Source of the DNA: an uncultured Lachnospiraceae bacterium
Lineage (GTDB): Bacteria > Bacillota > Clostridia > Lachnospirales > Lachnospiraceae
Reading direction: 5' to 3'
DNA: 64,000 nucleotides
NCBI GenBank assembly: GCA_944381635.1
Contig: CALWLY010000006.1
Coordinates: 44,464-108,463 of the forward strand
Positions 1 to 64,000 of the stretch are shown here, piece after piece. A program made the position numbers and the translations under genes. Within the stretch, counting starts at the first letter, position 1. Every line of letters starts with the position of its first letter. The notes under the pieces are model-generated. The model had not been told where the DNA came from and made no database searches. It saw only the letters and a program-made list of their open reading frames with translations.

Positions 1-1170
1 GGTGAAACCGCTGTAATTGGTGATATAATTGACTGTTCCGGTCTGTCTGGGATTTCTTTTCAGGAAATTCAGCGCAGAAGCCAGAGTGTCCTCATCGCTC
101 TTTAGATAGCGGCGCATTGCATACATGAAATCATCGTTATAGATGGCCAGATTTTTGTAATCCGGCGCTTCTTTGCCTCCATAGATTGCATCCACCGGAA
201 AATCGTAATAAAACAGCTTCGTATTCTCAAATAAAGGCTCCGTAGCCAGAAGTTCTGCGGGAATTCTTTCCCCTAACAGATGGAAACCGTCAATGTGATA
301 TTCAAAAACCCAATGTTGGAGTACCTGCATCATAAAGCCCTGAGGCACTTCTTTCGGGAAATAAAACTGCATGATAACTTCAATTCCATTTTCATGGAGC
401 GCCTTTACCATCTGCTTCATCTCTGCAGACGGGCAGGCGGTACTGTAAGAAGCCTTGGGAGCAAAATAAAATCCTTTTTTATATCCCCAGTAGTTGATTC
501 TGGGCTTCTTGTCTTCCTCAGGCCGGTCCATATAGTGAAGCACAGCGTCACTCATGGCAACAGGCGTCCCCTGACAGCTGCTTTCTTCTTCCTTTTCCAG
601 TTCCAGGAACTCATAGGCAGGCATAAGTTCCACTGCCGTAATTCCCAGCTCTTTCAGATACGGGATTTTTTCCTGAATCCCCGCAAAAGTCCCTTTGTTT
701 TTTACACCGGAAGACGTATGCTTTGTAAAACCTCTCACATGGATCAGGTACAAAATACTGTCCTTCATGGGCGTCATGGGAAAAGCGTCCTGGCCCCACT
801 CAAATTCCGGTACCACACAGGCTCCTCGCAAACTGGGATTTACTTTATGTCCCCATTTTTCATTCCCATAAACAGCTTTTGCATACGGGTCGGTAATAAT
901 GTCTTCCCCTACATAAAAATTATAATCGTATTCCTCCGGTTTCAGTCCTGAAACTTTCAGGCAGTATACATTTCCCACCTTGTTTTTCTTGCGAAAAGGA
1001 AGCCGGATCGTCCTCCCGCCTTTTTTAGGGTATAAAATGACACCACACTCTTCTTTTGTATGAAGCGCAGCAGCAAAATTCATCTCTCCTGCCGCACCTA
1101 CCGACAATCCCATAGGATAGGGACTGCCGGGAAATAATTTCCATTCTGCCTTCATTCCTCGATGCCTCAT
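1..1170 (-). CDS. GH13 GlgX/isoamylase-like protein, 3' end cut by window edge
   Basis: 390 codons are visible, running off the window at base 1. The order is an N-terminal CBM48/isoamylase-N-like region (about residues 10-95), then a GH13 barrel. Landmarks of the debranching-enzyme family are recognisable: SILYLIHVRGFT, GIQEKIPYLKELGITAVELMPAYEF, INYWGYKKGFYFAPKASYS. The residues that should do catalysis are not there. The strand carrying the nucleophile reads HIDGFHLLGE where active members have VDGFRFDLA, so both the invariant Arg and the Asp are replaced. The strand that normally reads FVTAHDGFT reads NYITNYSGFT, losing His-Asp. No AEPW-like acid/base motif is seen in its place (LFYYDFPVDA). 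It is probably a non-catalytic glycan-binding or regulatory paralogue. ATG 1170 is used; ATG 1155, preceded by CGAGGA, is an in-frame alternative. Confidence 0.82.
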   Translation of the reverse strand, partial: MRHRGMKAEWKLFPGSPYPMGLSVGAAGEMNFAAALHTKEECGVILYPKKGGRTIRLPFRKKNKVGNVYCLKVSGLKPEEYDYNFYVGEDIITDPYAKAVYGNEKWGHKVNPSLRGACVVPEFEWGQDAFPMTPMKDSILYLIHVRGFTKHTSSGVKNKGTFAGIQEKIPYLKELGITAVELMPAYEFLELEKEEESSCQGTPVAMSDAVLHYMDRPEEDKKPRINYWGYKKGFYFAPKASYSTACPSAEMKQMVKALHENGIEVIMQFYFPKEVPQGFMMQVLQHWVFEYHIDGFHLLGERIPAELLATEPLFENTKLFYYDFPVDAIYGGKEAPDYKNLAIYNDDFMYAMRRYLKSDEDTLASALNFLKRNPRQTGTVNYITNYSGFT

Positions 1171-1413
1171 TCTTTCTGAAGTAAATATACTTCCAACTCA
1201 CAACAGCGGGCTAAAGTTTTCTCGCTCATTGATACCATGGATTGCCACGTTTTTGGAACCCTGGTACTAATTTAATATTATCATAAATCGTACTTGCATG
1301 CCACAGCAACTTCCGTTAAAATAGGTGTAACAATTAGATGCAGTCTGTCTGCCGGTTGTATAACACGCAGTAAGGATGAGTCTTAGCATCCTTGACAAAA
1401 GAAAGGATATATT

Positions 1414-1737
1414 ATGGGAAAAAACTTTGATGAAATCGATGAAGAAATGACCGTAGAACTGGAGCTGGAAGACGGAAACGTTACCTGTGCCGTTATCACA
1501 ATTCTGGAAGTAGAGGGACAGGATTATATCGTTCTCATGCCTCTGGATGAAAATGGCCAAAATGAAGACGGAGAAGTATGGTTCTATCGCTATTCAGAAA
1601 ATGAAAACGACCCTAACGAAGAGCCTGAACTTGGCTACATTGACAGCGACGAAGAATACGAAAAAGTGGAAGAAGCTTTCGATGAATATCTTGACAGCTG
1701 TGAATTTGACGAGCTGGTTGACGGGGAAGAAGAATAA
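1414..1737 (+). CDS. DUF1292 domain protein
   Basis: 107 residues, very acidic, with AGAAAGGATATATT before the ATG. The pattern 'VELELEDGNVTCAVITILEVEGQDYIVLMP' followed by 'EVWFYRYSE' (read in two parts) is characteristic of DUF1292, a small beta-rich family common in Firmicutes and often located near the yrrK-yrzB genes. The function is not known. The gene stands alone, is divergent from the upstream gene and is closed by its own terminator, so it is probably monocistronic. Confidence 0.88.
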   Translation: MGKNFDEIDEEMTVELELEDGNVTCAVITILEVEGQDYIVLMPLDENGQNEDGEVWFYRYSENENDPNEEPELGYIDSDEEYEKVEEAFDEYLDSCEFDELVDGEEE

Positions 1738-1756
1738 AAGCGTTAACACTTTATTG

Positions 1757-1784
1757 AACGGGCGGAGTTTCCGCCCGTTTTTTG
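1757..1784 (+). terminator. Rho-independent terminator of the DUF1292 gene
   Basis: AACGGGCGG and CCGCCCGTT form a perfect 9-bp stem with the loop AGTTT. Six T residues follow. It lies 20 bp after the stop codon. Confidence 0.93.
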
Positions 1785-1803
1785 CATCCATATGTTACGC
1801 CTA

Positions 1804-2016
1804 TTATCCATTGATAAGAAAATCCAGAATATCCCAGCCTGAGTCTGAACTTCCCCGATACAGCTCTGTATAGCCGCATTGGGAACAGCTCACCGTAATG
1901 AATTTTTTGTTCTGCACATCAAAAATCTTGGCAAAATTACCGCCTGTGGCCTGAAACTGATCTTTTTCATAATGGGTGTTTCCGCATTTCGGACAAATAT
2001 ACATCTGTTTTTCCAT
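1804..2016 (-). CDS. Small zinc-ribbon protein
   Basis: 70 residues from the ATG at 2016, which is preceded by AAGGGAGG about 11 bp upstream; a longer in-frame reading to 2079 has no ribosome site. Two CxxC knuckles, CPKCGNTHYE and CSQCGYTELY, sit either side of a beta hairpin. This resembles the predicted nucleic-acid-binding Zn-ribbon family COG3478. It is the last gene after the permease of the TCS/ABC module (about 60 bp apart, same strand), but such proteins are common and a functional link is not shown. Confidence 0.75.
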   Translation of the reverse strand: MEKQMYICPKCGNTHYEKDQFQATGGNFAKIFDVQNKKFITVSCSQCGYTELYRGSSDSGWDILDFLING

Positions 2017-2075
2017 AAAAATCAATACCTCCCTTTCTTTCCATGCTGACCAAGACACAGCATCAGCATCTGCTT

Positions 2076-4283
2076 TCAATCAAGATTTTCATCTCTCAAT
2101 GCCTCAGCCAAATTGAGTTTTTCTATCTTTTTCCCGCCGATATAATAGGCCAAAGCTACAAATCCGAAAATAGCCAGAATAAAAACAGCAATCGGTAGAA
2201 TAGGCGCTTTTTCCATAAATTCCGCAGGATCCAGATAACTTGCTGTTATCATAAAACTTACAAACAAAATTGTCAACGGCAATGTGATAAGGACGGGACG
2301 GCCTGCAATCACAAGCGCCTCGATGCAAAAGATTTTGCGTATCCCTTTCGGCGTCATGCCAACAGACAGATATCTTGCAAATTCTCTTTTTCTGCTGCGC
2401 AAAAAGCCAAGCGTATTGGAAAACACATTGGAAATTCCTATTATGGCAAGTAAAACGCAAAAGGCTCCGATTAAAAACATATATCCCTGAATCATCTTAT
2501 CATTGTCCAGTTTTTCCTGAATACGGTTTTCGATTTCCACACTGTAGTTTTCCGTCACCTCTGCGATTTCCCTCTCCAAAGCATTCAGCTGTGCTAAATT
2601 TGCATTCTCTTCTGCCATAATCCGAACCAGGGTATCTCCCTGCTCTTTTCCAAACGAATCTTGTATTTGCATCCATGTGGAAAGAGAAATAAACTGCACC
2701 AGCGAATAATTGTCATATTCTTCTCTCAAAAGCGGCGCTTCCTGTGTATATGCCAGAACAGGAAGCGATACTGTTTTGGGCTTTTCTCCTGTACTTTCCA
2801 GAGTGATCGTGCCGGATTTTTCATTCAGGAAGGGGACAAATTCTTTGTAACGGAAATTACTGTGTATACTGTCCCAAATACGATTCAGGACAATCGTACC
2901 ATCGTTGTTTCCTTCCGCGCCGATCTGGCTGCAATACTCCAAAAAACTGTTGTCATCCATGATAATAACAGGCGCCTTTACCTTATAAAAATCATCCTCC
3001 GCGCTGACAGAACTTCCTGCCACCCTGTCAAGGCCGCCCAATGCTTCTACTTCGCCACTGATGTCTGTTTTCGCTATAAGACACTCTACATCCTGTTTCT
3101 GGTACACAACACTGCTTCGCACATTTTCCAGGTTTCTGATTTCTTCTGCCGACTCAAAGTCTTCGATCGCTGTATCCGGAACCGTCACCATCACATCCCA
3201 GGCATCCTGATACCGTTCAAAATAAGTATGCTCCGTACTGATTCCGGAAAGGGTAAAAAAGCACAGCATCACTGTGAATCCCAGGAAGGAAAGCGTCAGA
3301 GACAAAGTGGAAGTGCGCAGAGATTTTTTCTGTGCTCTGAGTGCGTTTCCCGCAAGTTCTCCCTCCACCCCAAACAGCAGGGAAAGAAAACGGGAATTTC
3401 TTTTCTTTTTAAGAGACATCTCATCGCTGCCCCGTACCGCCTCAAGAGGCGTCAGCTTTGCCAGTTTTGCTGCCGGAATAAGGGCTGATAAAAATACGGT
3501 CACTCCGGAAACCAGAACGGATAAGACAAAGATCAGCGGATGATATTTAAAAACAGCTTCATGCCTTCCGCTTATTCCCGATCCAAGCGAATTTGTCAGC
3601 TGTATGATTCCAAAGCAGAGCGCTGTCCCAAACAAATTTCCCAGCAAAACCGGTATCGTACACAAAGCCCCTGCTTCCTGCAGCAGGCAGGTGCGAATCT
3701 GTCCCGGCGTGGCTCCTATACTGGAAAAAATCCCAAACTGACGAATTCTTTCATTCATGGATACCGCAAAAGAATTGTGAATGATCAAAATCAGCGAAAT
3801 CGACATGATAACCAGCAGCATCACATAAAAGGCCATTAAAAGCGGAGGATTTTTATCCTTAGGGTCATGAATCATATACCTGGACAGCAATTCTTCATGA
3901 TAGGAAATCGAAGTTTCCTCTATTCCCAGTTTATCCGCAATCAGAGGCATATCCTGATAAACCGTTCTCATGTTTTGAAAATAAAAATCCACCGTGATGT
4001 TTGATTCCCCGGAAAGATCTTCCTTTATTACCACTCTTTCAACATTTGCAAAACTTTCCGTCAAAGCCAGGGTATTTTCATCGATATCCCCTGTGATCCG
4101 TCCCTGCCATCCCCCTTCTTCCAGGACTATGCTTTCGATTTCATAGTTCCAGAAATTGTAGAAAAGGCTGTTGAGCAGCGACAAAAATAAGGCAGAGATA
4201 AAAGCCGCTGCCATAATCGAAAGACTGGAGGCCCGATTTTTTCTGATAAAATCTGCGGAATAATTTTTCCACATTTCTTTCAC
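2076..4283 (-). CDS. ABC transporter permease, duplicated FtsX/MacB type
   Basis: 735 residues with eight predicted membrane segments: one near 20-40, an extracellular domain to about 145, three segments to about 275, a fifth near 320, a second large extracellular domain (about 350-590), then three more. Both halves carry the FtsX cytoplasmic turn, seen as IRQFGIFSSIGATPGQIR and REFARYLSVGMTPKGIR. The two-ectodomain, eight-helix plan differs from the ten-helix BceB plan. The start overlaps the ATPase gene by 4 bp, so the two are translationally coupled. The substrate is not known; the genetic linkage to a two-component system suggests export of, or defence against, a peptide or envelope-active compound. 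Confidence 0.88.
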   Translation of the reverse strand: MKEMWKNYSADFIRKNRASSLSIMAAAFISALFLSLLNSLFYNFWNYEIESIVLEEGGWQGRITGDIDENTLALTESFANVERVVIKEDLSGESNITVDFYFQNMRTVYQDMPLIADKLGIEETSISYHEELLSRYMIHDPKDKNPPLLMAFYVMLLVIMSISLILIIHNSFAVSMNERIRQFGIFSSIGATPGQIRTCLLQEAGALCTIPVLLGNLFGTALCFGIIQLTNSLGSGISGRHEAVFKYHPLIFVLSVLVSGVTVFLSALIPAAKLAKLTPLEAVRGSDEMSLKKKRNSRFLSLLFGVEGELAGNALRAQKKSLRTSTLSLTLSFLGFTVMLCFFTLSGISTEHTYFERYQDAWDVMVTVPDTAIEDFESAEEIRNLENVRSSVVYQKQDVECLIAKTDISGEVEALGGLDRVAGSSVSAEDDFYKVKAPVIIMDDNSFLEYCSQIGAEGNNDGTIVLNRIWDSIHSNFRYKEFVPFLNEKSGTITLESTGEKPKTVSLPVLAYTQEAPLLREEYDNYSLVQFISLSTWMQIQDSFGKEQGDTLVRIMAEENANLAQLNALEREIAEVTENYSVEIENRIQEKLDNDKMIQGYMFLIGAFCVLLAIIGISNVFSNTLGFLRSRKREFARYLSVGMTPKGIRKIFCIEALVIAGRPVLITLPLTILFVSFMITASYLDPAEFMEKAPILPIAVFILAIFGFVALAYYIGGKKIEKLNLAEALRDENLD

Positions 4284-4960
4284 CCCCGTTTCCGATCGCT
4301 GACAATGCGCCCGTCTTCCATTGTCACAATGCGGTCTGCTTCCAACGCAATCTTTTCATCGTGGGTAATCAGCAATATTGTCTGCTGCAGATTACGGTTG
4401 GACAGCTTTAACATATCCACGATTTCTCTGGAATTTTTCTGATCCAGATTTCCGGTCGGTTCGTCGGCCAGCAGAAGCGCCGGCCGGTAAATCAAAGCCC
4501 TGGCAATCGCAGCCCGCTGCTGCTGACCACCTGAAAGCTGATTCGGCAAAAAATCCAGTTTATCAGCAATACCCAAAGCGTTTACCACCCGTTCAAAATA
4601 TTCCTGGTTGATTTTTCTTTTGTCCAGCAAAAGAGGCATCAAAATATTTTTTCGAACCGTAAGCGTAGGAATCAGATTATAAAACTGGTACACCAACCCT
4701 ACTTTTCTGCGCCTGAAAATAGCCGCCTGTGTCCGGTTCAGCGTGGAAATATCCGTCCCCTCTACCAAAACCTTTCCTTCCGTCGGTTTATCCACACTTC
4801 CTAAAATATGCAGCAACGTAGATTTTCCTGAACCGGATGCTCCCACGATTGCGACAAATTCTCCTTTGTTTACCGAAAAGTCAATTCCGTCCAATGCCTT
4901 TACCTGATTTTGTCCGGAACCATATATTTTTCGAACGCCCTCACATTTTAATATTTCCAT
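4280..4960 (-). CDS. ABC transporter ATP-binding protein (MacB/LolD class)
   Basis: The ATG at 4960 is chosen because AAAGGAGAG lies 8 bp upstream; a longer frame to 4999 lacks a ribosome site. 226 residues. Walker A is GASGSGKST, the Q-loop region reads VYQFYNLIPTL, the signature is LSGGQQQRAAIARAL, Walker B is LLLADEPTGNLD, and the switch His is in LLITHDE. This is the usual length for the class that partners FtsX-type permeases. It lies directly upstream of the permease and 63 bp downstream of the kinase gene, in one minus-strand unit. Confidence 0.93.
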   Translation of the reverse strand: MEILKCEGVRKIYGSGQNQVKALDGIDFSVNKGEFVAIVGASGSGKSTLLHILGSVDKPTEGKVLVEGTDISTLNRTQAAIFRRRKVGLVYQFYNLIPTLTVRKNILMPLLLDKRKINQEYFERVVNALGIADKLDFLPNQLSGGQQQRAAIARALIYRPALLLADEPTGNLDQKNSREIVDMLKLSNRNLQQTILLITHDEKIALEADRIVTMEDGRIVSDRKRG

Positions 4961-5023
4961 CACACTCTCTCCTTTCCATTCCAAAATCCTATATGTCATA
5001 GGATAACAGAGAAAAGTGACATC

Positions 5024-6211
5024 TCAGTGACTGTAAAATCTTATTTCAAAACAGGCGCCGCCTTCCGGCAGATTTCGGGCTGTAATATTGCCATTCTGCA
5101 GTTCAATCACAGAGCGCGCCAGCGATAAACCGATTCCCATTCCGTTGCCCACAGTCCTTTTTCCCCGGTAAAACCGTTCAAAAAGGCGGGGGATATCCTC
5201 CGGGTCAAAGCCTTCTCCTTCATCCCATATCCGAACCTGTCTATAGAGCGGATTGCAGAAATAATCGCAGAATATCGTGCCTCCCCGGGGAGAATGTTCC
5301 ATACAGTTTTTGATCAGATTTATAAAAGCCTGCATAGTCCATTCCAGATCTCCTGTTATCTCTGCGCACCCCTGATAGGGAATGTATACTTCTACTTTTT
5401 TATCAGCAAGCAACTCGCTCAAATTTTCTGCTGCCAGATTCAGCGCTGTGTAAAGATCCACACTGCTGTGCTCTAATTGGAGCGTACCCGTATCAATCTT
5501 TGAGAGAGTAAGCAGCGCTTCCTCCAGGCAATTCAGCCGCTCCAACGGCTTTCGAATCTGTTCCCCATATCCATTGGGAACCGTTTTTTCCATCAGCTGC
5601 AAAGAAAGAAAAGCTGCTGTAATCGGCGTTTTAAGCTGATGGGCAATATTGGCCAGATTCTTTGCAAAATTATTCTTTGCCTTTACAGCCGCTTCTTTCG
5701 TCCGAAAAAGTTCCGTCACTGTTTTATACATTTCATCCTGCAGGCGGGAAAATTCATCCTCCTTTTTTTGAAGAATAAGTCCCTCTGTTCCAAGGTTGAT
5801 CTGCTCTAAATAATCTGTCAGTTCCTCTATCCTCTTTTGGCTGCGTCTTCGTGTATATCCGGCAGATGCTGTAAAACAGCCTGCGATCAGGAAAAACAGC
5901 GCTATGGATACAACCGGAAATTCCCATCCCAGTCCTTGACAAAAATCCTCTCTTCTATAACCATACTGCTCCAAAAATGCGTTCCCGCCTATTTGTTGAC
6001 TGGTATAGTCATTGTACTTTTTCAAAGCAGAAAGCACCTGTTCTTCCGCATCAGGATTTCCCTGTAAAAGGGTTTCACAAAAAGCCGAAACGTTTTCATA
6101 GGCAGCCTGACGATAGTTGTTCATCCAGAAAACAGATGCAAAAGCCACACCAAAAAAGCAGACGATCACCGGAAGGAAAAAAACTGCTATTCGCTTTACC
6201 TGTTCCATCAT
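5024..6211 (-). CDS. Sensor histidine kinase
   Basis: 395 residues. A first membrane segment at about 8-30, an extracellular loop of about 65 residues, and a second segment at about 100-118 are followed by a coiled linker. The phosphoacceptor helix is IAHQLKTPITAAF. The ATPase domain has the N box NLIKNCMEHSP, the G1 box DEGEGFD and the G2 box GNGMGIGLSLARS. The loop is longer than in the intramembrane-sensing BceS kinases, so it may bind a ligand directly. The start codon overlaps the response regulator stop by 4 bp. Confidence 0.93.
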   Translation of the reverse strand: MMEQVKRIAVFFLPVIVCFFGVAFASVFWMNNYRQAAYENVSAFCETLLQGNPDAEEQVLSALKKYNDYTSQQIGGNAFLEQYGYRREDFCQGLGWEFPVVSIALFFLIAGCFTASAGYTRRRSQKRIEELTDYLEQINLGTEGLILQKKEDEFSRLQDEMYKTVTELFRTKEAAVKAKNNFAKNLANIAHQLKTPITAAFLSLQLMEKTVPNGYGEQIRKPLERLNCLEEALLTLSKIDTGTLQLEHSSVDLYTALNLAAENLSELLADKKVEVYIPYQGCAEITGDLEWTMQAFINLIKNCMEHSPRGGTIFCDYFCNPLYRQVRIWDEGEGFDPEDIPRLFERFYRGKRTVGNGMGIGLSLARSVIELQNGNITARNLPEGGACFEIRFYSH

Positions 6212-6879
6212 ACGTCCTCCTCCATTCGATAGCCAAAGCTGCGGATCGTTTTCAGGCAGGAAGGATTGTGCAGCTTTTCCCGCAGCCGCTTCATAGTAAC
6301 AGTCAGTGTGTTGTCATTTACAAAGTTTCCATTGCTGTCCCATATCTGCTCCAATAATTGTTTTCTGGTCACCGTTCTCCCTTTATTTTCCATCAGCAGC
6401 AAGAGAAGCTGATATTCCGGCTGGCTTAATACTACCTCTTCCTGATTGCAGAAAACTGCCATTTTTTCTTTATCCAATAACAGTTCACCGCAAAACAGGC
6501 AGTTATCCTCTTTCTGACCGGCTCTGCGAAGCAATGCGAGAATCCGGGAATAAAGCACATCCAGTACAAACGGCTTTACCACATAGTCGTCCGCGCCGCT
6601 TTGAAAACCGGACACAATATCCCGGGAATCCCCCCGAACCGTCAACATAATAATCGGTAGATAACTCCAGCGGACACGAATCCACTGACACAGTTGTTTC
6701 CCCTCTCCATCCGGCATATTCCAGTCCAGCAAAACAATGTCCGGCGTATGCTTCTTCAACGCCTGACGAAGGCTTTCCATCGTTGTGAAAATCATCACTC
6801 TGCATTCCTTCTGCTCCAGATACTCCTTTACAGCCTGAATAATATTTTCATCATCCTCCATGTAATACACGTCAATCAT
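6208..6879 (-). CDS. OmpR/PhoB-type response regulator
   Basis: 223 residues from the ATG at 6879, preceded by GGGAGGGCAAA; an in-frame extension to 6966 has no ribosome site and precedes the receiver fold. The receiver domain starts IDVYYMEDDENI, the phosphoacceptor is in IVLLDWNMPDGEG, and the conserved Lys is in DDYVVKPF. The C-terminal winged helix ends KRLREKLHNP...IRSFGYRMEED. It is the first gene of the module regulator-kinase-ATPase-permease and probably controls the transporter genes. Confidence 0.94.
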   Translation of the reverse strand: MIDVYYMEDDENIIQAVKEYLEQKECRVMIFTTMESLRQALKKHTPDIVLLDWNMPDGEGKQLCQWIRVRWSYLPIIMLTVRGDSRDIVSGFQSGADDYVVKPFVLDVLYSRILALLRRAGQKEDNCLFCGELLLDKEKMAVFCNQEEVVLSQPEYQLLLLLMENKGRTVTRKQLLEQIWDSNGNFVNDNTLTVTMKRLREKLHNPSCLKTIRSFGYRMEEDV

Positions 6880-7054
6880 TTTGCCCTCCCTGTACACCTG
6901 CAGGTCTTTGTGGAAAGAAAGAACTCTGCAGAGATGGTCATTTTCTTCATCCATTCCATCCTGCATGCATACGTTTTCTCTGTTTTGGCAATGCAGGTAT
7001 ACAGCCAGTATACACCAACGCAGTCTGTCACTGCAAAACTATTTCCGGCATTGT

Positions 7055-8923
7055 TTACATCTCTCCCAGAAAGCGGGAAGGAAACCCGGGATTTTCACCG
7101 GTGCCTTTAACCCATGTGAGAATCAGCTTCTCTTTCGCCCGCGTCATCCCCACATAAAACATGCGGCGTTCTTCCTCCAGCTGCGGACCGGACAGACTTT
7201 TTCTGTGAGGCGTTTTTCCTTCGTTGCAGTCAGGCAGAAAGACAACCGGGAATTCCAGTCCCTTGGAGGCGTGCATCGTGAGAAGCTGAACTTTTCCCTC
7301 TTTTTCCTTTTCATTGTCTCCCGCAATCAAAAGCTTTTCTTCAAATTCTTCTATATATTCCTTCAGGTCTTCTACAGAGGAAAACCTTCGGACCGTATTC
7401 TGAAAATAATCCGCAGCCTGCAGCCATTCCGAAACTTCTGCCCGTTTATGCACTGCCTCTTTTTTCATCCACGCTTCATATCCGATACCTTTTCTGATAT
7501 AGTTGACTGCCGCATATAAATCCATATTGACTATCATAGTCAAGTCTTTTTGGAGTCTGTCCAGGACAGGAATCATATAAGGTCTGTCCCTGTAAAAGCG
7601 CTGCAGTTCAGGAATGGACACCATGTCGCTGTTCAAAGCATTTCTGGCAATGTAGCGCACGGGACGGTTCATAATGCGAAGGAACGTTTTTCTGCTCCGG
7701 TTTTCCAGAGCAAACTCCAGATAAGCGAGAAGATCCTGGCATACCGGATGACCATAGATACTTTTCAGCCTTTCTCTCATAAAAAAAGGAATACCCTCCT
7801 GCGTCAGTTTTTCTGCCAGCATAGATGCATCGCTGTTTGTACGGTATATAATCGCTATTTCTTCCGGTTTCCAGATTTGAGAAGTAACCTTTTGCCTCTC
7901 CTCTGATGCAGATAAACCGCACATTTCGGAAATTTTTCCGGCGAGAAAAGAACACTGTTTTTCTGCGGTTTCAAAGGGATAGATAAAAAAACTTTTCCCC
8001 TCCCCCTCTTCTCTTCCCGGTTCTATTTTCTTTGCAAACCTCTCTTTATTTTTCCCGATCAGAAGTCCGGCTTTTTCTAAAATCTCCGGGCGACTGCGGA
8101 AGTTTTGTGAAAGACAGACTTTCTTCGCCTCAGGGTAATCCCTTTCAAATCCAAGCATGAGGGAGGGACTGGCGCCGCGAAAAGAATAGATGGACTGATC
8201 GTCGTCTCCCACCACAAACAGATTATTTTCCGGTTCTGCCAGCATACGCACTACCTGATACTGCATGGGATTGATGTCCTGAAATTCATCCACCAGAATA
8301 TAGCGAAATTGATCCTGCCATTTCCTCAGAATATCTGCCCTTTTTCTAAAAAGCCCCAGACAATCTGCCACCATGTCATCGAAATCCAGCAATCTGCTCT
8401 TCTTCAGCATTTCCTGATAACGATCGTAGATCCTGGCAAAATCCTTTGGTTCAAACCAGGCACTTTTATAATTTTCCGCCTTCATTCCGCTGTTTTTCAG
8501 ATAACTGATTTCAGACAAAATTTCCCCTTCCAATCCGTCAATCTCCGGAAGCTCAAGCGGCAGACTGTTCAGAACGGTTTGCATGTATTCTTTTTTCTTT
8601 TGCTGGGTAATAATATTTTGGAATGAATAATGATAAGTACACGATAAGATGTGATAAAAAACTGCGTGAAATGTTCCGAAATTCACCGGATAAAATTTCC
8701 CTTCACAAAGCTTTTCAAAGCGCTCCTTCATTTCCATAGCAGCCGCTTTTGTGAAAGTAATGACCAAAATTTCTGACGGCTCTATACCGCCTTTCTCAAT
8801 CAAATGCCGTATTCTTCTGGTAATCACATATGTTTTTCCGGAGCCGGGTCCTGCCAGTACAAGCATGGGTCCGGCCCCGAAACATATGGCTTCTTTTTGC
8901 GCTTTGCTGCCTGAATCAGGCAT
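7055..8923 (-). CDS. UvrD/PcrA-like superfamily 1 DNA helicase
   Basis: 622 residues, shorter than PcrA or UvrD (about 720-750). Motif I is [15 protein letters not shown], Ia is [16 protein letters not shown] is [12 protein letters not shown] is [17 protein letters not shown] is [13 protein letters not shown] is [16 protein letters not shown], and VI is [15 protein letters not shown]. It should be an ATP-driven 3'-5' helicase of repair or recombination. The missing length is at the C-terminus, where PcrA has its RNA-polymerase-binding Tudor region. The start overlaps the gltX stop by 8 bp. Confidence 0.92.
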
Positions 8924-10385
8924 TCTCCAGCATTTCGATTCCCTTCCTGATACGGGACAGGGATTCTTCCTTTCCGAGAATCTCCATGATTTCTGTGGCG
9001 CCGGCCGGAGTCATCTGTTTTCCGGAAACTGCAGTTCTCACAGGCCATAACACGTAGCCGTTTTTGCAGCCTTTCTTTTCCACATAAGCAAGGAGTGTCT
9101 GATATAAAGCGTCGTTGCTGTAATCTTCCTGTTCGGTCAGCACAGGAAGCAACTCTTTTAATACTTCCAGAGAAGATTCTGCATTTGTTTTCATCTTTTT
9201 GTGAGTATACATGGAAATGTCGTATTCCGGCAGTTCCTCGAAGAAATCAATCAGTCCTTCGATATCCGGGAATACTTCAATCCTTGTCTTTACCATCTCT
9301 GCAATCTTTTTCAGATCCAGATCTTTGGTGATAACCTTTTTCAGGTAAGGCTCTGCCATCTCATAAAAACGGTCAAAGTCCATAGCTTTGATATATTCGC
9401 CGTTCATCCATTTCAGCTTCGTGTAATCAAACACAGCCGGAGATTTGGAAATATGGTGATAGTCAAAAATCTTCACAAGCTCATCCAGTGAAAAGATTTC
9501 CTGCGTTCCTTCCGGGCTCCAGCCGAGCAAAGCTACGAAGTTTACGATAGCTTCTGTCAGGAATCCCTGGTCGATCAGGTCTTCATAAGAAGAATGTCCG
9601 CAGCGTTTGGAAAGCTTGTGATGTTCCTCGTCTGTAATGAGAGGACAGTGAACATACACCGGAACTTCCCAGCCGAATGCCTCGTAAAGACGATTGTACT
9701 TGGGTGAGGAAGAAAGATATTCGTTTCCTCTTACCACATGTGTGATTCCCATCAAATGATCGTCCACTACGTTGGCAAAGTTGTAAGTGGGATATCCGTC
9801 CGATTTAATAAGGATCATATCGTCCAGTTCCGCATTGTCTACGGTAATATCTCCGTAAATTTCATCGGAAAACGTTGTGGTTCCCTCCGTAGGATTATTC
9901 TGACGGATTACATAAGGAACTCCTGCTGCCAGTTTTGCTTCCACTTCCTCTTTGGACAGATGCAGACAGTGCTTATCGTAAACATTGATTTCCTTTCCTG
10001 CCACTTCGCGGGTAAGTGTTGCCAGTCTTTCCTTATCGCAGAAGCAATAGTATGCTTCACCTTTTTCTATCAGCTTTTTGGCATATTCCAGATAAATTCC
10101 CTTTGCCTGGCGCTCGCTCTGTACATAGGGACCTACGCCTTTATCTTTATCCGGTCCTTCATCATGAACCAGTCCTGTCTTATCCAGTGTACGGTAAATG
10201 ATGTCTACGGCTCCCTCCACATATCTTTCCTGATCGGTATCCTCAATACGAAGAAGGAAATCGCCTCCTTCGTGTTTCGCAATCAGATATGCGTACAGAG
10301 CTGTACGGAGATTTCCTACGTGCATGCGTCCTGTAGGGCTGGGCGCAAAACGTGTTCTGATCTTACTCACTTTTGTTTCCTCCAT
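8916..10385 (-). CDS. gltX: Glutamyl-tRNA synthetase
   Basis: 489 residues, normal length for the bacterial enzyme. The N-terminus reads [20 protein letters not shown] with the HIGH-class motif as HVGN. The KMSKS-class loop is HHKLSKRCG. It charges tRNA-Glu in the cytoplasm. It sits between an [FeFe]-hydrogenase-like gene (27 bp upstream) and the helicase (8-bp overlap), so the three may be co-transcribed. Confidence 0.97.
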
Positions 10386-10412
10386 TGTTTAACGCTTATA
10401 TTTTATTTTCTA

Positions 10413-11909
10413 TTATTTGCTTTCTTCCATTCTCGGAATCTTTTCAGCAGCTGCCGCTTTAAAGTTGTTCAGTTCTTTTACAGCCTGCGGAATCGCAATG
10501 TTGGTTCCCGCTCCGGCAATACAGCCTCCGGGACATGCCATACCTTCAATCAGACAGCCGTTTTTCTTTCCGGCTTTGGCAAGCATCAGTATCTTTTTAC
10601 ATTCTGCCAGGCTTTCCGCATGCTCAATGTTTACTTCCACATCCGGATAGTATTCGCGGATACATGCCTCAATGGCATTCGCCACACCGCCTGCTGCTGC
10701 ATAGCCGCGGCCTGCGCTGGTAGCGTCTTTTACTTCATCTTCCACTTCGATATCTTCAATCACGATTCCCTTTGCCTCGAACATGCCGACAAGTTCCTCG
10801 AATGTGATAACGAAATCCACGTCGGAACGTACGGATTTGCGGGAAGCTTCCAGCTTCTTGGAAGCACAGGGTCCTATAAACACAACAGAAGCGTTGGGAT
10901 GATCCTCTTTGATCTTGCGGGCTGTAGCCACCATAGGTGTCAGCGCATTGGAGATGTTGTCAATGGTCTCCGGGAAAAACTTTTTAGCCATAGCTGACCA
11001 GGAAGGACAGCAGGATGTAAGCAGGAACGGAAGTTCTCCGGTTGCCACAGAGTGCACATAGTGCTCGGCTTCCGCCATAGCTCCCATATCCGCACCGATC
11101 GCTGTCTCATAAACATCCGCAAAGCCCAGCTGTTTTAAAGCTGCTTTGATCTTGCCGGGTGTCGCTTTCGGTCCGAACTGACCTACAAATGCAGGTGCAA
11201 CCTGTGCAATAATCTCTCTGCCGGACTGAATCGCACGGATCAGCTGGAAAATCTGAGATTTATCTGCGATGGCACCGAAAGGACAGCTTACCATACACTG
11301 ACCGCAGGAAACGCATTTCTCCTCGTCAATCACGGCACGTCCCACGCTGTCGCTCTTGATGGCTCCCACACCGCAGGCAACCGCACAGGGACGTACCTGG
11401 TGAGAAATAGCATCATAAGGACATACCGCTTTACATTTACCGCAGTGAATACATTTGCTCTGGTCAATATAGGAACGGCCGTTTACCATACTGATGGCGC
11501 CGCGCGGACACACCTCATTGCACGGATGCGCCAGACATCCCATACATTTGTTGCTCACTTCATAGCGATTTTCCGGACATGCATTGCACGCAGACGGAAT
11601 AACCTGCATCAGCGGCGGCTCATAATATTTCTCATCCACGTTGCTCTCTTCCAGTCCCTGTGTCAGATGAACCGGTTTGTTTTCCGGACGCAGGGAAAGT
11701 CCCATTGCCAGACGGATACGTTCTCTGACAATAGCTCTTTCGCGATATATACTGTCACGAAACTCTGACTTGTCTGTGTTGATAATCTCGTAAGGCAGAG
11801 CTTCAATATCATCTTTCAGATTTTCAGAATGATACGCTAAATTGGCAACCTCCTTAAATACTCGGCGGCGAATTTTGCGCACCTGTGTATCAATTCCTCT
11901 CATACTCAT
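10413..11909 (-). CDS. [FeFe]-hydrogenase-like iron-sulfur protein (monomeric, group B type)
   Basis: The ATG at 11909 is chosen because AGGAGG lies 8 bp upstream; an in-frame extension to 11984 runs into repeat DNA. 498 residues. The N-terminal part is rich in 4Fe-4S ligands (CNACPENRYEVSNKCMGC, then CIHCGKCKAVCP and CVSCGQCMVSCP). The H-cluster domain has TSCCPSWSAM (P1), GPCASKKLEA in place of MPCxxKxxE (P2), and GMACPGGCIAG (P3). All four cysteines expected to hold the H-cluster are present, so it is probably redox active. The variant P2 and the ferredoxin arrangement fit monomeric group B enzymes, whose role in hydrogen uptake, evolution or sensing is unclear. Confidence 0.88.
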   Translation of the reverse strand: MSMRGIDTQVRKIRRRVFKEVANLAYHSENLKDDIEALPYEIINTDKSEFRDSIYRERAIVRERIRLAMGLSLRPENKPVHLTQGLEESNVDEKYYEPPLMQVIPSACNACPENRYEVSNKCMGCLAHPCNEVCPRGAISMVNGRSYIDQSKCIHCGKCKAVCPYDAISHQVRPCAVACGVGAIKSDSVGRAVIDEEKCVSCGQCMVSCPFGAIADKSQIFQLIRAIQSGREIIAQVAPAFVGQFGPKATPGKIKAALKQLGFADVYETAIGADMGAMAEAEHYVHSVATGELPFLLTSCCPSWSAMAKKFFPETIDNISNALTPMVATARKIKEDHPNASVVFIGPCASKKLEASRKSVRSDVDFVITFEELVGMFEAKGIVIEDIEVEDEVKDATSAGRGYAAAGGVANAIEACIREYYPDVEVNIEHAESLAECKKILMLAKAGKKNGCLIEGMACPGGCIAGAGTNIAIPQAVKELNNFKAAAAEKIPRMEESK

Positions 11910-11934
11910 GAATCTAACCTCCTGGGCATAAATA

Positions 11935-12066
11935 AGTGTGCGCCATAGCGCACACTTGCGCTGAGCGCGGTTGCCGTCAGGCAACTATTTTCCTTGCGTG
12001 CGAATGCGCATCCACAGCGGAGCGGCTTTTTTATGCGATAGGGAATGAAGTTTCCTATCGTATAAA
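11935..12066. repeat. Compound hairpin repeat, copy 1
   Basis: Order of parts: AGTGTGCGC/GCGCACACT hairpin, GCGCTGAGCGC, GTTGCC/GGCAAC hairpin, a TTTTCCTTGCG...CGCA segment, CCACAGCGGAGCGG, and a terminal hairpin around CGATAGG and CCTATCG flanked by T and A runs. A second copy follows directly and a third is at 46237-46370. It lies upstream of the hydrogenase start. The terminal hairpin could act as a terminator on either strand. Confidence 0.85.
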
Positions 12067-12067
12067 A

Positions 12068-12216
12068 AGTGTGCGCCACAGCGCACACTTGCGCTGAGCG
12101 CGGTTGCCGTCAGGCAACTATTTTCCTTACGCGCGAAATGCGATCTCCCGGATTTTTTATTTCACAGAAAAAACTTTTACTAAAAATGAAAGCTTTTGCC
12201 TGTGAAATAAAAAATC
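12068..12216. repeat. Compound hairpin repeat, copy 2, with a different terminal hairpin
   Basis: The first 65 bp match copy 1 almost exactly (AGTGTGCGC... to TATTTTCCTTACG). The end differs: the terminal hairpin is a perfect 17-bp pair, 12151-12167 with 12200-12216 (GATTTTTTATTTCACAG and its complement), unrelated in sequence to the CGATAGG hairpin of copies 1 and 3. It runs into the nhaC terminator. Confidence 0.82.
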
Positions 12217-12258
12217 CTCGTTCGTCTATCTATCCTATTCTTACACAAACGAACGAGG
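12209..12258 (-). terminator. Terminator of the NhaC-family gene
   Basis: On the minus strand CCTCGTTCGT and ACGAACGAGG form a perfect 10-bp stem, followed by ATTTTTTATTT. It lies about 70 bp after the NhaC stop codon. Confidence 0.85.
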
Positions 12259-12330
12259 AAATCAAGTTCTTTCCACTATTTTGTTATTTTTTTGTCAGAG
12301 TCCCGGAAAGCCTTCTGTACCCGCTTTTTA

Positions 12331-13974
12331 TCACGGTGCCATTTTCTTTTTTCTCTTTGAAAGCGGGCTTTTTTTCAGGAGCAGAATCACCGCCAGCAGC
12401 ATAAGAAAGCCTGCCGGGAGACAAATCCAGGCAGATTTTACAAAGCCTGCCAGAATATAAGTAACGAAAGAAACTCCTGCTGCCGTAAGCGCATAGGGAA
12501 GCTGGGTGGACACATGAACCACATGGTCGCACTGTGCTCCTGCCGACGCCATAATGGTCGTATCGGAAATGGGGGAACAATGATCCCCGCACACAGCTCC
12601 CGCCATACATGCGGAAATGGAAATTACCATCATCGAAGGATCTGTTGCCTCAAATACCGCCACTACAATAGGAATCAGAATTCCGAAAGTTCCCCAGGAT
12701 GTTCCCGTTGCGAAGGCAAGCAGCGCACCTACCAGAAAGATGATCGCAGGCAGGAAATTCATCAGACTGCCTGCATACTGGTTCATCATCTCCGCCACAT
12801 ATTCCGCAGCTCCCAGGCTGTCTGTCATAGATTTTAATGTCCAGGCGAATGTGAGAATCAGGATAGCCGGAACCATCGCCTTCACTCCTTCCGGAAGACA
12901 TTCCATACATTCACGGAAATTTAAAACCTTTCGGCACACATAAAAAATAACGGTGATCAGGAGACCGAAAAAGCTGCCCAGAACCAGCCCTACGGAAGCG
13001 TCACTGTTGGAAAAGGCTGTCACAAAATCTGTCCCGGAGAAAAATCCGCCGCTGTAGAGCATTCCAATGACGCAGCACACCACCAGAACCGCTACGGGAA
13101 AAATCAAGTCGATTACTTTACCCTTTCCCTTGGAATTTTCTTTCTCTTCCATACTTTCATAGGTTCGTTTGGATACGGTAAAAATATCCCCGTTTTTTGC
13201 GTTTTTCTCATGTACAGCCATGGGGCCAAAATCTGTCTTCATTAAGATCAGTACAAACATCATGGCAATGGTCAAAAGAGCATAGAAGTTGTAAGGAATT
13301 GCCTGAATAAACAGATGAAGACCGTTTTCCCCGGGCACAAATCCGCTTACCGCTGCCGCCCATGATGAAATCGGAGCAATAATACATACAGGAGCCGCTG
13401 TTGCATCAATCAGATAAGCCAGTTTTGCGCGGGACACATTATGTTTGTCCGATACAGGTCTCATGACGCTTCCCACTGTCAGACAGTTGAAATAATCATC
13501 AATGAAAATCAGCACTCCCAGAACGACTGTGGCAAGCTGTGCTCCCACTCTTGTTTTAATCTTTTTTCCGGCCCATATTCCGAAAGCAGCGGAACTTCCC
13601 GCCTTATTCATCAGGCAGACCATCGTTCCCAGAATGGCCAGAAATATAAGAATTCCCACATTGGACGGATCTGATAAAACAGAAATCATTCCATCCTGAA
13701 AAATGTGGGTTACGGTTCCTTCAAACTGAAAACCGGAATACAAAAGTCCTCCCACGCAGATACCTATAAACAGTGAACTGTAAACCTCTTTGGTGATCAG
13801 CGCCAATGCGATTGCCACAATCGGCGGAACCAACGCCCAAAATGTTGCGTAAAACGGATTTGCGGCTGTCTCCACCGCCTGTGTTTCCGCTGCAAACACC
13901 TGCATCGGCATACTGCAAAGCCAAACTGCGGCCAAAACTGCCATCCGTCTGAAAATTTTTATGTGTCCTCTCAT
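12331..13974 (-). CDS. NhaC-family antiporter, probable lysine transporter (LysW type)
   Basis: 547 residues from the ATG at 13974, which follows GGAGGAGAAC; an extension to 14067 would run through the upstream terminator hairpin. About a dozen membrane segments are visible, with NhaC-typical stretches such as LIDATAAPVCIIAPISSWAA, FATGTSWGTFG and GDHCSPISDTTI. Unusually the protein starts with a signal-peptide-like segment (AVLAAVWLCSMPMQVFAAE) before the first transporter helix. A lysine riboswitch and terminator lie in its leader. NhaC-family proteins under lysine riboswitches are known as candidate lysine importers (LysW), so lysine uptake is more likely than sodium/proton exchange alone. 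Direction and ion coupling are inferred. Confidence 0.88.
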   Translation of the reverse strand: MRGHIKIFRRMAVLAAVWLCSMPMQVFAAETQAVETAANPFYATFWALVPPIVAIALALITKEVYSSLFIGICVGGLLYSGFQFEGTVTHIFQDGMISVLSDPSNVGILIFLAILGTMVCLMNKAGSSAAFGIWAGKKIKTRVGAQLATVVLGVLIFIDDYFNCLTVGSVMRPVSDKHNVSRAKLAYLIDATAAPVCIIAPISSWAAAVSGFVPGENGLHLFIQAIPYNFYALLTIAMMFVLILMKTDFGPMAVHEKNAKNGDIFTVSKRTYESMEEKENSKGKGKVIDLIFPVAVLVVCCVIGMLYSGGFFSGTDFVTAFSNSDASVGLVLGSFFGLLITVIFYVCRKVLNFRECMECLPEGVKAMVPAILILTFAWTLKSMTDSLGAAEYVAEMMNQYAGSLMNFLPAIIFLVGALLAFATGTSWGTFGILIPIVVAVFEATDPSMMVISISACMAGAVCGDHCSPISDTTIMASAGAQCDHVVHVSTQLPYALTAAGVSFVTYILAGFVKSAWICLPAGFLMLLAVILLLKKSPLSKRKKKMAP

Positions 13975-14030
13975 GTTCTCCTCCATTTTCTTACTTATCA
14001 ACACATTTTCAGAAATAAATTTTTGACATA

Positions 14031-14070
14031 GAAAAAGCCATGAACGAATGGTAACACATGCGTTCATGGC
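14031..14070 (-). terminator. Riboswitch expression-platform terminator
   Basis: GCCATGAACG pairs with CGTTCATGGC (10 bp) and is followed on the minus strand by CTTTTTC. It lies between the lysine aptamer and the NhaC start, as expected for transcription attenuation when lysine is bound. Confidence 0.88.
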
Positions 14071-14106
14071 AAATATTTCAATCCTTTAAACCAGAAAATA
14101 TTAACC

Positions 14107-14271
14107 AATGATAGCTCTCCACATTGCTGTGACAGTACGATGCATGTTCTGCATCGTCCCAGAGTCCGCTCCCGGGCAGAAGTAAACTCTTCGGCGGTAT
14201 TCCCTTTCTTCCGAAGCGGCCTGCCCGGCCATATGCTCCGGCTTACTGATGAAGCCCGCGCCTCTACCATT
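14107..14271 (-). promoter_or_regulatory. Lysine riboswitch (L box)
   Basis: The P1 stem pairs AATGGTAG (5' side, 14271-14264) with CTATCATT (14114-14107). Conserved L-box blocks appear in order on the minus strand: GTAGAGGCGCGGGCTTCATC then AGTAA, GGGAATACCGCCGAAG, TCTGGGACGATGCA, ACTGTCAC, and GTGGAGAGCTATC. A terminator hairpin follows, then the NhaC gene. Bound lysine should favour the terminator and shut off transport. Confidence 0.93.
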
Positions 14272-14486
14272 CTCAATGCGCCGTCCAAAACCTTGGAACA
14301 GCACTTTTTCTTTCTATGAAATTTTTATCCTATGAGTTTCTATCATATATTGATTACTTTGTCAAGAAAATTATCAAAAAAAGAAAGGCACATCATTCCT
14401 TCCGAAACTGCCTGCCGGTCTGCCGGCAAACAGCTGTGCATTCCTTCCTTTTCAATGATCTGCTGCGTCAAGTAAACTCATTTCGC

Positions 14487-14675
14487 TCAGTAAAGACCTG
14501 TATAAAGGTTGGAATGCTGCAGAAAATTCACTGTCAGATGAAGCTGTTCCGATGTGCGGATCGTATAATAATGTTCGTGCAGAAACGTCTGCAAAGAAAC
14601 CGGCAGAGACAAAAAGTATTTTCTTGTACTGCTGCTTACTGACAGAAGTTCGGACAGATTTTCAAACTTAGCCAT
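14487..14675 (-). CDS. Small hypothetical protein (62 aa)
   Basis: AAGGAGATAGATCCTGA precedes the ATG. The sequence starts MAKFENLSELLSVSSSTRKY and continues YFLSLPVSLQTFLHEHYYTI, with a helical, amphipathic look and a regular pattern of Leu and His (LHEH, EQLHLTV). It reads like a genuine short protein rather than noise, and similar ~60-residue YFLSLP...LHEH proteins seem familiar from Lachnospiraceae, though this is from memory. No function can be given. Gene-free DNA surrounds it (14276-14486 and 14676-14847), where I see nothing else. Confidence 0.55.
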   Translation of the reverse strand: MAKFENLSELLSVSSSTRKYFLSLPVSLQTFLHEHYYTIRTSEQLHLTVNFLQHSNLYTGLY

Positions 14676-14847
14676 TCAGGATCTATCTCCTTTCCGTGTT
14701 GCTGCTTTCACTGGCTTCTGTCCTTAGAATTCCATTTTTTGTGCAAATTATGTATGTACCTTCCAGAAAAATACTTTTTTCGCCGATGTGCCGATTTTTT
14801 CTTATATAAGCTTTCCAAATAATTAAAATTGTCAGATATGCAAACAA

Positions 14848-15336
14848 TTATTTTTTTATCTTCTGATACGCGATTCTGCTGCTGCCATCCTCCATGAACA
14901 CTGTGCCGCATTGCTGAAATCCGTTTTTTAAGATAGCCTTTTGCATAGGGATATTGTCTCTGTGAGTATCGATCCTTAAGTTTCCGCACTGTGCAAAACA
15001 CCAGTTAAAACAAAAGGATGCCACTCCTTTTCCCTTGCTTACCGAAGCCACCCTGTGAATGACTCCGTAAGGTTCGTCATTTATCCAGGAGCCATTTTCA
15101 ATCACTCTGTAATTAGGTTCCTCTCCCATGAAAAAAACAAAAACTGCCTGTATTTCTTCTCCCTGCGTACACACATAAAGGTTCCCCTCTTCCAGATCTT
15201 TCTTTACTACCGAAAGTCCGGGATAGCCGTTTACCCACTGACCGGGATTTCCATTTTCCGTCATGAAGCGCTTTGCTTCCTCGTAAATTTTTAAAATAGT
15301 TTCAATGTCTTCTTCTTTGGCCCTGCGTATTTCCAT
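14848..15336 (-). CDS. GNAT-family N-acetyltransferase
   Basis: 162 residues. The fold order fits GNAT: an N-terminal MEIRRAKEEDIETILKIYEE helix, a central strand ending GVIHRVASVSKGKGVASFCF with the acetyl-CoA loop (SKGKGVAS in place of QxxGxG/A), and a late strand with LRIDTHRDNIPMQKAILKNG, typical of subfamilies in which 'DTHxDNxxMQ' follows the loop. The acceptor substrate is not known. It stands alone between gene-free stretches. Confidence 0.85.
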   Translation of the reverse strand: MEIRRAKEEDIETILKIYEEAKRFMTENGNPGQWVNGYPGLSVVKKDLEEGNLYVCTQGEEIQAVFVFFMGEEPNYRVIENGSWINDEPYGVIHRVASVSKGKGVASFCFNWCFAQCGNLRIDTHRDNIPMQKAILKNGFQQCGTVFMEDGSSRIAYQKIKK

Positions 15337-15384
15337 GGCTTTTTCTCCTGTTTTTATTTTCTTCTGTCGAAAATCAGTCTGCGT

Positions 15385-15720
15385 TTAATTGCGTATTACC
15401 ATTCCTGCACCGTCTGTGGCTGTGCCGGTAGCAATCTTCACGATATCATAAATCCAGCCGATCCCGCACAATCCGGCAGTAAGCAGCCAGAGAATTCCTG
15501 TTCCTACTTTTCCTACATAAAACCGGTGAATTCCCAGCTCACCCAGAAAAATTGCAAGCAGAAGAGCCACTATTTTGCTCTTGGAACTGGTATTGCTCTG
15601 GATGATGATATGGGGTGTGCTTCCATTGAGACCTTCTAACTTTCTTCCGCATTCGGGACAGATTATGCTGTCCTGATCGATAACTGCGCCGCAATATTTA
15701 CAGAATTTCTTTTGACTCAT
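15385..15720 (-). CDS. TM2-domain membrane protein with N-terminal zinc ribbon
   Basis: 111 residues. An N-terminal zinc ribbon has CKYCG and CPECGRKL (residues 7-28). A TM2 domain follows: first helix KIVALLLAIFLGELGIHRFYVG (split LLLAIFLGELG / HRFYVG), second helix TGILWLLTAGLCGIGWIYDI. The DRF-like motif typical of TM2 is represented by HRFYVGK. The domain is widespread and its role is unknown. The ATG is preceded by a purine-rich GAAAGGAAAAAAC. Confidence 0.88.
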   Translation of the reverse strand: MSQKKFCKYCGAVIDQDSIICPECGRKLEGLNGSTPHIIIQSNTSSKSKIVALLLAIFLGELGIHRFYVGKVGTGILWLLTAGLCGIGWIYDIVKIATGTATDGAGMVIRN

Positions 15721-15907
15721 ATTGTTTTTTCCTTTCGTATGGTGTCAACCTGATTTTACCACAAAACAGTAAGAAAGCAATGCGAAAAGGGACATGTTCT
15801 CTGTTTTGAGCTGACATGTCCCCGGCATCCGAGTCCGACAGAATGAACTTTCCGCGGATTTTTGTTCCTAATACTGCTGCTTTTTTTCCTTCTTTTCTTT
15901 CCTTCCT

Positions 15908-16108
15908 TTACAACTGTTTTCCCAGTTCATAGGCTCTCTGAGGATATTGTGTATGTTTTGTCATAGATGGAGTTCCACATCCTCTTCCAAGCACCATACC
16001 CTGATCCTCCAGATCCAGATAGCGAACCAATGTACCATAATGACTTTCCAGTGCATCAAATGTCCAGTTGTCGCTGTTCCATGCGACTGCAAGAAGAGCG
16101 GACTTCAC
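15908..16108 (-). pseudogene. Remnant of a flavodoxin-family oxidoreductase (C-terminal third)
   Basis: Only the end of a flavodoxin/FMN-reductase-like protein is left: SALLAVAWNSDNWTFDALES, then YLDLEDQGMVLGRGCGTPSM and a C-terminal RAYELGKQL. The family is about 170-200 residues, and no FMN-binding N-terminal half is found upstream, where the flavodoxin lipoprotein gene starts instead. A GTG could start a 66-residue product, but without a ribosome site. It was probably trimmed by the event that placed the neighbouring gene. Confidence 0.65.
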
Positions 16109-16139
16109 TTACTTTCCGTGTGTCCAATGGATAGACATC

Positions 16140-16853
16140 TCAAAACAGCTCCTGAAAACTACTGATCCAAGCCGCTATGTCTTCTCCCGCGTTATCTACA
16201 CTGCTTCCTGACACATGAAGCCCTTCCAGAATCACAGCTCCCGGTGCGCTGTCCGGCAGTTTCTCCAAACTACGTCCAAAGCCGCTGCCGCCATTTGTAC
16301 AGAAAGGAATAAGGGTTTTTCCTTCCCAATCATAGGATTCCAGAAAAGAATATATCAGCATTGGGGCATCGCTCCACCAGTCAGGGTATCCCACAAACAC
16401 TATATCGTAGCTGTCCCAGTTCTCCACCTGCGAAGCCACCTCCGGGCGGGCATTGTCTGCCTGTTCCTGCTGGGCAACATCCAGAAGCGTATCGTAATCA
16501 TCCGTATAAGGAGTTGCAGGTTCGATTTCAAACAAATCGCCTCCTATTTCCTCCTGAATCATCTGCGCCATCTGTTCCGTATTTCCGGACCAAGAGAAAT
16601 AGGCAATCAGAATACCTCCCTCTTCCTCAGGTTCCCCAGAAGTTTCAGATCTACCGATCGTTTCAGAAGCAGTAACTTCCTCAGTGCCTTCTGACTCTTC
16701 GGAAGGTTCTGCAGAAAGCTCCGGAGTTGATTCGGAAAAAGCAGCTGAGGTGTCTGTAGTTTGGCTCTCATTTGATAATGAATTTTGGATGCCGCAAGCG
16801 GCAAGTGAAAATACTAAAATTACAGCTAATAGAAGAGATATTGTTTTTTTCAT
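16140..16853 (-). CDS. Flavodoxin-like lipoprotein
   Basis: 237 residues from the ATG at 16853, preceded by AAAGGAATGATCACG. A lipobox ends LVFSLAAC, so the protein should be lipid-anchored outside the cell. A Ser/Glu-rich linker (about 25-75) leads to a flavodoxin domain: ILIAYFSWSGNTEQMAQMI binds FMN phosphate, FVGYPDWWSDAPMLIYSFLE forms the isoalloxazine loop, and PFCTNGGSGFGRS the second loop. Extracellular flavodoxin-like lipoproteins occur in Lachnospiraceae and may take part in extracellular electron transfer; this role is an inference. Confidence 0.88.
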   Translation of the reverse strand: MKKTISLLLAVILVFSLAACGIQNSLSNESQTTDTSAAFSESTPELSAEPSEESEGTEEVTASETIGRSETSGEPEEEGGILIAYFSWSGNTEQMAQMIQEEIGGDLFEIEPATPYTDDYDTLLDVAQQEQADNARPEVASQVENWDSYDIVFVGYPDWWSDAPMLIYSFLESYDWEGKTLIPFCTNGGSGFGRSLEKLPDSAPGAVILEGLHVSGSSVDNAGEDIAAWISSFQELF

Positions 16854-17177
16854 CGTGATCATTCCTTTCTTTTTCATTAGTAAACGTCCGCTTTTTGACC
16901 GCTTTGTTTCTTTTCAAGTCAGTGATTTTCTTAATTCCTGGACAATTCATTTCCTCTTCCGATGATATAAGTATAGAAGAGTCACTGTTACATGTAAAAT
17001 ACTTATCTTTCATTATTATCCATGCATTTTTTGTATAGTTCGGGCTGCCGTATTAACCCTGGTTAATTGAAATCCTTACTGCAGCATTGAAATTGTAAAT
17101 GCACCTTGAAAACTTCTTCCAATCCACTTCTACCAGTATATCTTTCGCATTTATCTGTCCGTTTCATATAACCGTAC
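16854..17177. other. Gene-free stretch with a 16-bp perfect palindrome
   Basis: No credible gene. The upstream region of the flavodoxin lipoprotein holds a possible minus-strand promoter (TTACAT, 16 bp, TATACT, around 16974-17001). At 17052-17067 the sequence ATTAACC-CT-GGTTAAT is a perfect dyad, a plausible operator for an unidentified regulator. Confidence 0.45.
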
Positions 17178-17233
17178 AAAAAAAGACCGGAAGAGAAAGT
17201 AATGCATTAAAAGCACTGCTTTCAATTCCGGTC
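17178..17233 (-). terminator. Terminator of the sigma-factor gene
   Basis: On the minus strand GACCGGAA pairs with TTCCGGTC across a structured loop (GAAAGCAGTGCTTTTAATGC also folds), followed by TTTTTTTG. It starts about 30 bp after the sigma-factor stop. Confidence 0.85.
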
Positions 17234-17265
17234 TCGCCTCTCGTAACAACCTATTACAGAAAACT

Positions 17266-17793
17266 TTAATGCCCTGTCCATTGAAAAAGAACAAAGACAG
17301 CAAAAAGCAATAACAAATCTTTCAGTTTCTGTTTCATTCTCAAAATACGGACTTTAAAGCAGTTCTCTGTGATACCAAGCTCATCAGCCAACTCCTGAGC
17401 CGTATATCCGTATTCATAGTATCTGCGCAAAATAGTCAGATCTTTTTCTGAAAGAGCATTTTCGATGGAAGAATAAAACTCTACCATCTGATATTCATTT
17501 GTCCTGTCCGCGCTCTTTGCAGGTAGATTCTCTAGCATAAATTCGTGATCCAGACTGTATCTTTTCTGTTTTTCGTACCACTTCAGGATTTTGTTATGAG
17601 CTGTGAGATAGAGCCAGCCGGATATATTCGGATGCTCTTCCAGTTCCTCTCTTTTTTCATAAGCTACAAAAAATATTTCCTGTGTGATGTCTTCCGCCGC
17701 TTCCCTGTTTTTGATCGTTCTTCTCACATAACGGCTGATTTCATCATATCGCTGACGATATAAATCCTCAAAAAAGTGACTTTCACTTTTCAT
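17266..17793 (-). CDS. ECF-type sigma-70 factor with hydrophobic C-terminal tail
   Basis: 175 residues. Region 2 is seen as YRQRYDEISRYVRRTIKN and AAEDITQEIFFVAYEKREEL. Region 4 is DLTILRRYYEYGYTAQELAD followed by LGITENCFKVRILRMKQKL. Right after the recognition helix the chain turns hydrophobic (LLLLFAVFVLFQW) and ends TGH. This is odd for a soluble sigma factor and could tether it to the membrane or come from a lost anti-sigma fusion. No anti-sigma gene follows; the next thing downstream is a terminator. Confidence 0.88.
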   Translation of the reverse strand: MKSESHFFEDLYRQRYDEISRYVRRTIKNREAAEDITQEIFFVAYEKREELEEHPNISGWLYLTAHNKILKWYEKQKRYSLDHEFMLENLPAKSADRTNEYQMVEFYSSIENALSEKDLTILRRYYEYGYTAQELADELGITENCFKVRILRMKQKLKDLLLLFAVFVLFQWTGH

Positions 17794-17967
17794 TGATTGC
17801 TTCCTCTTTAGTATTTCAAAATTTTTTCATGTATGAACAATTTCCGTCCGGATATTCCATTTCCGCGAGAAACAGAATCTATAAGAAATCTTCCTAATCA
17901 GGAAGTATTCCTGTTTTTCAGTATTATATATTTTTTTCTCAATCACTGACAAGTACTATGGTGAACC

Positions 17968-18120
17968 TTATCCCGGCTTCCTTTTTGTGTTCGGTCCCAT
18001 TCCCTCTCTCCGGGAATTATGAGTCTGATTTTGATTTTCCGAAGTCATTTTATTCGTAATACTGTTGAACCGTTCCTTACATCTTTTTTCACTTTTCTTC
18101 TCCTGTTTGTCTTTATCCAT
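17968..18120 (-). CDS. Small basic hydrophilic protein (50 aa)
   Basis: AGAGGTGATAATTT precedes the ATG at 18120 with good spacing. The product begins MDKDKQEKKSEKRCKERFNS and ends GMGPNTKRKPG; it is strongly charged with an Asn/Gln-rich centre (SENQNQTHNS) and no membrane segment. It has the size and composition of small spore or nucleic-acid-binding proteins, but I recognise no family. It lies 174 bp upstream of the sigma gene on the same strand, downstream of a conserved leader repeat (18202-18346). Confidence 0.5.
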   Translation of the reverse strand: MDKDKQEKKSEKRCKERFNSITNKMTSENQNQTHNSRREGMGPNTKRKPG

Positions 18121-18201
18121 AAATTATCACCTCTGGAATAGTATGAACGGCACTATAAAAGAATATTCGCCGGCTAAGCCTGTCCATTGGCAGAAGCGCT
18201 G

Positions 18202-18346
18202 TTTTCACATATTTTTCACTTTCCGGTCAGATTTCTGTCACATTCCTGATGTATTCTAAAATCATCAAAGGACAAAACCTTTTTCACATAAACTTTCTTT
18301 TCATACAAGCCGGCAGGATCCCCTTCCTTCCGGCTCTCCCTTCGTT
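18202..18346 (-). ncRNA. Conserved structured leader, copy 1
   Basis: About 145 bp shared with 24426-24573. Reading the minus strand, it has a hairpin (AGCCGGaAGGA...TCCTgCCGGCT), AAAAAGGT, then a 13-codon open frame starting ATGATTTTAGAATACATCAG (18265 to 18227), then GTGAAAA...GTGAAAAC. The hairpin stem differs between copies by paired changes. It sits upstream of the 50-residue protein gene. It may be an RNA regulator or a leader peptide. Confidence 0.6.
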
Positions 18347-18682
18347 CAATCACATGTTCTTATCTTGTAAGTATGTTCATTTATCCGGGAAAACAGCACA
18401 TACGTTACGCAAAATTTGTTGTATTATCTTATATCCCTCTATCTTTGAACTTCGATACAAATTTTTTCAAAAAAATAAAAAATTTCTCCAATTTCATCAA
18501 AAAGGATTGATTTTACACCGCAAAGCGGCCGTCCGTCACAAACGCGAAACCAAACAAATTGTTTTATCTTGTAGGGCAAAAATTTTTCCACCCTACAAGA
18601 TAAGACGTAATTGTATATTACACGGGACAGGAATGTGCGGGGGAACATTTGTCACACATCCGCATAAGATGGGAAAATGTTT
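18347..18682. other. Gene-free stretch with a 13-bp perfect inverted repeat
   Basis: No credible gene downstream of cotJC. TTATCTTGTAGGG (18564-18576) and CCCTACAAGATAA (18591-18603) form a perfect 13-bp stem with a 14-nt loop. It lacks a run of T on either side, so it is a weak terminator candidate for the cotJ operon. Confidence 0.5.
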
Positions 18683-19108
18683 TTATTTATCACACCCACA
18701 GTTTGAGGAGCAGTCGAATTCAGGGTTAAATGCATAGAAGTTTTTACTGTCCAATCTTTCCTGAACAATTCTCAAAGCTTCACCGAAACGCTGATAATGC
18801 ACAATCTCACGGGCCCTCAGAAAGCGGATGGGCCCCGCTACTTCAGGGTCTTTTATGACACGTAAAATATTATCGTAGGTGGTACGGGCTTTCTGTTCTG
18901 CTGCCATATCTTCCGAAAGATCTGTAATAATGTCACCCTTGGATTGAAACTGACAGCTGTTAAACGGGATTCCTCCTGCTGCCTGAGGCCAAAGAGCCAA
19001 GGTGTGATCCACATAATAAGGGGCAAACCCGGAATTTTCAATTTCTTCCATAGAAAGATTTTTGGTCAGCTGGTATACAATGGTTCCGATCATTTCAAAG
19101 TGTGCCAA
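18683..19108 (-). CDS. cotJC: CotJC manganese-catalase-family spore coat protein, C-terminal segment of split gene
   Basis: 141 codons follow the left boundary repeat. The sequence resumes the Mn-catalase frame at LAHFEMIGTIVYQLTK and continues with ALWPQAAGGIPFNSC, DLSEDMAAEQKARTTYDNIL and FLRAREIVHYQRFGEAL, which carries the metal-binding Glu and His of the four-helix bundle. It ends in a Cys-rich CSSNCGCDK. A TAA lies just upstream in the element, and no ribosome site precedes the TTG at 19108, so on its own it is not a gene. Joined at the repeat to 28717-28911 it gives a continuous 206-residue CotJC. Confidence 0.93.
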   Translation of the reverse strand: MAHFEMIGTIVYQLTKNLSMEEIENSGFAPYYVDHTLALWPQAAGGIPFNSCQFQSKGDIITDLSEDMAAEQKARTTYDNILRVIKDPEVAGPIRFLRAREIVHYQRFGEALRIVQERLDSKNFYAFNPEFDCSSNCGCDK

Positions 19109-19122
19109 TTCTTCCGTTCCAA
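19109..19122. repeat. Left attachment-site core (attL/attR core)
   Basis: TTCTTCCGTTCCAA, identical to 28717-28730. To its left is cotJC (GTGTGCCAA); to its right element DNA starts GAGGTTAGAAGTTAT. AGAAGTTAT at 19129-19137 is the inverted partner of ATAACTTCT at 28692-28700. Confidence 0.9.
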
Positions 19123-19154
19123 GAGGTTAGAAGTTATTTTTGTAACAGTTCAGC

Positions 19155-19180
19155 CAGGGCGGCTTTTTATAACCGCCCTG
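19155..19180. terminator. Inverted repeat after the holin gene
   Basis: CAGGGCGG and CCGCCCTG form an 8-bp stem around a loop containing TTTTTATAA. It lies just downstream of the holin stop codon on the minus strand but lacks a T run, so its use as a terminator is uncertain. Confidence 0.5.
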
Positions 19181-19195
19181 TAATCAAAAATTACA

Positions 19196-19408
19196 CTATT
19201 CTGTCTTTTTCGGACACTCAGGTAATCCCGCAACACTTGTCAGCAAGGACAGGATACCGGACAGCGCCGCTGCACTGCCTACCATAACCCAATTTACATC
19301 CCCAATCACGGCTGCTGTGCCGATGGTTGCCACGGCTGTCTGTGCCACTGTTTTAACAGCTCTCACGCCTGCTGCTTTTATCCACTCTTTCCAATCTCTG
19401 TTTTTCAT
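19196..19408 (-). CDS. Phage holin, r1t type
   Basis: 70 residues from the ATG at 19408 (AAAGGATG about 11 bp upstream); a longer frame to 19546 runs into repeat DNA. The sequence TVAQTAVATIGTAAVIGDVN then WVMVGSAAALSGILSLLTSV is typical of the r1t-like holin family: two short membrane helices that let endolysin cross the membrane. No endolysin gene is found next to it, so it is a leftover of the lysis module. Confidence 0.82.
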   Translation of the reverse strand: MKNRDWKEWIKAAGVRAVKTVAQTAVATIGTAAVIGDVNWVMVGSAAALSGILSLLTSVAGLPECPKKTE

Positions 19409-19482
19409 TCTGTTATACATCCTTTCTTTTATTTTTATATTATGATTCGTGCCCCGACTGATTGATTTGCTTCTTCGATATC

Positions 19483-19572
19483 TCCGTGTAGTTTCCTGAT
19501 TTCGGGCATAAAAATACCACCGGTCATTTCTGGCTGGTGGTATCACTTTGTCATATTTTCATATTATGTTCC
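19483..19572 (-). repeat. Element-internal repeat A with terminator hairpin
   Basis: ATACCACC (19514-19521) and GGTGGTAT (19536-19543) form an 8-bp stem; on the minus strand it is followed by TTTTTATGCCCGAA, as in a terminator. The unit GTGTAGTTTCCTG...CGGGCATAAAAATACCACC plus GGTCATTTCTGGCTGGTGG recurs at 19982-20039 and 22602-22690. Confidence 0.8.
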
Positions 19573-19712
19573 TTCGCATATCGCTGTTCTTCCATGAAAG
19601 CCTCGTATTCTGCCTTAACTCTCTCTGGCGCATCCTCACGTAAGCCCGTTAAAGTCCCTTCCTCATCTGTTGTGATGTACTTCCAAAATTCAGCATCTTT
19701 AAATTCTGTCAA
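19551..19712 (-). CDS. Small phage-type protein (53 aa, TTG start)
   Basis: A TTG at 19712 follows AAGGAGAAATTGAG. The product begins MTEFKDAEFWKYITTDEEGT and ends FMEEQRYAKEHNMKI; it is acidic and helical. The start codon overlaps the preceding small gene's TGA, as in coupled phage genes. A terminator hairpin follows at once. The last codons (EHNMKI-stop) recur next to repeat C near 22690, so this gene was partly duplicated. Function not recognised. Confidence 0.55.
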   Translation of the reverse strand: MTEFKDAEFWKYITTDEEGTLTGLREDAPERVKAEYEAFMEEQRYAKEHNMKI

Positions 19713-19846
19713 CTCAATTTCTCCTTCAAGCTTTTGATAATTTGTCTTGTTAACAATTCAGCTCCCCTATTTTGATAATAATCCGTAACTGTTTCCTCCA
19801 ACATTTCCGCATAATCTTTTGTGGCATAATGAAAAATATATCCCAT
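19709..19846 (-). CDS. Small phage-type protein or fragment (45 aa)
   Basis: The frame reads MGYIFHYATKDYAEMLEETV then TDYYQNRGAELLTRQIIKSL and ends KEKLS. It looks like a real phage-derived helical protein, but the ATG at 19846 has no ribosome site and the frame stays open upstream for only a few codons. It may be the tail of a longer gene. Just upstream, about 19864-19950, another short fragment ends KKHIEVLHP, also without a start. Both look like debris. Confidence 0.4.
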   Translation of the reverse strand: MGYIFHYATKDYAEMLEETVTDYYQNRGAELLTRQIIKSLKEKLS

Positions 19847-19981
19847 GAGTTCATGCCGTGATTTTATGGATGCAATACTTCAATATGCTTTTTTACTATC
19901 TTTCTGTCTTCTTTCGGTTTTTGGGGTATCTCCCCATACAGTTTTACATATGTCTCACAAAATAGTTATTTTTCCGGTGGC

Positions 19982-20039
19982 TCCGTGTAGTTTCCTGCCT
20001 TCGGGTATAAAAATACCACCGGTCATTTCTGACTGGTGA
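19982..20039 (-). repeat. Element-internal repeat B
   Basis: Matches repeat A from CCGTGTAGTTTCCTG through ATACCACCGGTCATTTCTG, but the 3' arm is reduced to ACTGGTGA, so the hairpin is weakened. It lies at the end of the YjcQ remnant. Confidence 0.7.
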
Positions 20040-20364
20040 CTATAATCCCGGAATTGTATCTTTTATCCCTTTCGCAAGGTTTGCTGCTTTTCTCATTAAC
20101 GTATTTTCCTCCAAATATTCCAGACCTTTTAAAGTAATCTCAGGTCTTGCCAAAACGACTCTTGGGTACCTGTAATCTAAAGCATTCCATATCTGTCCTC
20201 CCGCAATATATCCCTCATTCAGCAGCATAGCCATGATACGGCTCCATTTAAGTACAGACAAGTCCAAATCTTTCCGGAGACAAAACCTCTTTATCGATCT
20301 CTTCACAGTCTATGGATTTCTGCAGAATACGCAGTATTTTGTAGAATAAATAAAAATCATCCAT
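20040..20364 (-). pseudogene. YjcQ-family phage protein, frameshifted
   Basis: A good start exists at 20364 (GGAGGCACAT-ATG) reading MDDFYLFYKILRILQKSIDC then EEIDKEVLSPERF. In that frame a stop follows soon after. A second frame continues the family pattern with DLSVLKWSRIMAMLLNEGYI and the typical end ITLKGLEYLEENTLMRKAAN...IKDTIPGL. The two frames differ by one base near 20280-20300, so one indel has broken the gene. YjcQ proteins are winged-helix-like phage proteins of unknown role. Confidence 0.75.
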
Positions 20365-20390
20365 ATGTGCCTCCTCTGGTAACCACACAC

Positions 20391-20479
20391 CTAAAAAATA
20401 AAAGACTATCTGGCAGGCGTTAATACCTCTTTTGACCCAGTAGATGTGTGATTACAACGAATTTTATCACGCCAGATAG
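20391..20479 (-). terminator. Structured terminator after the 57-aa gene
   Basis: CTATCTGGC (20406-20414) pairs with GCCAGATAG (20471-20479) around a 56-nt loop that holds smaller pairings. On the minus strand the stem is followed by TCTTTTATTTTTTAGG. Confidence 0.7.
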
Positions 20480-20498
20480 ATTTCATTTTTATGATATC

Positions 20499-20672
20499 TT
20501 ACTTATCCTTTTTGAATTTTTTTATCATTCTAAGCAAATCTGCTCTGTATTTTTCCTTTTCTTCTTCTGTTAGCTCGGTCTCTCCTACAACTTCAAATTT
20601 AGGAATATCCGCCTTAATCATTCTTTCACGTTCTTCATCTGTCAACCCTTTGTAAATATCCTCATATGCCAC
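20499..20672 (-). CDS. Small acidic/basic helical protein next to ADP-ribosyltransferase remnant (57 aa)
   Basis: GGAGGTATAGCT precedes a GTG at 20672. The product begins MAYEDIYKGLTDEERERMIK and ends LLRMIKKFKKDK: a charged, helical protein without membrane segments. It begins 2 bp after the stop of the toxin-like gene and its ribosome site is inside that gene, so the two were coupled. That position would suit an immunity protein or an ordinary phage protein; the sequence does not decide. Confidence 0.6.
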   Translation of the reverse strand: MAYEDIYKGLTDEERERMIKADIPKFEVVGETELTEEEKEKYRADLLRMIKKFKKDK

Positions 20673-20674
20673 AG

Positions 20675-21303
20675 CTATACCTCCTCAATCAAAATGTGCC
20701 ATTTTCCACCTTGGAATACTTTATCAGCTACTAAAAACTCTGTATTTCTTTCATACAGCACCTCTGCCTCATCTAGACCAACTGAGCTTATATCTTGTCC
20801 ATTTTTAGCATTTTATATATATTTTTTTACTCCAGCCTCCTCATCATAATCCGCGTTTTTTGAGATACTCCAATACTGTCTGATTTGAATATTTTTGCCC
20901 GGAATAAATGCCTTAACAAAATCAGCTGTTCTTTCATCACAACCTGGCCAATCTGAAAAATTGACTGTCCGTATTAAATCTCCCTCATACTTTGGCATCT
21001 TATCCGGAGCTGAATCCATTTTCTTTATAAACTCCTGCTGTGCTGACGTGAGTTCTGATACATCCTTTATGTTTCTTAATGCCTCATTGATTGTGTATGA
21101 TTCAAAGCTCTTATACTAAAGTAAAATACCCAGATCCTCCTGCGATAATTCCATTATACCAGAGTCAAATCCATTTACAACAGCATTCCACTCGCCAACC
21201 TTCTTTTCGTATCTTCCCTTATTCTCCTTATCCAGAGAATACTTTACCAGCCTCCCATATTTTTCTACCTGTCTGACTGCATACTGCTGTCTGGCTTCTT
21301 ACT
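20675..21303 (-). pseudogene. Phage minor head protein with ADP-ribosyltransferase-like C-terminus, two in-frame stops
   Basis: One frame reads VEKYGRLVKYSLDKENKGRY, a pattern seen in MuF-type phage minor head proteins, then a TAG (21116-21118), then SFESYTINEALRNIKDVSEL, IQIRQYWSISKNADYDEEAG, a TAA (20813-20815), and finally ISSVGLDEAEVLYERNTEF. The last piece looks like the ExE turn of ADP-ribosyltransferase toxins. The frame is the same throughout, so two nonsense mutations rather than frameshifts have killed it. The N-terminal part is missing at a junction with an ECF-module repeat near 21303. Confidence 0.72.
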
Positions 21304-21330
21304 CATTCGCCTGTCCGATTACTTGACCTT

Positions 21331-21483
21331 CCGTCTGACCGCCCCATACAGCGAGGAACGCCGGAGAGCCGCCAGTGAAACGACGAAAGCTGCCACAAAC
21401 AATCTCGCACGAAGTATGGTATAATTTTTTGAAAAAGTTTTGGATTTGATGTAGTATTCACCGCGAAAACCGTAGTATATAGG
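21331..21483 (+). promoter_or_regulatory. Duplicated ECF-module upstream region, plus-strand copy
   Basis: Inverted relative to 23871-24030, about three-quarters identical by eye. It ends with the paired motif GTAGTAT-tcaccgcgaaaacc-GTAGTAT (21451-21457 and 21472-21478). The same two motifs at the same spacing lie before the complete sigma gene. They probably form the sigma factor's own promoter. Confidence 0.7.
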
Positions 21484-21521
21484 TGAAGCAATATTTGATT
21501 GAAAAAGAGGTATTTGTATGA
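21483..21521 (+). pseudogene. Last 12 codons of a deleted ECF sigma gene
   Basis: GTG AAG CAA TAT ... GTA TGA encodes KQYLIEKEVFV, matching the KQYLIEREVFI end of the intact sigma factor at 23285. The promoter is joined straight to this tail; TGAA is present at both ends of the missing part, suggesting deletion by microhomology. The ATGA overlap with the anti-sigma start is kept. Confidence 0.75.
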
Positions 21522-22540
21522 ATGCGAAAAAGTTTTCCGACGCTATGAACGAACTTGATACGAAATATATTGATGAAGCTCTTAACTACAAAAAGAAAGT
21601 GAAAAAGCCCGTTTGGGTAAAATGGGGAACTATTGCGGCTTGCTTGCTCCTTGTTTTTACCATGTCGGTTCCAGCATTTGCGGCCGCAGATTTTGCCCCC
21701 GCTTATAATCTGCTTTACACGCTATCTCCAACAATCGCTCAAAAGTTAAAGCCTGTTAGAATGTCTTGCGAGGATAATGGGATTAAATTTGAGGTCGTTT
21801 CAGCTTATGTTGAGGGGAACGAAGCAAAAATTTTTGTTTCCGTACGAGACCTGGAAGAAAATAGAATTGACGAAACAACAGATTTGTTTGACAGCTATAG
21901 TATCAATACACCTTTTGATTGCAGCAGTTCGTGCAAAAATATAAGCTACGATACCGAAACGAAAACCGCCACTTTCCTGATTTCTATATCGCAATGGAAT
22001 GAACAAGATATTATAGGCGAAAAAATTACCTTTTGTGTCCGAGAAATATTGAGCAACAAACAGAAATATGATGCAGCATTACCTGATTTGGATATAAGCA
22101 AAACCAACACTACCCCTGAAACAATTACTCCAACCCATATTTTTGGCGGTGGTGGAATAAACTACAGTGCAATCGAGGATAACTTTCATGCACTGAAAGC
22201 GACGGAGATCCTTTACTCTCCTATTAATGGGGTGGATATTACAGCAATGGGATATGTAGACGGAAAACTGCATATACAAGTCAAATACGAGAATGTTTTA
22301 GAAACTGATAATCATGGCTATATCTATTTTAAAAATAACAAAGGTGAAAAAATCCAGTGTGTTGCAAGTGTTAGTTTTTCTATTGATAATGAGCATCAAG
22401 ATCGATATGAGGAGTATGTTTTCGATTTATCAGATGTTGATTTAACTGAATATGAGGTATATGGGTATTTTGTCACCAGTGATACTCATATTACAGGAAA
22501 TTGGGACGTTACTTTTCCGCTGGAAAGCGTAAATCAGTAA
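21518..22540 (+). CDS. Anti-sigma-like membrane protein without a partner sigma (340 aa)
   Basis: The N-terminus MNAKKFSDAMNELDTKYIDE matches the anti-sigma protein at 22716 (MNVKKFSDAMSELDTKYVDE), so both bind related sigma factors. One membrane helix follows at about 34-55 (WGTIAACLLLVFTMSVPAFA). The large extracellular part (60-340) resembles DUF4179/DUF5643-type ectodomains, with beta-rich repeats such as VEGNEAKIFVSVRDLEEN. The ribosome site AAAGAGGTATTTGT precedes the ATG. Its own sigma gene has been deleted, leaving it directly behind the duplicated promoter. Confidence 0.82.
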   Translation: MNAKKFSDAMNELDTKYIDEALNYKKKVKKPVWVKWGTIAACLLLVFTMSVPAFAAADFAPAYNLLYTLSPTIAQKLKPVRMSCEDNGIKFEVVSAYVEGNEAKIFVSVRDLEENRIDETTDLFDSYSINTPFDCSSSCKNISYDTETKTATFLISISQWNEQDIIGEKITFCVREILSNKQKYDAALPDLDISKTNTTPETITPTHIFGGGGINYSAIEDNFHALKATEILYSPINGVDITAMGYVDGKLHIQVKYENVLETDNHGYIYFKNNKGEKIQCVASVSFSIDNEHQDRYEEYVFDLSDVDLTEYEVYGYFVTSDTHITGNWDVTFPLESVNQ

Positions 22541-22601
22541 GTCAACCACACCGGCAATGCCGATAGCGCCAGCTGCACTGGCTGCCATTCCTTGATGTGC
22601 T

Positions 22602-22690
22602 TCTGTGTAGATTACTGCCTTTGGGCACAAGAATACCACCGGTCATTTCTGGCTGGTGGTATCTCTTTGTCAAATTTTCATATTGTGTTC
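22602..22690 (-). repeat. Element-internal repeat C
   Basis: Third copy, with ATACCACC and GGTGGTAT arms intact. It extends into a degenerate copy of the end of the 53-residue gene (minus strand GAA CAC AAT ATG AAA ATT TGA). It lies between the convergent ends of the two anti-sigma genes. Confidence 0.78.
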
Positions 22691-22715
22691 TCCCGTGCTG
22701 CAGCAACAGGATAAT

Positions 22716-23288
22716 TTACGCAAATTGCCGAATTATACTTTCCACATCTGCACTACCACTATTGGTATATACATAGCTGAAAGTAAATCCGTTTTGTTCC
22801 CAAATGGCATAGGTAGTATCTGTATATTTATAGTATTCGACTTTTACTCCTTCGATGTCTTCGCTTCCCTCCAATGTACCGCCGTAAATACCGCTAATAT
22901 CTCCACTTCCATATTGCATACGAAATTCTGAGCCGTCTGCATAATTTATCTGTCCCATTGTGGGATAACTGTTTTCAACAAAAACAGAATAAGACTCTAC
23001 TTCCTTATCTAAAACCGGAACATCAAAATCAAGATAATTTTCCATTTCCTCAACAGATGAAACCGTAATAATTGGATTTGGGATTTGAACAATGTCAGGA
23101 TTCGGAGCAATATTTTCGCTGTTTTGTGTGAACATTACTCCACCCACAGCCAACAGACATACACAGGCCGCCACAGCTCCCCACTTAATCCAAACGGACT
23201 GTTTGGCTTTCTTTTTGTAGCTGAGAGTTTCATCAACGTATTTTGTATCAAGCTCGCTCATAGCGTCGGAAAATTTCTTTACGTTCAT
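22716..23288 (-). CDS. Anti-sigma factor (membrane protein)
   Basis: 190 residues. Cytoplasmic N-terminus NVKKFSDAMSELDTKYVDET, one helix at about 36-54 (WGAVAACVCLLAVGGVMFT), then an extracellular domain of about 135 residues with TVSSVEEMENYLDFDVPVLD and a DUF4367-like end (GFTFSYVYTNSGSADVESII). It overlaps the sigma gene by 4 bp. It should hold the sigma factor inactive until an external signal arrives. Confidence 0.82.
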   Translation of the reverse strand: MNVKKFSDAMSELDTKYVDETLSYKKKAKQSVWIKWGAVAACVCLLAVGGVMFTQNSENIAPNPDIVQIPNPIITVSSVEEMENYLDFDVPVLDKEVESYSVFVENSYPTMGQINYADGSEFRMQYGSGDISGIYGGTLEGSEDIEGVKVEYYKYTDTTYAIWEQNGFTFSYVYTNSGSADVESIIRQFA

Positions 23289-23845
23289 ATAAAAACCTCT
23301 CTTTCAATTAAGTATTGTTTCATCTTTTCGCGGATGCGAGTCAGCCGGACAGAGATGTTTTTCTCCGAAATCCCTACAAACTCAGCTATGTCCCTGTAGC
23401 TGTCTGAAAACCAATAGCGCCTCATGAAGATAACGCGGTTTTCAAGGGTCAGCGTGTCCAAAAATTCCTCAATGATACGGGCTAACTCCTTGGCTTCGAT
23501 TTCATCTTCAACGGTTTTTTGGTCTGCGATACAGGCCTCAATCTCTTCTAAGGCAATTGTATAGTTACTGCTTCGTTTAGCCGCTTCCTTTCTCCAATAG
23601 ATTTTCAGTGAAATGTTCCGAACGATTTTCACGATATAGGACAACAGAGGATTGGGCCGTACCGGGGGAATGGCGTTCCATGCGCCTAAGTAAGCGTCAT
23701 TGACACATTCCTCCGCGTCTTGTCTGCTTCCCACAATGTGATACGAAAGGCTATGGCATATTTTCCCATATTTATTATCCAGCTCCCGTATGCCTTGCTC
23801 TGATCGTTCAAAGAACATTTCTATAATTTTTTCATCGTCTTTCAC
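23285..23845 (-). CDS. ECF sigma factor
   Basis: 186 residues from a GTG at 23845 preceded by GGAGGCGGTGAG. Region 2 shows DAEECVNDAYLGAWNAIPPV and LLSYIVKIVRNISLKIYW; region 4 shows LENRVIFMRRYWFSDSYRDI then GISEKNISVRLTRIREKMK. It is followed by its anti-sigma gene with ATGA overlap. The upstream DNA (23871-24030) carries two GTAGTAT motifs and is duplicated in front of the orphan anti-sigma gene, so this factor may drive both. Confidence 0.92.
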   Translation of the reverse strand: MKDDEKIIEMFFERSEQGIRELDNKYGKICHSLSYHIVGSRQDAEECVNDAYLGAWNAIPPVRPNPLLSYIVKIVRNISLKIYWRKEAAKRSSNYTIALEEIEACIADQKTVEDEIEAKELARIIEEFLDTLTLENRVIFMRRYWFSDSYRDIAEFVGISEKNISVRLTRIREKMKQYLIEREVFI

Positions 23846-23870
23846 CTCACCGCCTCCTTTCTGGCTTCAC

Positions 23871-24030
23871 TTATATACTACGGTTTTAGCGGTAAATACT
23901 ACATCAAATCTAAAATTTTATCAAAAAAAAATATACCACACTTCACATAAGATTGCTCGCGGCAGCTTTCGCCGCTTCACTGGCAGCTCGGCGTCATTCC
24001 TCACTGTACAGGGTGATCAGAAGTCTGCTC
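23871..24030 (-). promoter_or_regulatory. Duplicated ECF-module upstream region, minus-strand copy
   Basis: Carries GTAGTAT-ttaccgctaaaacc-GTAGTAT immediately before the sigma gene and extends through the stretch with a GCTTTCGCCGCTTCACTGGC core. The matching inverted copy is at 21331-21483. Confidence 0.7.
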
Positions 24031-24055
24031 GTCCAATGGTCTAGCCTTCTTTCGT

Positions 24056-24373
24056 TTATTCCAACAAATCCAACAGTATGTCCATCATCCTTACAAAATA
24101 CTTTCTTTTCTGCTCCGGCAGTCTGTTAAGTCGGCTCAATGGGCATTCCAGGCACTCGTCCTTTCCTAAAAGCAGATAATTGGGATTCAATCTCATCTTT
24201 TCATCGGCCAGCTTTATTTTTTCAAGAGAAAGTCTCCGATTTCCTCTCTCCACCTCTCCATAAAAGTTAGCAGAAATCTCCAGAATTTCCGCTGCCTCCT
24301 TCTGCGTAAGTCCCTTTTCTCTTCTTCCTTTTCTCAGGCGTTTCCCGATTCCGGTCAATAATGCATTTTCCAT
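24056..24373 (-). CDS. XRE-family transcriptional regulator
   Basis: 105 residues, with TAAGGAGGATTTATCC before the ATG. The helix-turn-helix is seen at residues 8-62 (GIGKRLRKGRREKGLTQKEA, ILEISANFYGEVERGNRRLS). The C-terminal tail contains CLECPLSRLN, a possible metal or redox site, and a final amphipathic helix. It probably represses element genes, including from the structured leader in front of it, but its target is not known. Confidence 0.88.
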   Translation of the reverse strand: MENALLTGIGKRLRKGRREKGLTQKEAAEILEISANFYGEVERGNRRLSLEKIKLADEKMRLNPNYLLLGKDECLECPLSRLNRLPEQKRKYFVRMMDILLDLLE

Positions 24374-24425
24374 GGATAAATCCTCCTTAAAGTTATTTAC
24401 GCCATCATTTTATCGGGATTCAAAA

Positions 24426-24573
24426 GTTTTCACACACTTTTCACGTTCCAGTCAGATTTCCTTCACATTCCTGATGTATTCTAAAATCATCAAAAGGGTA
24501 ACACCTTTTTACATATATTTTCTTTTTCATTACAGCCGGAAGAATAAGATTTCTCCCGGCTCTCCCTTCGTCC
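24426..24573 (-). ncRNA. Conserved structured leader, copy 2
   Basis: Second copy of the 18202-18346 block, upstream of the XRE gene. The hairpin is AGCCGGgAGAA...TTCTcCCGGCT on one strand; relative to copy 1, AGGA/TCCT has become AGAA/TTCT, a paired change. The 13-codon frame is kept (24490 to 24452) with one Thr to Lys change. Confidence 0.6.
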
Positions 24574-24617
24574 AGGCATAAATTCCTGCATGAGCTTGTC
24601 TCTCCTTTCCTGCCGTC

Positions 24618-24776
24618 TCAGACAGTTTCATCTTTTGCCTTTTCTGCCAGTCCTCTAATAATAATTTGCGATACCCGGTCAATAATTGCCTGCTTTTCTT
24701 CCTCTGTTTTTACCACACAATCATCATGAATATAAATCTTACAGGGTCCATGGTTCAATTCTTTCACAATCGCCAT
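24618..24776 (-). CDS. Small mobile-element protein (52 aa)
   Basis: AAAGGGATTTGCTT precedes the ATG at 24776. The product begins MAIVKELNHGPCKIYIHDDC and continues VVKTEEEKQAIIDRVSQIII; it ends ETV. Two cysteines (12 and 20) frame a short beta hairpin, then a helix. Similar 'I-x-I-H-D-D...IIxRVSxII' proteins seem to recur in Firmicute prophages and elements, from memory. It is a candidate for a small accessory factor of the element, but nothing shows it. Confidence 0.55.
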   Translation of the reverse strand: MAIVKELNHGPCKIYIHDDCVVKTEEEKQAIIDRVSQIIIRGLAEKAKDETV

Positions 24777-25026
24777 AAGCAAATCCCTTTTTGCTTAAAG
24801 TATGTATATCTGTTTGTCTAAGTTCCTGTATTTTTAAACTTATTCTCCTCTATCTGCCTTCCTCTGTCCAATATTCAAATGGGCCATTACTTTTATTTCA
24901 GTGTTGATTTGTTTCTGCTTTCTGTTAGAATCAAATTATGGAACATATGGATTAGCTTAAAAAGCTTCTCGATTGTGATGAAACCGCCAAAGGCGATTTC
25001 ACTTATAAATACAGGAGGATTCTAAA

Positions 25027-25398
25027 ATGATTGATTTCAAAAATGGTGCACTTATCAAACTAAAAAAAGCAGCCGTAAACACTTCGGATGTCGAAAAGCT
25101 TCTTATTCAGAGCGAACAGATTGTCGGATGTTATTCAGGTATCCGTGACTACGTTGTGTTCACAACTAAGAGGGTGATTGCTGTAAATGTTCAGGGTATG
25201 ACCGGAAAGAAAAAGGACTTCACTTCTCTTCCTTATTCCAAAGTTCAGGCTTTTTCTGTTGAGACATCTGGCGTTTTGGATATGGATTCCGAACTTGAGT
25301 TGTATTTTTCAGGATTAGGGAAAATTACCTTTGAATTTTCTGGCCAAAGCGATATTGTAAGAATCGGCCAGATGATTGGGGAATTTATTTTGAAATAA
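25027..25398 (+). CDS. PH-domain protein (bacterial pleckstrin-homology type)
   Basis: 123 residues with AGGAGGATTCTAAA before the ATG. The stretch GCYSGIRDYVVFTTKRVIAV then KKKDFTSLPYSKVQAFSVET and LDMDSELELYFSGLGKITFE fits the bPH fold found in YyaB/DUF1696-type proteins, where the strand order and the 'FTxKRxI' turn are typical. The role is unknown. A small hairpin (TGAAACCGCC/GGCGATTTCA) lies 25 bp upstream. Its codon usage is more AT-rich than flanking chromosomal genes, like the rest of the element. Confidence 0.82.
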   Translation: MIDFKNGALIKLKKAAVNTSDVEKLLIQSEQIVGCYSGIRDYVVFTTKRVIAVNVQGMTGKKKDFTSLPYSKVQAFSVETSGVLDMDSELELYFSGLGKITFEFSGQSDIVRIGQMIGEFILK

Positions 25399-25427
25399 TA
25401 AAAAATACAGTATAGGAGGCGTTAAAA

Positions 25428-25514
25428 ATGCTATGTTTATGTCATAGAATCATCGACTTAAGCAATCAACTCTGTACAAAATCTAATGATAAGGCGATAT
25501 TTGTGCAGAGTTAA
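25428..25514 (+). CDS. Leader peptide (28 aa) upstream of the MFS efflux gene
   Basis: GGAGG sits 8 bp before the ATG, one of the best ribosome sites in the element. The peptide is MLCLCHRIIDLSNQLCTKSN followed by DKAIFVQS. Its 3' half overlaps the 5' arms of two mutually exclusive hairpins. This is the layout of drug-inducible attenuation leaders for resistance genes: ribosome stalling would change which hairpin forms. Confidence 0.72.
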   Translation: MLCLCHRIIDLSNQLCTKSNDKAIFVQS

Positions 25515-25541
25515 TTTTCGCCGAACATTGGATTTTGTACA
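25470..25541 (+). promoter_or_regulatory. Attenuator with alternative hairpins before the MFS gene
   Basis: Hairpin 1 pairs CTCTGTACAAA (25470-25480) with TTTGTGCAGAG (25500-25510), 11 pairs with one G-U. Hairpin 2 pairs TGTACAAAATCTAATG (25473-25488) with CATTGGATTTTGTACA (25526-25541), 16 pairs with one G-U. They share the same 5' strand, so only one can form. The leader peptide ends inside hairpin 1. Confidence 0.72.
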
Positions 25542-25582
25542 ATTTATTCTAGTTAATAAAAGATTAGATTGGAGAAAATTCA

Positions 25583-26860
25583 ATGGAAAATTTTAAAAAA
25601 TACATAGTTTTATGGGTAAGTCAAAGTGTTTCACAACTGGGAAGTTCCATGACTGCGTTTGCCCTCATTTTATGGACATACGAACAGACACGCTCGGCTC
25701 TTTCGGTTTCAATCATGTCATTTTGTAACTATGTGCCATATATTTTGATAAGTATATTTGTCGGTGCATTTGTCGATAACCACAGTAAAAAAGCTGTTAT
25801 GCTTGTTTCAGACAGTATTGCCGCACTGGCTTCACTATTTATTCTGGTATTTTCAATGACAGGAATTCTTTCAGCATGGCACATTTATATCATGAATGCT
25901 ATTGTAGGAATAACTACGGCATTTCAGCAACCGGCGTCTTCTGTTGCAATAGCCAAAATTGTACCGAAGGATAAACTGACCAATGTAAGCGGAATGAACT
26001 CTTTTTCCAGCAATTTGATCGTTGTATTCAGCCCGATGTTGGCTTCTGTGCTTTTTTCTGTAGGAGGTCTGCCGCTAATTTTGCTGTTTGATCTGTTGAG
26101 TTTTGCTGCAGCCTTTTGTGTTCTTCTATTTTTAATCCATATACCGGAACAGATCGTAAGGGAAAAATTCACGTCTCCATTTGCGGGGATCATGGTTGGA
26201 TTTCGTTTCTTAAAAAATGAAAAAGGAATTTTGCAAATCATGATTACAATGGCAGTGCTAAATTTCTTTTCTAGGCTAACCTATGAAAATATATTGTCCC
26301 CTATGATTTTGGAAAGAAGTTCCGCAAACAATGTTGCGTTAGGAATTGTAAATGCCTGCATGGGTATCGGTGGAATCATTGGTGGTCTGCTTGTTTCTAT
26401 AAAAAAGGAAAGCAAGAAAAAAGCAACTATGATTTATATTTCTGCTGCATTATCCTTTTTGTTTGGCGATTTAATAATGGCAGTTGGCAGGAATGTATTT
26501 TGTTGGTCATTTGCTGCCCTTGCTGCAAGCTTACCGATTCCGTTTATTTTGGCAGGACAAAATTTAATACTCTACAAAAAAATACCTGAAAATATTCAAG
26601 GAAGAGTATTTGCTGTAAGAAATGCCATTCAATACAGCACGATTCCTTTCGGTATTCTTTTGGGAGGATACTTAGCTGATTATGTATTTGAGCCTTTTAT
26701 GCAATCGAATACAGGCATTGCGATTTCTTTAGAAAAAATTGTAGGAAGTGGTGCAGGCAGTGGCATGGCTGTTATGTTTTTATGTACGGGGGTTTGCGGC
26801 TTCTCCATGAGTATTTTTTCTCTTCTTTGCAAAGAAATTCAGAAACTAAATGACTGTTGA
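25583..26860 (+). CDS. MFS efflux transporter (macrolide/drug efflux-like)
   Basis: 425 residues with twelve predicted helices. The opening YIVLWVSQSVSQLGSSMTAF and the loop GAFVDNHSKKAVMLVSD (motif A region) resemble the Mef-type, DHA3 group of MFS exporters. The central loop is short and basic (KKESKKKA). The ribosome site TTGGAGAAAATTCA precedes the ATG. The leader peptide and attenuator upstream fit antibiotic-inducible expression. The substrate cannot be read from the sequence; a macrolide or another ribosome-binding drug is a guess from the leader. Confidence 0.88.
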   Translation: MENFKKYIVLWVSQSVSQLGSSMTAFALILWTYEQTRSALSVSIMSFCNYVPYILISIFVGAFVDNHSKKAVMLVSDSIAALASLFILVFSMTGILSAWHIYIMNAIVGITTAFQQPASSVAIAKIVPKDKLTNVSGMNSFSSNLIVVFSPMLASVLFSVGGLPLILLFDLLSFAAAFCVLLFLIHIPEQIVREKFTSPFAGIMVGFRFLKNEKGILQIMITMAVLNFFSRLTYENILSPMILERSSANNVALGIVNACMGIGGIIGGLLVSIKKESKKKATMIYISAALSFLFGDLIMAVGRNVFCWSFAALAASLPIPFILAGQNLILYKKIPENIQGRVFAVRNAIQYSTIPFGILLGGYLADYVFEPFMQSNTGIAISLEKIVGSGAGSGMAVMFLCTGVCGFSMSIFSLLCKEIQKLNDC

Positions 26861-26893
26861 TAGTTAGGGTTGTCCTTTGTACTCCTCTGTAAG

Positions 26894-26940
26894 AAAAGGC
26901 GGTATGCTCCCCTCTGTGGGGACTGCATATCGCCTTTTTT
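26894..26940 (+). terminator. Terminator of the MFS gene
   Basis: AAAAGGCGGTATGC pairs imperfectly with GCATATCGCCTTTTTT, with an inner TCCCC/GGGGA stem. It ends in six T. It lies 34 bp after the stop. Confidence 0.93.
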
Positions 26941-26948
26941 AATCAGAA

Positions 26949-26974
26949 ACGGAATACCTGAACTACATATTGTA
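26949..26974 (+). promoter_or_regulatory. Possible sigma-K-like promoter of the recombinase gene
   Basis: CATATTGTA (26966-26974) matches the sigma-K -10 form CATAnnnTA, with AC 15 bp upstream (26949-26950); the usual spacing is 16-17, so the match is weak. It would fit mother-cell expression of the recombinase. Confidence 0.3.
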
Positions 26975-27005
26975 ATATATATGAAACACAAAGGAGGTCA
27001 TCGGT

Positions 27006-28577
27006 ATGTTAAATCCAAGCGGCAAATATCTTATCTACCTGCGTAAATCCCGCGCGGACCAGGAAGCAGAAAGCCATAGCGAAGGGGAAACTCTGGCCCG
27101 TCACGAGCATATTCTTCTCAATCTGGCAAAGCATCTTTCTATTTCCATCAGAGCCTGTTACCGGGAAATCGTATCCGGGGAAAGCATTGCAGCCCGTCCC
27201 CAGATGACAAGGCTGCTGTCAGAAGTGGAACAGGGCTGCTGGGACGGTGTCCTTGTGATGGAAGTGGAACGTCTGGCAAGGGGCGATACCATCGATCAGG
27301 GCATCGTGGCGCAGGCCTTTAAATATTCCGACACGCTGATTATCACTCCTTCCAAAATCTACGACCCGCAGAATGAATTTGACGAGGAGTATTTTGAATT
27401 CGGACTTTTCATGAGCCGCCGTGAATATAAAACCATAAACCGCAGGCTGCAGCGGGGCAGGCTGCAATCTGCCAGAGAGGGGAAATATACCGGCAATGTG
27501 GCACCCTATGGCTATGAACGGATCAAACTGGTCGGAGAAAAAGGATTTTCCCTTACTCCTCTTCCCTCCCAGGAAACCGTTGTCAGACAGATCTATACCT
27601 GGTTTGTTTACGGGGATGCCGACGGAAGCCCTATGGGAATCACCAAAATACGCCACAAGCTCAACAGTCTGCAGATTCCTTCTCCGAAGGGTTCTGTGTG
27701 GACAGACTCTACGGTTCACGGAATCCTTTTAAATCCGGTCTACAACGGCAAGATTCGCTGCAAATACCGTCCTGTAGTAAAGGGTACCTCTTCCGGAGCT
27801 GTAAAGACAAGCCGACCCCGTTCGGAAAATCAGACACTTTATCCCGGCCTGCACCCTGCCCTCATACCAGATAATCTGTTTCAGGCTGCATCTGCAAGGT
27901 TTCTCCAGAAAGAAAAACGTCCGGTCCCTGCCAGGTATACGGTCTGCAATCCCCTATCCGGTCTTGTCATCTGTGAACGCTGCCATGGGAAAATGGAGCG
28001 CCGCCCCATACAAAAAGGAAATGATATGCTGATCTGCACCACCTCCGGATGCCCCACGGTAGGCTCCGCCCTTTATCTGGTGGAAGAACAGGTTTTGGAA
28101 GCCCTTCATGAAATTGTAGAAGCACAGCTGAACCTTGCTTCTGCCTCTCCCCACCTTCCTGAGGACAGCCTGTCGGTGAAAGAAGCTCTCCTTTCAGAGG
28201 CGAAAAGCAGATTGACTGAATTGGTTATCAAGCAAAACCGCCTCTATGACCTTCTGGAGGATGGCATTTATACTCCGGAAATCTTTATGGAACGTTCCGG
28301 GAAGCTTTCCGAAGAGAAGAAAAAGGCAGAGACCGCCTGTCAGGAAGCAGAACTTCTGGTAACCATGGAAAAACAACAGCTGGAAAAACGGGATTCCTTT
28401 CTTCCCAAGACCCAGCACCTTCTGCAAAATTACAGCCAGCTTGACAATCAGGAAAAAAACCGGATTCTCAAGGAACTGTTGGACCACATCTCCTACCGCA
28501 AAGACACCCGCAATAAAAAAGGAGCCGGCCACATCGCCAGCTTCTCTCTACATCTCTATCCAAAGGTGCTATCCTGA
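27006..28577 (+). CDS. Large serine recombinase
   Basis: 523 residues with AAAGGAGGTCATCGGT before the ATG. The resolvase domain starts YLIYLRKSRADQE, with Ser15 as the likely nucleophile, and has GVLVMEVERLARGDTIDQG. The recombinase domain (about 160-290) includes APYGYERIKL and WTDSTVHGILLNPVYNGK. A zinc ribbon follows (CERCHGKMERR, CTTSGCP), then a coiled coil at about 390-470. Length and order match phage integrases and the SpoIVCA/SprA recombinases that excise elements from sporulation genes. It reads towards the right boundary repeat and ends 139 bp from it. Confidence 0.95.
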   Translation: MLNPSGKYLIYLRKSRADQEAESHSEGETLARHEHILLNLAKHLSISIRACYREIVSGESIAARPQMTRLLSEVEQGCWDGVLVMEVERLARGDTIDQGIVAQAFKYSDTLIITPSKIYDPQNEFDEEYFEFGLFMSRREYKTINRRLQRGRLQSAREGKYTGNVAPYGYERIKLVGEKGFSLTPLPSQETVVRQIYTWFVYGDADGSPMGITKIRHKLNSLQIPSPKGSVWTDSTVHGILLNPVYNGKIRCKYRPVVKGTSSGAVKTSRPRSENQTLYPGLHPALIPDNLFQAASARFLQKEKRPVPARYTVCNPLSGLVICERCHGKMERRPIQKGNDMLICTTSGCPTVGSALYLVEEQVLEALHEIVEAQLNLASASPHLPEDSLSVKEALLSEAKSRLTELVIKQNRLYDLLEDGIYTPEIFMERSGKLSEEKKKAETACQEAELLVTMEKQQLEKRDSFLPKTQHLLQNYSQLDNQEKNRILKELLDHISYRKDTRNKKGAGHIASFSLHLYPKVLS

Positions 28578-28614
28578 ACACAAAGGCAAAAAAACTCATT
28601 AGATTCTTTTAGAA

Positions 28615-28911
28615 CTATCCGGATACTTCTGGTTTTCTCTGGAATCTTCTGGGTTTCTCTGAATGCTTCCGCCTTCTTTTGCGTCCTATCCATAACTTCT
28701 GACTCCTTGGTACCGGTTCTTCCGTTCCAATGTCAGTCAACAGCCCTGCCACCTCCCGATAGGGCATTGTGTAGCGCTGTGAAAAATATCTCATCGAAGC
28801 TCCCAGTTCGCCGTCAGGGCCACCATACTGGGAAATAATAATCTGAGCCAGTTTCGCATTAGGCTCTTTTATATTTACCGGAAACTGCAGTCTTTTTTCA
28901 TAATTCCACAT
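28615..28911 (-). CDS. cotJC: CotJC, N-terminal segment of split gene, running into the element
   Basis: Begins MWNYEKRLQFPVNIKEPNAK and continues IISQYGGPDGELGASMRYFS, YTMPYREVAGLLTDIGTEE: the conserved N-terminus of Mn-catalase-type CotJC, with the first metal-binding Glu residues. Codon 65 (GAA, 28719-28717) is the last cotJC codon; after it the frame enters element DNA and adds 33 unrelated residues (PVPRSQKLWIGRKRRR...). The product made from the interrupted gene would be a 98-residue fragment. cotJB ends 4 bp before the start. Confidence 0.93.
   Translation of the reverse strand: MWNYEKRLQFPVNIKEPNAKLAQIIISQYGGPDGELGASMRYFSQRYTMPYREVAGLLTDIGTEEPVPRSQKLWIGRKRRRKHSEKPRRFQRKPEVSG
28717..28730. 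repeat. Right attachment-site core
   Basis: TTCTTCCGTTCCAA, identical to 19109-19122. On its right is cotJC coding DNA; on its left the element ends ...ATAACTTCTGACTCC then TTGGTACCGG. In cotJC sense it encodes (I)-G-T-E-E. Confidence 0.9.
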
Positions 28912-28915
28912 AACC

Positions 28916-29188
28916 TTAATCCCTCACTTCCCATGGCAGTTTTTCCATACCCCAGCGCCATTCTTTCTGATAGGGCTCTGAATCTGCAAGCGTCAGCGGT
29001 CCGAATTTTGCCGCATACTCTGCTTTCATTTTGTTGTTCAACCGGTTGTAATGGTTAAAATATTCCAGTGCGTTTCTGTCATCGGGATGCGTATCCAGAT
29101 ATTCTGTCATTTCCACCACGACAAAATCTACCATTCCGATGTTCTCCAGCATTCGTTCTCTCTCACTTTTCCGGCATCCTCTCAACAC
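28916..29188 (-). CDS. cotJB: Spore coat protein CotJB
   Basis: 90 residues. The core EYLDTHPDDRNALEYFNHYN then MKAEYAAKFGPLTLADSEPY and WRWGMEKLPWE is typical of CotJB. The likely start is GTG 29188, 5 bp after GGGAGG, overlapping the end of cotJA (stop 29184-29182), so the two are coupled. It is the middle gene of cotJABC, whose products form part of the coat or an inner assembly in the mother cell. Confidence 0.9.
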   Translation of the reverse strand: MLRGCRKSERERMLENIGMVDFVVVEMTEYLDTHPDDRNALEYFNHYNRLNNKMKAEYAAKFGPLTLADSEPYQKEWRWGMEKLPWEVRD

Positions 29189-29349
29189 TCACGCCTCCCT
29201 TTAAAAGGTTTATCAAGCTCCGGGAAAATAGTTCCCCTTCTGTATGCCTCTTCCAGACTTTCATAGATATTGGTCATATGCTGCCACGGAACATATGCCA
29301 TAGCCAACGGATACTGTTCGCGCATCTGTTCAGATCTGTTTTCCTGCAT
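29182..29349 (-). CDS. cotJA: Spore coat-associated protein CotJA
   Basis: 55 residues, too short to stand out. AAAGGAGTTTTTAGT precedes the ATG at 29349. The sequence QYPLAMAYVPWQHMTNIYES then LEEAYRRGTIFPELDKPF matches the CotJA signature AMAYVPWQ...GTIFPELDKPF. It is the first gene of the cotJ operon, whose third gene is interrupted. Confidence 0.92.
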   Translation of the reverse strand: MQENRSEQMREQYPLAMAYVPWQHMTNIYESLEEAYRRGTIFPELDKPFKGRREC

Positions 29350-29405
29350 ACTAAAAACTCCTTTCCTATGCGCCGTCTCCGGAATCTGTTTTTCCGGACG
29401 GCCTT

Positions 29406-29434
29406 GTCAGAATAAAATCTGCTCTTATTCTGAC
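29406..29434. promoter_or_regulatory. Perfect inverted repeat in the cotJ leader
   Basis: GTCAGAATAA (29406-29415) and TTATTCTGAC (29425-29434), 10-bp arms with a 9-nt loop. A second imperfect hairpin (CCGTCTCCGGAA/TTCCGGACGG, 29371-29400) follows closer to cotJA. They lie between the putative promoter and the gene. Confidence 0.6.
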
Positions 29435-29448
29435 TTCTTAGTTACTTT

Positions 29449-29475
29449 TATCATATGAAAGGAGTTTTCAGCTGT
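29449..29475 (-). promoter_or_regulatory. Sigma-K-like promoter of cotJABC
   Basis: On the minus strand AC, 16 bp, then CATATGATA: an exact fit to the sigma-K pattern AC-N16-CATAnnnTA. No sigma-A-like pair is evident nearer the gene. This implies late mother-cell expression of the operon. Confidence 0.55.
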
Positions 29476-29508
29476 TCTTATTTTTCGATTTTTTTCGTCA
29501 AAACAATG

Positions 29509-30378
29509 TTATCTGTTGTCGCCCATGAAAAACAGAGCAATCGTTCCCGGTCCTGAATGCGTTCCGATCGTGGGACCGATGTGGTTGATCAGGCAAGGCT
29601 CAATGCCAAATTTTTCACGTATCAGATCTCTTACATATTCCGCATCTTCCAGGGTATCTCCATGGCTGATAAAGAAAATGTCATTTTTATCCCGATAGCT
29701 GCCCATCTTTTTGTCCATGTAATTAACCAGCTCCTGCAAAGCCTTTTTGCGGCCGCGCACCTTTGAAATGGGAATCAGATGTCCCTCATTGTCCACATGC
29801 AGGATTGGTTTGATTCCTGCCAGAGTTCCCAGAACTGCCGCTGTTTTGCTCACACGCCCACCCCTGTGCAGATGATTCAGGTCATCTACTGTGAACACAT
29901 GTACCAGGTTCAGCTTGTGTGTTTCCACCCAGTCTGCGGTTTCATCCAGGCTTTTTCCTTCTTTCTGCATCTGAAGCGCTTTATGTACGATCAGTCCTTC
30001 TCCCAGAGAAGCACACAGCGTATCTATCACGCGAATCTTAATGTCATCTCTTTCTTCCATCAGTTCTTCTGCCGCCAGACGAATATTGTTATACGTGCCG
30101 CTCAGACCGGAAGAAAAGGCCAGTACCAGAAGCTCTTTTTTCTCTTTCAAGTATTCTTCCAGATATAATTTCGCTCTCTCCGGATTGATCTGCGATGTGG
30201 TGGGCATCATTCCCTGACGCATTTTGCTGTAAAATTCTTTCCAGTCCATTTCTTTGTCGGAACCATAAGTGACACCCTCGATAATGTATGGGATAACCAT
30301 AACTCCCAGATCATTCTCTTTAATATATTCCATAGGCAAATCGGCAGTTGTGTCTGTAATTATTTTAAATGTGCTCAT
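29509..30378 (-). CDS. DegV-family fatty-acid-binding protein
   Basis: 289 residues with AGGAGGATTTAACA before the ATG. The N-terminus FKIITDTTADLPMEYIKEND, the TSQINPERA motif and LAFSSGLSGTYNNIRLAAEE are classic DegV. The C-terminus has ISHGDTLEDAEYVRDLI and IGPTIGTHSGPGTIALFFMG. Proteins of the family bind fatty acids and, as FakB, present them to the kinase FakA; no fakA gene is nearby. It is monocistronic. Confidence 0.93.
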   Translation of the reverse strand: MSTFKIITDTTADLPMEYIKENDLGVMVIPYIIEGVTYGSDKEMDWKEFYSKMRQGMMPTTSQINPERAKLYLEEYLKEKKELLVLAFSSGLSGTYNNIRLAAEELMEERDDIKIRVIDTLCASLGEGLIVHKALQMQKEGKSLDETADWVETHKLNLVHVFTVDDLNHLHRGGRVSKTAAVLGTLAGIKPILHVDNEGHLIPISKVRGRKKALQELVNYMDKKMGSYRDKNDIFFISHGDTLEDAEYVRDLIREKFGIEPCLINHIGPTIGTHSGPGTIALFFMGDNR

Positions 30379-30744
30379 TGTTAAATCCTCCTGTTCAACC
30401 TTTTTTCACAAAGATTATTTTATCATCCTTTTTCTGTTGTTACAATTCCCTGAGTCAGAAAAAAGAAAAAACAGTGCATCTGTGGCTACCGTTCATACAG
30501 GACTTTGCATTTACTGCAAAGTCCGTAAAAAAATGATTCAGAAATGCAAAAATCCATTGCCGAAGGCAATTTTAAATGGATTTTTGCAGGTTACTGGAAC
30601 GGAGTGCACAGTAACTGTCTGTACGTCAAAAGGTATTTAGCCCTTTTCCTTTCACATAACACACTGTTTTAATTGGATAACAACTTTTTGTGCTCCGACA
30701 CACATTCGCGCAGTGGAATTTATCGTTATTTTCCGAACGGTAAC
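30379..30744. repeat. Gene-free stretch with three stacked perfect hairpins
   Basis: GGACTTTGCA/TGCAAAGTCC (30500-30524, 10 bp), TGCAAAAATCCATT/AATGGATTTTTGCA (30545-30588, 14 bp, with inner TTGCC/GGCAA), and GTTACTG/CAGTAAC (30590-30615, 7 bp). No gene is seen. The second hairpin could serve as terminator for the germination gene on the minus strand (ATTTCTGAATCATTTTTTT follows). The stack resembles the compound repeats at 11935 and 46237 in plan but not in sequence. Confidence 0.7.
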
Positions 30745-32160
30745 TCAGTCCATGGCTCCCGGCAGCCTGCTTCTGAACAGCTGATGTTTCAGCTGCTTTG
30801 CATTGAAGGGAAAAATAGGATAAATATAACTCTGGTTGGAAACGGTCCGATTGGTTACCAGGGCTATAATGAGGATCAGAATTCCTGCCACATATCCCCA
30901 GATTCCAAATATAGCTGTCAGAATCAGGTTGATGATTCTCATAAATTTCAGCGCATAGCTTAGTTCGTAGCTTTGCTGCGTATAACTTGCTATGGCTACA
31001 AAGGCCATGTACAGCATAACTTCCGAATTGAACCAGCCGCTGTTTACCGAAAATTCGCCCAACACAAGAGCCGCCATGACACTCAGCGGCGTGCTTAGCA
31101 TGTTCGGCGTATTTACAGCCGCAAGCCGCAGACCGTCAATGGCCAGTTCCAGTATCAGCATCTGAAAAATCAGAGGGATATTGATCGCTTCCCTGACCAT
31201 GATAAACTGAAAACTTTCCGGTATATATTCTGGATACTGCATCAGCAGAAGAAAGGTAGGCGTCAGAAAATAAGTGAGGATGGCAATGATCATGCGGGAA
31301 AACCTGAGGTAGGTTCCGGTTATCGGTGGAAAATAATAATCATCCGCTTCCTCTATCACATCAAATACGGAAGTAGGGGTTATCATGGCTGAAGGAGAAT
31401 TGTCTACCAGAAGGATAATATTCCCTTCCAAAATCTGCGCCGCCGCCGTGTCCGGACGTTCTGTAAATTTAAATTTCGGAAAAGGATTGTACCATTTTCT
31501 GTCATAGAGACATTCCGCCAGACTTTCCTGATTCATCGTCAGAGCATCTACTTTGATGTTTCGGATTCGCTCCTTAATCTTTTCCAGAAATACGTGATCC
31601 ACGCGATTATCCATATAGCAGATTGCAATATCCGTCTGGGATGTGGTTCCCGCATTCATCATTTCCACGCAAAGATGGGTACTGCGTATTCTCCGGCGGA
31701 TCATGGCTGTATTGAATACAATCGTTTCCACGAAACCATCTTTAGAACCGCGCAGCACTTTGTCTTTTTCCGGTTCTCCCACGCTTCTGGCCGGATAGGT
31801 TCTGGAATCGATCAGGATACATTTGTCATATCCCTCAATGATCAGTGCAAAAACCCCGCACATAATGTTGTATTCTATGTCTTTCCACTGATCTTTTAAA
31901 TCCACTTCCACATAAGGGATGAAATTTTTCATCATCTCCTCCGGAGTAGCCGGCATCTTATCCTCTGTCAGGCCCATAAAATGCTGCAGCAGTTTCTGCA
32001 TAAGAACGTCTTTGCAGAAACCGTCAATAAAATACATTGCCGCATTTCTTCCGCCCACGGTGATAATTCTGCTGACCACATCAAAATTTTTGCCCACATA
32101 CAGCTTTCCGTTCAGATAATCCACATTTTCCTGAAAGCTGCTGCTCATTGTTTCTGTCAT
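30745..32160 (-). CDS. GerA-family spore germination protein (SpoVAF-like)
   Basis: The ATG at 32160 is chosen because GGAAAGGAG lies 10 bp upstream; 471 residues. The N-terminal half is soluble (FPGN-like two-domain region of GerAA proteins) with SFQENVDYLNGKLYVGKNFD and GRNAAMYFIDGFCKDVLMQ, a pattern typical of SpoVAF. The C-terminal half has about five membrane helices, including NIPLIFQMLILELAIDGLRL and MLSTPLSVMAALVLGEFSVN. It should act in the inner spore membrane. No spoVA or other ger genes are adjacent, so its partners lie elsewhere. Confidence 0.9.
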   Translation of the reverse strand: MTETMSSSFQENVDYLNGKLYVGKNFDVVSRIITVGGRNAAMYFIDGFCKDVLMQKLLQHFMGLTEDKMPATPEEMMKNFIPYVEVDLKDQWKDIEYNIMCGVFALIIEGYDKCILIDSRTYPARSVGEPEKDKVLRGSKDGFVETIVFNTAMIRRRIRSTHLCVEMMNAGTTSQTDIAICYMDNRVDHVFLEKIKERIRNIKVDALTMNQESLAECLYDRKWYNPFPKFKFTERPDTAAAQILEGNIILLVDNSPSAMITPTSVFDVIEEADDYYFPPITGTYLRFSRMIIAILTYFLTPTFLLLMQYPEYIPESFQFIMVREAINIPLIFQMLILELAIDGLRLAAVNTPNMLSTPLSVMAALVLGEFSVNSGWFNSEVMLYMAFVAIASYTQQSYELSYALKFMRIINLILTAIFGIWGYVAGILILIIALVTNRTVSNQSYIYPIFPFNAKQLKHQLFRSRLPGAMD

Positions 32161-32229
32161 TATAAAAAACTCCTTTCCGGACTTCTTTTTCACTAGTTTT
32201 GTCCGAAAAGGAGTTTGCTATACAAAAAT

Positions 32230-32742
32230 CTAACGGCTCGTACTGCCAAATCCGCCGTTTCTTATGCCGTCCGCCTCATCATCTTCTGTGATGCCGAAGG
32301 GAAGGAAGATTCCCTGCACAAATCCGGTTCCTGCTGCCACTTCCACCGTTTTTCCTTCTTTGGAATCGTTGGTGATTTTGCAGAAAATGTGTCCTTCATT
32401 GTCTGAGTCATAATAATCGCTGTCGATAATTCCCACCGTGTTGTTGAGCTGAAGGCGGAATTTAAAGCCAAGTCCGCTTCTGGGGAAATTAGCCAACACC
32501 CAACCCTCTTCCATATATACACGCAGACCGGTAGGAATCTTGATTCCTTCCTCCGGTTTTAAGGAAAAGGAAATGGGGGTAAAGAAATCATAACCCGCGC
32601 TTCCTTTGGTTGCTCTCTTCGGAAGCTTGATGGAATCGTAAATTTCAGAAATCTCTTCTGCTGTATAGTCAGGAAAGGTATCCTTGAAATCTTTCAGGAA
32701 CTGCTCTCTGCTTACTTTTTCGAACCTTGCTATTCTCTGCAT
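32230..32742 (-). CDS. dut: dUTP diphosphatase
   Basis: 170 residues. Five dUTPase motifs are seen: KGSAGYDFF (1), PRSGLGFK (2), GIIDSDYYDS (3), GTGFVQGIFLPFG (4) and GGFGSTSR (5, the C-terminal arm over the active site). An N-terminal extension of about 40 residues (EQFLKDFKDTFPDYTAEEIS) precedes the usual start. It removes dUTP and feeds dUMP to thymidylate synthesis, which fits its place next to the reductase genes nrdG and nrdD. Confidence 0.95.
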   Translation of the reverse strand: MQRIARFEKVSREQFLKDFKDTFPDYTAEEISEIYDSIKLPKRATKGSAGYDFFTPISFSLKPEEGIKIPTGLRVYMEEGWVLANFPRSGLGFKFRLQLNNTVGIIDSDYYDSDNEGHIFCKITNDSKEGKTVEVAAGTGFVQGIFLPFGITEDDEADGIRNGGFGSTSR

Positions 32743-32772
32743 GGGATCATTATATTCCTTTCTGCCGCTTTA

Positions 32773-33297
32773 TTATTTGCCGCTGTCCTCGGCATAGTCA
32801 GGTGCATGAAGCACGGGCTGGGTCTTGTTTTCCTGGGCCAGTGTTTTCTTTACATCAATCACCCTCTGGTTGGCGCTGCCTTTCCATAAAAGCTTCGCAT
32901 CTTTTAATTCAATTTTAAATTCTCCGTCCACCAGGACATCCACATATTTCATCAGCGGATAATTCCAGATGTGCTCCCAGCTGTCCCCGGTGTAAAGCCA
33001 AATCGTTTTCTGAGGATATTTTTCCTTGATTTCCTTCATCAGTTCCTTTACATCCGTGCGGTTGGCGGGGTGAAGCGGGTCTCCTCCGGAAAAAGTAATA
33101 CCGGAAATATAGTCTTTGTCAAGCTGTTCGAAAATTTCGTTTTTTGCCTGCTCGTCGAAAAGAAGACCGCCGTTTGGATCCCAGGTAATGGGATTCTGGC
33201 ATTCTTTGCAGCAGTGATCGCAGCCTGCGACCCAAAGGACGACCCGAAGGCCGTCCCCGTTTAACATATCATCTTTTGTTATGTTATGGTATCTCAT
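32773..33297 (-). CDS. nrdG: Anaerobic ribonucleotide reductase activating protein
   Basis: 174 residues. The radical SAM cluster is bound by AGCDHCCKECQNPITW (CxxxCxxC), and GGDPLHP provides the SAM-binding GGE-like motif as TFSGGDPLHPAN. It generates the glycyl radical on NrdD, whose gene ends 2 bp upstream. The C-terminus is charged and ends YAEDSGK. Confidence 0.95.
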   Translation of the reverse strand: MRYHNITKDDMLNGDGLRVVLWVAGCDHCCKECQNPITWDPNGGLLFDEQAKNEIFEQLDKDYISGITFSGGDPLHPANRTDVKELMKEIKEKYPQKTIWLYTGDSWEHIWNYPLMKYVDVLVDGEFKIELKDAKLLWKGSANQRVIDVKKTLAQENKTQPVLHAPDYAEDSGK

Positions 33298-33299
33298 AG

Positions 33300-35489
33300 T
33301 TACATGGATTTCCTTTCCGCGATTTCTGCCATTTTCGCATCATTCAATCTGGTGTCTCCGTGTACTCGGGAGTAAGAAAGATAACCGTTCATACGGTCGA
33401 TTTTGGTCAGGTTATGGCTTCCGCATTTAGGGCAAACATCCATCTCAAGCTCCTGATGTCCGCAGTCGTCACAATATGCCAGGGAAAGATTTACACCTTC
33501 GTAAAAGCCCAGATCCATGGCTCTGCGAATCAAAGTTTTGATGGCTTCCAGATTGTAGTCAATGGGATATTTTACATACTGGATTTTTCCGCCGTTGCAC
33601 AGATCCCAGAACCTTCCTTCCAGATTCTGTTTTGTGATGGGAGTGATATCCTCTGTCACATGGCAATGGAAGGAATTGCTTACATATTCTCTGTCGGAAA
33701 CGCCCTCAATGATACCGTATTTTTCACGGAACTGTTTTACCTGCAGACCGCAAAGATTTTCTGCGGGAGTTCCGTAAATCGCATAAAGGTTGCCGTCCTC
33801 TTCTTTATATTCATTGATCCGCTTATTGATATGCTCCATAACCTCTATCGCGAACTGTCCATCCTCCACCAGAGATTTTCCATTGTAGAGCATCTGCAGT
33901 TCGTTGAGCGCTGTAATTCCAAAAGATGCCGTCGCGGATTTTAACAGCGGCTTGATTTTATCTGTCAGCTTCAAATGTCCGCCCAGGAATCCGCCCTCAC
34001 AGTATGCCAGCGGATTGGTGGAAGCTCTCATCTCGCCCAGATATGCATAGGTACGAATGTGAAGCTGACGGATCAGATTCAGATAATAATCCAGAACCTC
34101 ATAAAAATCACGGCTCTCCTGTCTTGCCTTTGCCAGAATCATGGGAAGGTGCAGAGAAACCGCACCGATATTGAAACGTCCAACAAAAACAGGCACATCT
34201 TTATCGTCTGCCGGATGCATACCTCCTCTTTCATACCAGGGAGAAAGGAACGCGCGGCAACCCATAGGAGAAACAATCTTTCCGTACTGCTTGTACATAC
34301 TTGCCACATAACCTTTTCCTGTAAGACTGAGCCAGTCAGGATACATAGTCTTGGCAGAACATCTCACACCTGCCTCAAACACATCTTCCAACGGTTTTCC
34401 GGGACCGTGAAGATTTTCATCATACAAAAATACAATTTTAGGGAAAAGTACCGGTTTTTTGCACTCTGCCTTACCCTGTCCTTTTCTTCTTACGTTGAGC
34501 ATACAGATTGTTGCCAGTTTTGCAAAGCGTCCTGTTCCGGTTCCTGCAGTCACTGTAATAAACGGATAATCTCCGCGGCTGCTTGCTACGGTATTAAATT
34601 TATACTCCCAGCCCTGGAACCCCTGTTCCATCTCCTTGGTCACATCTGCCAGAGCCACTTCCTCCGCTTTTTCTTTGGGAATGCCCAGACCGATGTATTT
34701 ATTTACCTGCTTCTGGTAAGATTTTTCTGCGTAAGGCTCCAGAATATTGTCCACGCTGGGAACGGTAAAGCCGCCGTACTGCTGGCTTGCCGCACTTAAA
34801 ACAATATCTCCGATAACGTCAAAGGCTACATCCAGAGTCTTAGGTTCGTTGTACCAGATATTTCCCATCTCAAAGCCGCCGGAGAGCACATTCTGTACAT
34901 CAAAAAGACAGCAGTTCATAGTATCTCTTCTTGCAGACATATCATGCACATAAATATAACCGTCGCGGCATGCCTGAATCTCCTCGGTAGTCATGAAAAA
35001 CTTCTGATACAGTTCTTTGTTTAACTGATTGAAAATCAGACTTCTCTTTGTGGATACAAGCGCAGAATCCGTGTTGGCATTTTCTTTATCACCGATATAC
35101 ATGATGGACTGGCTTTTTTTGTAAACGTCGTCCAGCATGCGCACGAAATCCTGCTTATAGTTGCGGTAGTCTCTATAACTTTTTGCAACGATCGGCTTAA
35201 CCTGCTCCAGAGCACTTTCTACAATGTTGTGCATCACCGGGATCGGAACTTCCTCGTTTTCCATATCGTCCACCATGGAAACTACGTATTGGCAAATGTG
35301 ACGTTTTTCCTCTTCCGTAAATTTGGTCAGCGCCCTGTAAGCACTTTTTCCAACGGCATTGATTACTTTCTGCACGTTGAAATCTTCTTTGCTTCCGTCT
35401 TTCTTTATGACCTTAACATTTCGTTTTGGGCGGTACTCCTTTCCATAATCTACTTCTGTCTGACTGCAATTTTCCTTCAACTCTGTCAT
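33300..35489 (-). CDS. nrdD: Anaerobic ribonucleoside-triphosphate reductase (class III)
   Basis: 729 residues. An ATP-cone domain (residues 22-115, NVKVIKKDGSKEDFNVQKVI) senses dATP/ATP. The ten-stranded barrel includes SARRDTMNCCLFDVQNVLSG and GRFNIGAVSLHLPMILAKA. A zinc site CDDCGHQE...CPKCGSH precedes the glycyl-radical loop DRMNGYLSYSR near the C-terminus. It makes deoxynucleotides without oxygen. Two NrdR boxes lie upstream, so the nrdD-nrdG pair is probably repressed by NrdR. Confidence 0.97.
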   Translation of the reverse strand: MTELKENCSQTEVDYGKEYRPKRNVKVIKKDGSKEDFNVQKVINAVGKSAYRALTKFTEEEKRHICQYVVSMVDDMENEEVPIPVMHNIVESALEQVKPIVAKSYRDYRNYKQDFVRMLDDVYKKSQSIMYIGDKENANTDSALVSTKRSLIFNQLNKELYQKFFMTTEEIQACRDGYIYVHDMSARRDTMNCCLFDVQNVLSGGFEMGNIWYNEPKTLDVAFDVIGDIVLSAASQQYGGFTVPSVDNILEPYAEKSYQKQVNKYIGLGIPKEKAEEVALADVTKEMEQGFQGWEYKFNTVASSRGDYPFITVTAGTGTGRFAKLATICMLNVRRKGQGKAECKKPVLFPKIVFLYDENLHGPGKPLEDVFEAGVRCSAKTMYPDWLSLTGKGYVASMYKQYGKIVSPMGCRAFLSPWYERGGMHPADDKDVPVFVGRFNIGAVSLHLPMILAKARQESRDFYEVLDYYLNLIRQLHIRTYAYLGEMRASTNPLAYCEGGFLGGHLKLTDKIKPLLKSATASFGITALNELQMLYNGKSLVEDGQFAIEVMEHINKRINEYKEEDGNLYAIYGTPAENLCGLQVKQFREKYGIIEGVSDREYVSNSFHCHVTEDITPITKQNLEGRFWDLCNGGKIQYVKYPIDYNLEAIKTLIRRAMDLGFYEGVNLSLAYCDDCGHQELEMDVCPKCGSHNLTKIDRMNGYLSYSRVHGDTRLNDAKMAEIAERKSM

Positions 35490-35579
35490 AATCCGTACCC
35501 TTTCTCTCTTAACTCATCTCGAAATATCCTGTAAAATGCAGGATTTTCTCTCTGTTTCACCTGCATCAAAAGCTTTTAC

Positions 35580-35627
35580 ACACTATATCTTGTCTTCTTT
35601 TTCATTTCTTTATACCATATCTAGTGT
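35580..35627 (-). promoter_or_regulatory. Tandem NrdR boxes upstream of nrdD
   Basis: ACACTATATCTTGTCT (35580-35595) and ATACCATATCTAGTGT (35612-35627) both fit acaCwATATwTwGtgt-like boxes. Their starts are 32 bp apart, three helical turns, as usual for NrdR operators. The rest of the 35490-35802 spacer has no gene. Confidence 0.85.
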
Positions 35628-35802
35628 GGATACTTCCCAGTATAGTTGACAGCCACTCTGCTGTCAAGCCAATTCAGTAACTATTCCTAAAATGTATTAT
35701 CTCCGGGTTATCTATTCTATATTTTGATACCAGGGTCAAAAGTCATAAATTTCATACCTGCACGAATATTTATGACCCGCAAAACATGAATAAACATCCC
35801 GA

Positions 35803-36327
35803 TCAGTATTCAAATTCTACAATCTCACCATTTTTGGGGCGGTAGCCGCTGCAAAGAGATTGCATCAGCATTCCATGGCAGGCAACAATCACTTTGGGAT
35901 AATGTTTATATTGATCAAGCACAGGCAAAACTCTTTTGCGTATTGAGACCATGTCCTCCCAATCCAGCTCTTTACCGACAGGATATACACCATTATTCTC
36001 AACAAATTCCCGGTAATTCTTTCCGGCTGTTTCATCGTCCTCATAAACATAGTTTTTATTTGCCATCCACTCATGTAAATTCGTTTCGACAACCATGTCT
36101 ACTTGAAGTTCCTTTGAAAGAATAGCAGCTGTTTGCACTGCTCTTGTGTAAGGTGAGGATAAAATGATACTTGCAACGCATAACCTTTTATCTTTCGATG
36201 CATTTTTGATTTCTTCAATACCTTCTGCACTTAGGGGAGCTAAATTTACTCCAAATCCCTGATAGATCTTTTCGTTTCGCTCTGAATAGTCCGCTTTGCC
36301 ATGTCTGATAAGATAAAAAATTGCCAT
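35803..36327 (-). CDS. Histidine phosphatase (phosphoglycerate-mutase-like)
   Basis: 174 residues from the ATG at 36327, behind AAGGAGTCGAAA. The catalytic motif is FYLIRHGKADYS; LSSPYTRAVQTAAIL supplies the second Arg and VIVACHGMLMQSL the second His. The substrate is not evident; proteins of this branch act on small phosphate esters. Monocistronic. Confidence 0.9.
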   Translation of the reverse strand: MAIFYLIRHGKADYSERNEKIYQGFGVNLAPLSAEGIEEIKNASKDKRLCVASIILSSPYTRAVQTAAILSKELQVDMVVETNLHEWMANKNYVYEDDETAGKNYREFVENNGVYPVGKELDWEDMVSIRKRVLPVLDQYKHYPKVIVACHGMLMQSLCSGYRPKNGEIVEFEY

Positions 36328-36378
36328 TTTCGACTCCTTCATACAGAACTATTGTCTGGATTCTGACATCATTTCCCA

Positions 36379-37566
36379 TCAAAAAATCGATTCACTTTTT
36401 ATAATGCCACAGTCGCGAATGCTCTTAACGGCTTCCTTTATCACCTCTTCCGGAAGGGTCAGGGCAAAGCGAACGTGTCCTTTTCCCAGGCTTCCGAAAC
36501 TGCTGCCGGGTGTGCACAAAACGCCCGATCTCTCCACCAGTTCCATGACAAAATCCACATCGTCCTGAAAATCTGACGGTATTTTTGCCCAGGCGAACAT
36601 AGTTCCCTCACTGTCTTCGATTTTCCATCCGATATCGCGCAGTCCGCCGCAGAGAGCGTCACGGCGTTTTTCATATTCTTCTCTCTGCTTTCTGATAAAA
36701 TCATCCGGCCCGTTTAACGCGGCAATCGCTCCGTACTGCACCGGCAGGAAAGTTCCATAATCAATCTGGGAGCGCAGCTTTTTAAAGGCCGCCACCACCT
36801 CTTTATTGCCTGCCAGAAAGCCCATTCTGGCACCTGTATAGTTGAAAGATTTTGAAAGGGAATAAAATTCCACGCAGCATTCTTTAGCGCCCGGAATCGA
36901 CAAAATAGAATCTCCCTTTCGGCCATCATAAACAATATCGCTGTAGGCGTTATCATGAACTATCAAAAGATTATGTGCTTTTGCCCACGGTATCAGTTTT
37001 TCGTAAAAGCTGCGGGGTGCACATTTACAGATAGGGTTGAGCGGGTAAGATACAAGCATGATTTTCGCCTCATCCGCCTGTGCAGACAGCTTTTCCAGAT
37101 CCGGAAGCCAGTGGTTTTCTTCTGTCAGAGGATATGCCACGATCTCTGCCCCCGCCAGAGACGGACCGATCTCAAAAATCGGGTATCCCGGATTCGGAAC
37201 TAAAACCTTATCCCCGGGATTTAAAAGGGAAAGTCCTATGTGAGAAATCCCCTCCTGAGAGCCATAGACAGACATTACCTCGTCTTCTTCCAGTTCCACC
37301 TGATAGCGGCGCCGAAAACGTTCGATGACCGCTTTAGTCAATTCAGGAAGATCGCCCAAAGAATATTTATAGTTCTCCGGCTTTGACGCCGCCTGGCACA
37401 CAGCCTCCATCACGTACACCGGAGGTTTAAAGTCCGGCGTCCCTACAGAAAAATTATACACCTTCTCCCCTCTTTTGATCCTCTCGTTTTTCTTTTCATT
37501 CAGCACCTGAAAAATTCCTTCTTCCAGCGTTTTCATTCTGTCTGCTGTCTGAATTTCCATCCCCAT
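36379..37566 (-). CDS. Class I/II pyridoxal-phosphate aminotransferase
   Basis: 395 residues. The PLP lysine is in SLSKSFNYTGARMGF; the cofactor is held by YGSQEGISH, NPGYPIF, VSYPLNPICK and HDNAYSDIVYD. The usual NPxNP turn reads YPLNP. The C-terminal Arg for the substrate carboxylate is in HVRFALTLPEE. It resembles LL-diaminopimelate/alanine-type aminotransferases (DapL or AlaA-like); the substrate cannot be settled from sequence. Confidence 0.9.
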   Translation of the reverse strand: MGMEIQTADRMKTLEEGIFQVLNEKKNERIKRGEKVYNFSVGTPDFKPPVYVMEAVCQAASKPENYKYSLGDLPELTKAVIERFRRRYQVELEEDEVMSVYGSQEGISHIGLSLLNPGDKVLVPNPGYPIFEIGPSLAGAEIVAYPLTEENHWLPDLEKLSAQADEAKIMLVSYPLNPICKCAPRSFYEKLIPWAKAHNLLIVHDNAYSDIVYDGRKGDSILSIPGAKECCVEFYSLSKSFNYTGARMGFLAGNKEVVAAFKKLRSQIDYGTFLPVQYGAIAALNGPDDFIRKQREEYEKRRDALCGGLRDIGWKIEDSEGTMFAWAKIPSDFQDDVDFVMELVERSGVLCTPGSSFGSLGKGHVRFALTLPEEVIKEAVKSIRDCGIIKSESIF

Positions 37567-37629
37567 TCATCCCTTTCCTCTTTAAAAACCCTCTGTTTTT
37601 GTACTTTTGCAGCCGCAGAGGGGCATAAA

Positions 37630-37663
37630 GGGGTGCTGCAGAATCGTCATTCTGCAACACCCC
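37630..37663. terminator. Strong hairpin between the aminotransferase and the small membrane protein
   Basis: GGGGTGcTGCAGAAT pairs with ATTCTGCAaCACCCC (15 positions, one mismatch) around CGTC. The T run is poor on either strand (CCCCTTTATG on minus), so it may be a terminator or a processing site. Confidence 0.55.
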
Positions 37664-37734
37664 GCGTTTGCTGTACTATTTTTATTCTCCAAAACAGAAA
37701 AGCCCCAAAACGAGCTTTCTATCGTTTGTCCATC

Positions 37735-37917
37735 TTACGGTTCTTCTGTCTTAGCCGCTGCCTTCTCGATTTCTCTTGAGAGAGCCGCATCTTTCGCATT
37801 TTTACGCTTCCGCAGACGAATGCCGATCACACAGGCAATAATTACCAGGACAACAATCACTAAAAATAATAAAAGATAAGATAAAAATGCATTAGAAAAT
37901 GCAATCAAATTTGCCAT
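37735..37917 (-). CDS. Small single-pass membrane protein (60 aa)
   Basis: From the ATG at 37917 (AAAAAGG about 9 bp upstream; an earlier ATG at 37926 has the AAGG directly against it). One helix, YLLLFLVIVVLVIIACVIGI, is followed by a very basic IRLRKRKNAKDAA and an acidic end EKAAAKTEEP. The topology should be N-out/C-in. Similar tiny membrane proteins are common in Lachnospiraceae, with no known role. Confidence 0.7.
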   Translation of the reverse strand: MANLIAFSNAFLSYLLLFLVIVVLVIIACVIGIRLRKRKNAKDAALSREIEKAAAKTEEP

Positions 37918-38098
37918 ACCATCCATCCTTTTTCCCTAATATTCGTTCTTTCATCATAGCATTCCCGTCTGTTTCCGTCAAGCCTGTCCTTTTTCATCCG
38001 GCGCTTTCCATCCTGCGGTTTTCTCCGACGGATTCCAACCTTTACTCTCTGATGTCTCCTGCCGGATTTTTCCTTTGTCTCTCCGCAAAAAACCGGTT

Positions 38099-38572
38099 TC
38101 AGACTACCCCCGGATCAGTCAGCAGATCTGTTCCGTCCGCCGCAGTGGTTGCCAGGTAATCGCACCTTTCATTTTCCGGATGTCCCGCATGTCCTTTTAC
38201 CCAGGTAAAAGTCAGGGTATGAGGCTTTGCCGCTTCCAGAAGTCTTTTCCACAGATCCACGTTTTTTACGGGACCGCTGGCGCCGCGCCAGTTTTTTTTC
38301 AGCCACCCGTCAATCCATTTTTTGTTAAAAGCATCCGTCACATACTTGGAATCGGATACGATTTCCACCTGACAGGGCCTGTTTAATGCCTCCAGACCTG
38401 CAATCACCGCCATAAGCTCCATGCGGTTATTTGTGGTGCGTTTATAGCCTGCCGAGAGTTCCTTCTCGTGAAGATTCCCCTGGCTGTCCACATAATGCAG
38501 AACCGCCCCGTATCCACCCGGTCCTTCCGGGTTTCCTCTGGCTGCCCCGTCCGTATATAACGTTACCTTCAT
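38099..38572 (-). CDS. rnhA: Ribonuclease HI
   Basis: 157 residues. The catalytic acids are seen in [20 protein letters not shown] (first Asp), [16 protein letters not shown] (Glu), [12 protein letters not shown] (second Asp) and [12 protein letters not shown] (last Asp); the flexible-loop His is in [11 protein letters not shown]. The basic 'handle' [15 protein letters not shown] is present, so it is the long, processive type. It removes RNA from RNA-DNA hybrids. Confidence 0.97.
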
Positions 38573-38704
38573 TCTTTCTTTTATCCCCTTTCCTTTCTTC
38601 TTTCAGGGATTTTGTAAATCCCCTCGTATTCATTTATCGCTCTGACCCTGCAGGATTTCAGCTGTAAAGATACATTTTTGAACCTGAAGCTTCCGGCTTT
38701 TTTA

Positions 38705-40381
38705 TTACTCTGTCATTTTCCAAACGCCGTCTTTTAAGAAATTTTCCGCCATCTTTCCCGCTTTGTCTATGATTTCATCCTGATATCCCATCAGAGAAAG
38801 CAGACGGATCGCATTTCTCGTAGTGGCTCTTCCTTTCAGAAGCTGATAAGGAAAATAAATTTCCCCGTCTCTCATTTCTTCCTCAAAATGATAATTGTCA
38901 TACTCCCTCTGCAGCAGAGAGGTCAATTCAATATCGTGAGTTGCCGCAAAACAACATACATTCTTACCTGCAAGGCTCTTTAAAATCTGTGCGGAAGCGG
39001 CAATTCTTTCCACCGTATTGGTTCCACGCAATACTTCATCCACAAAGCAAAGAACTCTGTCTCCTTCCTTTGACGCCGCATCCAAGATTCTTTTCAGGGA
39101 TTTGATCTCCACAATGTAGTAACTTTCTCCGCCCTGCAGATTGTCCTTAAGCGCCATGGAAGTATAAATGCGATATGGCACGCCGCGGTAAGAAGAGGCT
39201 GCACAGGTATGAATGGTCTGAGCCAGCACCGCGTTTATGGCAACCGCTTTCAAAAAGGTAGATTTTCCCGACGCGTTGGAGCCTGTGATCAGCACTCCCC
39301 GTTTCACATGAATGCTGTTTTTTACCGCATCCTGCAAAAGAGGATGGTACAAGTCTGTAATCTCCAGTTCTTCTCCTTTTTCAGGAACGCACCATTCTTT
39401 CAGATATTTCCGGTAGGAAGCGATTGCAATTCTGGATTCCATTTTTCCCGTGATGGTCAGCATCCTGTCAATGTCATTCTGATGAACCCGAACCTCTTTC
39501 AGCATACGGTTAAAGCCGATGATATCAAAATGAAAAATCATATTGATATAATCCGCAAAAATTTCCAGAGGATTTCCGCTGTTTCCCGTGGTGCGCATTC
39601 CCCAGGAAGCGCTCTTTTTCAAAGCGGAAAAGCTTTTTAAAAGACTTCCCAGCTCTTCCCGCTCTTCCTGATAAATTTCAATCTTTTCCCTGCACAGCTT
39701 CTCGGAAAGAGTGATCATGCGGAAGACATAATGAAAACTTACCAGAAAAGGCTCTATCTCCCGCTTATCCTTCATATAGCAGGTGATATTGTAACAGCAC
39801 AACATGATCAGCAGCAAAAACCCAGGAAGAGCTTCCACTGCCATCATGATAATTACAGGAATAAACAAAAGATCGGCGATGATCTGCTTCCGGCTGCTTC
39901 TCTCTCCCAGTCTGTCCAGAAAATCCAGATAGTCGTAGATGGAATAACGGTTCGTGCGTCCTGCCTGCAGGAAATAAAACTGCAGCTTTTCCCTGACTTC
40001 CTTCTTTTCTGTCAGATACCGGATTTCCTTTTCCATTTTTTCAAAATCACGGCCCTTTTCTCCGGGCGTGCGCAGCATATAATAAAGGTATTCCTGTCCC
40101 GCAGAGGACGAGGTATAGTTCATTTCCCGGAATATCTCGTCCATATTCAAGTCATTCCAGGTAATGTCGTCTAAACTCTCTTCCTTCTGATGTTTTTCAA
40201 AATACCTTGTCAGGCTGTCCAATTCTCCCTCCCGGTATTCCCGGTCCGCACTTTTTCCGAAAGAATCCCGCAGAACCTGGAGCATGTTCTGCATTCTTTT
40301 TCTTTCATCCATACAGCCTTTCAGCAAAAGCAGACCTGCCACAACTGCAAGCGCCGCAAATAAAATAAGATACTCTGTCAT
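38705..40381 (-). CDS. Membrane-associated MutS-like ATPase
   Basis: 558 residues. An N-terminal helix (EYLILFAALAVVAGLLLLKG) and two central helices (about 165-205, LLFIPVIIMMAVEALPGFLL) would anchor it in the membrane. The C-terminal half is a MutS ATPase: Walker A GSNASGKSTFLKAV, then LQGGESYYIVEIKSLKRIL, Walker B VLCFVDEVLRGTN and the His switch CFAATHDIEL. There is no mismatch-recognition domain. Such proteins are annotated as MutS family but are unlikely to repair mismatches; the function is unknown. Confidence 0.88.
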   Translation of the reverse strand: MTEYLILFAALAVVAGLLLLKGCMDERKRMQNMLQVLRDSFGKSADREYREGELDSLTRYFEKHQKEESLDDITWNDLNMDEIFREMNYTSSSAGQEYLYYMLRTPGEKGRDFEKMEKEIRYLTEKKEVREKLQFYFLQAGRTNRYSIYDYLDFLDRLGERSSRKQIIADLLFIPVIIMMAVEALPGFLLLIMLCCYNITCYMKDKREIEPFLVSFHYVFRMITLSEKLCREKIEIYQEEREELGSLLKSFSALKKSASWGMRTTGNSGNPLEIFADYINMIFHFDIIGFNRMLKEVRVHQNDIDRMLTITGKMESRIAIASYRKYLKEWCVPEKGEELEITDLYHPLLQDAVKNSIHVKRGVLITGSNASGKSTFLKAVAINAVLAQTIHTCAASSYRGVPYRIYTSMALKDNLQGGESYYIVEIKSLKRILDAASKEGDRVLCFVDEVLRGTNTVERIAASAQILKSLAGKNVCCFAATHDIELTSLLQREYDNYHFEEEMRDGEIYFPYQLLKGRATTRNAIRLLSLMGYQDEIIDKAGKMAENFLKDGVWKMTE

Positions 40382-40407
40382 GATGCCTCCGAGTTCCTTT
40401 CTGCTTC

Positions 40408-41157
40408 TTACAACAGAAAGCTCTGTCCACTTTTTGTTATCTTCTGTATTTTATCCTGATATCTTCTGCCGTTTTCCGTTTCCAGATACCGGTCAATCCA
40501 CTCATAGTTTCCCCACATGTGCATGGGCAATATTTTTTGCAGCGGTATCTGCTCCAGAAAATAATCCATTCCGTAACAGTAAGCCTCTTCCTGTCTGGGA
40601 TCCAAGGGGAAAAAGGCAGCTACAAGAGCTCTTCCCGGATATCTTTTTTCCAGAAGTTCCTTTAAGGCAGCCGTTTCTTCTTTGAAGGCAAGTTCCATGG
40701 CATAATTATCCTCATCCGGCTCTCCCCTCCAGTGCCACCAGTGCAGATCGCCGGCATGGTAGTAGAGTTCCCCGTTTACTTCCACCAGAAATGCCACTCC
40801 AGCGTCCGTGGAAGTAAACGTGAATACCCGGATTTCTTCCCACTCCATTTCCTTTCTTCCGGAAAGCCTTGTAGAGCAGGACTTTATCTTTTCCGGGGAA
40901 AACCCCTTCTTTTCCAAAAAATTTCTTCCAAGCCGGATGTCTTTTCCCAAAAAAAAATGAATATCGGGATAACTGTCCGCAAGAGAAAATATGTTTGTCT
41001 GAAAATGATCTCCGTGGCTGTGTGAAGCAAATACGGCAATTTTCTTCTTCCTGTCCCAGACAGGAATCTGTCCTTTACAGTAGTCAAACAGCAACACCGT
41101 ATCTTCTGTCTCCACACAAAAACCACTATGATCAATATAAGTAACTTTTCTTTCCAT
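40408..41157 (-). CDS. MBL-fold metal-dependent hydrolase
   Basis: 249 residues. The metal motif is ASHSHGDHF (HxHxDH), with later ligands in YYHAGDLHWWHW and ILPMHMWGNYEW. The open YIDHSGFCVETEDTVLLFDY fits the UlaG/RomA-like beta-lactamase superfamily branch (L-ascorbate-6-phosphate lactonase relatives). The reaction is unknown. It is last in a minus-strand run with amidohydrolase, cdd and the nucleoside phosphorylase, 8 bp from the amidohydrolase. Confidence 0.87.
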   Translation of the reverse strand: MERKVTYIDHSGFCVETEDTVLLFDYCKGQIPVWDRKKKIAVFASHSHGDHFQTNIFSLADSYPDIHFFLGKDIRLGRNFLEKKGFSPEKIKSCSTRLSGRKEMEWEEIRVFTFTSTDAGVAFLVEVNGELYYHAGDLHWWHWRGEPDEDNYAMELAFKEETAALKELLEKRYPGRALVAAFFPLDPRQEEAYCYGMDYFLEQIPLQKILPMHMWGNYEWIDRYLETENGRRYQDKIQKITKSGQSFLL

Positions 41158-41165
41158 TTCCGCTT

Positions 41166-42443
41166 TTATTCTGCACTCAGTCTGGCGATAATCTCATTTG
41201 CCTTTTCATAGATTGCTTCCGGATTTTCACAGCAAAGGAATTTTCCGTCAAAGTAAAGAATTTTTCCGTTAATCATCGTCATTTTTACGTTCTGTTTGCT
41301 GCCGCTGTATACAATGTTTTTGGAAATTTTGTTTAACGGCTGCATATTCGGCTGATGCAGGTCGATCATGATGATATCTGCCAGTTTTCCTTCCGCCAAA
41401 AAATCCGCATCATGAAGTCCCATAGCTTTTGCTCCGTTTACGCACGCCATCTTCAGAACTTCGTCTCCGTCCACGGCGGAAGCGTCTTTCTGCCTTAACT
41501 TTGCCAGACCTGTTACCAGGAACATTTCCCGGAACATATCCAGGCAGTTGTTGCTGGAAGGACCGTCTGTGCCGATAGCAACCGGAATACCTCTTCTCAA
41601 ATATTCAGCCACAGGAGCTACACCACTTGCCAGTTTTGTGTTGGATCCGGGATTTGTCACAACATACAATCCTTTTTCCCGGAACAGTTCCATATCCTTC
41701 TCGTCAAAGTGAACGCAATGGTAACCGCCGCCGCCAAAATCAAACAGCCCCAGAGAATCAAACAGCTGAGGCGGAGTCATACCGTAGCGTTCCACACATT
41801 CATCCACTTCTCTCTTTGTTTCAGACATATGAGTCCAAAGAGGTGCTTTATATTTATGAATCAGCTCAGATACCTGTTCCAACAGCTCTTTGGAGCAGGT
41901 ATATTCTGCATGTACACCCATAAAATAGGAAATCAGAGGATGCATGCCGTTTAATTTCAGGTATCTTTCTTCCATCACCTCAAGGGCCGGACCGAAATTA
42001 TTTAATCCGCTCACCAGCACGCAGCGCATTCCCATGTCAATACATGCTCTTGCAATATCTTCCGGAGAAAGATACATGTCAAAAATAGCTGTCACTCCGC
42101 TTGTCAGGTATTCCAGAATAGCCAGCTGGGTCAGGTCATAATTGTCCTGACCGGTCATCTTTGCTTCCAGCGGAAAGATTTTAGTATTCAGCCATTCCTG
42201 AAGAGGCATGTCATCCGCAAAGGAGCGCATAGCAGTCATTCCGGAATGGGTGTGGGCATTTTTAAAGCCCGGCATCAAAACATTGCCTTCGCAGTCGATT
42301 TCCTGATCAAAAGTCACCCCTTCGGTGTCTTTTTTCTCCCCTACATAGGCAATTCTTTCATCTTTTACCCAAAGTTCTCCTTCCACCATGGGCATTCCTT
42401 CTTCCATGGTCAGGATTCTGGCATTATAAAAACGAATCATCAT
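41166..42443 (-). CDS. Amidohydrolase, MTA/SAH (adenosine-type) deaminase family
   Basis: 425 residues. Metal ligands: NAHTHSGM, VHAEYTCSKE, THMSETKREVDEC and GTDGPSSNN. The pattern MPLQEWLNTKIFPLEAKMT is typical of the MtaD/TrzN branch that deaminates S-adenosylhomocysteine, methylthioadenosine or adenosine. The start lies 20 bp inside the end of cdd, so both are co-translated. With the phosphorylase and cdd it forms a nucleoside salvage set. Confidence 0.9.
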   Translation of the reverse strand: MMIRFYNARILTMEEGMPMVEGELWVKDERIAYVGEKKDTEGVTFDQEIDCEGNVLMPGFKNAHTHSGMTAMRSFADDMPLQEWLNTKIFPLEAKMTGQDNYDLTQLAILEYLTSGVTAIFDMYLSPEDIARACIDMGMRCVLVSGLNNFGPALEVMEERYLKLNGMHPLISYFMGVHAEYTCSKELLEQVSELIHKYKAPLWTHMSETKREVDECVERYGMTPPQLFDSLGLFDFGGGGYHCVHFDEKDMELFREKGLYVVTNPGSNTKLASGVAPVAEYLRRGIPVAIGTDGPSSNNCLDMFREMFLVTGLAKLRQKDASAVDGDEVLKMACVNGAKAMGLHDADFLAEGKLADIIMIDLHQPNMQPLNKISKNIVYSGSKQNVKMTMINGKILYFDGKFLCCENPEAIYEKANEIIARLSAE

Positions 42444-42876
42444 CTTTTTCTTTGTCTCCTTTCACATTTTCCGGTCCAAAACTGTCCGGCAGCAGTTCGC
42501 TCAGCCGCCTCTGCTTATAAGTATTTTCATCGATAGCTGTGACTACCAGAAAGTTTTCCGGGTCGCAAAATTCCCGCATTACCTGCCTGCACACGCCGCA
42601 GGGAAACGCATACTGGGACGGCTTTCCTGCCGGACTTCCCACGATTGCTATTGCCTTAAACCTGCGCTCGCCTTCACTTACCGCCTTGAAAAAAGCAGTC
42701 CGTTCCGCACAGTTTGTGGGAGTGTACGCCGCATTTTCTACATTGCACCCTGCATAAATTCTACCGTCTTCGCAAAGCAGCGCGGCCCCCACCCGGTAGC
42801 CGGAATAGGGAGAATAAGAAAATTCCCTGGCACGCAAAGCCTCTTTTATCAGTCTCGTCCTCTCATTTTCTGTCAT
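42424..42876 (-). CDS. cdd: Cytidine deaminase
   Basis: 150 residues. The zinc site is CNVENAAYTPTNCAERTAFF (Cys-Ala-Glu form) and CGVCRQVMREF. The N-terminal SPYSGYRVGAALL is the usual substrate loop. It is about 20 residues longer than typical tetrameric enzymes owing to a charged tail (NVKGDKEKDDDSFL) whose codons overlap the next gene. It converts cytidine and deoxycytidine to uridine forms. Confidence 0.95.
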   Translation of the reverse strand: MTENERTRLIKEALRAREFSYSPYSGYRVGAALLCEDGRIYAGCNVENAAYTPTNCAERTAFFKAVSEGERRFKAIAIVGSPAGKPSQYAFPCGVCRQVMREFCDPENFLVVTAIDENTYKQRRLSELLPDSFGPENVKGDKEKDDDSFL

Positions 42877-42935
42877 AAAGATCTCCCTTTCCTTTCTGCG
42901 CTGATCTCCGGGTGAATTTCACCCGAAAGCTATAC

Positions 42936-43769
42936 TTACAGTACTTTTTTAAAGTTGGTAACGCTTTCTGTAACAAGTCTGCGGAATAACGGAGCTGCCT
43001 GGTTAGCTGCTTCCTGCACTTCCTCATGAGTCAGCGGGTTCTCTGTCATACCTGCAGCCAGATTGCATACGCAGGAAATACAGCAGATTTTCATTCCCAT
43101 ATGATTTGCTGCGATTGCCTCTACAACCGTTGACATTCCCACAGCGTCCACTCCAAGGCTGTGCAGTATACGGATTTCTGCCGGAGATTCAAAAGAAGGT
43201 CCTGTCAGCTGAGCATAGATTCCCTCCTTCAGATCAACACCTTCCTCTTTTGCTGTCTGGCGGATGATCTCCTGTAAATCTTCATCGTAAACATGAGTCA
43301 TATCCGGGAAACGCACTCCCAGCTCGTCCATATTTGCTCCGATCAGCGGATTGGGCGCCCATACAGAAATGTGGTCTGTCAGCATCATAAAGTCTCCGGC
43401 TTTGAAGGAAGGATTGATTCCGCCGGAAGCGTTTGTCAGGAACAGAATTTTTGCTCCCATAAGCTTCATCAGACGTGTGGGAAGTACCACATCGGAAATA
43501 GGATATCCTTCGTAATAATGCACGCGGCCTTTCATACATACGACCGGCACGTCATTTACATAACCAAAAATAAACTTTCCGGCATGACCCGGTACTGTGG
43601 AAACGGGGAATCCTTCGATTTCACTGTAGGAAATTTCTGCTTCCACGCGGATGGTATCCGCGTAATCGCCAAGTCCGGAACCAAGAACAATAGCCACCTC
43701 CGGTTTAAAATCTACCTTTGCCTTTACACTTTCATAACATTTCATCAGTTTTTCGTATGCCTGATTCAT
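42936..43769 (-). CDS. Purine nucleoside phosphorylase
   Basis: 277 residues, trimeric PNP type. Motifs: VLGSGLGDYADTI (phosphate loop), VVCMKGRVHYYEGYP, LFLTNASGGINPSFKAGDFM, and the base-binding LTGPSFESPAEIRIL with VGMSTVVEAIAANHMGM. It splits inosine and guanosine with phosphate. AAAGGAGGATTTTTAA precedes the ATG. First gene of the salvage run. Confidence 0.95.
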   Translation of the reverse strand: MNQAYEKLMKCYESVKAKVDFKPEVAIVLGSGLGDYADTIRVEAEISYSEIEGFPVSTVPGHAGKFIFGYVNDVPVVCMKGRVHYYEGYPISDVVLPTRLMKLMGAKILFLTNASGGINPSFKAGDFMMLTDHISVWAPNPLIGANMDELGVRFPDMTHVYDEDLQEIIRQTAKEEGVDLKEGIYAQLTGPSFESPAEIRILHSLGVDAVGMSTVVEAIAANHMGMKICCISCVCNLAAGMTENPLTHEEVQEAANQAAPLFRRLVTESVTNFKKVL

Positions 43770-43793
43770 TTAAAAATCCTCCTTTTTACTATT

Positions 43794-46130
43794 CTAAATA
43801 TGGGTGATCACTGCTTCGCAGTTTCCCTCTATCTGTATTTTTTCCGTTCCCTTCGGAAGAAAAATACTGTCTCCCGCCCGGAAGGAAAGCATATCGCTTC
43901 CGCTTTTCATCGTTCCCTCTCCTCTCACGCAGACAAAAGAGGCGAAGGAATTTTCACCTACCGTGAAATCCATCTTTCCGAAAATTTCACAGCTTGCGCT
44001 CTCAAAATATTTACACCTGCTCAGAACACGCACGCGGTATTCTTCTTTTTCCATCGTTTCATCCTGAAACTTCGGCATCTCGTAACGGCTGAGATTCAGC
44101 ACATCCAGGGCTTTTTCTATATGAAGCTGACGTCTGTTTCCATATTTATCCACACGGTTGAAATCGTACAGACGATACGTACAGTTGGAACTTTGCTGGA
44201 TTTCACACACCATTACTCCCTTGCCGATGGCATGCACGGTTCCTGTCGGAATAAAGTAAGCCTGTCCCTTCTTTACAGGGATCCAGTTTAACAGAGACAA
44301 AATGGTATCGTCATGAATCGCCTGCTTTACTTCTTCCTTTGTCACATCTCTTTTAAAGCCGCAGTAAATCCCGGCGTCATCCTCGCATTCCAGAACATAC
44401 CACATCTCATTTTTTCCATATTCATTTTCTTTCTCCAGCGCGTAATCATCATCGGGATGTACCTGAATGGAAAGAAAATCTCTGGTATCGATCAACTTCA
44501 CAAGCAGAGGGAAATCCCTCATGGACTGACATTTCCATCCCCAGTTTTCCCGTCCGATTCTGGACAAATATTCGGCAAACAGCATTCCTTTGTATCTGCC
44601 GCTGGCAACAATACTCTGTCCTGCATCGTGGGCGGAAAGTTCCCAGCTTTCTGCGATCACATCGTAATCGCACTTCTTTCCGTAAACGTCCCGAAGTCTG
44701 GTTCCTCCCCACAGGTAGTCCTTAAATGCCGGCAGCAATTTTACAAAAGGCTCCGGATGGTAGCCAAGTTCTGCCTCCGTCAAGTCCTTGCTTTTTACCG
44801 AAATCAGGTCTCTTTCCTGAACTTCCAGACCTGTGGAGATTTCCATAAAAATCAGAGGTTCCTCGCCAATATTGGAAATCTGATGGGTTGTATTTTCCGG
44901 CACTTCGATTGTGTCGTTGGCGCCGTATTCCTTTTCCATGCCCTCCAGACTGATCTTTGCCTTGCCGCAGACAATGATCCAGTGTTCTGTACGTCTTGCA
45001 TGCTGATGGGCATAAATCGTTTTTCCCTGCGTGATCACAACCTTGCGCACAACATATCGTTCTTCCACCGTGAGCAATTCGTAGGTTCCCCAGGGTTTAT
45101 ATATAACCCGTCCGCGATCAAAATATCCCTGCATGGACGGATTTTCTTTCATCATATCCTTAAGCTTATCCGAAGCTCCCGTTTTTCCCACATAAACGGC
45201 ATCGTCGGTGCTGACGATCGTCACATCCTTTAAACTGTTAGCCACTACAATGCTGCGGCTGCTCTGGTTGATCACAGTTGTGTTCTCGCAGTCGTAGACT
45301 ACCTGCTTGTCTTTATCCGGATCCAGCTTGGTCGCCGCCAGATCCTCCAGGCTTCCGATATCCTGCCAGGAAAAGGTGCTCCGCACTACCTTTCCTCTTT
45401 TTGTCTTTTCAAAAACCGTCTTTTCTATAGGAAGAGCTTCGATTCCTTCCAGCACCTCTTTGGAATAGGACGTGTGCTTTCCGTTTACTTTCCGCATAAA
45501 AAAGGCTGCCTGACACGAATTATAAACCCATGGGAAATTTCCCTGCAGTTCCTGCATCAGATCGCCTATCCGGAACAAAAACATACCGCTGTTGATCAGA
45601 TAGTCTCCGGCTTCCTGATAGCTTCTGGCCGTATCGGCATCCGGTTTTTCCACAAATTTCAGGACCTGATCTCCCTTGTATTTCAGGTAGCCAAAGCGGG
45701 TATCCGGTTTCAGGATCGGCATACCGAACGTGATCAGAAAGCCCTTTCTTGCCAGCTCTGCCGCCTGCAGAATGTTCTCCTTATAGCCCTCTCCTTCAAT
45801 CAGATGGTCAGACGCCACCACAAACATCAGCTCCGAGAGGGGGAACTGCATGCAGGATAAAATGATTGCCGCAGTTGTCTTTCTGCCCACTTCCTCTAAC
45901 ACAAGCCTGTAGGTGATTCCCTGAAAAGCTTTCATCTGATTTTCCACGATAAACTGATATTCCTTGTTCGTCACAATAATAAATTCATCGCAGAAAGGAA
46001 TATTTCTCGCAATCGTTTCCTGAAAAATAGAATGATTTTTCTGTATTGTAATAAACTGCTTAGGGTAGTTTTTCCGGGAAAGCGGCCAGAGCCTGTCTCC
46101 CCTTCCCCCTGCCAGCACCATACATTTCAT
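43794..46130 (-). CDS. Fused mannose-1-phosphate guanylyltransferase / type II PMI with added type I mannose-6-phosphate isomerase
   Basis: 778 residues. Residues 1-270: nucleotidyltransferase (MVLAGGRGDRLWPLSRKNYP, VVASDHLIEGEGYKEN, FVEKPDADTA). About 335-455: cupin of the bifunctional type II enzyme (GRVIYKPWGTYELL, QHARRTEHWIIV). About 460-778: a complete type I isomerase (LLPAFKDYLWGGTRLRDVYG, LSIQVHPDDDYALEKE, FIPTGTVHAIGKG). The last part carries its own zinc motif QVHPDD and ligand His, so the chain has two isomerase domains. It would lead from fructose-6-phosphate to GDP-mannose, for capsule or glycan synthesis. Confidence 0.92.
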   Translation of the reverse strand: MKCMVLAGGRGDRLWPLSRKNYPKQFITIQKNHSIFQETIARNIPFCDEFIIVTNKEYQFIVENQMKAFQGITYRLVLEEVGRKTTAAIILSCMQFPLSELMFVVASDHLIEGEGYKENILQAAELARKGFLITFGMPILKPDTRFGYLKYKGDQVLKFVEKPDADTARSYQEAGDYLINSGMFLFRIGDLMQELQGNFPWVYNSCQAAFFMRKVNGKHTSYSKEVLEGIEALPIEKTVFEKTKRGKVVRSTFSWQDIGSLEDLAATKLDPDKDKQVVYDCENTTVINQSSRSIVVANSLKDVTIVSTDDAVYVGKTGASDKLKDMMKENPSMQGYFDRGRVIYKPWGTYELLTVEERYVVRKVVITQGKTIYAHQHARRTEHWIIVCGKAKISLEGMEKEYGANDTIEVPENTTHQISNIGEEPLIFMEISTGLEVQERDLISVKSKDLTEAELGYHPEPFVKLLPAFKDYLWGGTRLRDVYGKKCDYDVIAESWELSAHDAGQSIVASGRYKGMLFAEYLSRIGRENWGWKCQSMRDFPLLVKLIDTRDFLSIQVHPDDDYALEKENEYGKNEMWYVLECEDDAGIYCGFKRDVTKEEVKQAIHDDTILSLLNWIPVKKGQAYFIPTGTVHAIGKGVMVCEIQQSSNCTYRLYDFNRVDKYGNRRQLHIEKALDVLNLSRYEMPKFQDETMEKEEYRVRVLSRCKYFESASCEIFGKMDFTVGENSFASFVCVRGEGTMKSGSDMLSFRAGDSIFLPKGTEKIQIEGNCEAVITHI

Positions 46131-46236
46131 GATTGGTTATCCTTTCTTACCGGCACTTCTTTCTTCTACTAAATAATATAATCGAAAGTACAGATTAACA
46201 CAAGCAATTTCTGGTTGATATCTATGTTTATGAAAA

Positions 46237-46370
46237 AGTGTGCGCTTTAGCGCATACTTGCGCCGAAGCGCGGTTGCATCAGCAACCATTTTCCTTGAGC
46301 GCGGAGTGCGCATCCACAGCGGAGCGTTTTTTTATACGATAGAAAAGAACTTTTCTATCGTATAAAAAAA
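46237..46370. repeat. Compound hairpin repeat, copy 3
   Basis: Same plan as 11935-12066: AGTGTGCGC TTTA GCGCATACT, GCGCCGAAGCGC, GGTTGC ATCA GCAACC, TTTTCCTTGAGCGCG, GCGCATCCACAGCGGAGCG, then TTTATACGATAG...CTATCGTATAAA with T and A runs outside. Base changes relative to copies 1 and 2 keep the stems paired. It lies upstream of the GDP-mannose gene and downstream of the XRE gene. Confidence 0.85.
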
Positions 46371-46494
46371 GAGGATGCAGCAAAAGGTCTGTGACATTGT
46401 GCATCTTTCTACGATATTTCAGGGAAAATCTCAGTTTCTCATGGAAACATCGTGAAAGCAACAACTCCTGACTTTTTGCTGTATCCTCTTTTTT
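46364..46494. terminator. Long hairpin, probable bidirectional terminator
   Basis: AAAAGAGGATGCAGCAAAAGG (46367-46387, split here as arm) pairs with ACTTTTTGCTGTATCCTCTTTT near 46471-46492. A and T runs flank both sides. It closes the XRE gene on the minus strand. Confidence 0.7.
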
Positions 46495-46528
46495 CGCGTA
46501 CGAATTTTCCGCTTTACCCGACGGTCTT

Positions 46529-46843
46529 TTAAAAGTTCTCAGGCTTTTCGTCCTCTGCGTACTCCTCGGAAATCTCTTCCTCCGGAGAATGTTCCTTTGC
46601 TTCTCCAAATTTGCGGTTTTTGTCCGCACCCGGGAAATTTTTGTCCTTTGTTCTTCCAAGCAAATAGTCCGCTGACACGTTGTAATAATCGCAGAGCATC
46701 GGAATATAACGCAGCGGCATTGCATTTTCTCCTCTCTCGTAGCGAGAATACACTCTCTGGTCAATATGCAAATACGCTGCAATCTCTTTTTGCTTTACAT
46801 CGTTATCTTCTCTTAGCCCCTTCATAATAGCGATATAATCCAT
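46529..46843 (-). CDS. XRE-family transcriptional regulator
   Basis: 104 residues from the ATG at 46843; GAGGTG lies about 11 bp upstream and a TTG at 46861 has no ribosome site. The helix-turn-helix is LREDNDVKQKEIAAYLHID then RVYSRYERGENAMPLRYIPM, followed by YYNVSADYLLGRTKDKNF, a common end of this class. A long acidic tail (EHSPEEEISEEYAEDEKPE) closes the protein. Targets unknown. Confidence 0.9.
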   Translation of the reverse strand: MDYIAIMKGLREDNDVKQKEIAAYLHIDQRVYSRYERGENAMPLRYIPMLCDYYNVSADYLLGRTKDKNFPGADKNRKFGEAKEHSPEEEISEEYAEDEKPENF

Positions 46844-47089
46844 ACCTGTACTGCACCTCAAATCTATCTGTTTTTCCAGAATCTACTAATTTTTCCATAG
46901 TTTATCATATTTCGTTACACGGTATTTTGTTTTACTATTTATCTATGGTAAAAAAATTACGTTTTGAGGGTATGGCCTCCGCAAATTGCCGGAGAAAAAT
47001 CGCCCTGTCGGGAATTTGGGATGAAATCACTGGCGCATATTCATGCCGAATCCAGCATCTTATTTGTTCCTTCCAGTATATTCTTTTTT

Positions 47090-47719
47090 CTACTTCATAG
47101 CTTCAGTTATTGTCTCTGCAAATATTCTGCTGATCACTTCATAACCATCCTTGGAGGGATGTACTCCATCCGGAAAATACTTTTCCATCTCATCGAAGGT
47201 AAAACCGGTGGCTTCCTGCATGTCTATAACTGTACAGCCCAACCGCTCCCCCGCTGCCTTAACAGCTTGGATATATACGCCCTGGGTAAGCCCCGCCTTA
47301 TTAGGTACCACCCGGGCATCTCCCTCCTGCTCCCCGCCGTCAGGAGCCTGGAACCGCAAATTTGGAGTAGGCAGAATAATTTTTACCGCCGGATTTATTT
47401 CCTTCAGTATCCGAACAGCTTCGTTGAGAGCTCCATTGAAAGTATTTACATCCCCGGAATCCTCATCACCGGGCAGGTTTCCAAAATACCAGTCGTTTGT
47501 GCCATACCACAGTATCACTACATCTGCATCCGGGTGTCTGTTCTCTTTCTTCTGAATAACCTCTATGCCGCTGTTTGCCACCGCAGCCGCCAGAGTAGTG
47601 GCTGCAATGGAATGATTGTAGACTTTTTCCAGCCCCAAGGCATCCTGCAGCAAATGTGCGTATCCATTTTCTCCATATTCTTCTGTGGAAATACTGTCTC
47701 CGTAAATTGCTAAAATCAT
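47090..47719 (-). CDS. SGNH/GDSL hydrolase
   Basis: 209 residues without a signal peptide. Block I is IYGDSISTEEYG with the nucleophile Ser, block III LWYGTNDWYFGN, and block V FPDGVHPSKDGYEV with the Asp and His. It should be a cytoplasmic esterase, perhaps removing acetyl groups from sugars, which would suit the carbohydrate locus that follows at 48425, but they are separated by an SRAP gene. Confidence 0.9.
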   Translation of the reverse strand: MILAIYGDSISTEEYGENGYAHLLQDALGLEKVYNHSIAATTLAAAVANSGIEVIQKKENRHPDADVVILWYGTNDWYFGNLPGDEDSGDVNTFNGALNEAVRILKEINPAVKIILPTPNLRFQAPDGGEQEGDARVVPNKAGLTQGVYIQAVKAAGERLGCTVIDMQEATGFTFDEMEKYFPDGVHPSKDGYEVISRIFAETITEAMK

Positions 47720-47769
47720 TGTATCTTCCTCCTGAAAGCTGTTTTTCTTAAAATTACTGCTATCTGTTT

Positions 47770-48375
47770 TTATAAGTCCTGAAACAGGCTCATCTGCACA
47801 AATCCCTCTTCCCGGCTTTTCTCCCTTTCCAGTTCCGGAAAATGACCATTCAAAATTTTTCCGGCTGCCTGTCTATTTTCCAGCCACAGTTCGATGTCAT
47901 TCCGGTGCAGCAATACCGGCATTCGATTATGAATCCCAAGCATACACCCTTCCGCTTCTCTTGTCAGAATCGTAAAATAACTCTGCGCCGGGTCTTTGTG
48001 ATAAATCCCCGCCATGAACAGAATTTCTTCCGGTGCAAAAAAATCATATTTTTCCTTTTTACCGATTCCGTTTTGCTTCCATTCATAAAATCTCACCGCC
48101 GGGATCACGCAGCGTCTGTTCTCATAATCCGCCCGAAACATGGGCTTTTCCCGTACAGATTCTGCTCTTGCGTTAAAGATAACCTTTTTGCCGTCAGGTG
48201 CAGGATAGCCCCATTTCAACACAGACGCCGTCATTTTGCCCTGAACAAGATATAAGATCAATGCCTCCTGAGAGGGATAAACATCTCCCTCCGGCAGGTT
48301 CAGACTATAATTTCCCCCGCATAGTTTTTCTGTTTCACTTAATATTCTGTCATCGGTATAATATCTTCCGCACAT
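47770..48375 (-). CDS. SRAP protein (YedK/HMCES, abasic-site DNA-protein crosslinker)
   Basis: 201 residues. Cys2 (MCGRYYTDD) is the residue that crosslinks to abasic sites in single-stranded DNA. Conserved partners: FNARAESVREKPMFR (Asn), VRFYEWKQNG (Glu) and GIHNRMPVLLH (His). Full length for the family. It protects abasic sites during replication. Monocistronic. Confidence 0.95.
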   Translation of the reverse strand: MCGRYYTDDRILSETEKLCGGNYSLNLPEGDVYPSQEALILYLVQGKMTASVLKWGYPAPDGKKVIFNARAESVREKPMFRADYENRRCVIPAVRFYEWKQNGIGKKEKYDFFAPEEILFMAGIYHKDPAQSYFTILTREAEGCMLGIHNRMPVLLHRNDIELWLENRQAAGKILNGHFPELEREKSREEGFVQMSLFQDL

Positions 48376-48424
48376 AGGTTTTCCCCTCTCCCTACACTTT
48401 TAAATCGCTCTTAGTGTTCATCTG

Positions 48425-50290
48425 TCACCGAATATCACGATATTTTGCCGGTGTAAGTCCCTCATATTTCTGAAATGTCTTGATAAAATGAGACACATTG
48501 GAATAACCTGTTTGCTGGCACACGTCTGCAATACTGGCATTTTTATTCTGCAGCAATTTCTTAGCCTCCACCATTCTTAATCTGGTCAGATATTCTTTAT
48601 AATTCATGCCAGTTTGCTGTTTGATCAGTCTGCACAGATACGGTGAGGTAATATGTAATTCTGTTGCTACCAAATCCAGACTCAAATCATATCGGGTAAA
48701 ATTTTCATCGATATATTTCACCGCATAAGCCGCAGTAGCACTCTGTTTTTTGAAATCTTCTGTATTTTCATCCTTCAATTTTTCTGCTTCCTCTAACTCT
48801 TGTTTTGTTTCTGAAAATCCAACTGAACCTTGCTGATTGTCTGAAATCTTTTTTGTATTTTCAGGTTCTTCCTTCTTCTTTTCACTTCCTATTTCGTGGA
48901 TCTGCTGTATGTCACGACACATTCCCTGTAACTTCACCTCTGCCCGAACCTCTTTTGCTTCAAGCAGGGAAACCAGAGCTTCCCAGGCATCTTCTATCTG
49001 ATACTCCTCCTCGGCAGATACCAGAATTTCCATCTGATCTTCATTTTTCCAAAAAGCATAAACACTGACTCCTTCATCGGAAAGTTCTTCCGCCGCAGCT
49101 GCCAGTTCTTCCCTGCCTTCTGCCCCCGAAACATTTTCAAAAGCACATGCCAGTTTTCCAAATACAGCTCCGTCCAATCGAATATTTAACATCGCCATTC
49201 TGCTTTGCAAAATCGGAGAATATCCTTCCGACACAATCATACAGAGTATCTGTTCTCTGAGTAAATGGAACTGTTTCTGCAGCCTTTTCCCGTCTTTTTC
49301 TTCTCTTTGAACCATGGAAGCAATCATAGAGTCAATTCTATCCAGTTCATTCGCACCGATTGTGTCCATTTTAATATTATACTTTTTCACAAGTTTTCGA
49401 ATGGGCGCATAACTTTTCCATGCTTCCGCCAATGCAATGATCAGAAGCAGCAATATAATGCCGACCAGAATTGCTGCTTTTTGAGGAGTATATACGTTAT
49501 TCCAATTAAAATAATCATCCGCCTCAGGTCTGAATACTATCCGTATTCTTCCGTTGACAGATGTCGCCTCCAGTGACAAATCATCACCTGTATTTTCCTG
49601 ATCAACCAGAGAAAACAGCGGAAAATCATCGCAATAGATTTCTACACTTCCCGGAAGTTCTCCCGCCATTTGTTCCATTCGTTCTTTCAGCAGCTTTTCC
49701 TTGATTTCAAAGCACAGCACTCCTTCCATCCCGATAGAACTTGCCGCATATTTTTTCAGTGGATAAATCATCAGCACAGAAGAATTGCCAGTTCTTTCCA
49801 AAACATACGAAACAGTACCGTCCTGAAAGGCTTTTTCCACAGCTGTACAGACATTTTCTCTTTCTTTCTCCCGGATTTTGTTCCGGCAATAAACCTTAAA
49901 CGAAGAAGTTGTCCCATCGGAAGTAAAAATAGTATCCGCATCCTCATACTTTAAAAAGAAAAAATCACAAATAGCCGTTGTCCAATTATAATGCTGCAGA
50001 TTTTCCAACATTTCGATTTCCAGATATTTATTTTTTTGAAAAGTATCTTTTCTGAATTCTGCCCTGGAAGCTACATTCAGGGTTATAATCCTCATGGTCT
50101 CTATTTGTTCCTCGATATCATTGACAACGGTGTACATTCTGTTTTTTATAATTCTCAGCTCTTCCTCTTTCATGCTTTCTGCCACGCTCCACATTGCCAG
50201 AGAACACAGCAGTGAAAGCGCAATCAAAACAATACCGACATAAGATATGATATAGCTGTAAAATAAATGTTTTCTATTCTTCCTTCTCAT
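48425..50290 (-). CDS. Membrane-bound AraC-family regulator
   Basis: 621 residues from the ATG at 50290 (GGAAGAAGTT before it; an earlier ATG has no ribosome site). Helix 1 at about 12-32, an extracellular Cache-like domain to about 275, helix 2 AAILVGIILLLLIIALAEAW, a cytoplasmic linker, and a C-terminal AraC domain: YIDENFTRYDLSLDLVATEL, ITSPYLCRLIKQQTGMNYKE, then GYSNVSHFIKTFQKYEGLTP. This architecture is typical of regulators placed beside LplABC-like sugar transporters, and it probably controls the genes 50494-58313. Confidence 0.9.
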   Translation of the reverse strand: MRRKNRKHLFYSYIISYVGIVLIALSLLCSLAMWSVAESMKEEELRIIKNRMYTVVNDIEEQIETMRIITLNVASRAEFRKDTFQKNKYLEIEMLENLQHYNWTTAICDFFFLKYEDADTIFTSDGTTSSFKVYCRNKIREKERENVCTAVEKAFQDGTVSYVLERTGNSSVLMIYPLKKYAASSIGMEGVLCFEIKEKLLKERMEQMAGELPGSVEIYCDDFPLFSLVDQENTGDDLSLEATSVNGRIRIVFRPEADDYFNWNNVYTPQKAAILVGIILLLLIIALAEAWKSYAPIRKLVKKYNIKMDTIGANELDRIDSMIASMVQREEKDGKRLQKQFHLLREQILCMIVSEGYSPILQSRMAMLNIRLDGAVFGKLACAFENVSGAEGREELAAAAEELSDEGVSVYAFWKNEDQMEILVSAEEEYQIEDAWEALVSLLEAKEVRAEVKLQGMCRDIQQIHEIGSEKKKEEPENTKKISDNQQGSVGFSETKQELEEAEKLKDENTEDFKKQSATAAYAVKYIDENFTRYDLSLDLVATELHITSPYLCRLIKQQTGMNYKEYLTRLRMVEAKKLLQNKNASIADVCQQTGYSNVSHFIKTFQKYEGLTPAKYRDIR

Positions 50291-50493
50291 AACTTCTTCC
50301 TTCTCTCTCATATGTGTACTACGGTAAAATCCGATGTCCTTTCAGGATATCTTTCTATTCTATCACATATGCCTGTAACCGACATTTGACGCTCACGGCA
50401 AAACCCTGTTCCCATTCAATATTATTTATTATATCATGTACATTCACAGGCAGAAAAGGAATCTTTTTTCAGGCATATAATACTTGCCCTTTT

Positions 50494-51462
50494 CTATTCC
50501 CCGCCTCGAAATCTTCTCGCCATATTAAAAGTATGCTCCGGGACATTTCCTACTGCATTGTACAGGCATACCGGTCTCCCATTTTCGATATACATCTGCG
50601 GCCTTTCTACATTGGTGTATCTTACAGTTCCCGTTCTCCATTCAATCTCTGTTCCATATGCATAACGAGGCAGGTTTTCCCACTCAATGCCATTTTTTGA
50701 AGTATAAACAACCGCTTCGTTAGGTTTTCCCGCAAGATTCCCTCTCATATCTTTTACAATCATATAATAATTTTTATCCTGATACCAAATAAACGGATCT
50801 TCAATATTTTCATTGAAAATTGGCTGATCTGTCAACCGATAAAATGGGCCTTCCGGTGTTTCTCCCGCTGCCACTCCTAATTTCATAGCTGACCGGTCTT
50901 TCATCAATGACTTATAAATCATTCGTATTCCATCCGGCCCATTGACAACCGCCGGATTGGTCACATAAGTACAATCCCAGCTGTCCTCCACAGGTTCAAG
51001 AATCGGATTGGAGGCGGATGGTTTCAGCGGTTCTTTCAAAGTAGTCCCCACCGCAACGCCTATTTTCTGGTTATACCTGTAAATTTCCGCCTCTTCTGTC
51101 TGTCCCTCGTTCCATTTGCTTGAGTCTCCTGTTGTTCCGATGTAATACAAATAATACCGATTTCCAATTTTCAACGCTGTTGGATTATGTATCATTTCTC
51201 TGCTCCAATTCTGCGTCTTAAGCTCTGTCATTTCACGTACAAACAGAAATGGCCCTTCCGGTTTCTTTCCAACTCCCTGAATAATCGTGGAATGTTCCAC
51301 CCAACCGGAAAATAAGTATTCTTTCTTCCAGGCGGAAGCAAAAATATAATAATCGTCCCCTTCTCTGCACACCGTTCCTCCCCAGACAAACCAACCATCC
51401 AAAGAAAAAAACTGATTAGTTTCTGCCGGAAGAAGTTGGCTTTCAATGATTCCTTTTTTCAT
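50494..51462 (-). CDS. Five-bladed-propeller glycoside hydrolase-like protein (GH43/GH117-like)
   Basis: 322 residues from the ATG at 51462 (AAGGGAAAAGGAAA). Repeated propeller strands are seen: LDGWFVWGGTVCREGDDYYI, IHNPTALKIGNRYYLYYIGT, VTNPAVVNGPDGIRMIYKSL and IEDPFIWYQDKNYYMIVKD. The Asp, Asp and Glu residues usual in such folds occur in these blades (DGW, NPT/NPA, EDPF), but the exact family is not clear. No signal peptide, so it should act inside the cell on imported sugars. It follows a terminator after the lipoprotein gene. Confidence 0.75.
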   Translation of the reverse strand: MKKGIIESQLLPAETNQFFSLDGWFVWGGTVCREGDDYYIFASAWKKEYLFSGWVEHSTIIQGVGKKPEGPFLFVREMTELKTQNWSREMIHNPTALKIGNRYYLYYIGTTGDSSKWNEGQTEEAEIYRYNQKIGVAVGTTLKEPLKPSASNPILEPVEDSWDCTYVTNPAVVNGPDGIRMIYKSLMKDRSAMKLGVAAGETPEGPFYRLTDQPIFNENIEDPFIWYQDKNYYMIVKDMRGNLAGKPNEAVVYTSKNGIEWENLPRYAYGTEIEWRTGTVRYTNVERPQMYIENGRPVCLYNAVGNVPEHTFNMARRFRGGE

Positions 51463-51540
51463 TTTCCTTTTCCCTTTCTTCTGTCTCAATTGCAAAACCT
51501 GCAAAGTAATTTATGTCATTTTTGAAAATTATTTAAATGC

Positions 51541-51616
51541 GAAAAAGCAATGGCCTCTCTTTTCGTATATGGTGAGTGTATTCAAAACATCACTCTGCGA
51601 AAAGAGAGCCATTGCC
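51541..51616 (-). terminator. Terminator or attenuator between the lipoprotein and glycosidase genes
   Basis: On the minus strand GCAATGGCTCTCTTTTCG pairs with CGAAAAGAGAGGCCATTGC (18 bp, one bulge), followed by TTTTTCGC. It probably lowers read-through from the transporter genes into the glycosidase. Confidence 0.85.
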
Positions 51617-51731
51617 CCTGGAGAATCTGCCGCATCGGTCATTTGCACATCATTTTTCTAAAGCTATCCAATATGAAGTTGAAAACCCTGATGCTTTCTC
51701 CAACTATACGCTTTTCTATATTCTTCATGCC

Positions 51732-53474
51732 TTATTGTTGTGCTGCTGCAAAATCTGCATAAGCATTCTGTACAATTTCTTCGTATTCTTCGATTCCCAG
51801 ATCTTTCAGTTCTTCAAAGAACTGGTCTACTTCCTCTAACGGCCTCTGTCCAACAATGAATTTTGCGCTTTCCTCATTTACATAGTTTCCGATAACTGTA
51901 GCAAGATCTGAATAACGGGCACTTGTCTCTTCGTCCATGTACATAGCGTTCGGCAGTCCGGTTACCATATGGTCTTTATGTGCTTCATAGCAAAGATATC
52001 TGTAATTCTGATCACCATTAGTCAAATCCAGATCTTCTGCGGCAGGATAGGCAGGATTTTCAAAACCGCACATCTCCTGCTGCGCCAAAAGTTTGGGCAT
52101 TCTGCCGGTAATTCCCATACTTATAATTCCATCAGAATAGGCAACATAAGATTCTGCTTTTCCGCTTTCTACATCCAAATACTGCACATTTCCCGTATCG
52201 TCAACCGTAAATCCTTCGATCATGCCCAAAGAATCTTCACTTCCTTCCGGACATCCATCTGTAGCATAAACGCTGCCTTCCGGAGAATACAAATAGTCCA
52301 ACAGTCTCATACACAATTCCGGATATTCTGTGCTTGCCGAAATATAAACATCATGCCATCCGTAAATGTAATAATTAGAGCTCTTCTGCACAACACCCTC
52401 ATCACACCAATCGCTGCTTAACGGTGTCAATGCAATATAATTTTCAAAATCTGTCGGTCTGGAAACATATGGTGCAGAATCTGCCAGCACAGGCACTTTT
52501 CCTTCCGCATACAAAGCTCTTGCTGTCATAACATCCATAGTCAGGAAGTCAGGATGAATCAGCCCTTCCGTATACATTGTATTCAACACTTCCAAAAAGT
52601 CTGCATACTTTTCATCGGCACATGGAATCGTCACTTCTTTTTCCTGTGCATCCCAGGTAGGGGATGTAGGATCTCCTCCAATCCATCCGAAAGCATTTCG
52701 AATCACTTCACGCTCTCTTCCTGCTGTAGCTACAAACGGATAAATTTCATCTACACCAAAATCCGCCGGATTCAGCTGTTTAAAAGCACGCAACATTTCG
52801 ACAAATTCATCCAGAGTTTCCGGTGACTTTTCAATTCCCGCCGCTTCCATATAATCTGTGTCAATAAAGCATCTCTGCATTCCGATTGTATCTCCGTATC
52901 CCGGATAGCTTGCATCAAACCGGGGAATCGTATACATCTTCCCATTAGGCGTTGTAGCTTCTGCAACCGCTTCATCCTGTCCTTCTAAAGCAGCCACTAT
53001 ATTAGGCGTCAAAGTCTCATTTATATAATCGCTCATAGGAAGAAGCTGTTCTTCTGCCACGCCATACTTCATAATATCATTTGCAGTCAAGCTTACATTA
53101 AACATTAAATCCGGAAGGTCATCAGCAGCAAACATCAAGCTTTTTCTTTCCGACAACGCCTCTCCGCTTAATTCTTCAATTTCCAGATCCACATTCATCT
53201 TTTCTTCCAGAAATTTGACAAACCAATGTTCATTGATATCGTCATGTGAATTGGAGGGTTGCTGCGTCAATACACGAAGGGTGATTTTTTCTCCGTCTTT
53301 TACGATTGGTCGCTGGGACTCCAGATTCAGGTAATCTGGGTACTCAGACACTCCTGCTGTATCCGTTCCTGTTTCTTCGGAAGTACCGGTACTTTCAGAG
53401 ACGGTTGTTCCGCATCCGCAGAGCATTACCGCTGCCATTGCGACAGCAATCCATGATTTTGTTTTCTTTCTCAT
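51732..53474 (-). CDS. Extracellular solute-binding lipoprotein (LplA-like)
   Basis: 580 residues. The signal peptide ends in a lipobox, AAVMLCGCG. The length and motifs (LPMSDYINETLTPNIVAALE, GKMYTIPRFDASYPGYGDTI, YIYGWHDVYISASTEYPELC) fit the large LplA/YtcQ family of complex-carbohydrate binding proteins. It is followed on the same strand order by two permeases upstream (55303-53502), forming an importer without its own ATPase gene. Confidence 0.92.
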   Translation of the reverse strand: MRKKTKSWIAVAMAAVMLCGCGTTVSESTGTSEETGTDTAGVSEYPDYLNLESQRPIVKDGEKITLRVLTQQPSNSHDDINEHWFVKFLEEKMNVDLEIEELSGEALSERKSLMFAADDLPDLMFNVSLTANDIMKYGVAEEQLLPMSDYINETLTPNIVAALEGQDEAVAEATTPNGKMYTIPRFDASYPGYGDTIGMQRCFIDTDYMEAAGIEKSPETLDEFVEMLRAFKQLNPADFGVDEIYPFVATAGREREVIRNAFGWIGGDPTSPTWDAQEKEVTIPCADEKYADFLEVLNTMYTEGLIHPDFLTMDVMTARALYAEGKVPVLADSAPYVSRPTDFENYIALTPLSSDWCDEGVVQKSSNYYIYGWHDVYISASTEYPELCMRLLDYLYSPEGSVYATDGCPEGSEDSLGMIEGFTVDDTGNVQYLDVESGKAESYVAYSDGIISMGITGRMPKLLAQQEMCGFENPAYPAAEDLDLTNGDQNYRYLCYEAHKDHMVTGLPNAMYMDEETSARYSDLATVIGNYVNEESAKFIVGQRPLEEVDQFFEELKDLGIEEYEEIVQNAYADFAAAQQ

Positions 53475-53501
53475 TTTGCACTCTCCTTTTTCTTTTATTT
53501 T

Positions 53502-54404
53502 TTATTCTTTAACCGCGCCAATCATCACACCCTTAACAAAATATTTCTGTATAAAAGGATAGATTGCCAGCAGCGGTGCGCTTGCAATAAATACCATGGA
53601 ATATTTCATAGCATACGCCGTATAAACACGTTTGGCGCTGTCAATCAGTTCGCCCTCGCTCATTGTCCTTTGCATGTTTTCCGGATCCAATGCGCTTTGA
53701 TTCTGAATCAACACTTCTCTTAAAACCGTCTGCAGAGGAACCAAGTCTTTGTCATTGACATAAAGCAAAGCGGTAAAATAATCATTCCAATGTGCCACCG
53801 CGTAATATAAAAGCATTACAGCAATAATAGGCTTGGCCAAAGGCAATGCAATCGATAAAAATGTCCTTATCTCTCCCGCCCCATCAATCCTGGCAGCTTC
53901 ATAGAGAGACTCCGATATGCTGGTACTGAAAAAAGTTTTGGTTACGATCAAGTTATAAATACTGATACCGCCAAGTATAATCAGCGCCCACCTGGAATTG
54001 ACCAGTCCCAGATTTTTTACAAGCAAATAAGTCGGAACCATTCCTCCGCTGAAATACATCGTGATCATAAAAAATCCCATCAGAACTTTTTTACCGGGCA
54101 AATATTTTTTACTCAGCGTATAGGCCGCCGGAATCGTCAAAAACAAGTTAAACAAAGTTCCAAACACTGTATAAAGAATCGTGTTGGCATATCCGGTCCA
54201 AATCGGTTTATATTCCAATACCTGTTTGTAGGAATCCAGGGTAAATCCTACAGGCCACCATACAACCTCTCCGGTTGCCACTGCTTTTGGATCTGAAATA
54301 GAGGCGATAACAGTAAAGTACAGCGGATAAATGGTAATGAACAATATCAGCAACATAAATATGTAATTGCAGATGTCAAACAAATCAAGCTTTTTTTTCT
54401 TCAT
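53502..54404 (-). CDS. Carbohydrate ABC transporter permease (LplC/YtcP-like)
   Basis: 300 residues, six helices. The EAA loop is ISESLYEAARIDGAGEIRTF then SIALPLAKPII. The second-permease type of the LplBC class is shown by FMLLILFITIYPLYFTVIAS and the ending FIQKYFVKGVMIGAVKE. It lies 9 bp after the first permease. Confidence 0.93.
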   Translation of the reverse strand: MKKKKLDLFDICNYIFMLLILFITIYPLYFTVIASISDPKAVATGEVVWWPVGFTLDSYKQVLEYKPIWTGYANTILYTVFGTLFNLFLTIPAAYTLSKKYLPGKKVLMGFFMITMYFSGGMVPTYLLVKNLGLVNSRWALIILGGISIYNLIVTKTFFSTSISESLYEAARIDGAGEIRTFLSIALPLAKPIIAVMLLYYAVAHWNDYFTALLYVNDKDLVPLQTVLREVLIQNQSALDPENMQRTMSEGELIDSAKRVYTAYAMKYSMVFIASAPLLAIYPFIQKYFVKGVMIGAVKE

Positions 54405-54412
54405 ACTGCCTC

Positions 54413-55303
54413 CTAAAATAATCCGGTTCCTGAAATTTTCTTCAACACCGTATTTGCCAGGAACAACATAATAATGTTAACAATGTTATTAAACAAACCA
54501 ATTGCTGTTGAATAACTGAACTGGCCTCCGATAAGACCGATTTGATATGTATATGTAGAAATAACACTGGAAACACCAAGATTCAGATCATTCTGCAAAA
54601 GGAAAATCTTCTCAAATCCTACGGAAAGAATCCCTCCTACACTCATAATAAACATAATAACAATAGTCGGCATGATTCCCGGAATATTGACATGTCTTAT
54701 AATCTGAAGGCGATTTGCTCCATCTATTTCCGCTGCCTCAATAAGATCCGGAGATATGCCGGATAAAGCAGCCAGATAAATAATAGTTCCCCACCCAGTC
54801 GATTGCCATACACCGGACCAGACATAAATACTGCTGAAAAAGCTGGGTATCGTCAGCAAATTTTCACTTTCGCCGGTAAACATGGTATACAAATGCCCCA
54901 GCGGACCATCTCTTCCTACCATAAGAATAACAAGACTGCACATAACAACTATGGACAGAAAGTGGGGAGCATAGGTAACCATCTGTACTACCTTTTTAAA
55001 CTTTGTATTCTTTATTTCATTGATAAGAAGTGCCAGAATAATTGCACAGGGAAAAGTCAAAAGTGAGTACAGGGAAAGTGACAGTGTATTCTTAATCAAT
55101 TTCCAGAAGTCCGGATAAGTCAGAAAACGTATAAAATGTTCCAATCCCACCCATTCACTTCCCAAATATCCCCGCCTGGGGCTGAAATCTTCAAAAGCGA
55201 TAATGATTCCATACATAGGTCCATAAGAAAAAATCAAAACATAAATAACAGCCGGCACTACAAGTAAATATAGCTGCCAGTATTTTTTCATTTTTTTCAG
55301 CAA
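54413..55303 (-). CDS. Carbohydrate ABC transporter permease (LplB-like)
   Basis: 296 residues, six helices. The EAA loop is GISPDLIEAAEIDGANRLQI then RHVNIPGIMPTI. The start is probably TTG 55303 (AGGAAGG 7 bp upstream); ATG 55291 is the alternative. First gene of the transporter operon; no ATPase gene is present, so a shared MsmK-type ATPase is expected elsewhere. Confidence 0.92.
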   Translation of the reverse strand: MLKKMKKYWQLYLLVVPAVIYVLIFSYGPMYGIIIAFEDFSPRRGYLGSEWVGLEHFIRFLTYPDFWKLIKNTLSLSLYSLLTFPCAIILALLINEIKNTKFKKVVQMVTYAPHFLSIVVMCSLVILMVGRDGPLGHLYTMFTGESENLLTIPSFFSSIYVWSGVWQSTGWGTIIYLAALSGISPDLIEAAEIDGANRLQIIRHVNIPGIMPTIVIMFIMSVGGILSVGFEKIFLLQNDLNLGVSSVISTYTYQIGLIGGQFSYSTAIGLFNNIVNIIMLFLANTVLKKISGTGLF

Positions 55304-55648
55304 GCAGCATCCTTCCTTTCTTTAATAAAAATATAAATTGTTTTTTTAACTCCACACACTTTTTCTCACCCTCGCGTCTTCTTTCAGCTTTTGTGTATTC
55401 TGTAGCATTATTTTTCTTATTTTTATTGCTTCAGATTTTGTGTATGTCATTTTTTATATTTTTATCTTAGTATTTTATATTTTTTATGCAATAATTGCAA
55501 TTTATGCTTTGTTGTGTTTTTTTGTTCCTTCGTTTCGTATGTCAATTTAGCAGTATTTTCAAGTGTAAAAACAGCACATTCCCTTCTTTGTTCCTTCTGC
55601 ACACTCTTTTCTCTATCAAGCAAATTTCTGCTTTTCTGTATGCAGTCA
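55304..55648. other. AT-rich gene-free stretch upstream of the transporter operon
   Basis: No believable gene on either strand; the 78-codon frame at 55462-55698 has no ribosome site and odd composition. It probably holds the transporter promoter. Confidence 0.6.
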
Positions 55649-55761
55649 TAAAAAGAAAGGGTATCCCTATCTTCGATAATCTCCCTTTCAGGTAACAAGT
55701 TTTTATTCTTTCACTTGCCTGCCTGAAAGGGAATCTATCGCTTCAAAAAAGAATACCCTTT
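55649..55761 (-). terminator. Long terminator hairpin of the sulfatase operon
   Basis: AAAGGGTAT (55656-55664) pairs with ATACCCTTT (55753-55761); an inner stem pairs CCCTTTCAGG with CCTGAAAGGG and CAAG with CTTG. On the minus strand the stem is followed by CTTTTTAT. Confidence 0.75.
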
Positions 55762-55770
55762 CATTCGCCG

Positions 55771-57255
55771 TCAAATCTCTTCTTCCAGATCACTGCTGTA
55801 TTTTTCCTTTAAAAGTTCAATGCCATATTCTCTTGGTGTTCCTTCCAGACGTTTCATATATCCTTTCAGTTGCCCGCGACAATGTTCCGGACCACCTTCT
55901 CTCATCACAGTCCACATAGGATCCTCGGCATAACGAGACGTTTTCATCATAGCATCATTCCAATCCAAAATCATTTTCGCTCCTTTCGCGCATAAATCCG
56001 GTCTCTCCTCTGCCAGATTGTGCTGCTCGTGAGGGTCCTCTTTTATATGAAAGAGCATTTCATCCGGAAGGAGATGATAGCCTCCATGAACGGTACGAAT
56101 GTAAACATAGTCATCAAATCTTGCACTTCTCTGGCACACATGAGCACACTGTGTCAGAACAACATAAGATTTGGAACAATCTTTGCCATTTAAAAGAGTT
56201 TGGGCAAAAGATACTCCATCATAACGATAGAGTTTCGAGAATTTGGGTGTGTGGAGCAGTTCCTGGATTGTAGGCACCAGATCCACATTGTCGTGAAAGC
56301 CTTTTACAGAAACACCCTTACGCATCCCCGGCCACTTTATAATCATAGGAATACGGCACACCGGTTCATCTGCCATACCATGCTCTGCATAAAGTCCCAA
56401 TTCTCCCAAATCTTCTCCGTGATCTGCCGTAATAATAATAGCCAATTCTTCATCATAAAGTCCTTTTTTCTTCAATAAGTCAAGAATCATACCAATATTA
56501 TCATCTGTATAACGCACTCCGTCGTCATACAGATTAATAAAATGATCCGCTTCCGCTTTGCTTTTGACACTCCCGGGATGTTTAGGGTACTGCGGATTAG
56601 GAATATCTGTCCACATACCTATTTCATTGGCTCCATGAGGTCCTACGTGAAGCAGATGTTCTTGAAACACTTCTTCTGTAATCCAGTCATCAGGAAGAGG
56701 CGTTCCTTCAAAAGAATGTTCATAATTTTCCGGAGTACGGTACGGAGTATGGGGATCCCAATAATGAATGTGAAGCATCCAGTTATCCCTATCCCCATTT
56801 CTTTCAATCCAATCCAGAACATGAGGAGTTACCATCTCTGCAGATTCTCCTCCGCGTCCACCTACATTGATACATTCATTGAACCCTGCATTAAACCACC
56901 ATGCCGAATGTCTTTCTGCAAAAGTAGAAAAAGAAACCGTATGAAAACCCGCTCTTCTAAACTGCATAAAAAGTCCTTCTTCTGACATATCATCGGTAAA
57001 ACTTCTGGTTTTCCCCTGAAGACGCATATCTGCGGCTGTTCCGCCATGTCCCACTATACCATTGTGAATTCCGTACTGACCGCTGATCAAAGATGCCCTT
57101 GACGGAAGGCAGGGTGCATTTGGACAATAATAATTATCAAAACGTACCCCCTCCTCAGCCACCTGATCCATAACCGGTGTAGTATTGCGTTCATATCCAT
57201 AACACCCCATATGATCTGCCCTCAGTGTATCTATATCAAACATTAATACTCTCAT
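55771..57255 (-). CDS. Cys-type sulfatase
   Basis: 494 residues, no signal peptide. The formylglycine site is NAPCLPSRASL with Cys49 to be modified (C-x-P-S-R). Metal ligands: FDIDTLRADHMGC at the N-terminus and ITADHGEDLGELGL. Anaerobes mature such enzymes with a radical SAM anSME, which is not in this window. The lack of a signal peptide points to cytoplasmic desulfation of an imported sulfated sugar. The stop overlaps nothing; the start overlaps the UroD-like gene by 4 bp. Confidence 0.92.
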   Translation of the reverse strand: MRVLMFDIDTLRADHMGCYGYERNTTPVMDQVAEEGVRFDNYYCPNAPCLPSRASLISGQYGIHNGIVGHGGTAADMRLQGKTRSFTDDMSEEGLFMQFRRAGFHTVSFSTFAERHSAWWFNAGFNECINVGGRGGESAEMVTPHVLDWIERNGDRDNWMLHIHYWDPHTPYRTPENYEHSFEGTPLPDDWITEEVFQEHLLHVGPHGANEIGMWTDIPNPQYPKHPGSVKSKAEADHFINLYDDGVRYTDDNIGMILDLLKKKGLYDEELAIIITADHGEDLGELGLYAEHGMADEPVCRIPMIIKWPGMRKGVSVKGFHDNVDLVPTIQELLHTPKFSKLYRYDGVSFAQTLLNGKDCSKSYVVLTQCAHVCQRSARFDDYVYIRTVHGGYHLLPDEMLFHIKEDPHEQHNLAEERPDLCAKGAKMILDWNDAMMKTSRYAEDPMWTVMREGGPEHCRGQLKGYMKRLEGTPREYGIELLKEKYSSDLEEEI

Positions 57256-58313
57256 CTTTCTCCTCCATTTCTTTTTACACTATAAATTGCTTCTATATTC
57301 TCAATCGGAACATCCCCTTCAAACGCCTGACTGGCCATAAGGATATAACAGCCGTTCCTTCCGAGAACATCCATATACTTTTCCGTTTCCCGGCGCACCT
57401 GCTCCGGAGTGCCAAAAGGGAGCAGCCCCTGGGTATCGATTCCTCCGTGAAACGTAATCTTTCCTGCATATTTTTCCGCCAGAACTTCCGGTTCCAAACC
57501 AGTTACTTTCTGTAAAGGTTCCAGTGCATCCACGCCGCACTCGATCAGATCCGGAATAATTTTCCCTACAGCGCCGCAGGAATGCTGCTGATAAAACGCC
57601 CCATAGCTGTGTGCCAGTTCCACAAGCTTTCTGGTATTCTCCTTGAAAAATTTTCTCCACATCTCCACACTGAAAAGCATGGAGATCTGCGTTCCGTAGT
57701 CGTCATGCACCCGTAAAATGTCCACCTTTCCATGACCTGCTTCAAAAATTCTGCGGTAATATTCCAATTCAAATTCCACCATACGGTCCAAAATCCGCTG
57801 TGCTGCTTCCGGTTCATCCACCATCAACATAAAAAATCGATCCATTTCCATCAGGAACGTGACAAACTGAAAAGAACCTTCGTGCCCCAAGATAATCGCC
57901 TTGTCCGGATACTTTTCGCAGACTTCTGTAATCGCACTATAGTCAAACCAGTCGGGATTGGGAAAGGATGCTTTCTCTACATCTTCCACTGTCTTTACTT
58001 CGTTTAACGGAAAATAGGTGGTTGTCCAATAAGTATCCACTGCTGTTTCATGTTCTGTTTCTTCAAAACCCCAATAGTTCTGTCTCACACGATTTCCCTG
58101 CGCATTTACATATTCTTTCAGTTTCGGACCTATGTATCTGGGTGCTGCCGTTATAATATCAATTTCATACTTTTCCAACAGCTGCTCATAACTTGTAAGG
58201 CCATAATGCTTCATCAGCTTCTCCGTCACACTGCTGATAGCCTCGAAAGCCACCGGAGTCCGATCCGCTTTCTTGTGCTCCATAACCAGTCTCACCCGTT
58301 CTTTTGAATTCAC
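57252..58313 (-). CDS. UroD-family (methyltransferase-like) protein
   Basis: 353 residues from a GTG at 58313 preceded by GGGAGGGATTATCAG; ATGs further upstream lack ribosome sites. The protein starts NSKERVRLVMEHKKADRTPV and has VHDDYGTQISMLFSVEMWRK, YQQHSCGAVGKIIPDLIECG (the HxCGxV zinc site of corrinoid-type MtaA/UroD relatives) and FHGGIDTQGLLPFGTPEQVR. True heme-pathway UroD lacks this Cys, so a role in methyl or sugar metabolism is more likely. Members of this group often lie in carbohydrate clusters; why is not known. Confidence 0.85.
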   Translation of the reverse strand: MNSKERVRLVMEHKKADRTPVAFEAISSVTEKLMKHYGLTSYEQLLEKYEIDIITAAPRYIGPKLKEYVNAQGNRVRQNYWGFEETEHETAVDTYWTTTYFPLNEVKTVEDVEKASFPNPDWFDYSAITEVCEKYPDKAIILGHEGSFQFVTFLMEMDRFFMLMVDEPEAAQRILDRMVEFELEYYRRIFEAGHGKVDILRVHDDYGTQISMLFSVEMWRKFFKENTRKLVELAHSYGAFYQQHSCGAVGKIIPDLIECGVDALEPLQKVTGLEPEVLAEKYAGKITFHGGIDTQGLLPFGTPEQVRRETEKYMDVLGRNGCYILMASQAFEGDVPIENIEAIYSVKRNGGER

Positions 58314-58795
58314 CTGATAATCCCTCCCTTTCACACAATGAGACATTAATCGCATTTTTTGAATACATTTTTCGTGATACTGTGCAATATTATTTTCGTA
58401 TTTGACAAACAGATGTATATTATTGCATATTTTTATTCTATTATCTTAAATCATTTTGTACAATAATTGTGTTTTAAGGTTTTATTCCTATTTTTTAATA
58501 TCATTTGGAAATACCACTTTTTTTACAAAATAAGTGCAAAAAAACATCATTTGACAAACAAGTCATTTCTTTCAGAGTTCCTAAATTTCTCCTTCTTTCC
58601 GACGCGTTTATCGCCGCTCTTCTCTTTATGCAATCATGGCTTTCTCCCTGCCTGTATGCTATACTTATTTTTAAGTCCAAAACACTTACTAAAAATAAGA
58701 AGCAAACGATTTAAAGTCAAAAGATTGCCAAGGCATTTAATTCTAAAAAAATCTAGAAACACTGCTGTGTAACAGTACAAGGAGCAAGATAAACT
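58314..58795. other. Gene-free divergent promoter region
   Basis: AT-rich, no gene. It separates the minus-strand sulfatase unit from the plus-strand regulator module and should contain both promoters. CTTATTTTTA (about 58667) and TAAAAATAAG (about 58688) form a 10-bp inverted repeat. Confidence 0.55.
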
Positions 58796-59476
58796 ATGGA
58801 AGAAATTTTTATTTTGGAGGACGATGAAACTTTAGGCCGGGGAATTGCAATGGCACTGGAAACGCCAGAATGCAAAGTTACTTTGGCACAAACATTAAAG
58901 CAGGCACAGGATATGTTGCAGAAGCAATTTTCTCTTCTGATTCTGGATATCAACCTGCCGGACGGCAGCGGCATTGATCTGCTGTGCCGCCTGCGGGCTC
59001 AAGGAAATTCGGTCCCCATAATCCTTCTTACCGCCAACGATTTAGAACTGGATGAGGTTACCGGCCTGGAGGCAGGAGCGGACGACTATATCACAAAACC
59101 TTTTTCTCTTGCAGTGCTCCGGGCCAGAGTCAACGCACAGCTTCGGCGCAGTGCGAGTATGACGAATGAGTGCGTGTCCATCGGCCCCTTCTCCTTCGAC
59201 TTTCAACGCATGGAATTTAAGCGGAATGGACTGGCGATAGAGTTATCCAAAACAGAACAGAAACTTTTGCGGATATTGGTGGAAAACCGGGGACGTACGC
59301 TTCCCCGGGAAATGCTGGTGGATCGGATATGGACAGACGGCGCAGACTTTGTGGAAGAAAATGCTCTGTCCGTCACTATGAAGCGTTTGCGTGGAAAGCT
59401 GGAACAGGATCCGGCTAAACCGAAATATTTGAAAACGGTGTACGGTATTGGCTACACCTGGGCGGTGGAATCATGA
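58796..59476 (+). CDS. OmpR/PhoB-type response regulator
   Basis: 226 residues. Receiver: EIFILEDDETLGRGIAMALE, phosphoacceptor in LILDINLPDGSG, Lys in DDYITKPFSL. Winged helix: LSKTEQKLLRILVENRGRTL and SVTMKRLRGKLEQDP, ending GIGYTWAVES. It overlaps the kinase gene by 4 bp and opens the second regulator-kinase-ATPase-permease module. Confidence 0.94.
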   Translation: MEEIFILEDDETLGRGIAMALETPECKVTLAQTLKQAQDMLQKQFSLLILDINLPDGSGIDLLCRLRAQGNSVPIILLTANDLELDEVTGLEAGADDYITKPFSLAVLRARVNAQLRRSASMTNECVSIGPFSFDFQRMEFKRNGLAIELSKTEQKLLRILVENRGRTLPREMLVDRIWTDGADFVEENALSVTMKRLRGKLEQDPAKPKYLKTVYGIGYTWAVES

Positions 59477-60378
59477 GCGGGTATGCTGCGGCAGGCGTTG
59501 TTCTGGTGCTCATTCTGGCTGCGGCCATAGTGATCTGGAGCCGCTGGCAAACAACACGCACTATGAAACGGTTGGATAAAATGCTCACTGCCGCTATGAA
59601 CGGTGATTTTTTGGAAGAAACCTTTGACGAGAGTCAGCTCTCCGCTCTGGAAAGCCGGCTGGCCCGCTATCTGGCTGCCAGCTCCCTGTCCGCCCGAAAT
59701 ATTCAGGCCCAGCGGGATCAGATCAACACCCTCATTTCCGACATCTCCCACCAGAGTAAAACCCCTGTGGCCAACTTGCTGCTCTACGCTCATCTTCTGA
59801 AAGAACAGCCTCTCACTCCTCAGGGGCAGAATTGTTCCCAGGCCATCTGTGCTCAGGCAGAGAAACTCCAGACACTTATCGAAGCTCTGGTCAAAATCTC
59901 CCGGCTGGAGACCGGCATTCTGGTACTTCACCCTCAAACAGGGGAAATTCAGTCCATGGCAGAGCGGGTTATTGCCCAGTATACCCCAAAAGCAGCAGAA
60001 AAAGGGATAACGCTGACAGCGGGGGAACTTACCGGGCAAGCGTTCTTTTACCCTAAATGGACAGAGGAGGCCGTGTGCAATCTGTTGGATAATGCTATCA
60101 AATACACTCCATCCGGCGGCACAGTATCCCTTGAGGTGCGAAATTTCGAACTGTTCTCTGCCATCCAGGTTTCTGACACCGGGCCCGGTATTCCCGAAAC
60201 AGAGCAGGCCAAGATTTTCGGCAGATTTTACCGGGCTCCCGAAACCTATCAGACGGAGGGAGTTGGCATTGGTCTCTACCTCACCCGACAGATTGCAGAA
60301 CATCAGGGAGGCTATGTAAAAGTGAAGAGCACCCTGGGACAGGGCAGCGTATTTTCCTTATTCCTCACGAAAGAATAG
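59473..60378 (+). CDS. Sensor histidine kinase with a single membrane helix
   Basis: 301 residues. Only one helix is seen (GVVLVLILAAAIVIWSRW, about 8-26) and no extracellular domain. H box: ISDISHQSKTPVANLLLYAH. N box NLLDNAIKYTPSGG, G1 DTGPGIPE, G2 GVGIGLYLTRQIAEHQGG. The lack of a sensing domain suggests that it reads the state of its partner permease, as intramembrane-sensing kinases do, though those have two helices. Confidence 0.93.
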   Translation: MSGYAAAGVVLVLILAAAIVIWSRWQTTRTMKRLDKMLTAAMNGDFLEETFDESQLSALESRLARYLAASSLSARNIQAQRDQINTLISDISHQSKTPVANLLLYAHLLKEQPLTPQGQNCSQAICAQAEKLQTLIEALVKISRLETGILVLHPQTGEIQSMAERVIAQYTPKAAEKGITLTAGELTGQAFFYPKWTEEAVCNLLDNAIKYTPSGGTVSLEVRNFELFSAIQVSDTGPGIPETEQAKIFGRFYRAPETYQTEGVGIGLYLTRQIAEHQGGYVKVKSTLGQGSVFSLFLTKE

Positions 60379-60574
60379 TATCTGTGAACAAAGAAGAAAA
60401 CCATCGACGAAAACACGGAAAATTATGCAGTCCGCGGCTTTTTCCTCTTCCATACATACTGCTGCCGAAATTCTTTCAAAACTGTCATATTCTCGAAAGA
60501 ATCTGGAAAGATGACTATGGTAAAGTTTCCAGTATCAGAAGACAATGCAAACTTTACCTTTGGAGGATGAAACC

Positions 60575-61246
60575 ATGACAATTTTACAGACCAAGGAACT
60601 GAAAAAATATTACGGCTCCGGGGACACCCAGGTCCGCGCCCTGGACGGCGTAAATCTCACAGTGGAACAAGGCGAATTCGTGGCCATCGTGGGCACGTCC
60701 GGCTCCGGCAAGTCCACGCTGCTCCACATGCTTGGCGGTCTGGACCGCCCCACTTCCGGCACCGTCACAGTGGACGGGAAGGACATCTTTACCCTGAAAG
60801 ACGAAGCCCTTACCATCTTCCGGAGAAGGAAGATCGGTTTTGTGTTCCAGGCTTACAATCTGGTGCCGGTTCTCAGTGTGTGGGAAAACATCGTGCTCCC
60901 CATCCAGCTGGACGGAAACAAGGTAGATGAAGCGTATGTGAACGAAGTCATTGCCACTCTGGGGCTGGAGAAAAAACTGCAGAATTTACCCAGCCACCTT
61001 TCCGGCGGTCAGCAGCAGCGAGTGGCTATTGCCCGCGCCCTTGCCACCAAGCCTGCGATACTTCTTGCCGACGAACCCACCGGCAACCTGGACAGCAAGA
61101 CCAGCCAGGATGTATTGAGCCTGATGAAAGTTACGGGACAGAAATTTTCCCAAACTATGGTCATGATCACCCACAACGAAGAAATCGCTCAAATGGCAGA
61201 CAGGATCGTCCGAATCGAGGACGGCCGGATTATCACACGGAGGTAG
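60575..61246 (+). CDS. ABC transporter ATP-binding protein (MacB/LolD class)
   Basis: 223 residues from the ATG at 60575, preceded by GGAGGATGAAACC; a longer frame to 60545 is unsupported. Walker A GTSGSGKST, Q-loop FVFQAYNLVPVL, signature LSGGQQQRVAIARAL, Walker B ILLADEPTGNLD, His switch MVMITHNEE. About half identical by eye to the ATPase at 4280-4960. The 196-bp spacer after the kinase holds no gene. Confidence 0.93.
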   Translation: MTILQTKELKKYYGSGDTQVRALDGVNLTVEQGEFVAIVGTSGSGKSTLLHMLGGLDRPTSGTVTVDGKDIFTLKDEALTIFRRRKIGFVFQAYNLVPVLSVWENIVLPIQLDGNKVDEAYVNEVIATLGLEKKLQNLPSHLSGGQQQRVAIARALATKPAILLADEPTGNLDSKTSQDVLSLMKVTGQKFSQTMVMITHNEEIAQMADRIVRIEDGRIITRR

Positions 61247-61250
61247 CACG

Positions 61251-63908
61251 ATGATTAAAGTATCCAACAGTAAAACCATCCGCCGCTTAAGCCTGCGTGC
61301 TCTGTTTGCCAATCGCACCCGAAACCTTGTGGCAGTGCTGGCTATTGCGCTTACAACCATGTTGTTCACCTCTCTTTTTACCATTGCCATATCCATCAAT
61401 GAGGGCATCCAGCAGAACAACTTCCGTCAGGTGGGCGGATATTCTCACGGCGGTTTCAAATACCTGACTGAAACACAGTTTAACGCCCTGAAAGAAGATC
61501 CTCTTATCAGCCAATGGGGTCTGCGAAGATTTCTTGGAATGCCCACAGAAGCCCCTTTCAACAAAAGCCATGTTGAGATTGGCTATTCAGACGCCAATGA
61601 AGCACACTGGGCGTACTGCGATCCGGTGGAAGGTCATCTGCCAAAAGCAGGTACCAACGAGGCTGCTACCGATACCCATGTTCTCTCCCTGCTGGGTATC
61701 GAACCGAAAATCGGAGCTGAGTTTACTATTACTTTTGATGTAGACGGTCATACCACCACCCAGACTTTTACTTTAAGCGGCTGGTGGAACTATGACGATG
61801 CCATCGTGGCCAACCATATCCTGATTCCGGAGAGCCGGGTAAATGCCATTTTGGAGGAGACAGGTGTGGATCCAGGCAACCCTGCCGACGGCATGACCGG
61901 CACTTGGAATCTGGATGTGATGTTAAAAAACGGCGCCCGACATATTTCCGATGATCTGGAACAGATTTTGGAAAATCACGGTTACCAGAACACTGAGCGA
62001 GGCGATAACTATATTGATACAGGAATCAACTGGGGCTACACAGGCGCTCAGCTGTCTGACACGCTGGATCCTGCAACGGTACTCATGATTGCAGGAATCC
62101 TGGCGCTGATACTTCTCACCGGGTATCTGATCATCTACAATGTGTTTCAGATTTCTGTATCCGGAGATATTCATTTCTACGGTCTGCTTAAAACCATAGG
62201 CACTACGCCACGACAGCTTCGACGAATTATACGCATACAGGCCATGATGCTTTCTCTGGCCGGAATTCCCTTAGGTCTGCTGCTTGGCTGGCTCATCGGC
62301 GGTAAATTGACACCTGTGATCGTATCCCATCTAAACGGGGTAACCAATGCAGTATCCTTAAATCCAGTTATTTTCATTGCCTCCGCACTTTTCTCGCTGC
62401 TGACAGTGCTGATTTCCTGCCGCCGTCCCGGTCGGATGGCCGGAAAAGTCTCCCCGGTGGAAGCCGTACGTTACACCGACGGAAACGTTCCGCACCGCAA
62501 GACTAAGCGCAAAAACAAAGGCATATCCCTGCTGTCCATGGCTTGGGCCAACCTGGGCCGCAGCCGGGGCAAAACAGCCGTGACAATCCTTTCTCTGTCT
62601 CTGGCCGTAGTGCTTCTGACGATGACTGTTACTTTAACAAACGGCTTCGATATGGACAAATACATCTCCTATTTTACTGCCAGCGATTTTATCGTAGCGG
62701 ACGCCGGTTATTTCCAAACCTATGATACTTTCAGCGAGGAAATGGAAATCCCTCAGTCCGTCATCCATGACGTCAACAGTCAAAGCGGCATTGCGGACGG
62801 AGGCGTTGTATACGGGAAAACCTCTTCTGTCATGGAATTCGTCACTGAGGATTACTATCGTTTTGCCTGGGGCAGATGGTACAGCCCGGAACAGTTGGAT
62901 AACAGGATTCAATCTACAGAGCGGAATGAGGATAATCTGCTGGCTTGCAGCGCCCAGCTTTACGGCATGGAGCCTTTCGCTCTGGATTATCTGACCGTAC
63001 TGGACGGAGATCTCAGTAAGCTCTATGAACCTGACGAAAACTTCATAGCTGCAGTTTACGCGGAAGATGACTACGGCAACCCTGAAATGGACAGCCACTG
63101 GGCCAGCCTGGGAGATACTGTCACTCTCCGGTATGTAGAGGAATGGGAGTATTTTAACCCGGACACGGGAGAAATCTACGGTGCCGCGGAAAATGTGCCG
63201 GAAGGAGTGAGCCCGGCGGAACGTGCCGTAAAATACCGGGATGTGGAGTACACCGTAGCTGCCCTGGTATCAGTGCCCACAGCTCTCTCCTATCGCTACT
63301 ATGGAGACGACGAATTCATCCTGAACGCTGAAACTTTTCTCCGGGATACCGGCACAGACAGTGTGATGTATTATGCTTTTAATACCACTGACGAAGCCAA
63401 TGCCGCCATGGAAAGCTTCCTGGCGGATTACACCGAAAATGTCAATCCCCAGTTCGACTATGAAAGCAAATCCAGCTATGCCAAGGAATTCGAAGACACC
63501 CGCTCCATGTTCTTACTGCTGGGCGGAGCGCTGAGCTTCATCGTAGGACTGGTGGGCGTGCTGAACTTCTTCAACGCAATCCTGACGGGAATCACCACAC
63601 GCCGCCGCGAGCTGGCAGTGCTTCAGTCCATCGGCATGACCACCCGTCAGATGAAGATCATGCTTATACTGGAAGGCCTTCTCTACACCCTGGGAGCCGC
63701 AGCGCTGAGTCTGCTGCTGGGTCTGCTTTTTGGCACAGTAGCCGGCAATGCAATGGGCCGTCTGTTCTGGTTCTTTACCTATCGGCCCACTCTCTGGCCG
63801 ATTCTGGTAATCATTCCGGTATTTGCCCTTCTCGGAATTGTCATTCCCTTGTTCAGCTGCCGCGCTGCCCAGAAATATTCCATCGTAGAGCGGCTGCGGG
63901 CTGAATAA
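61251..63908 (+). CDS. ABC transporter permease, duplicated FtsX/MacB type
   Basis: 885 residues with eight helices in the same plan as 2076-4283: helix 1 near 25-45, a first extracellular domain to about 280, helices 2-4, a linker, helix 5 near 450, a second extracellular domain (about 475-745) and helices 6-8. Cytoplasmic turns are DIHFYGLLKTIGTTPRQLRR and RRELAVLQSIGMTTRQMKIM. Both extracellular domains are larger than in the first module, by about 150 residues in total, so ligands may differ. Confidence 0.9.
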   Translation: MIKVSNSKTIRRLSLRALFANRTRNLVAVLAIALTTMLFTSLFTIAISINEGIQQNNFRQVGGYSHGGFKYLTETQFNALKEDPLISQWGLRRFLGMPTEAPFNKSHVEIGYSDANEAHWAYCDPVEGHLPKAGTNEAATDTHVLSLLGIEPKIGAEFTITFDVDGHTTTQTFTLSGWWNYDDAIVANHILIPESRVNAILEETGVDPGNPADGMTGTWNLDVMLKNGARHISDDLEQILENHGYQNTERGDNYIDTGINWGYTGAQLSDTLDPATVLMIAGILALILLTGYLIIYNVFQISVSGDIHFYGLLKTIGTTPRQLRRIIRIQAMMLSLAGIPLGLLLGWLIGGKLTPVIVSHLNGVTNAVSLNPVIFIASALFSLLTVLISCRRPGRMAGKVSPVEAVRYTDGNVPHRKTKRKNKGISLLSMAWANLGRSRGKTAVTILSLSLAVVLLTMTVTLTNGFDMDKYISYFTASDFIVADAGYFQTYDTFSEEMEIPQSVIHDVNSQSGIADGGVVYGKTSSVMEFVTEDYYRFAWGRWYSPEQLDNRIQSTERNEDNLLACSAQLYGMEPFALDYLTVLDGDLSKLYEPDENFIAAVYAEDDYGNPEMDSHWASLGDTVTLRYVEEWEYFNPDTGEIYGAAENVPEGVSPAERAVKYRDVEYTVAALVSVPTALSYRYYGDDEFILNAETFLRDTGTDSVMYYAFNTTDEANAAMESFLADYTENVNPQFDYESKSSYAKEFEDTRSMFLLLGGALSFIVGLVGVLNFFNAILTGITTRRRELAVLQSIGMTTRQMKIMLILEGLLYTLGAAALSLLLGLLFGTVAGNAMGRLFWFFTYRPTLWPILVIIPVFALLGIVIPLFSCRAAQKYSIVERLRAE

Positions 63909-63925
63909 TCAGATAATTTAAAAAT

Positions 63926-63975
63926 GGGGCTGTCGCATGAGAGAATAAATCTCTCATGCGATATGCCCCTCTTTT
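63926..63975 (+). terminator. Terminator of the second TCS/ABC module
   Basis: GGGGC...CGCATGAGAG pairs with CTCTCATGCG...GCCCC, followed by TCTTTT. It lies 17 bp after the permease stop. Confidence 0.9.
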
Positions 63976-64000
63976 GATGCTCATTTTATAAAAACAGCTT

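Follow-up and report, generated by a model that had tools for sequence, protein, structure and literature searches.

In this Lachnospiraceae genome a single cotJC gene was found, and it is interrupted by a 9,608-bp element, which probably excises itself in the sporulating mother cell and so rebuilds the reading frame. In the window, by which we mean the whole stretch of 64,000 nucleotides analysed, the break lies between codons 65 and 66, and the 14-mer TTCTTCCGTTCCAA is present at both junctions in the same register (Table 1). These are its only exact copies, against approximately 0.0005 expected by chance (uniform bases); allowing up to two mismatches there are four matches against 1.0 expected. 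When the two halves are joined at the repeat, the frame of 65 + 141 codons reads DIGTEELAHFEMIG, with no stop and no residue gained or lost, and the two parts tile the Pfam family Mn_catalase (PF05067) exactly (1–66 and 67–198). The gene thus has the Mn_catalase domain and the upstream CotJA and CotJB genes of a CotJC/manganese catalase. An initial annotation of this DNA had described the two CotJC halves with their identical 14-mer, the in-frame join, the intact adjacent cotJA and cotJB and a 9.6-kb serine-recombinase element, and on all of these points the sequence and coordinates agree. It had also named an intact cotJC elsewhere as one observation that would speak against its reading; a whole-genome search (49 contigs, 98% complete) found the two halves only.

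The main argument of that annotation is that the frame would be restored exactly. This cannot tell the readings apart, as a gene interrupted by any conservative site-specific integration can be restored in the same way, and on its own it is weak evidence for programmed excision. The annotation's conclusion, a developmentally timed gene reconstruction, is nonetheless probably the best explanation, the grounds being recurrence among relatives, selection on the split genes and a candidate directionality factor.

Table 1. Features of the split cotJC locus and its intervening element (window coordinates)
Feature	Coordinates	Strand	Remarks
cotJC 3' part, codons 66–206, begins LAHFEMIG	18683–19108	-	Mn_catalase profile positions 67–198
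Intervening element of 9,608 bp, including one copy of the repeat	19109–28716	.	
14-bp direct repeat, predicted crossover core, cotJC 3' junction	19109–19122	.	in register with other copy
r1t-type holin-like ORF	19196–19546	-	PF16945 5e-14; PHROG 443; homologues in two other cotJC elements
53-aa ORF	19551–19712	-	homologue in G226's cotJC element; unmatched in Pfam and PHROG
YjcQ-family protein	20040–20388	-	PF09639 4.4e-17; PHROG 3675 positions 34–109 and 1–37
DUF4179-like protein (below Pfam cut-off)	21518–22540	+	similar to 22716–23288
Relative of 21518–22540, putative anti-sigma	22716–23288	-	4 bp overlap with sigma factor gene
ECF-type sigma-70 family protein	23285–23845	-	PF04542, PF08281; PHROG 1740
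HTH_3 phage-repressor-like regulator	24056–24373	-	PF01381; PHROG 8
52-aa candidate recombination directionality factor	24618–24776	-	small-protein family travelling with the window recombinase's clade; putative role
Sigma-K-type promoter-like sequence AC-N17-CATACTTT(A)	24797–24823	-	its end lies 20 bp upstream of the candidate's ATG
Bacterial PH-domain protein (bPH_1), cargo	25027–25398	+	PF08000 3.9e-37; PHROG 7115 (function unknown)
MFS transporter, cargo	25583–26860	+	PF05977; nearest NCBIfam efflux models far under cut-offs
Large serine recombinase, 523 aa	27006–28577	+	PF00239, PF07508, PF13408 (last below cut-off); PHROG 95 integrase 1.6e-93
14-bp direct repeat, predicted crossover core, cotJC 5' junction	28717–28730	.	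in register with other copy
cotJC 5' part, codons 1–65, ends ...DIGTEE	28717–28911	-	Mn_catalase profile positions 1–66
cotJB, intact	28916–29188	-	PF12652 2.9e-26
cotJA, intact	29182–29349	-	PF11007 4.7e-19

The recombinase ORF of the element carries Resolvase and Recombinase domains, with a Zn-ribbon match slightly under the Pfam cut-off. Phage-type matches among the scanned ORFs are confined to the holin, YjcQ, repressor-like and sigma-like proteins; no capsid, terminase or tail genes were found in 12 ORFs (10 + 2) compared with Pfam and 16 with the PHROGs. The element is partly decayed, as the YjcQ-family match spans two overlapping frames (20040–20306 and 20248–20388) and the gene is therefore probably broken. 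The putative anti-sigma protein has no match in Pfam or PHROG, its role being suggested by its position beside the sigma factor gene.

Interruption of cotJC recurs across the family, where 115 of 180 genomes have the gene. A comparison with relatives, proposed as a check in the initial annotation, does find intact cotJC (e.g. in G401 and G089), yet at least 43 of the 115 hold complementary separate pieces, 33 of them without an intact copy. The other 10 of the 43 have an intact copy besides the split one, which may be dispensable there. Presence also varies within genera: G401 is intact among split congeners, and G089 is intact whereas G387 is split. The window genome is the only one of its genus in the sample, which does not allow the age of its own split to be dated. 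The pieces are not all on one contig in 24 of the 43 genomes; the middle of the gene is missing in G172, and in some relatives the gene is in three pieces. Some counted pieces hold stops in the matched stretch or frame (e.g. G147, G135) and may be decayed.

Open-frame length proved unreliable as a screen for splits, with long frames in G349 and G255 although both are split. We therefore ran a full-length query on all genomes and went through the full row list for 50 of the 115, picked by eye; for the remaining 65, each with a match over the full length, the query itself was relied upon, so that 43 is a lower bound. Seven of the 50 were left uncounted owing to a frameshift-like pattern (G036), contig ends (G094), a diverged end (G122) or another piece that was not found or unclear (G131, G207, G056, G047). 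Under the same sampling scheme (n = 140), the control gene spoIVA was in two separated pieces in at most one of 98 genomes (G104, where the break falls on two contig ends) and recA was interrupted in none of 140 (Fisher p of 1e-12 or less for cotJC against the controls, G104 counted as split). Control rows left out as interruptions were, for spoIVA, G096, whose adjacent pieces look like a frameshift, and the partial matches of G120 and G041, which lack a second piece; for recA they were G157, where adjacent pieces overlap, and G096, at the start of a contig.

At 27 loci, 29 junctions rejoin to the family sequence without a stop, an absence that is partly by construction because the crossover position was chosen by protein score and the repeat then measured there. 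The breaks fall at four sites coinciding with conserved catalase motifs, near codon 30 (site A, 8 junctions), codons 62–67 (B, 18), codon 134 (D, 1) and codon 173 (C, 2). An in-register repeat of at least 8 bp is present at 17 of the 29 (chance 0.0005 each) and of at least 6 bp at 20 (chance 0.0065 each); at nine (J194, J226, J137, J163 site B, L042, L053, L108 site B, L119, L124) it is 5 bp or shorter, hardly above chance. BLAST segment ends were rejected as junctions, several being misplaced with segments running into the element. The count excludes a spurious segment (L053), the locus L044 and any locus for which only one half was available.

Every one of the 29 elements has a serine-recombinase match: 26 are ORFs of at least 400 aa, one is in L119, that of L124 is partial and that of L118 truncated. 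The L118 element, in G349, looks stuck, and the cotJC of this genome is still preserved. Judging from the recombinase tree, in which sites A, C and D form one clade each and site B requires several label changes, the breaks are the work of several serine-recombinase lineages. The smallest elements, of about 2.2 kb, consist of a recombinase and one or two small genes; four of the 29 are 35–39 kb long, pairs of these having many small ORFs in common. One cultured strain with a split cotJC is Alkaliphilus transvaalensis ATCC 700919 (L005), whose element measures 7.2 kb. Nor is cotJC the only target of the window's recombinase clade, members of which interrupt a LysM-GH18 gene that is probably SleL/YaaH-type.

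The split genes appear to be maintained. A 7.3-kb site-A element is common to five species of one genus (that of G105) with 74–81% DNA identity, its divergence tracking that of cotJC only loosely. Genes rebuilt from four of the five species have no stop, and dN/dS is 0.018–0.052 in five of six pairs with estimable dS, values that are rough since dS is near saturation. Scored with a profile made from intact genes only, 19 of the 21 split cotJC genes from the window's family fall inside the range of 22 intact ones. The split in this genus is apparently old and still selected to work.

The best candidate for the excision switch is the family of the 52-aa protein, which itself has no match in Pfam or PHROG. 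As the bare sigma-K-type motif occurs seven times within the window element, we place weight on enrichment across the family and not on the window motif. The motif (ATA/AC)-N16-18-CATANNNT, which agrees with the forms published for sigma-E (ATA) and sigma-K (AC) promoters (PMC3789822), lies within 150 bp in 7 of 14 family members, its strict form being absent in the other seven; leaving out the window copy, from which the idea of the test came, the count is 6 of 13. Among the other small ORFs with an RBS in these elements it precedes 2 of 122 (p = 8e-7 for 7/14), and none of 500 shuffles reached seven members. A second set gave 2 of 5, with one of these motifs at -97, the background being 6 of 128 ORFs.

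Other candidates for the control of excision were also considered. With slightly wider spacings the motif is upstream of 11 of 47 recombinases at cotJC loci, where shuffles gave a mean of 5.0 and a maximum of 12, compared with 1 of 6 SleL-type and 1 of 15 other recombinases; given this weak enrichment, the recombinase's own promoter was rejected as a general timing device. For the site-A element in the genus of G105, the strict motif is upstream of the recombinase in three of five aligned species (G396, G399, G402) and also in G398, while it is off by one base in G403 and in spacing in G400. The bPH_1 protein was rejected as directionality factor, as the ORFs of the 29 elements include no homologue of it. 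Spo0A_C proteins are carried in three elements (L051, L108 site A, L118); this cargo was likewise rejected as controller, since the hosts own other Spo0A_C genes (2–6 matches in each of seven genomes checked).

A few genes are known to be rebuilt by programmed DNA excision during sporulation. The window element has in common with the intervening elements skin, SPbeta, vfbin, gin and yin its insertion within the coding sequence of a sporulation gene, a frame-restoring short direct repeat and its own site-specific recombinase. The kind of interruption is thus already known; for cotJC as the target, our literature search found no published case. Skin, in sigK of B. subtilis and C. difficile, likewise involves a large serine recombinase and a mother-cell gene, and in C. 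difficile its small directionality factor is described as controlled by sigma-E and SpoIIID (PMC5025042); however, sigK encodes a regulator and cotJC a structural coat protein, and the cotJC case has four sites, several recombinase lineages and elements down to 2.2 kb. SPbeta, inserted site-specifically in the spore-envelope gene spsM, is reported to excise during sporulation (PMC4191935); it is an active prophage, whereas the scanned ORFs of the window element include a holin-like ORF and no capsid or terminase family. The gin element in gerE of B. cereus is described as non-phage, with a serine recombinase and a short core, as at cotJC, and as requiring a separate factor, GirX (PMC5595907); it affects one gene in some strains, whereas cotJC is hit repeatedly across a family. 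The same kind of interruption in other genes is described for vfbin in spoVFB and yin in yabG, the latter, reported in one strain only, likewise having a repeat of 14 bp, with a sigma-K promoter predicted ahead of its putative directionality factor (PMC10747680). Compared by description, the attachment site of phi027 in C. difficile borders cotG, a CotJC-like gene, and the phage is reported as adjacent to it and not, unlike the cotJC element, as a split that is rebuilt (PMC12122855, PMC11222575).

It is quite unlikely that cotJC merely offers good attachment sites and that insertion inactivates a dispensable gene. Gain or loss within genera (G401, G089 versus G387) and the truncated recombinase of G349 would fit such a disruption, as would the description of B. 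subtilis mutants as free of apparent defects although they fail to incorporate the protein (PMC12122855), but the low dN/dS in species sharing a diverged element and the near-complete overlap of split and intact profile scores (19/21) argue against it. Further points against it are the 33 of 115 genomes in which the split copy stands alone, the control genes with at most 1/98 and 0/140 interruptions, and the promoter enrichment before one accessory family.

Timed excision must also be set against a population-level switch, in which the element leaves and re-enters in some vegetative cells (as in active lysogeny or for yin in yabG). The description of yin as excised at every time point (PMC10747680) and the four large cotJC elements, whose shared small ORFs suggest phages, are in its favour; we nevertheless hold it to be very unlikely, as sigma-E/K-type promoters before the candidate directionality factor argue for mother-cell timing and one element is kept in five species of a genus, so that loss is not frequent there. 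Hardly credible is a functional split protein, with the fragments translated apart and assembling without DNA excision: the 3' part in the window can be read from a TTG, but this has no evident ribosome-binding site ahead of it, the site-A 5' pieces are only about 30 codons long, some genes are in three pieces and all 29 elements have a recombinase match.

For timed excision in the mother cell, we postulate that the element's recombinase would recombine attL with attR at the 14-bp repeat, and that a small directionality factor, for which 24618–24776 is the best candidate, would turn integration into excision. This factor would be made from a sigma-E/K promoter, as CD1234 is in the C. difficile skin element. 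The rebuilt frame would then arise in a cell without descendants; since the mother cell dies, an element leaving there loses nothing, and since it is kept in place in the germ line, a mother-cell gene would be a safe harbour.

On a broader scale, we think it likely that cotJC is spliced at the DNA level across this large family of spore formers, by several unrelated recombinase lineages, each with its own sigma-E/K-driven factor, which sit at four sites in catalase active-site codons and divide the gene into three pieces or more. One to three excisions per mother cell would then precede the protein, the smallest elements (~2.2 kb) would come near to a DNA-level self-splicing intron, and the same clade would hit other mother-cell genes (SleL/YaaH-type). 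One coat gene lies in pieces, repeatedly and at the same motifs, in more than a third of the cotJC-bearing species examined, and this recurrence makes it statistically testable why elements reside in genes of the mother cell. Annotation pipelines may be listing many functional cotJC genes of the family as pseudogenes. The split loci form a natural collection of recombinases, candidate directionality factors and matched att sites, and the three-piece genes provide material for asking if excisions are ordered.

The two parts of cotJC in the window share TTGGAACGGAAGAA (in the orientation of the gene) at their element ends, a sequence with no further exact copy within the window. As the initial annotation had claimed, rejoining the halves at this repeat gives a complete CotJC. 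Against a profile built from 22 intact relatives it reaches 414 bits, a value within the spread of those relatives themselves (386–417, leave-one-out). A second intact cotJC, named there as a possible refutation, was not found by searches of the same genome (49 contigs, 98% complete), which looks like that of a spore former because spoIVA is present. The intervening element is not a complete prophage, since its scanned ORFs include no capsid, terminase or tail family. Its YjcQ-family gene is probably broken, a sign of decay in the cargo. An r1t-type holin-like ORF was found in three cotJC elements (the window's, L107, and J137 in genome G137); one might imagine it taking part in lysis of the mother cell.

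Features of the split cotJC and its element in the window
Feature	Position	Strand	Remarks
cotJA, cotJB		minus	
cotJC 5' part	28911-28717	minus	codons 1-65
cotJC 3' part	19108-18683	minus	remaining 141 codons, 9.6 kb beyond the 5' part
Intervening element	19109-28716		9,608 bp
Large serine recombinase	27006-28577	plus	523 aa; 3' end 139 bp from junction repeat
Promoter-like motif	24823 down to 24797		ACTTAGACAAACAGATATACATACTTT
Candidate directionality factor	24618-24776	minus	52 aa
YjcQ-family gene	20040-20388		match in two overlapping frames
r1t-type holin-like ORF	19196-19546		
ECF-type sigma factor			two mutually related proteins nearby
HTH regulator			
PH-domain protein			
MFS transporter			

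Relatives of the window recombinase recur beside cotJC. At nine named loci whose flanks were inspected, the 5' part of cotJC adjoins or lies near the recombinase in L004, L005 and L009 (with the 3' part present too in L005 and L009), the 3' part adjoins it in L002 and L003, and neither part occurs at the remaining four. L005 comes from a cultured strain, Alkaliphilus transvaalensis, and is a 7.2-kb element with a 13-bp repeat. Within the window's family, 28 of 397 genomes gave a recombinase match at E ≤ 1e-60, and a cotJC piece lies in the available flanks of 14 of the 30 loci returned.

Using intact CotJC as query, we surveyed 180 genomes of the family, taken from the names of near records to be Lachnospiraceae (at least 90% complete, one per species, mostly drafts), of which 115 gave a match. 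Every match was listed for 50 of these, picked by eye as possibly broken; the other 65 each have a full-length match. Complementary pieces of cotJC were present in 43 of the 50, broken at four recurrent sites near codons 30 (A, 14 genomes), 62–67 (B, 14), 134 (D, 4) and 173 (C, 3), or at two or more of them (8, including G172, for which no middle part of the gene turned up, and G097, whose copy is truncated at the start by the end of a contig). All pieces lie in order on one contig and strand in 19 of the 43, while for the other 24 we infer the join; in G397 three pieces are spread in order over 105 kb of one contig. An intact extra copy accompanies the split gene in 10 genomes and none does in 33. 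At 17 loci with only one side of the gene, CotJC similarity starts at the GGPDGE motif of site A (14), at site B (2) or at codon 4 (1). The last, L109 (G298), has a recombinase gene directly upstream of codon 4 and a CotJC match that stops at residue 177, and may represent a fifth site of insertion, at the start codon. Locus L044 (G059) holds two near-identical 3' pieces 3.5 kb apart on the same contig. As controls under the same sampling scheme (n = 140), recA was present in all 140 genomes and in separated pieces in none, and spoIVA was present in 98, in two separated pieces only in G104, at two contig ends (Fisher p ≤ 1e-12 for cotJC versus controls, with G104 counted as split).

The family sequence is regained at 29 junctions from 27 loci, within QYGG-PDGE at site A (8), DIGTEELAH at site B (18), EDMAAEQ at site D (1) and FQRFGEA at site C (2), motifs that start at residues 30, 62, 131 and 165 of the reference CotJC. 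Since protein score decided the placement of the crossover, independent support comes from in-register repeats, which reach at least 8 bp at 17 of the 29 junctions (chance 0.0005 each) and at least 6 bp at 20 (chance 0.0065 each), and are 5 bp or shorter at nine. CotJC is homologous to manganese catalases of solved structure (1jku, 1o9i), whose metal ligands we take to lie in the four motifs. Recurrence at these motifs is likely explained by the most conserved DNA of the gene being the best attachment site.

These 29 elements measure 2.2–39 kb, besides one decayed element of 1.6 kb, and some elements in the 50-genome listing are larger still. All 29 have a serine-recombinase match, truncated in L118 and partial in L124; the 1.6-kb site-B element L118 (G349), its recombinase cut at about residue 300, is probably unable to leave. 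In a tree of 61 recombinases, which carries a long-branch warning, sites A (14 rows, six from one genus), C (2) and D (2) each form a single clade (100/99 or better). Site B (26 rows) needs seven label changes, at least four of them forced by well-supported branches, and includes a six-member clade separate from the window's. The site-C elements L138 and L141 each hold a Phd-type antitoxin-like gene. Three cotJC elements, L118, L108 (G252) and L051 (G029), encode proteins with a Spo0A DNA-binding domain, one of them a full-length Spo0A, in genomes that have other Spo0A_C genes as well.

Members of the window's recombinase clade also adjoin halves of a LysM-GH18 gene (L183, L187, L188, L085, L086, L088, L095, L090, L100 and L008; Pfam run on four), presumably, from its architecture, of the SleL/YaaH spore-cortex enzyme family. 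Both halves share one contig and strand in G053, G270 and G249; the recombinase in G249 is short and contains a stop.

The kind of element is known: the parts of the literature consulted describe interruptions of sigK (skin), spsM (SPbeta), spoVFB (vfbin), gerE (gin) and yabG (yin), and phi027 adjoining cotG, a CotJC-like gene of C. difficile. No cotJC interruption was found in the open-licence literature so consulted, subscription journals and preprints being outside its scope. Within it, there appears to be no precedent for cotJC as a target, for the recurrence of its interruption, for genes in more than two parts or for such very small elements.

Since conservative site-specific recombination involves no gain or loss of bases, any gene entered in this way can be restored in frame. 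The exact frame restoration reported in the initial annotation stands as an observation but not as an argument for use, being true of every such insertion: it tells how the element entered, not whether the cell uses its exit, and evidence on continued use of the split genes is therefore needed.

Clustering the elements' small ORFs gave one family of about 50–70 aa, present in 11 elements at site B that have the window's type of recombinase and extended to 14 members by a profile. For the window copy, Pfam and PHROG gave no match; among 103 database relatives the few names shown are 'hypothetical protein', and one carries PF19791. The family is also present at other genes, in 5 of 12 additional stretches surrounding same-clade recombinases, and so travels with the recombinase and not with cotJC. 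It is a candidate directionality factor. Mother-cell promoters of C. difficile, in the sections of PMC3789822 consulted, have -10 boxes such as CATATTAT and a -35 ATA (sigma-E) or AC (sigma-K), classically spaced 16–18 bp. Such a pattern was first spotted before the window copy and afterwards tested on the family (reach 150 bp), where it precedes 7 of 14 members (6 of 13 minus the window copy). The rate among the remaining RBS-bearing small ORFs of these elements is 2 of 122 (p 7.7e-7 for 7 of 14), and the shuffle mean is 0.67. Five of the seven have the pattern between -39 and -44 relative to the called start. In a second set it precedes 2 of 5 members (one at -97) versus 6 of 128 background ORFs. 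Two observations are uncontrolled: L003, L004 and L005 have a common variant with AATA replacing CATA, and the pattern precedes 5 of 8 further small ORFs chosen for their position or kinship (L047, J194, L058, L138, L059). The single window motif proves little, since the element contains seven instances of the bare pattern. The arrangement of a small factor with a mother-cell-type promoter matches that of the C. difficile skin element, where, in the part of PMC5025042 consulted, sigma-E and SpoIIID control the small factor CD1234 and the recombinase is expressed constitutively.

Comparison with intact relatives, called for in the initial annotation, placed 19 of 21 split genes from the family within the score range of intact ones, with J046 (368) and L141 (381) beneath it; the scores are 253 for L005 and 297 for L009, which belong to other families. 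The window's halves differ from those of G106 by 0.033 and 0.087 amino-acid-changing and 0.91 and 0.75 synonymous substitutions per site, and its own split carries no date because its genus is represented by one genome. Of the eight species in the genus of G105, only G401 has an intact cotJC; the other seven carry the gene split, some of them in three pieces. Five species of this genus share a site-A element (L171–L175) of 7.26–7.33 kb, with same-strand matches over 84–91%, DNA identity of 74–81%, gene order kept and the recombinase frame open in all five; we infer that it was inherited and not acquired several times. Read by eye, its gene content includes a conserved operon for a polyamine-type ABC transporter, apparently ordinary host functions within an excisable element. 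Element identity and cotJC divergence agree only loosely: by element and by amino-acid changes, but not by synonymous ones, the closest pair is G399 and G402. The rebuilt cotJC of four of these species and of G105 (split at site B) is stop-free, with 0.024–0.075 amino-acid-changing versus 0.58–0.77 synonymous substitutions per site and dN/dS of 0.012–0.052 in 8 of 10 pairs, the other two being saturated in dS. A gene dead since the elements diverged would look different, so on this comparison the split cotJC of the genus must be expressed whole at some time.
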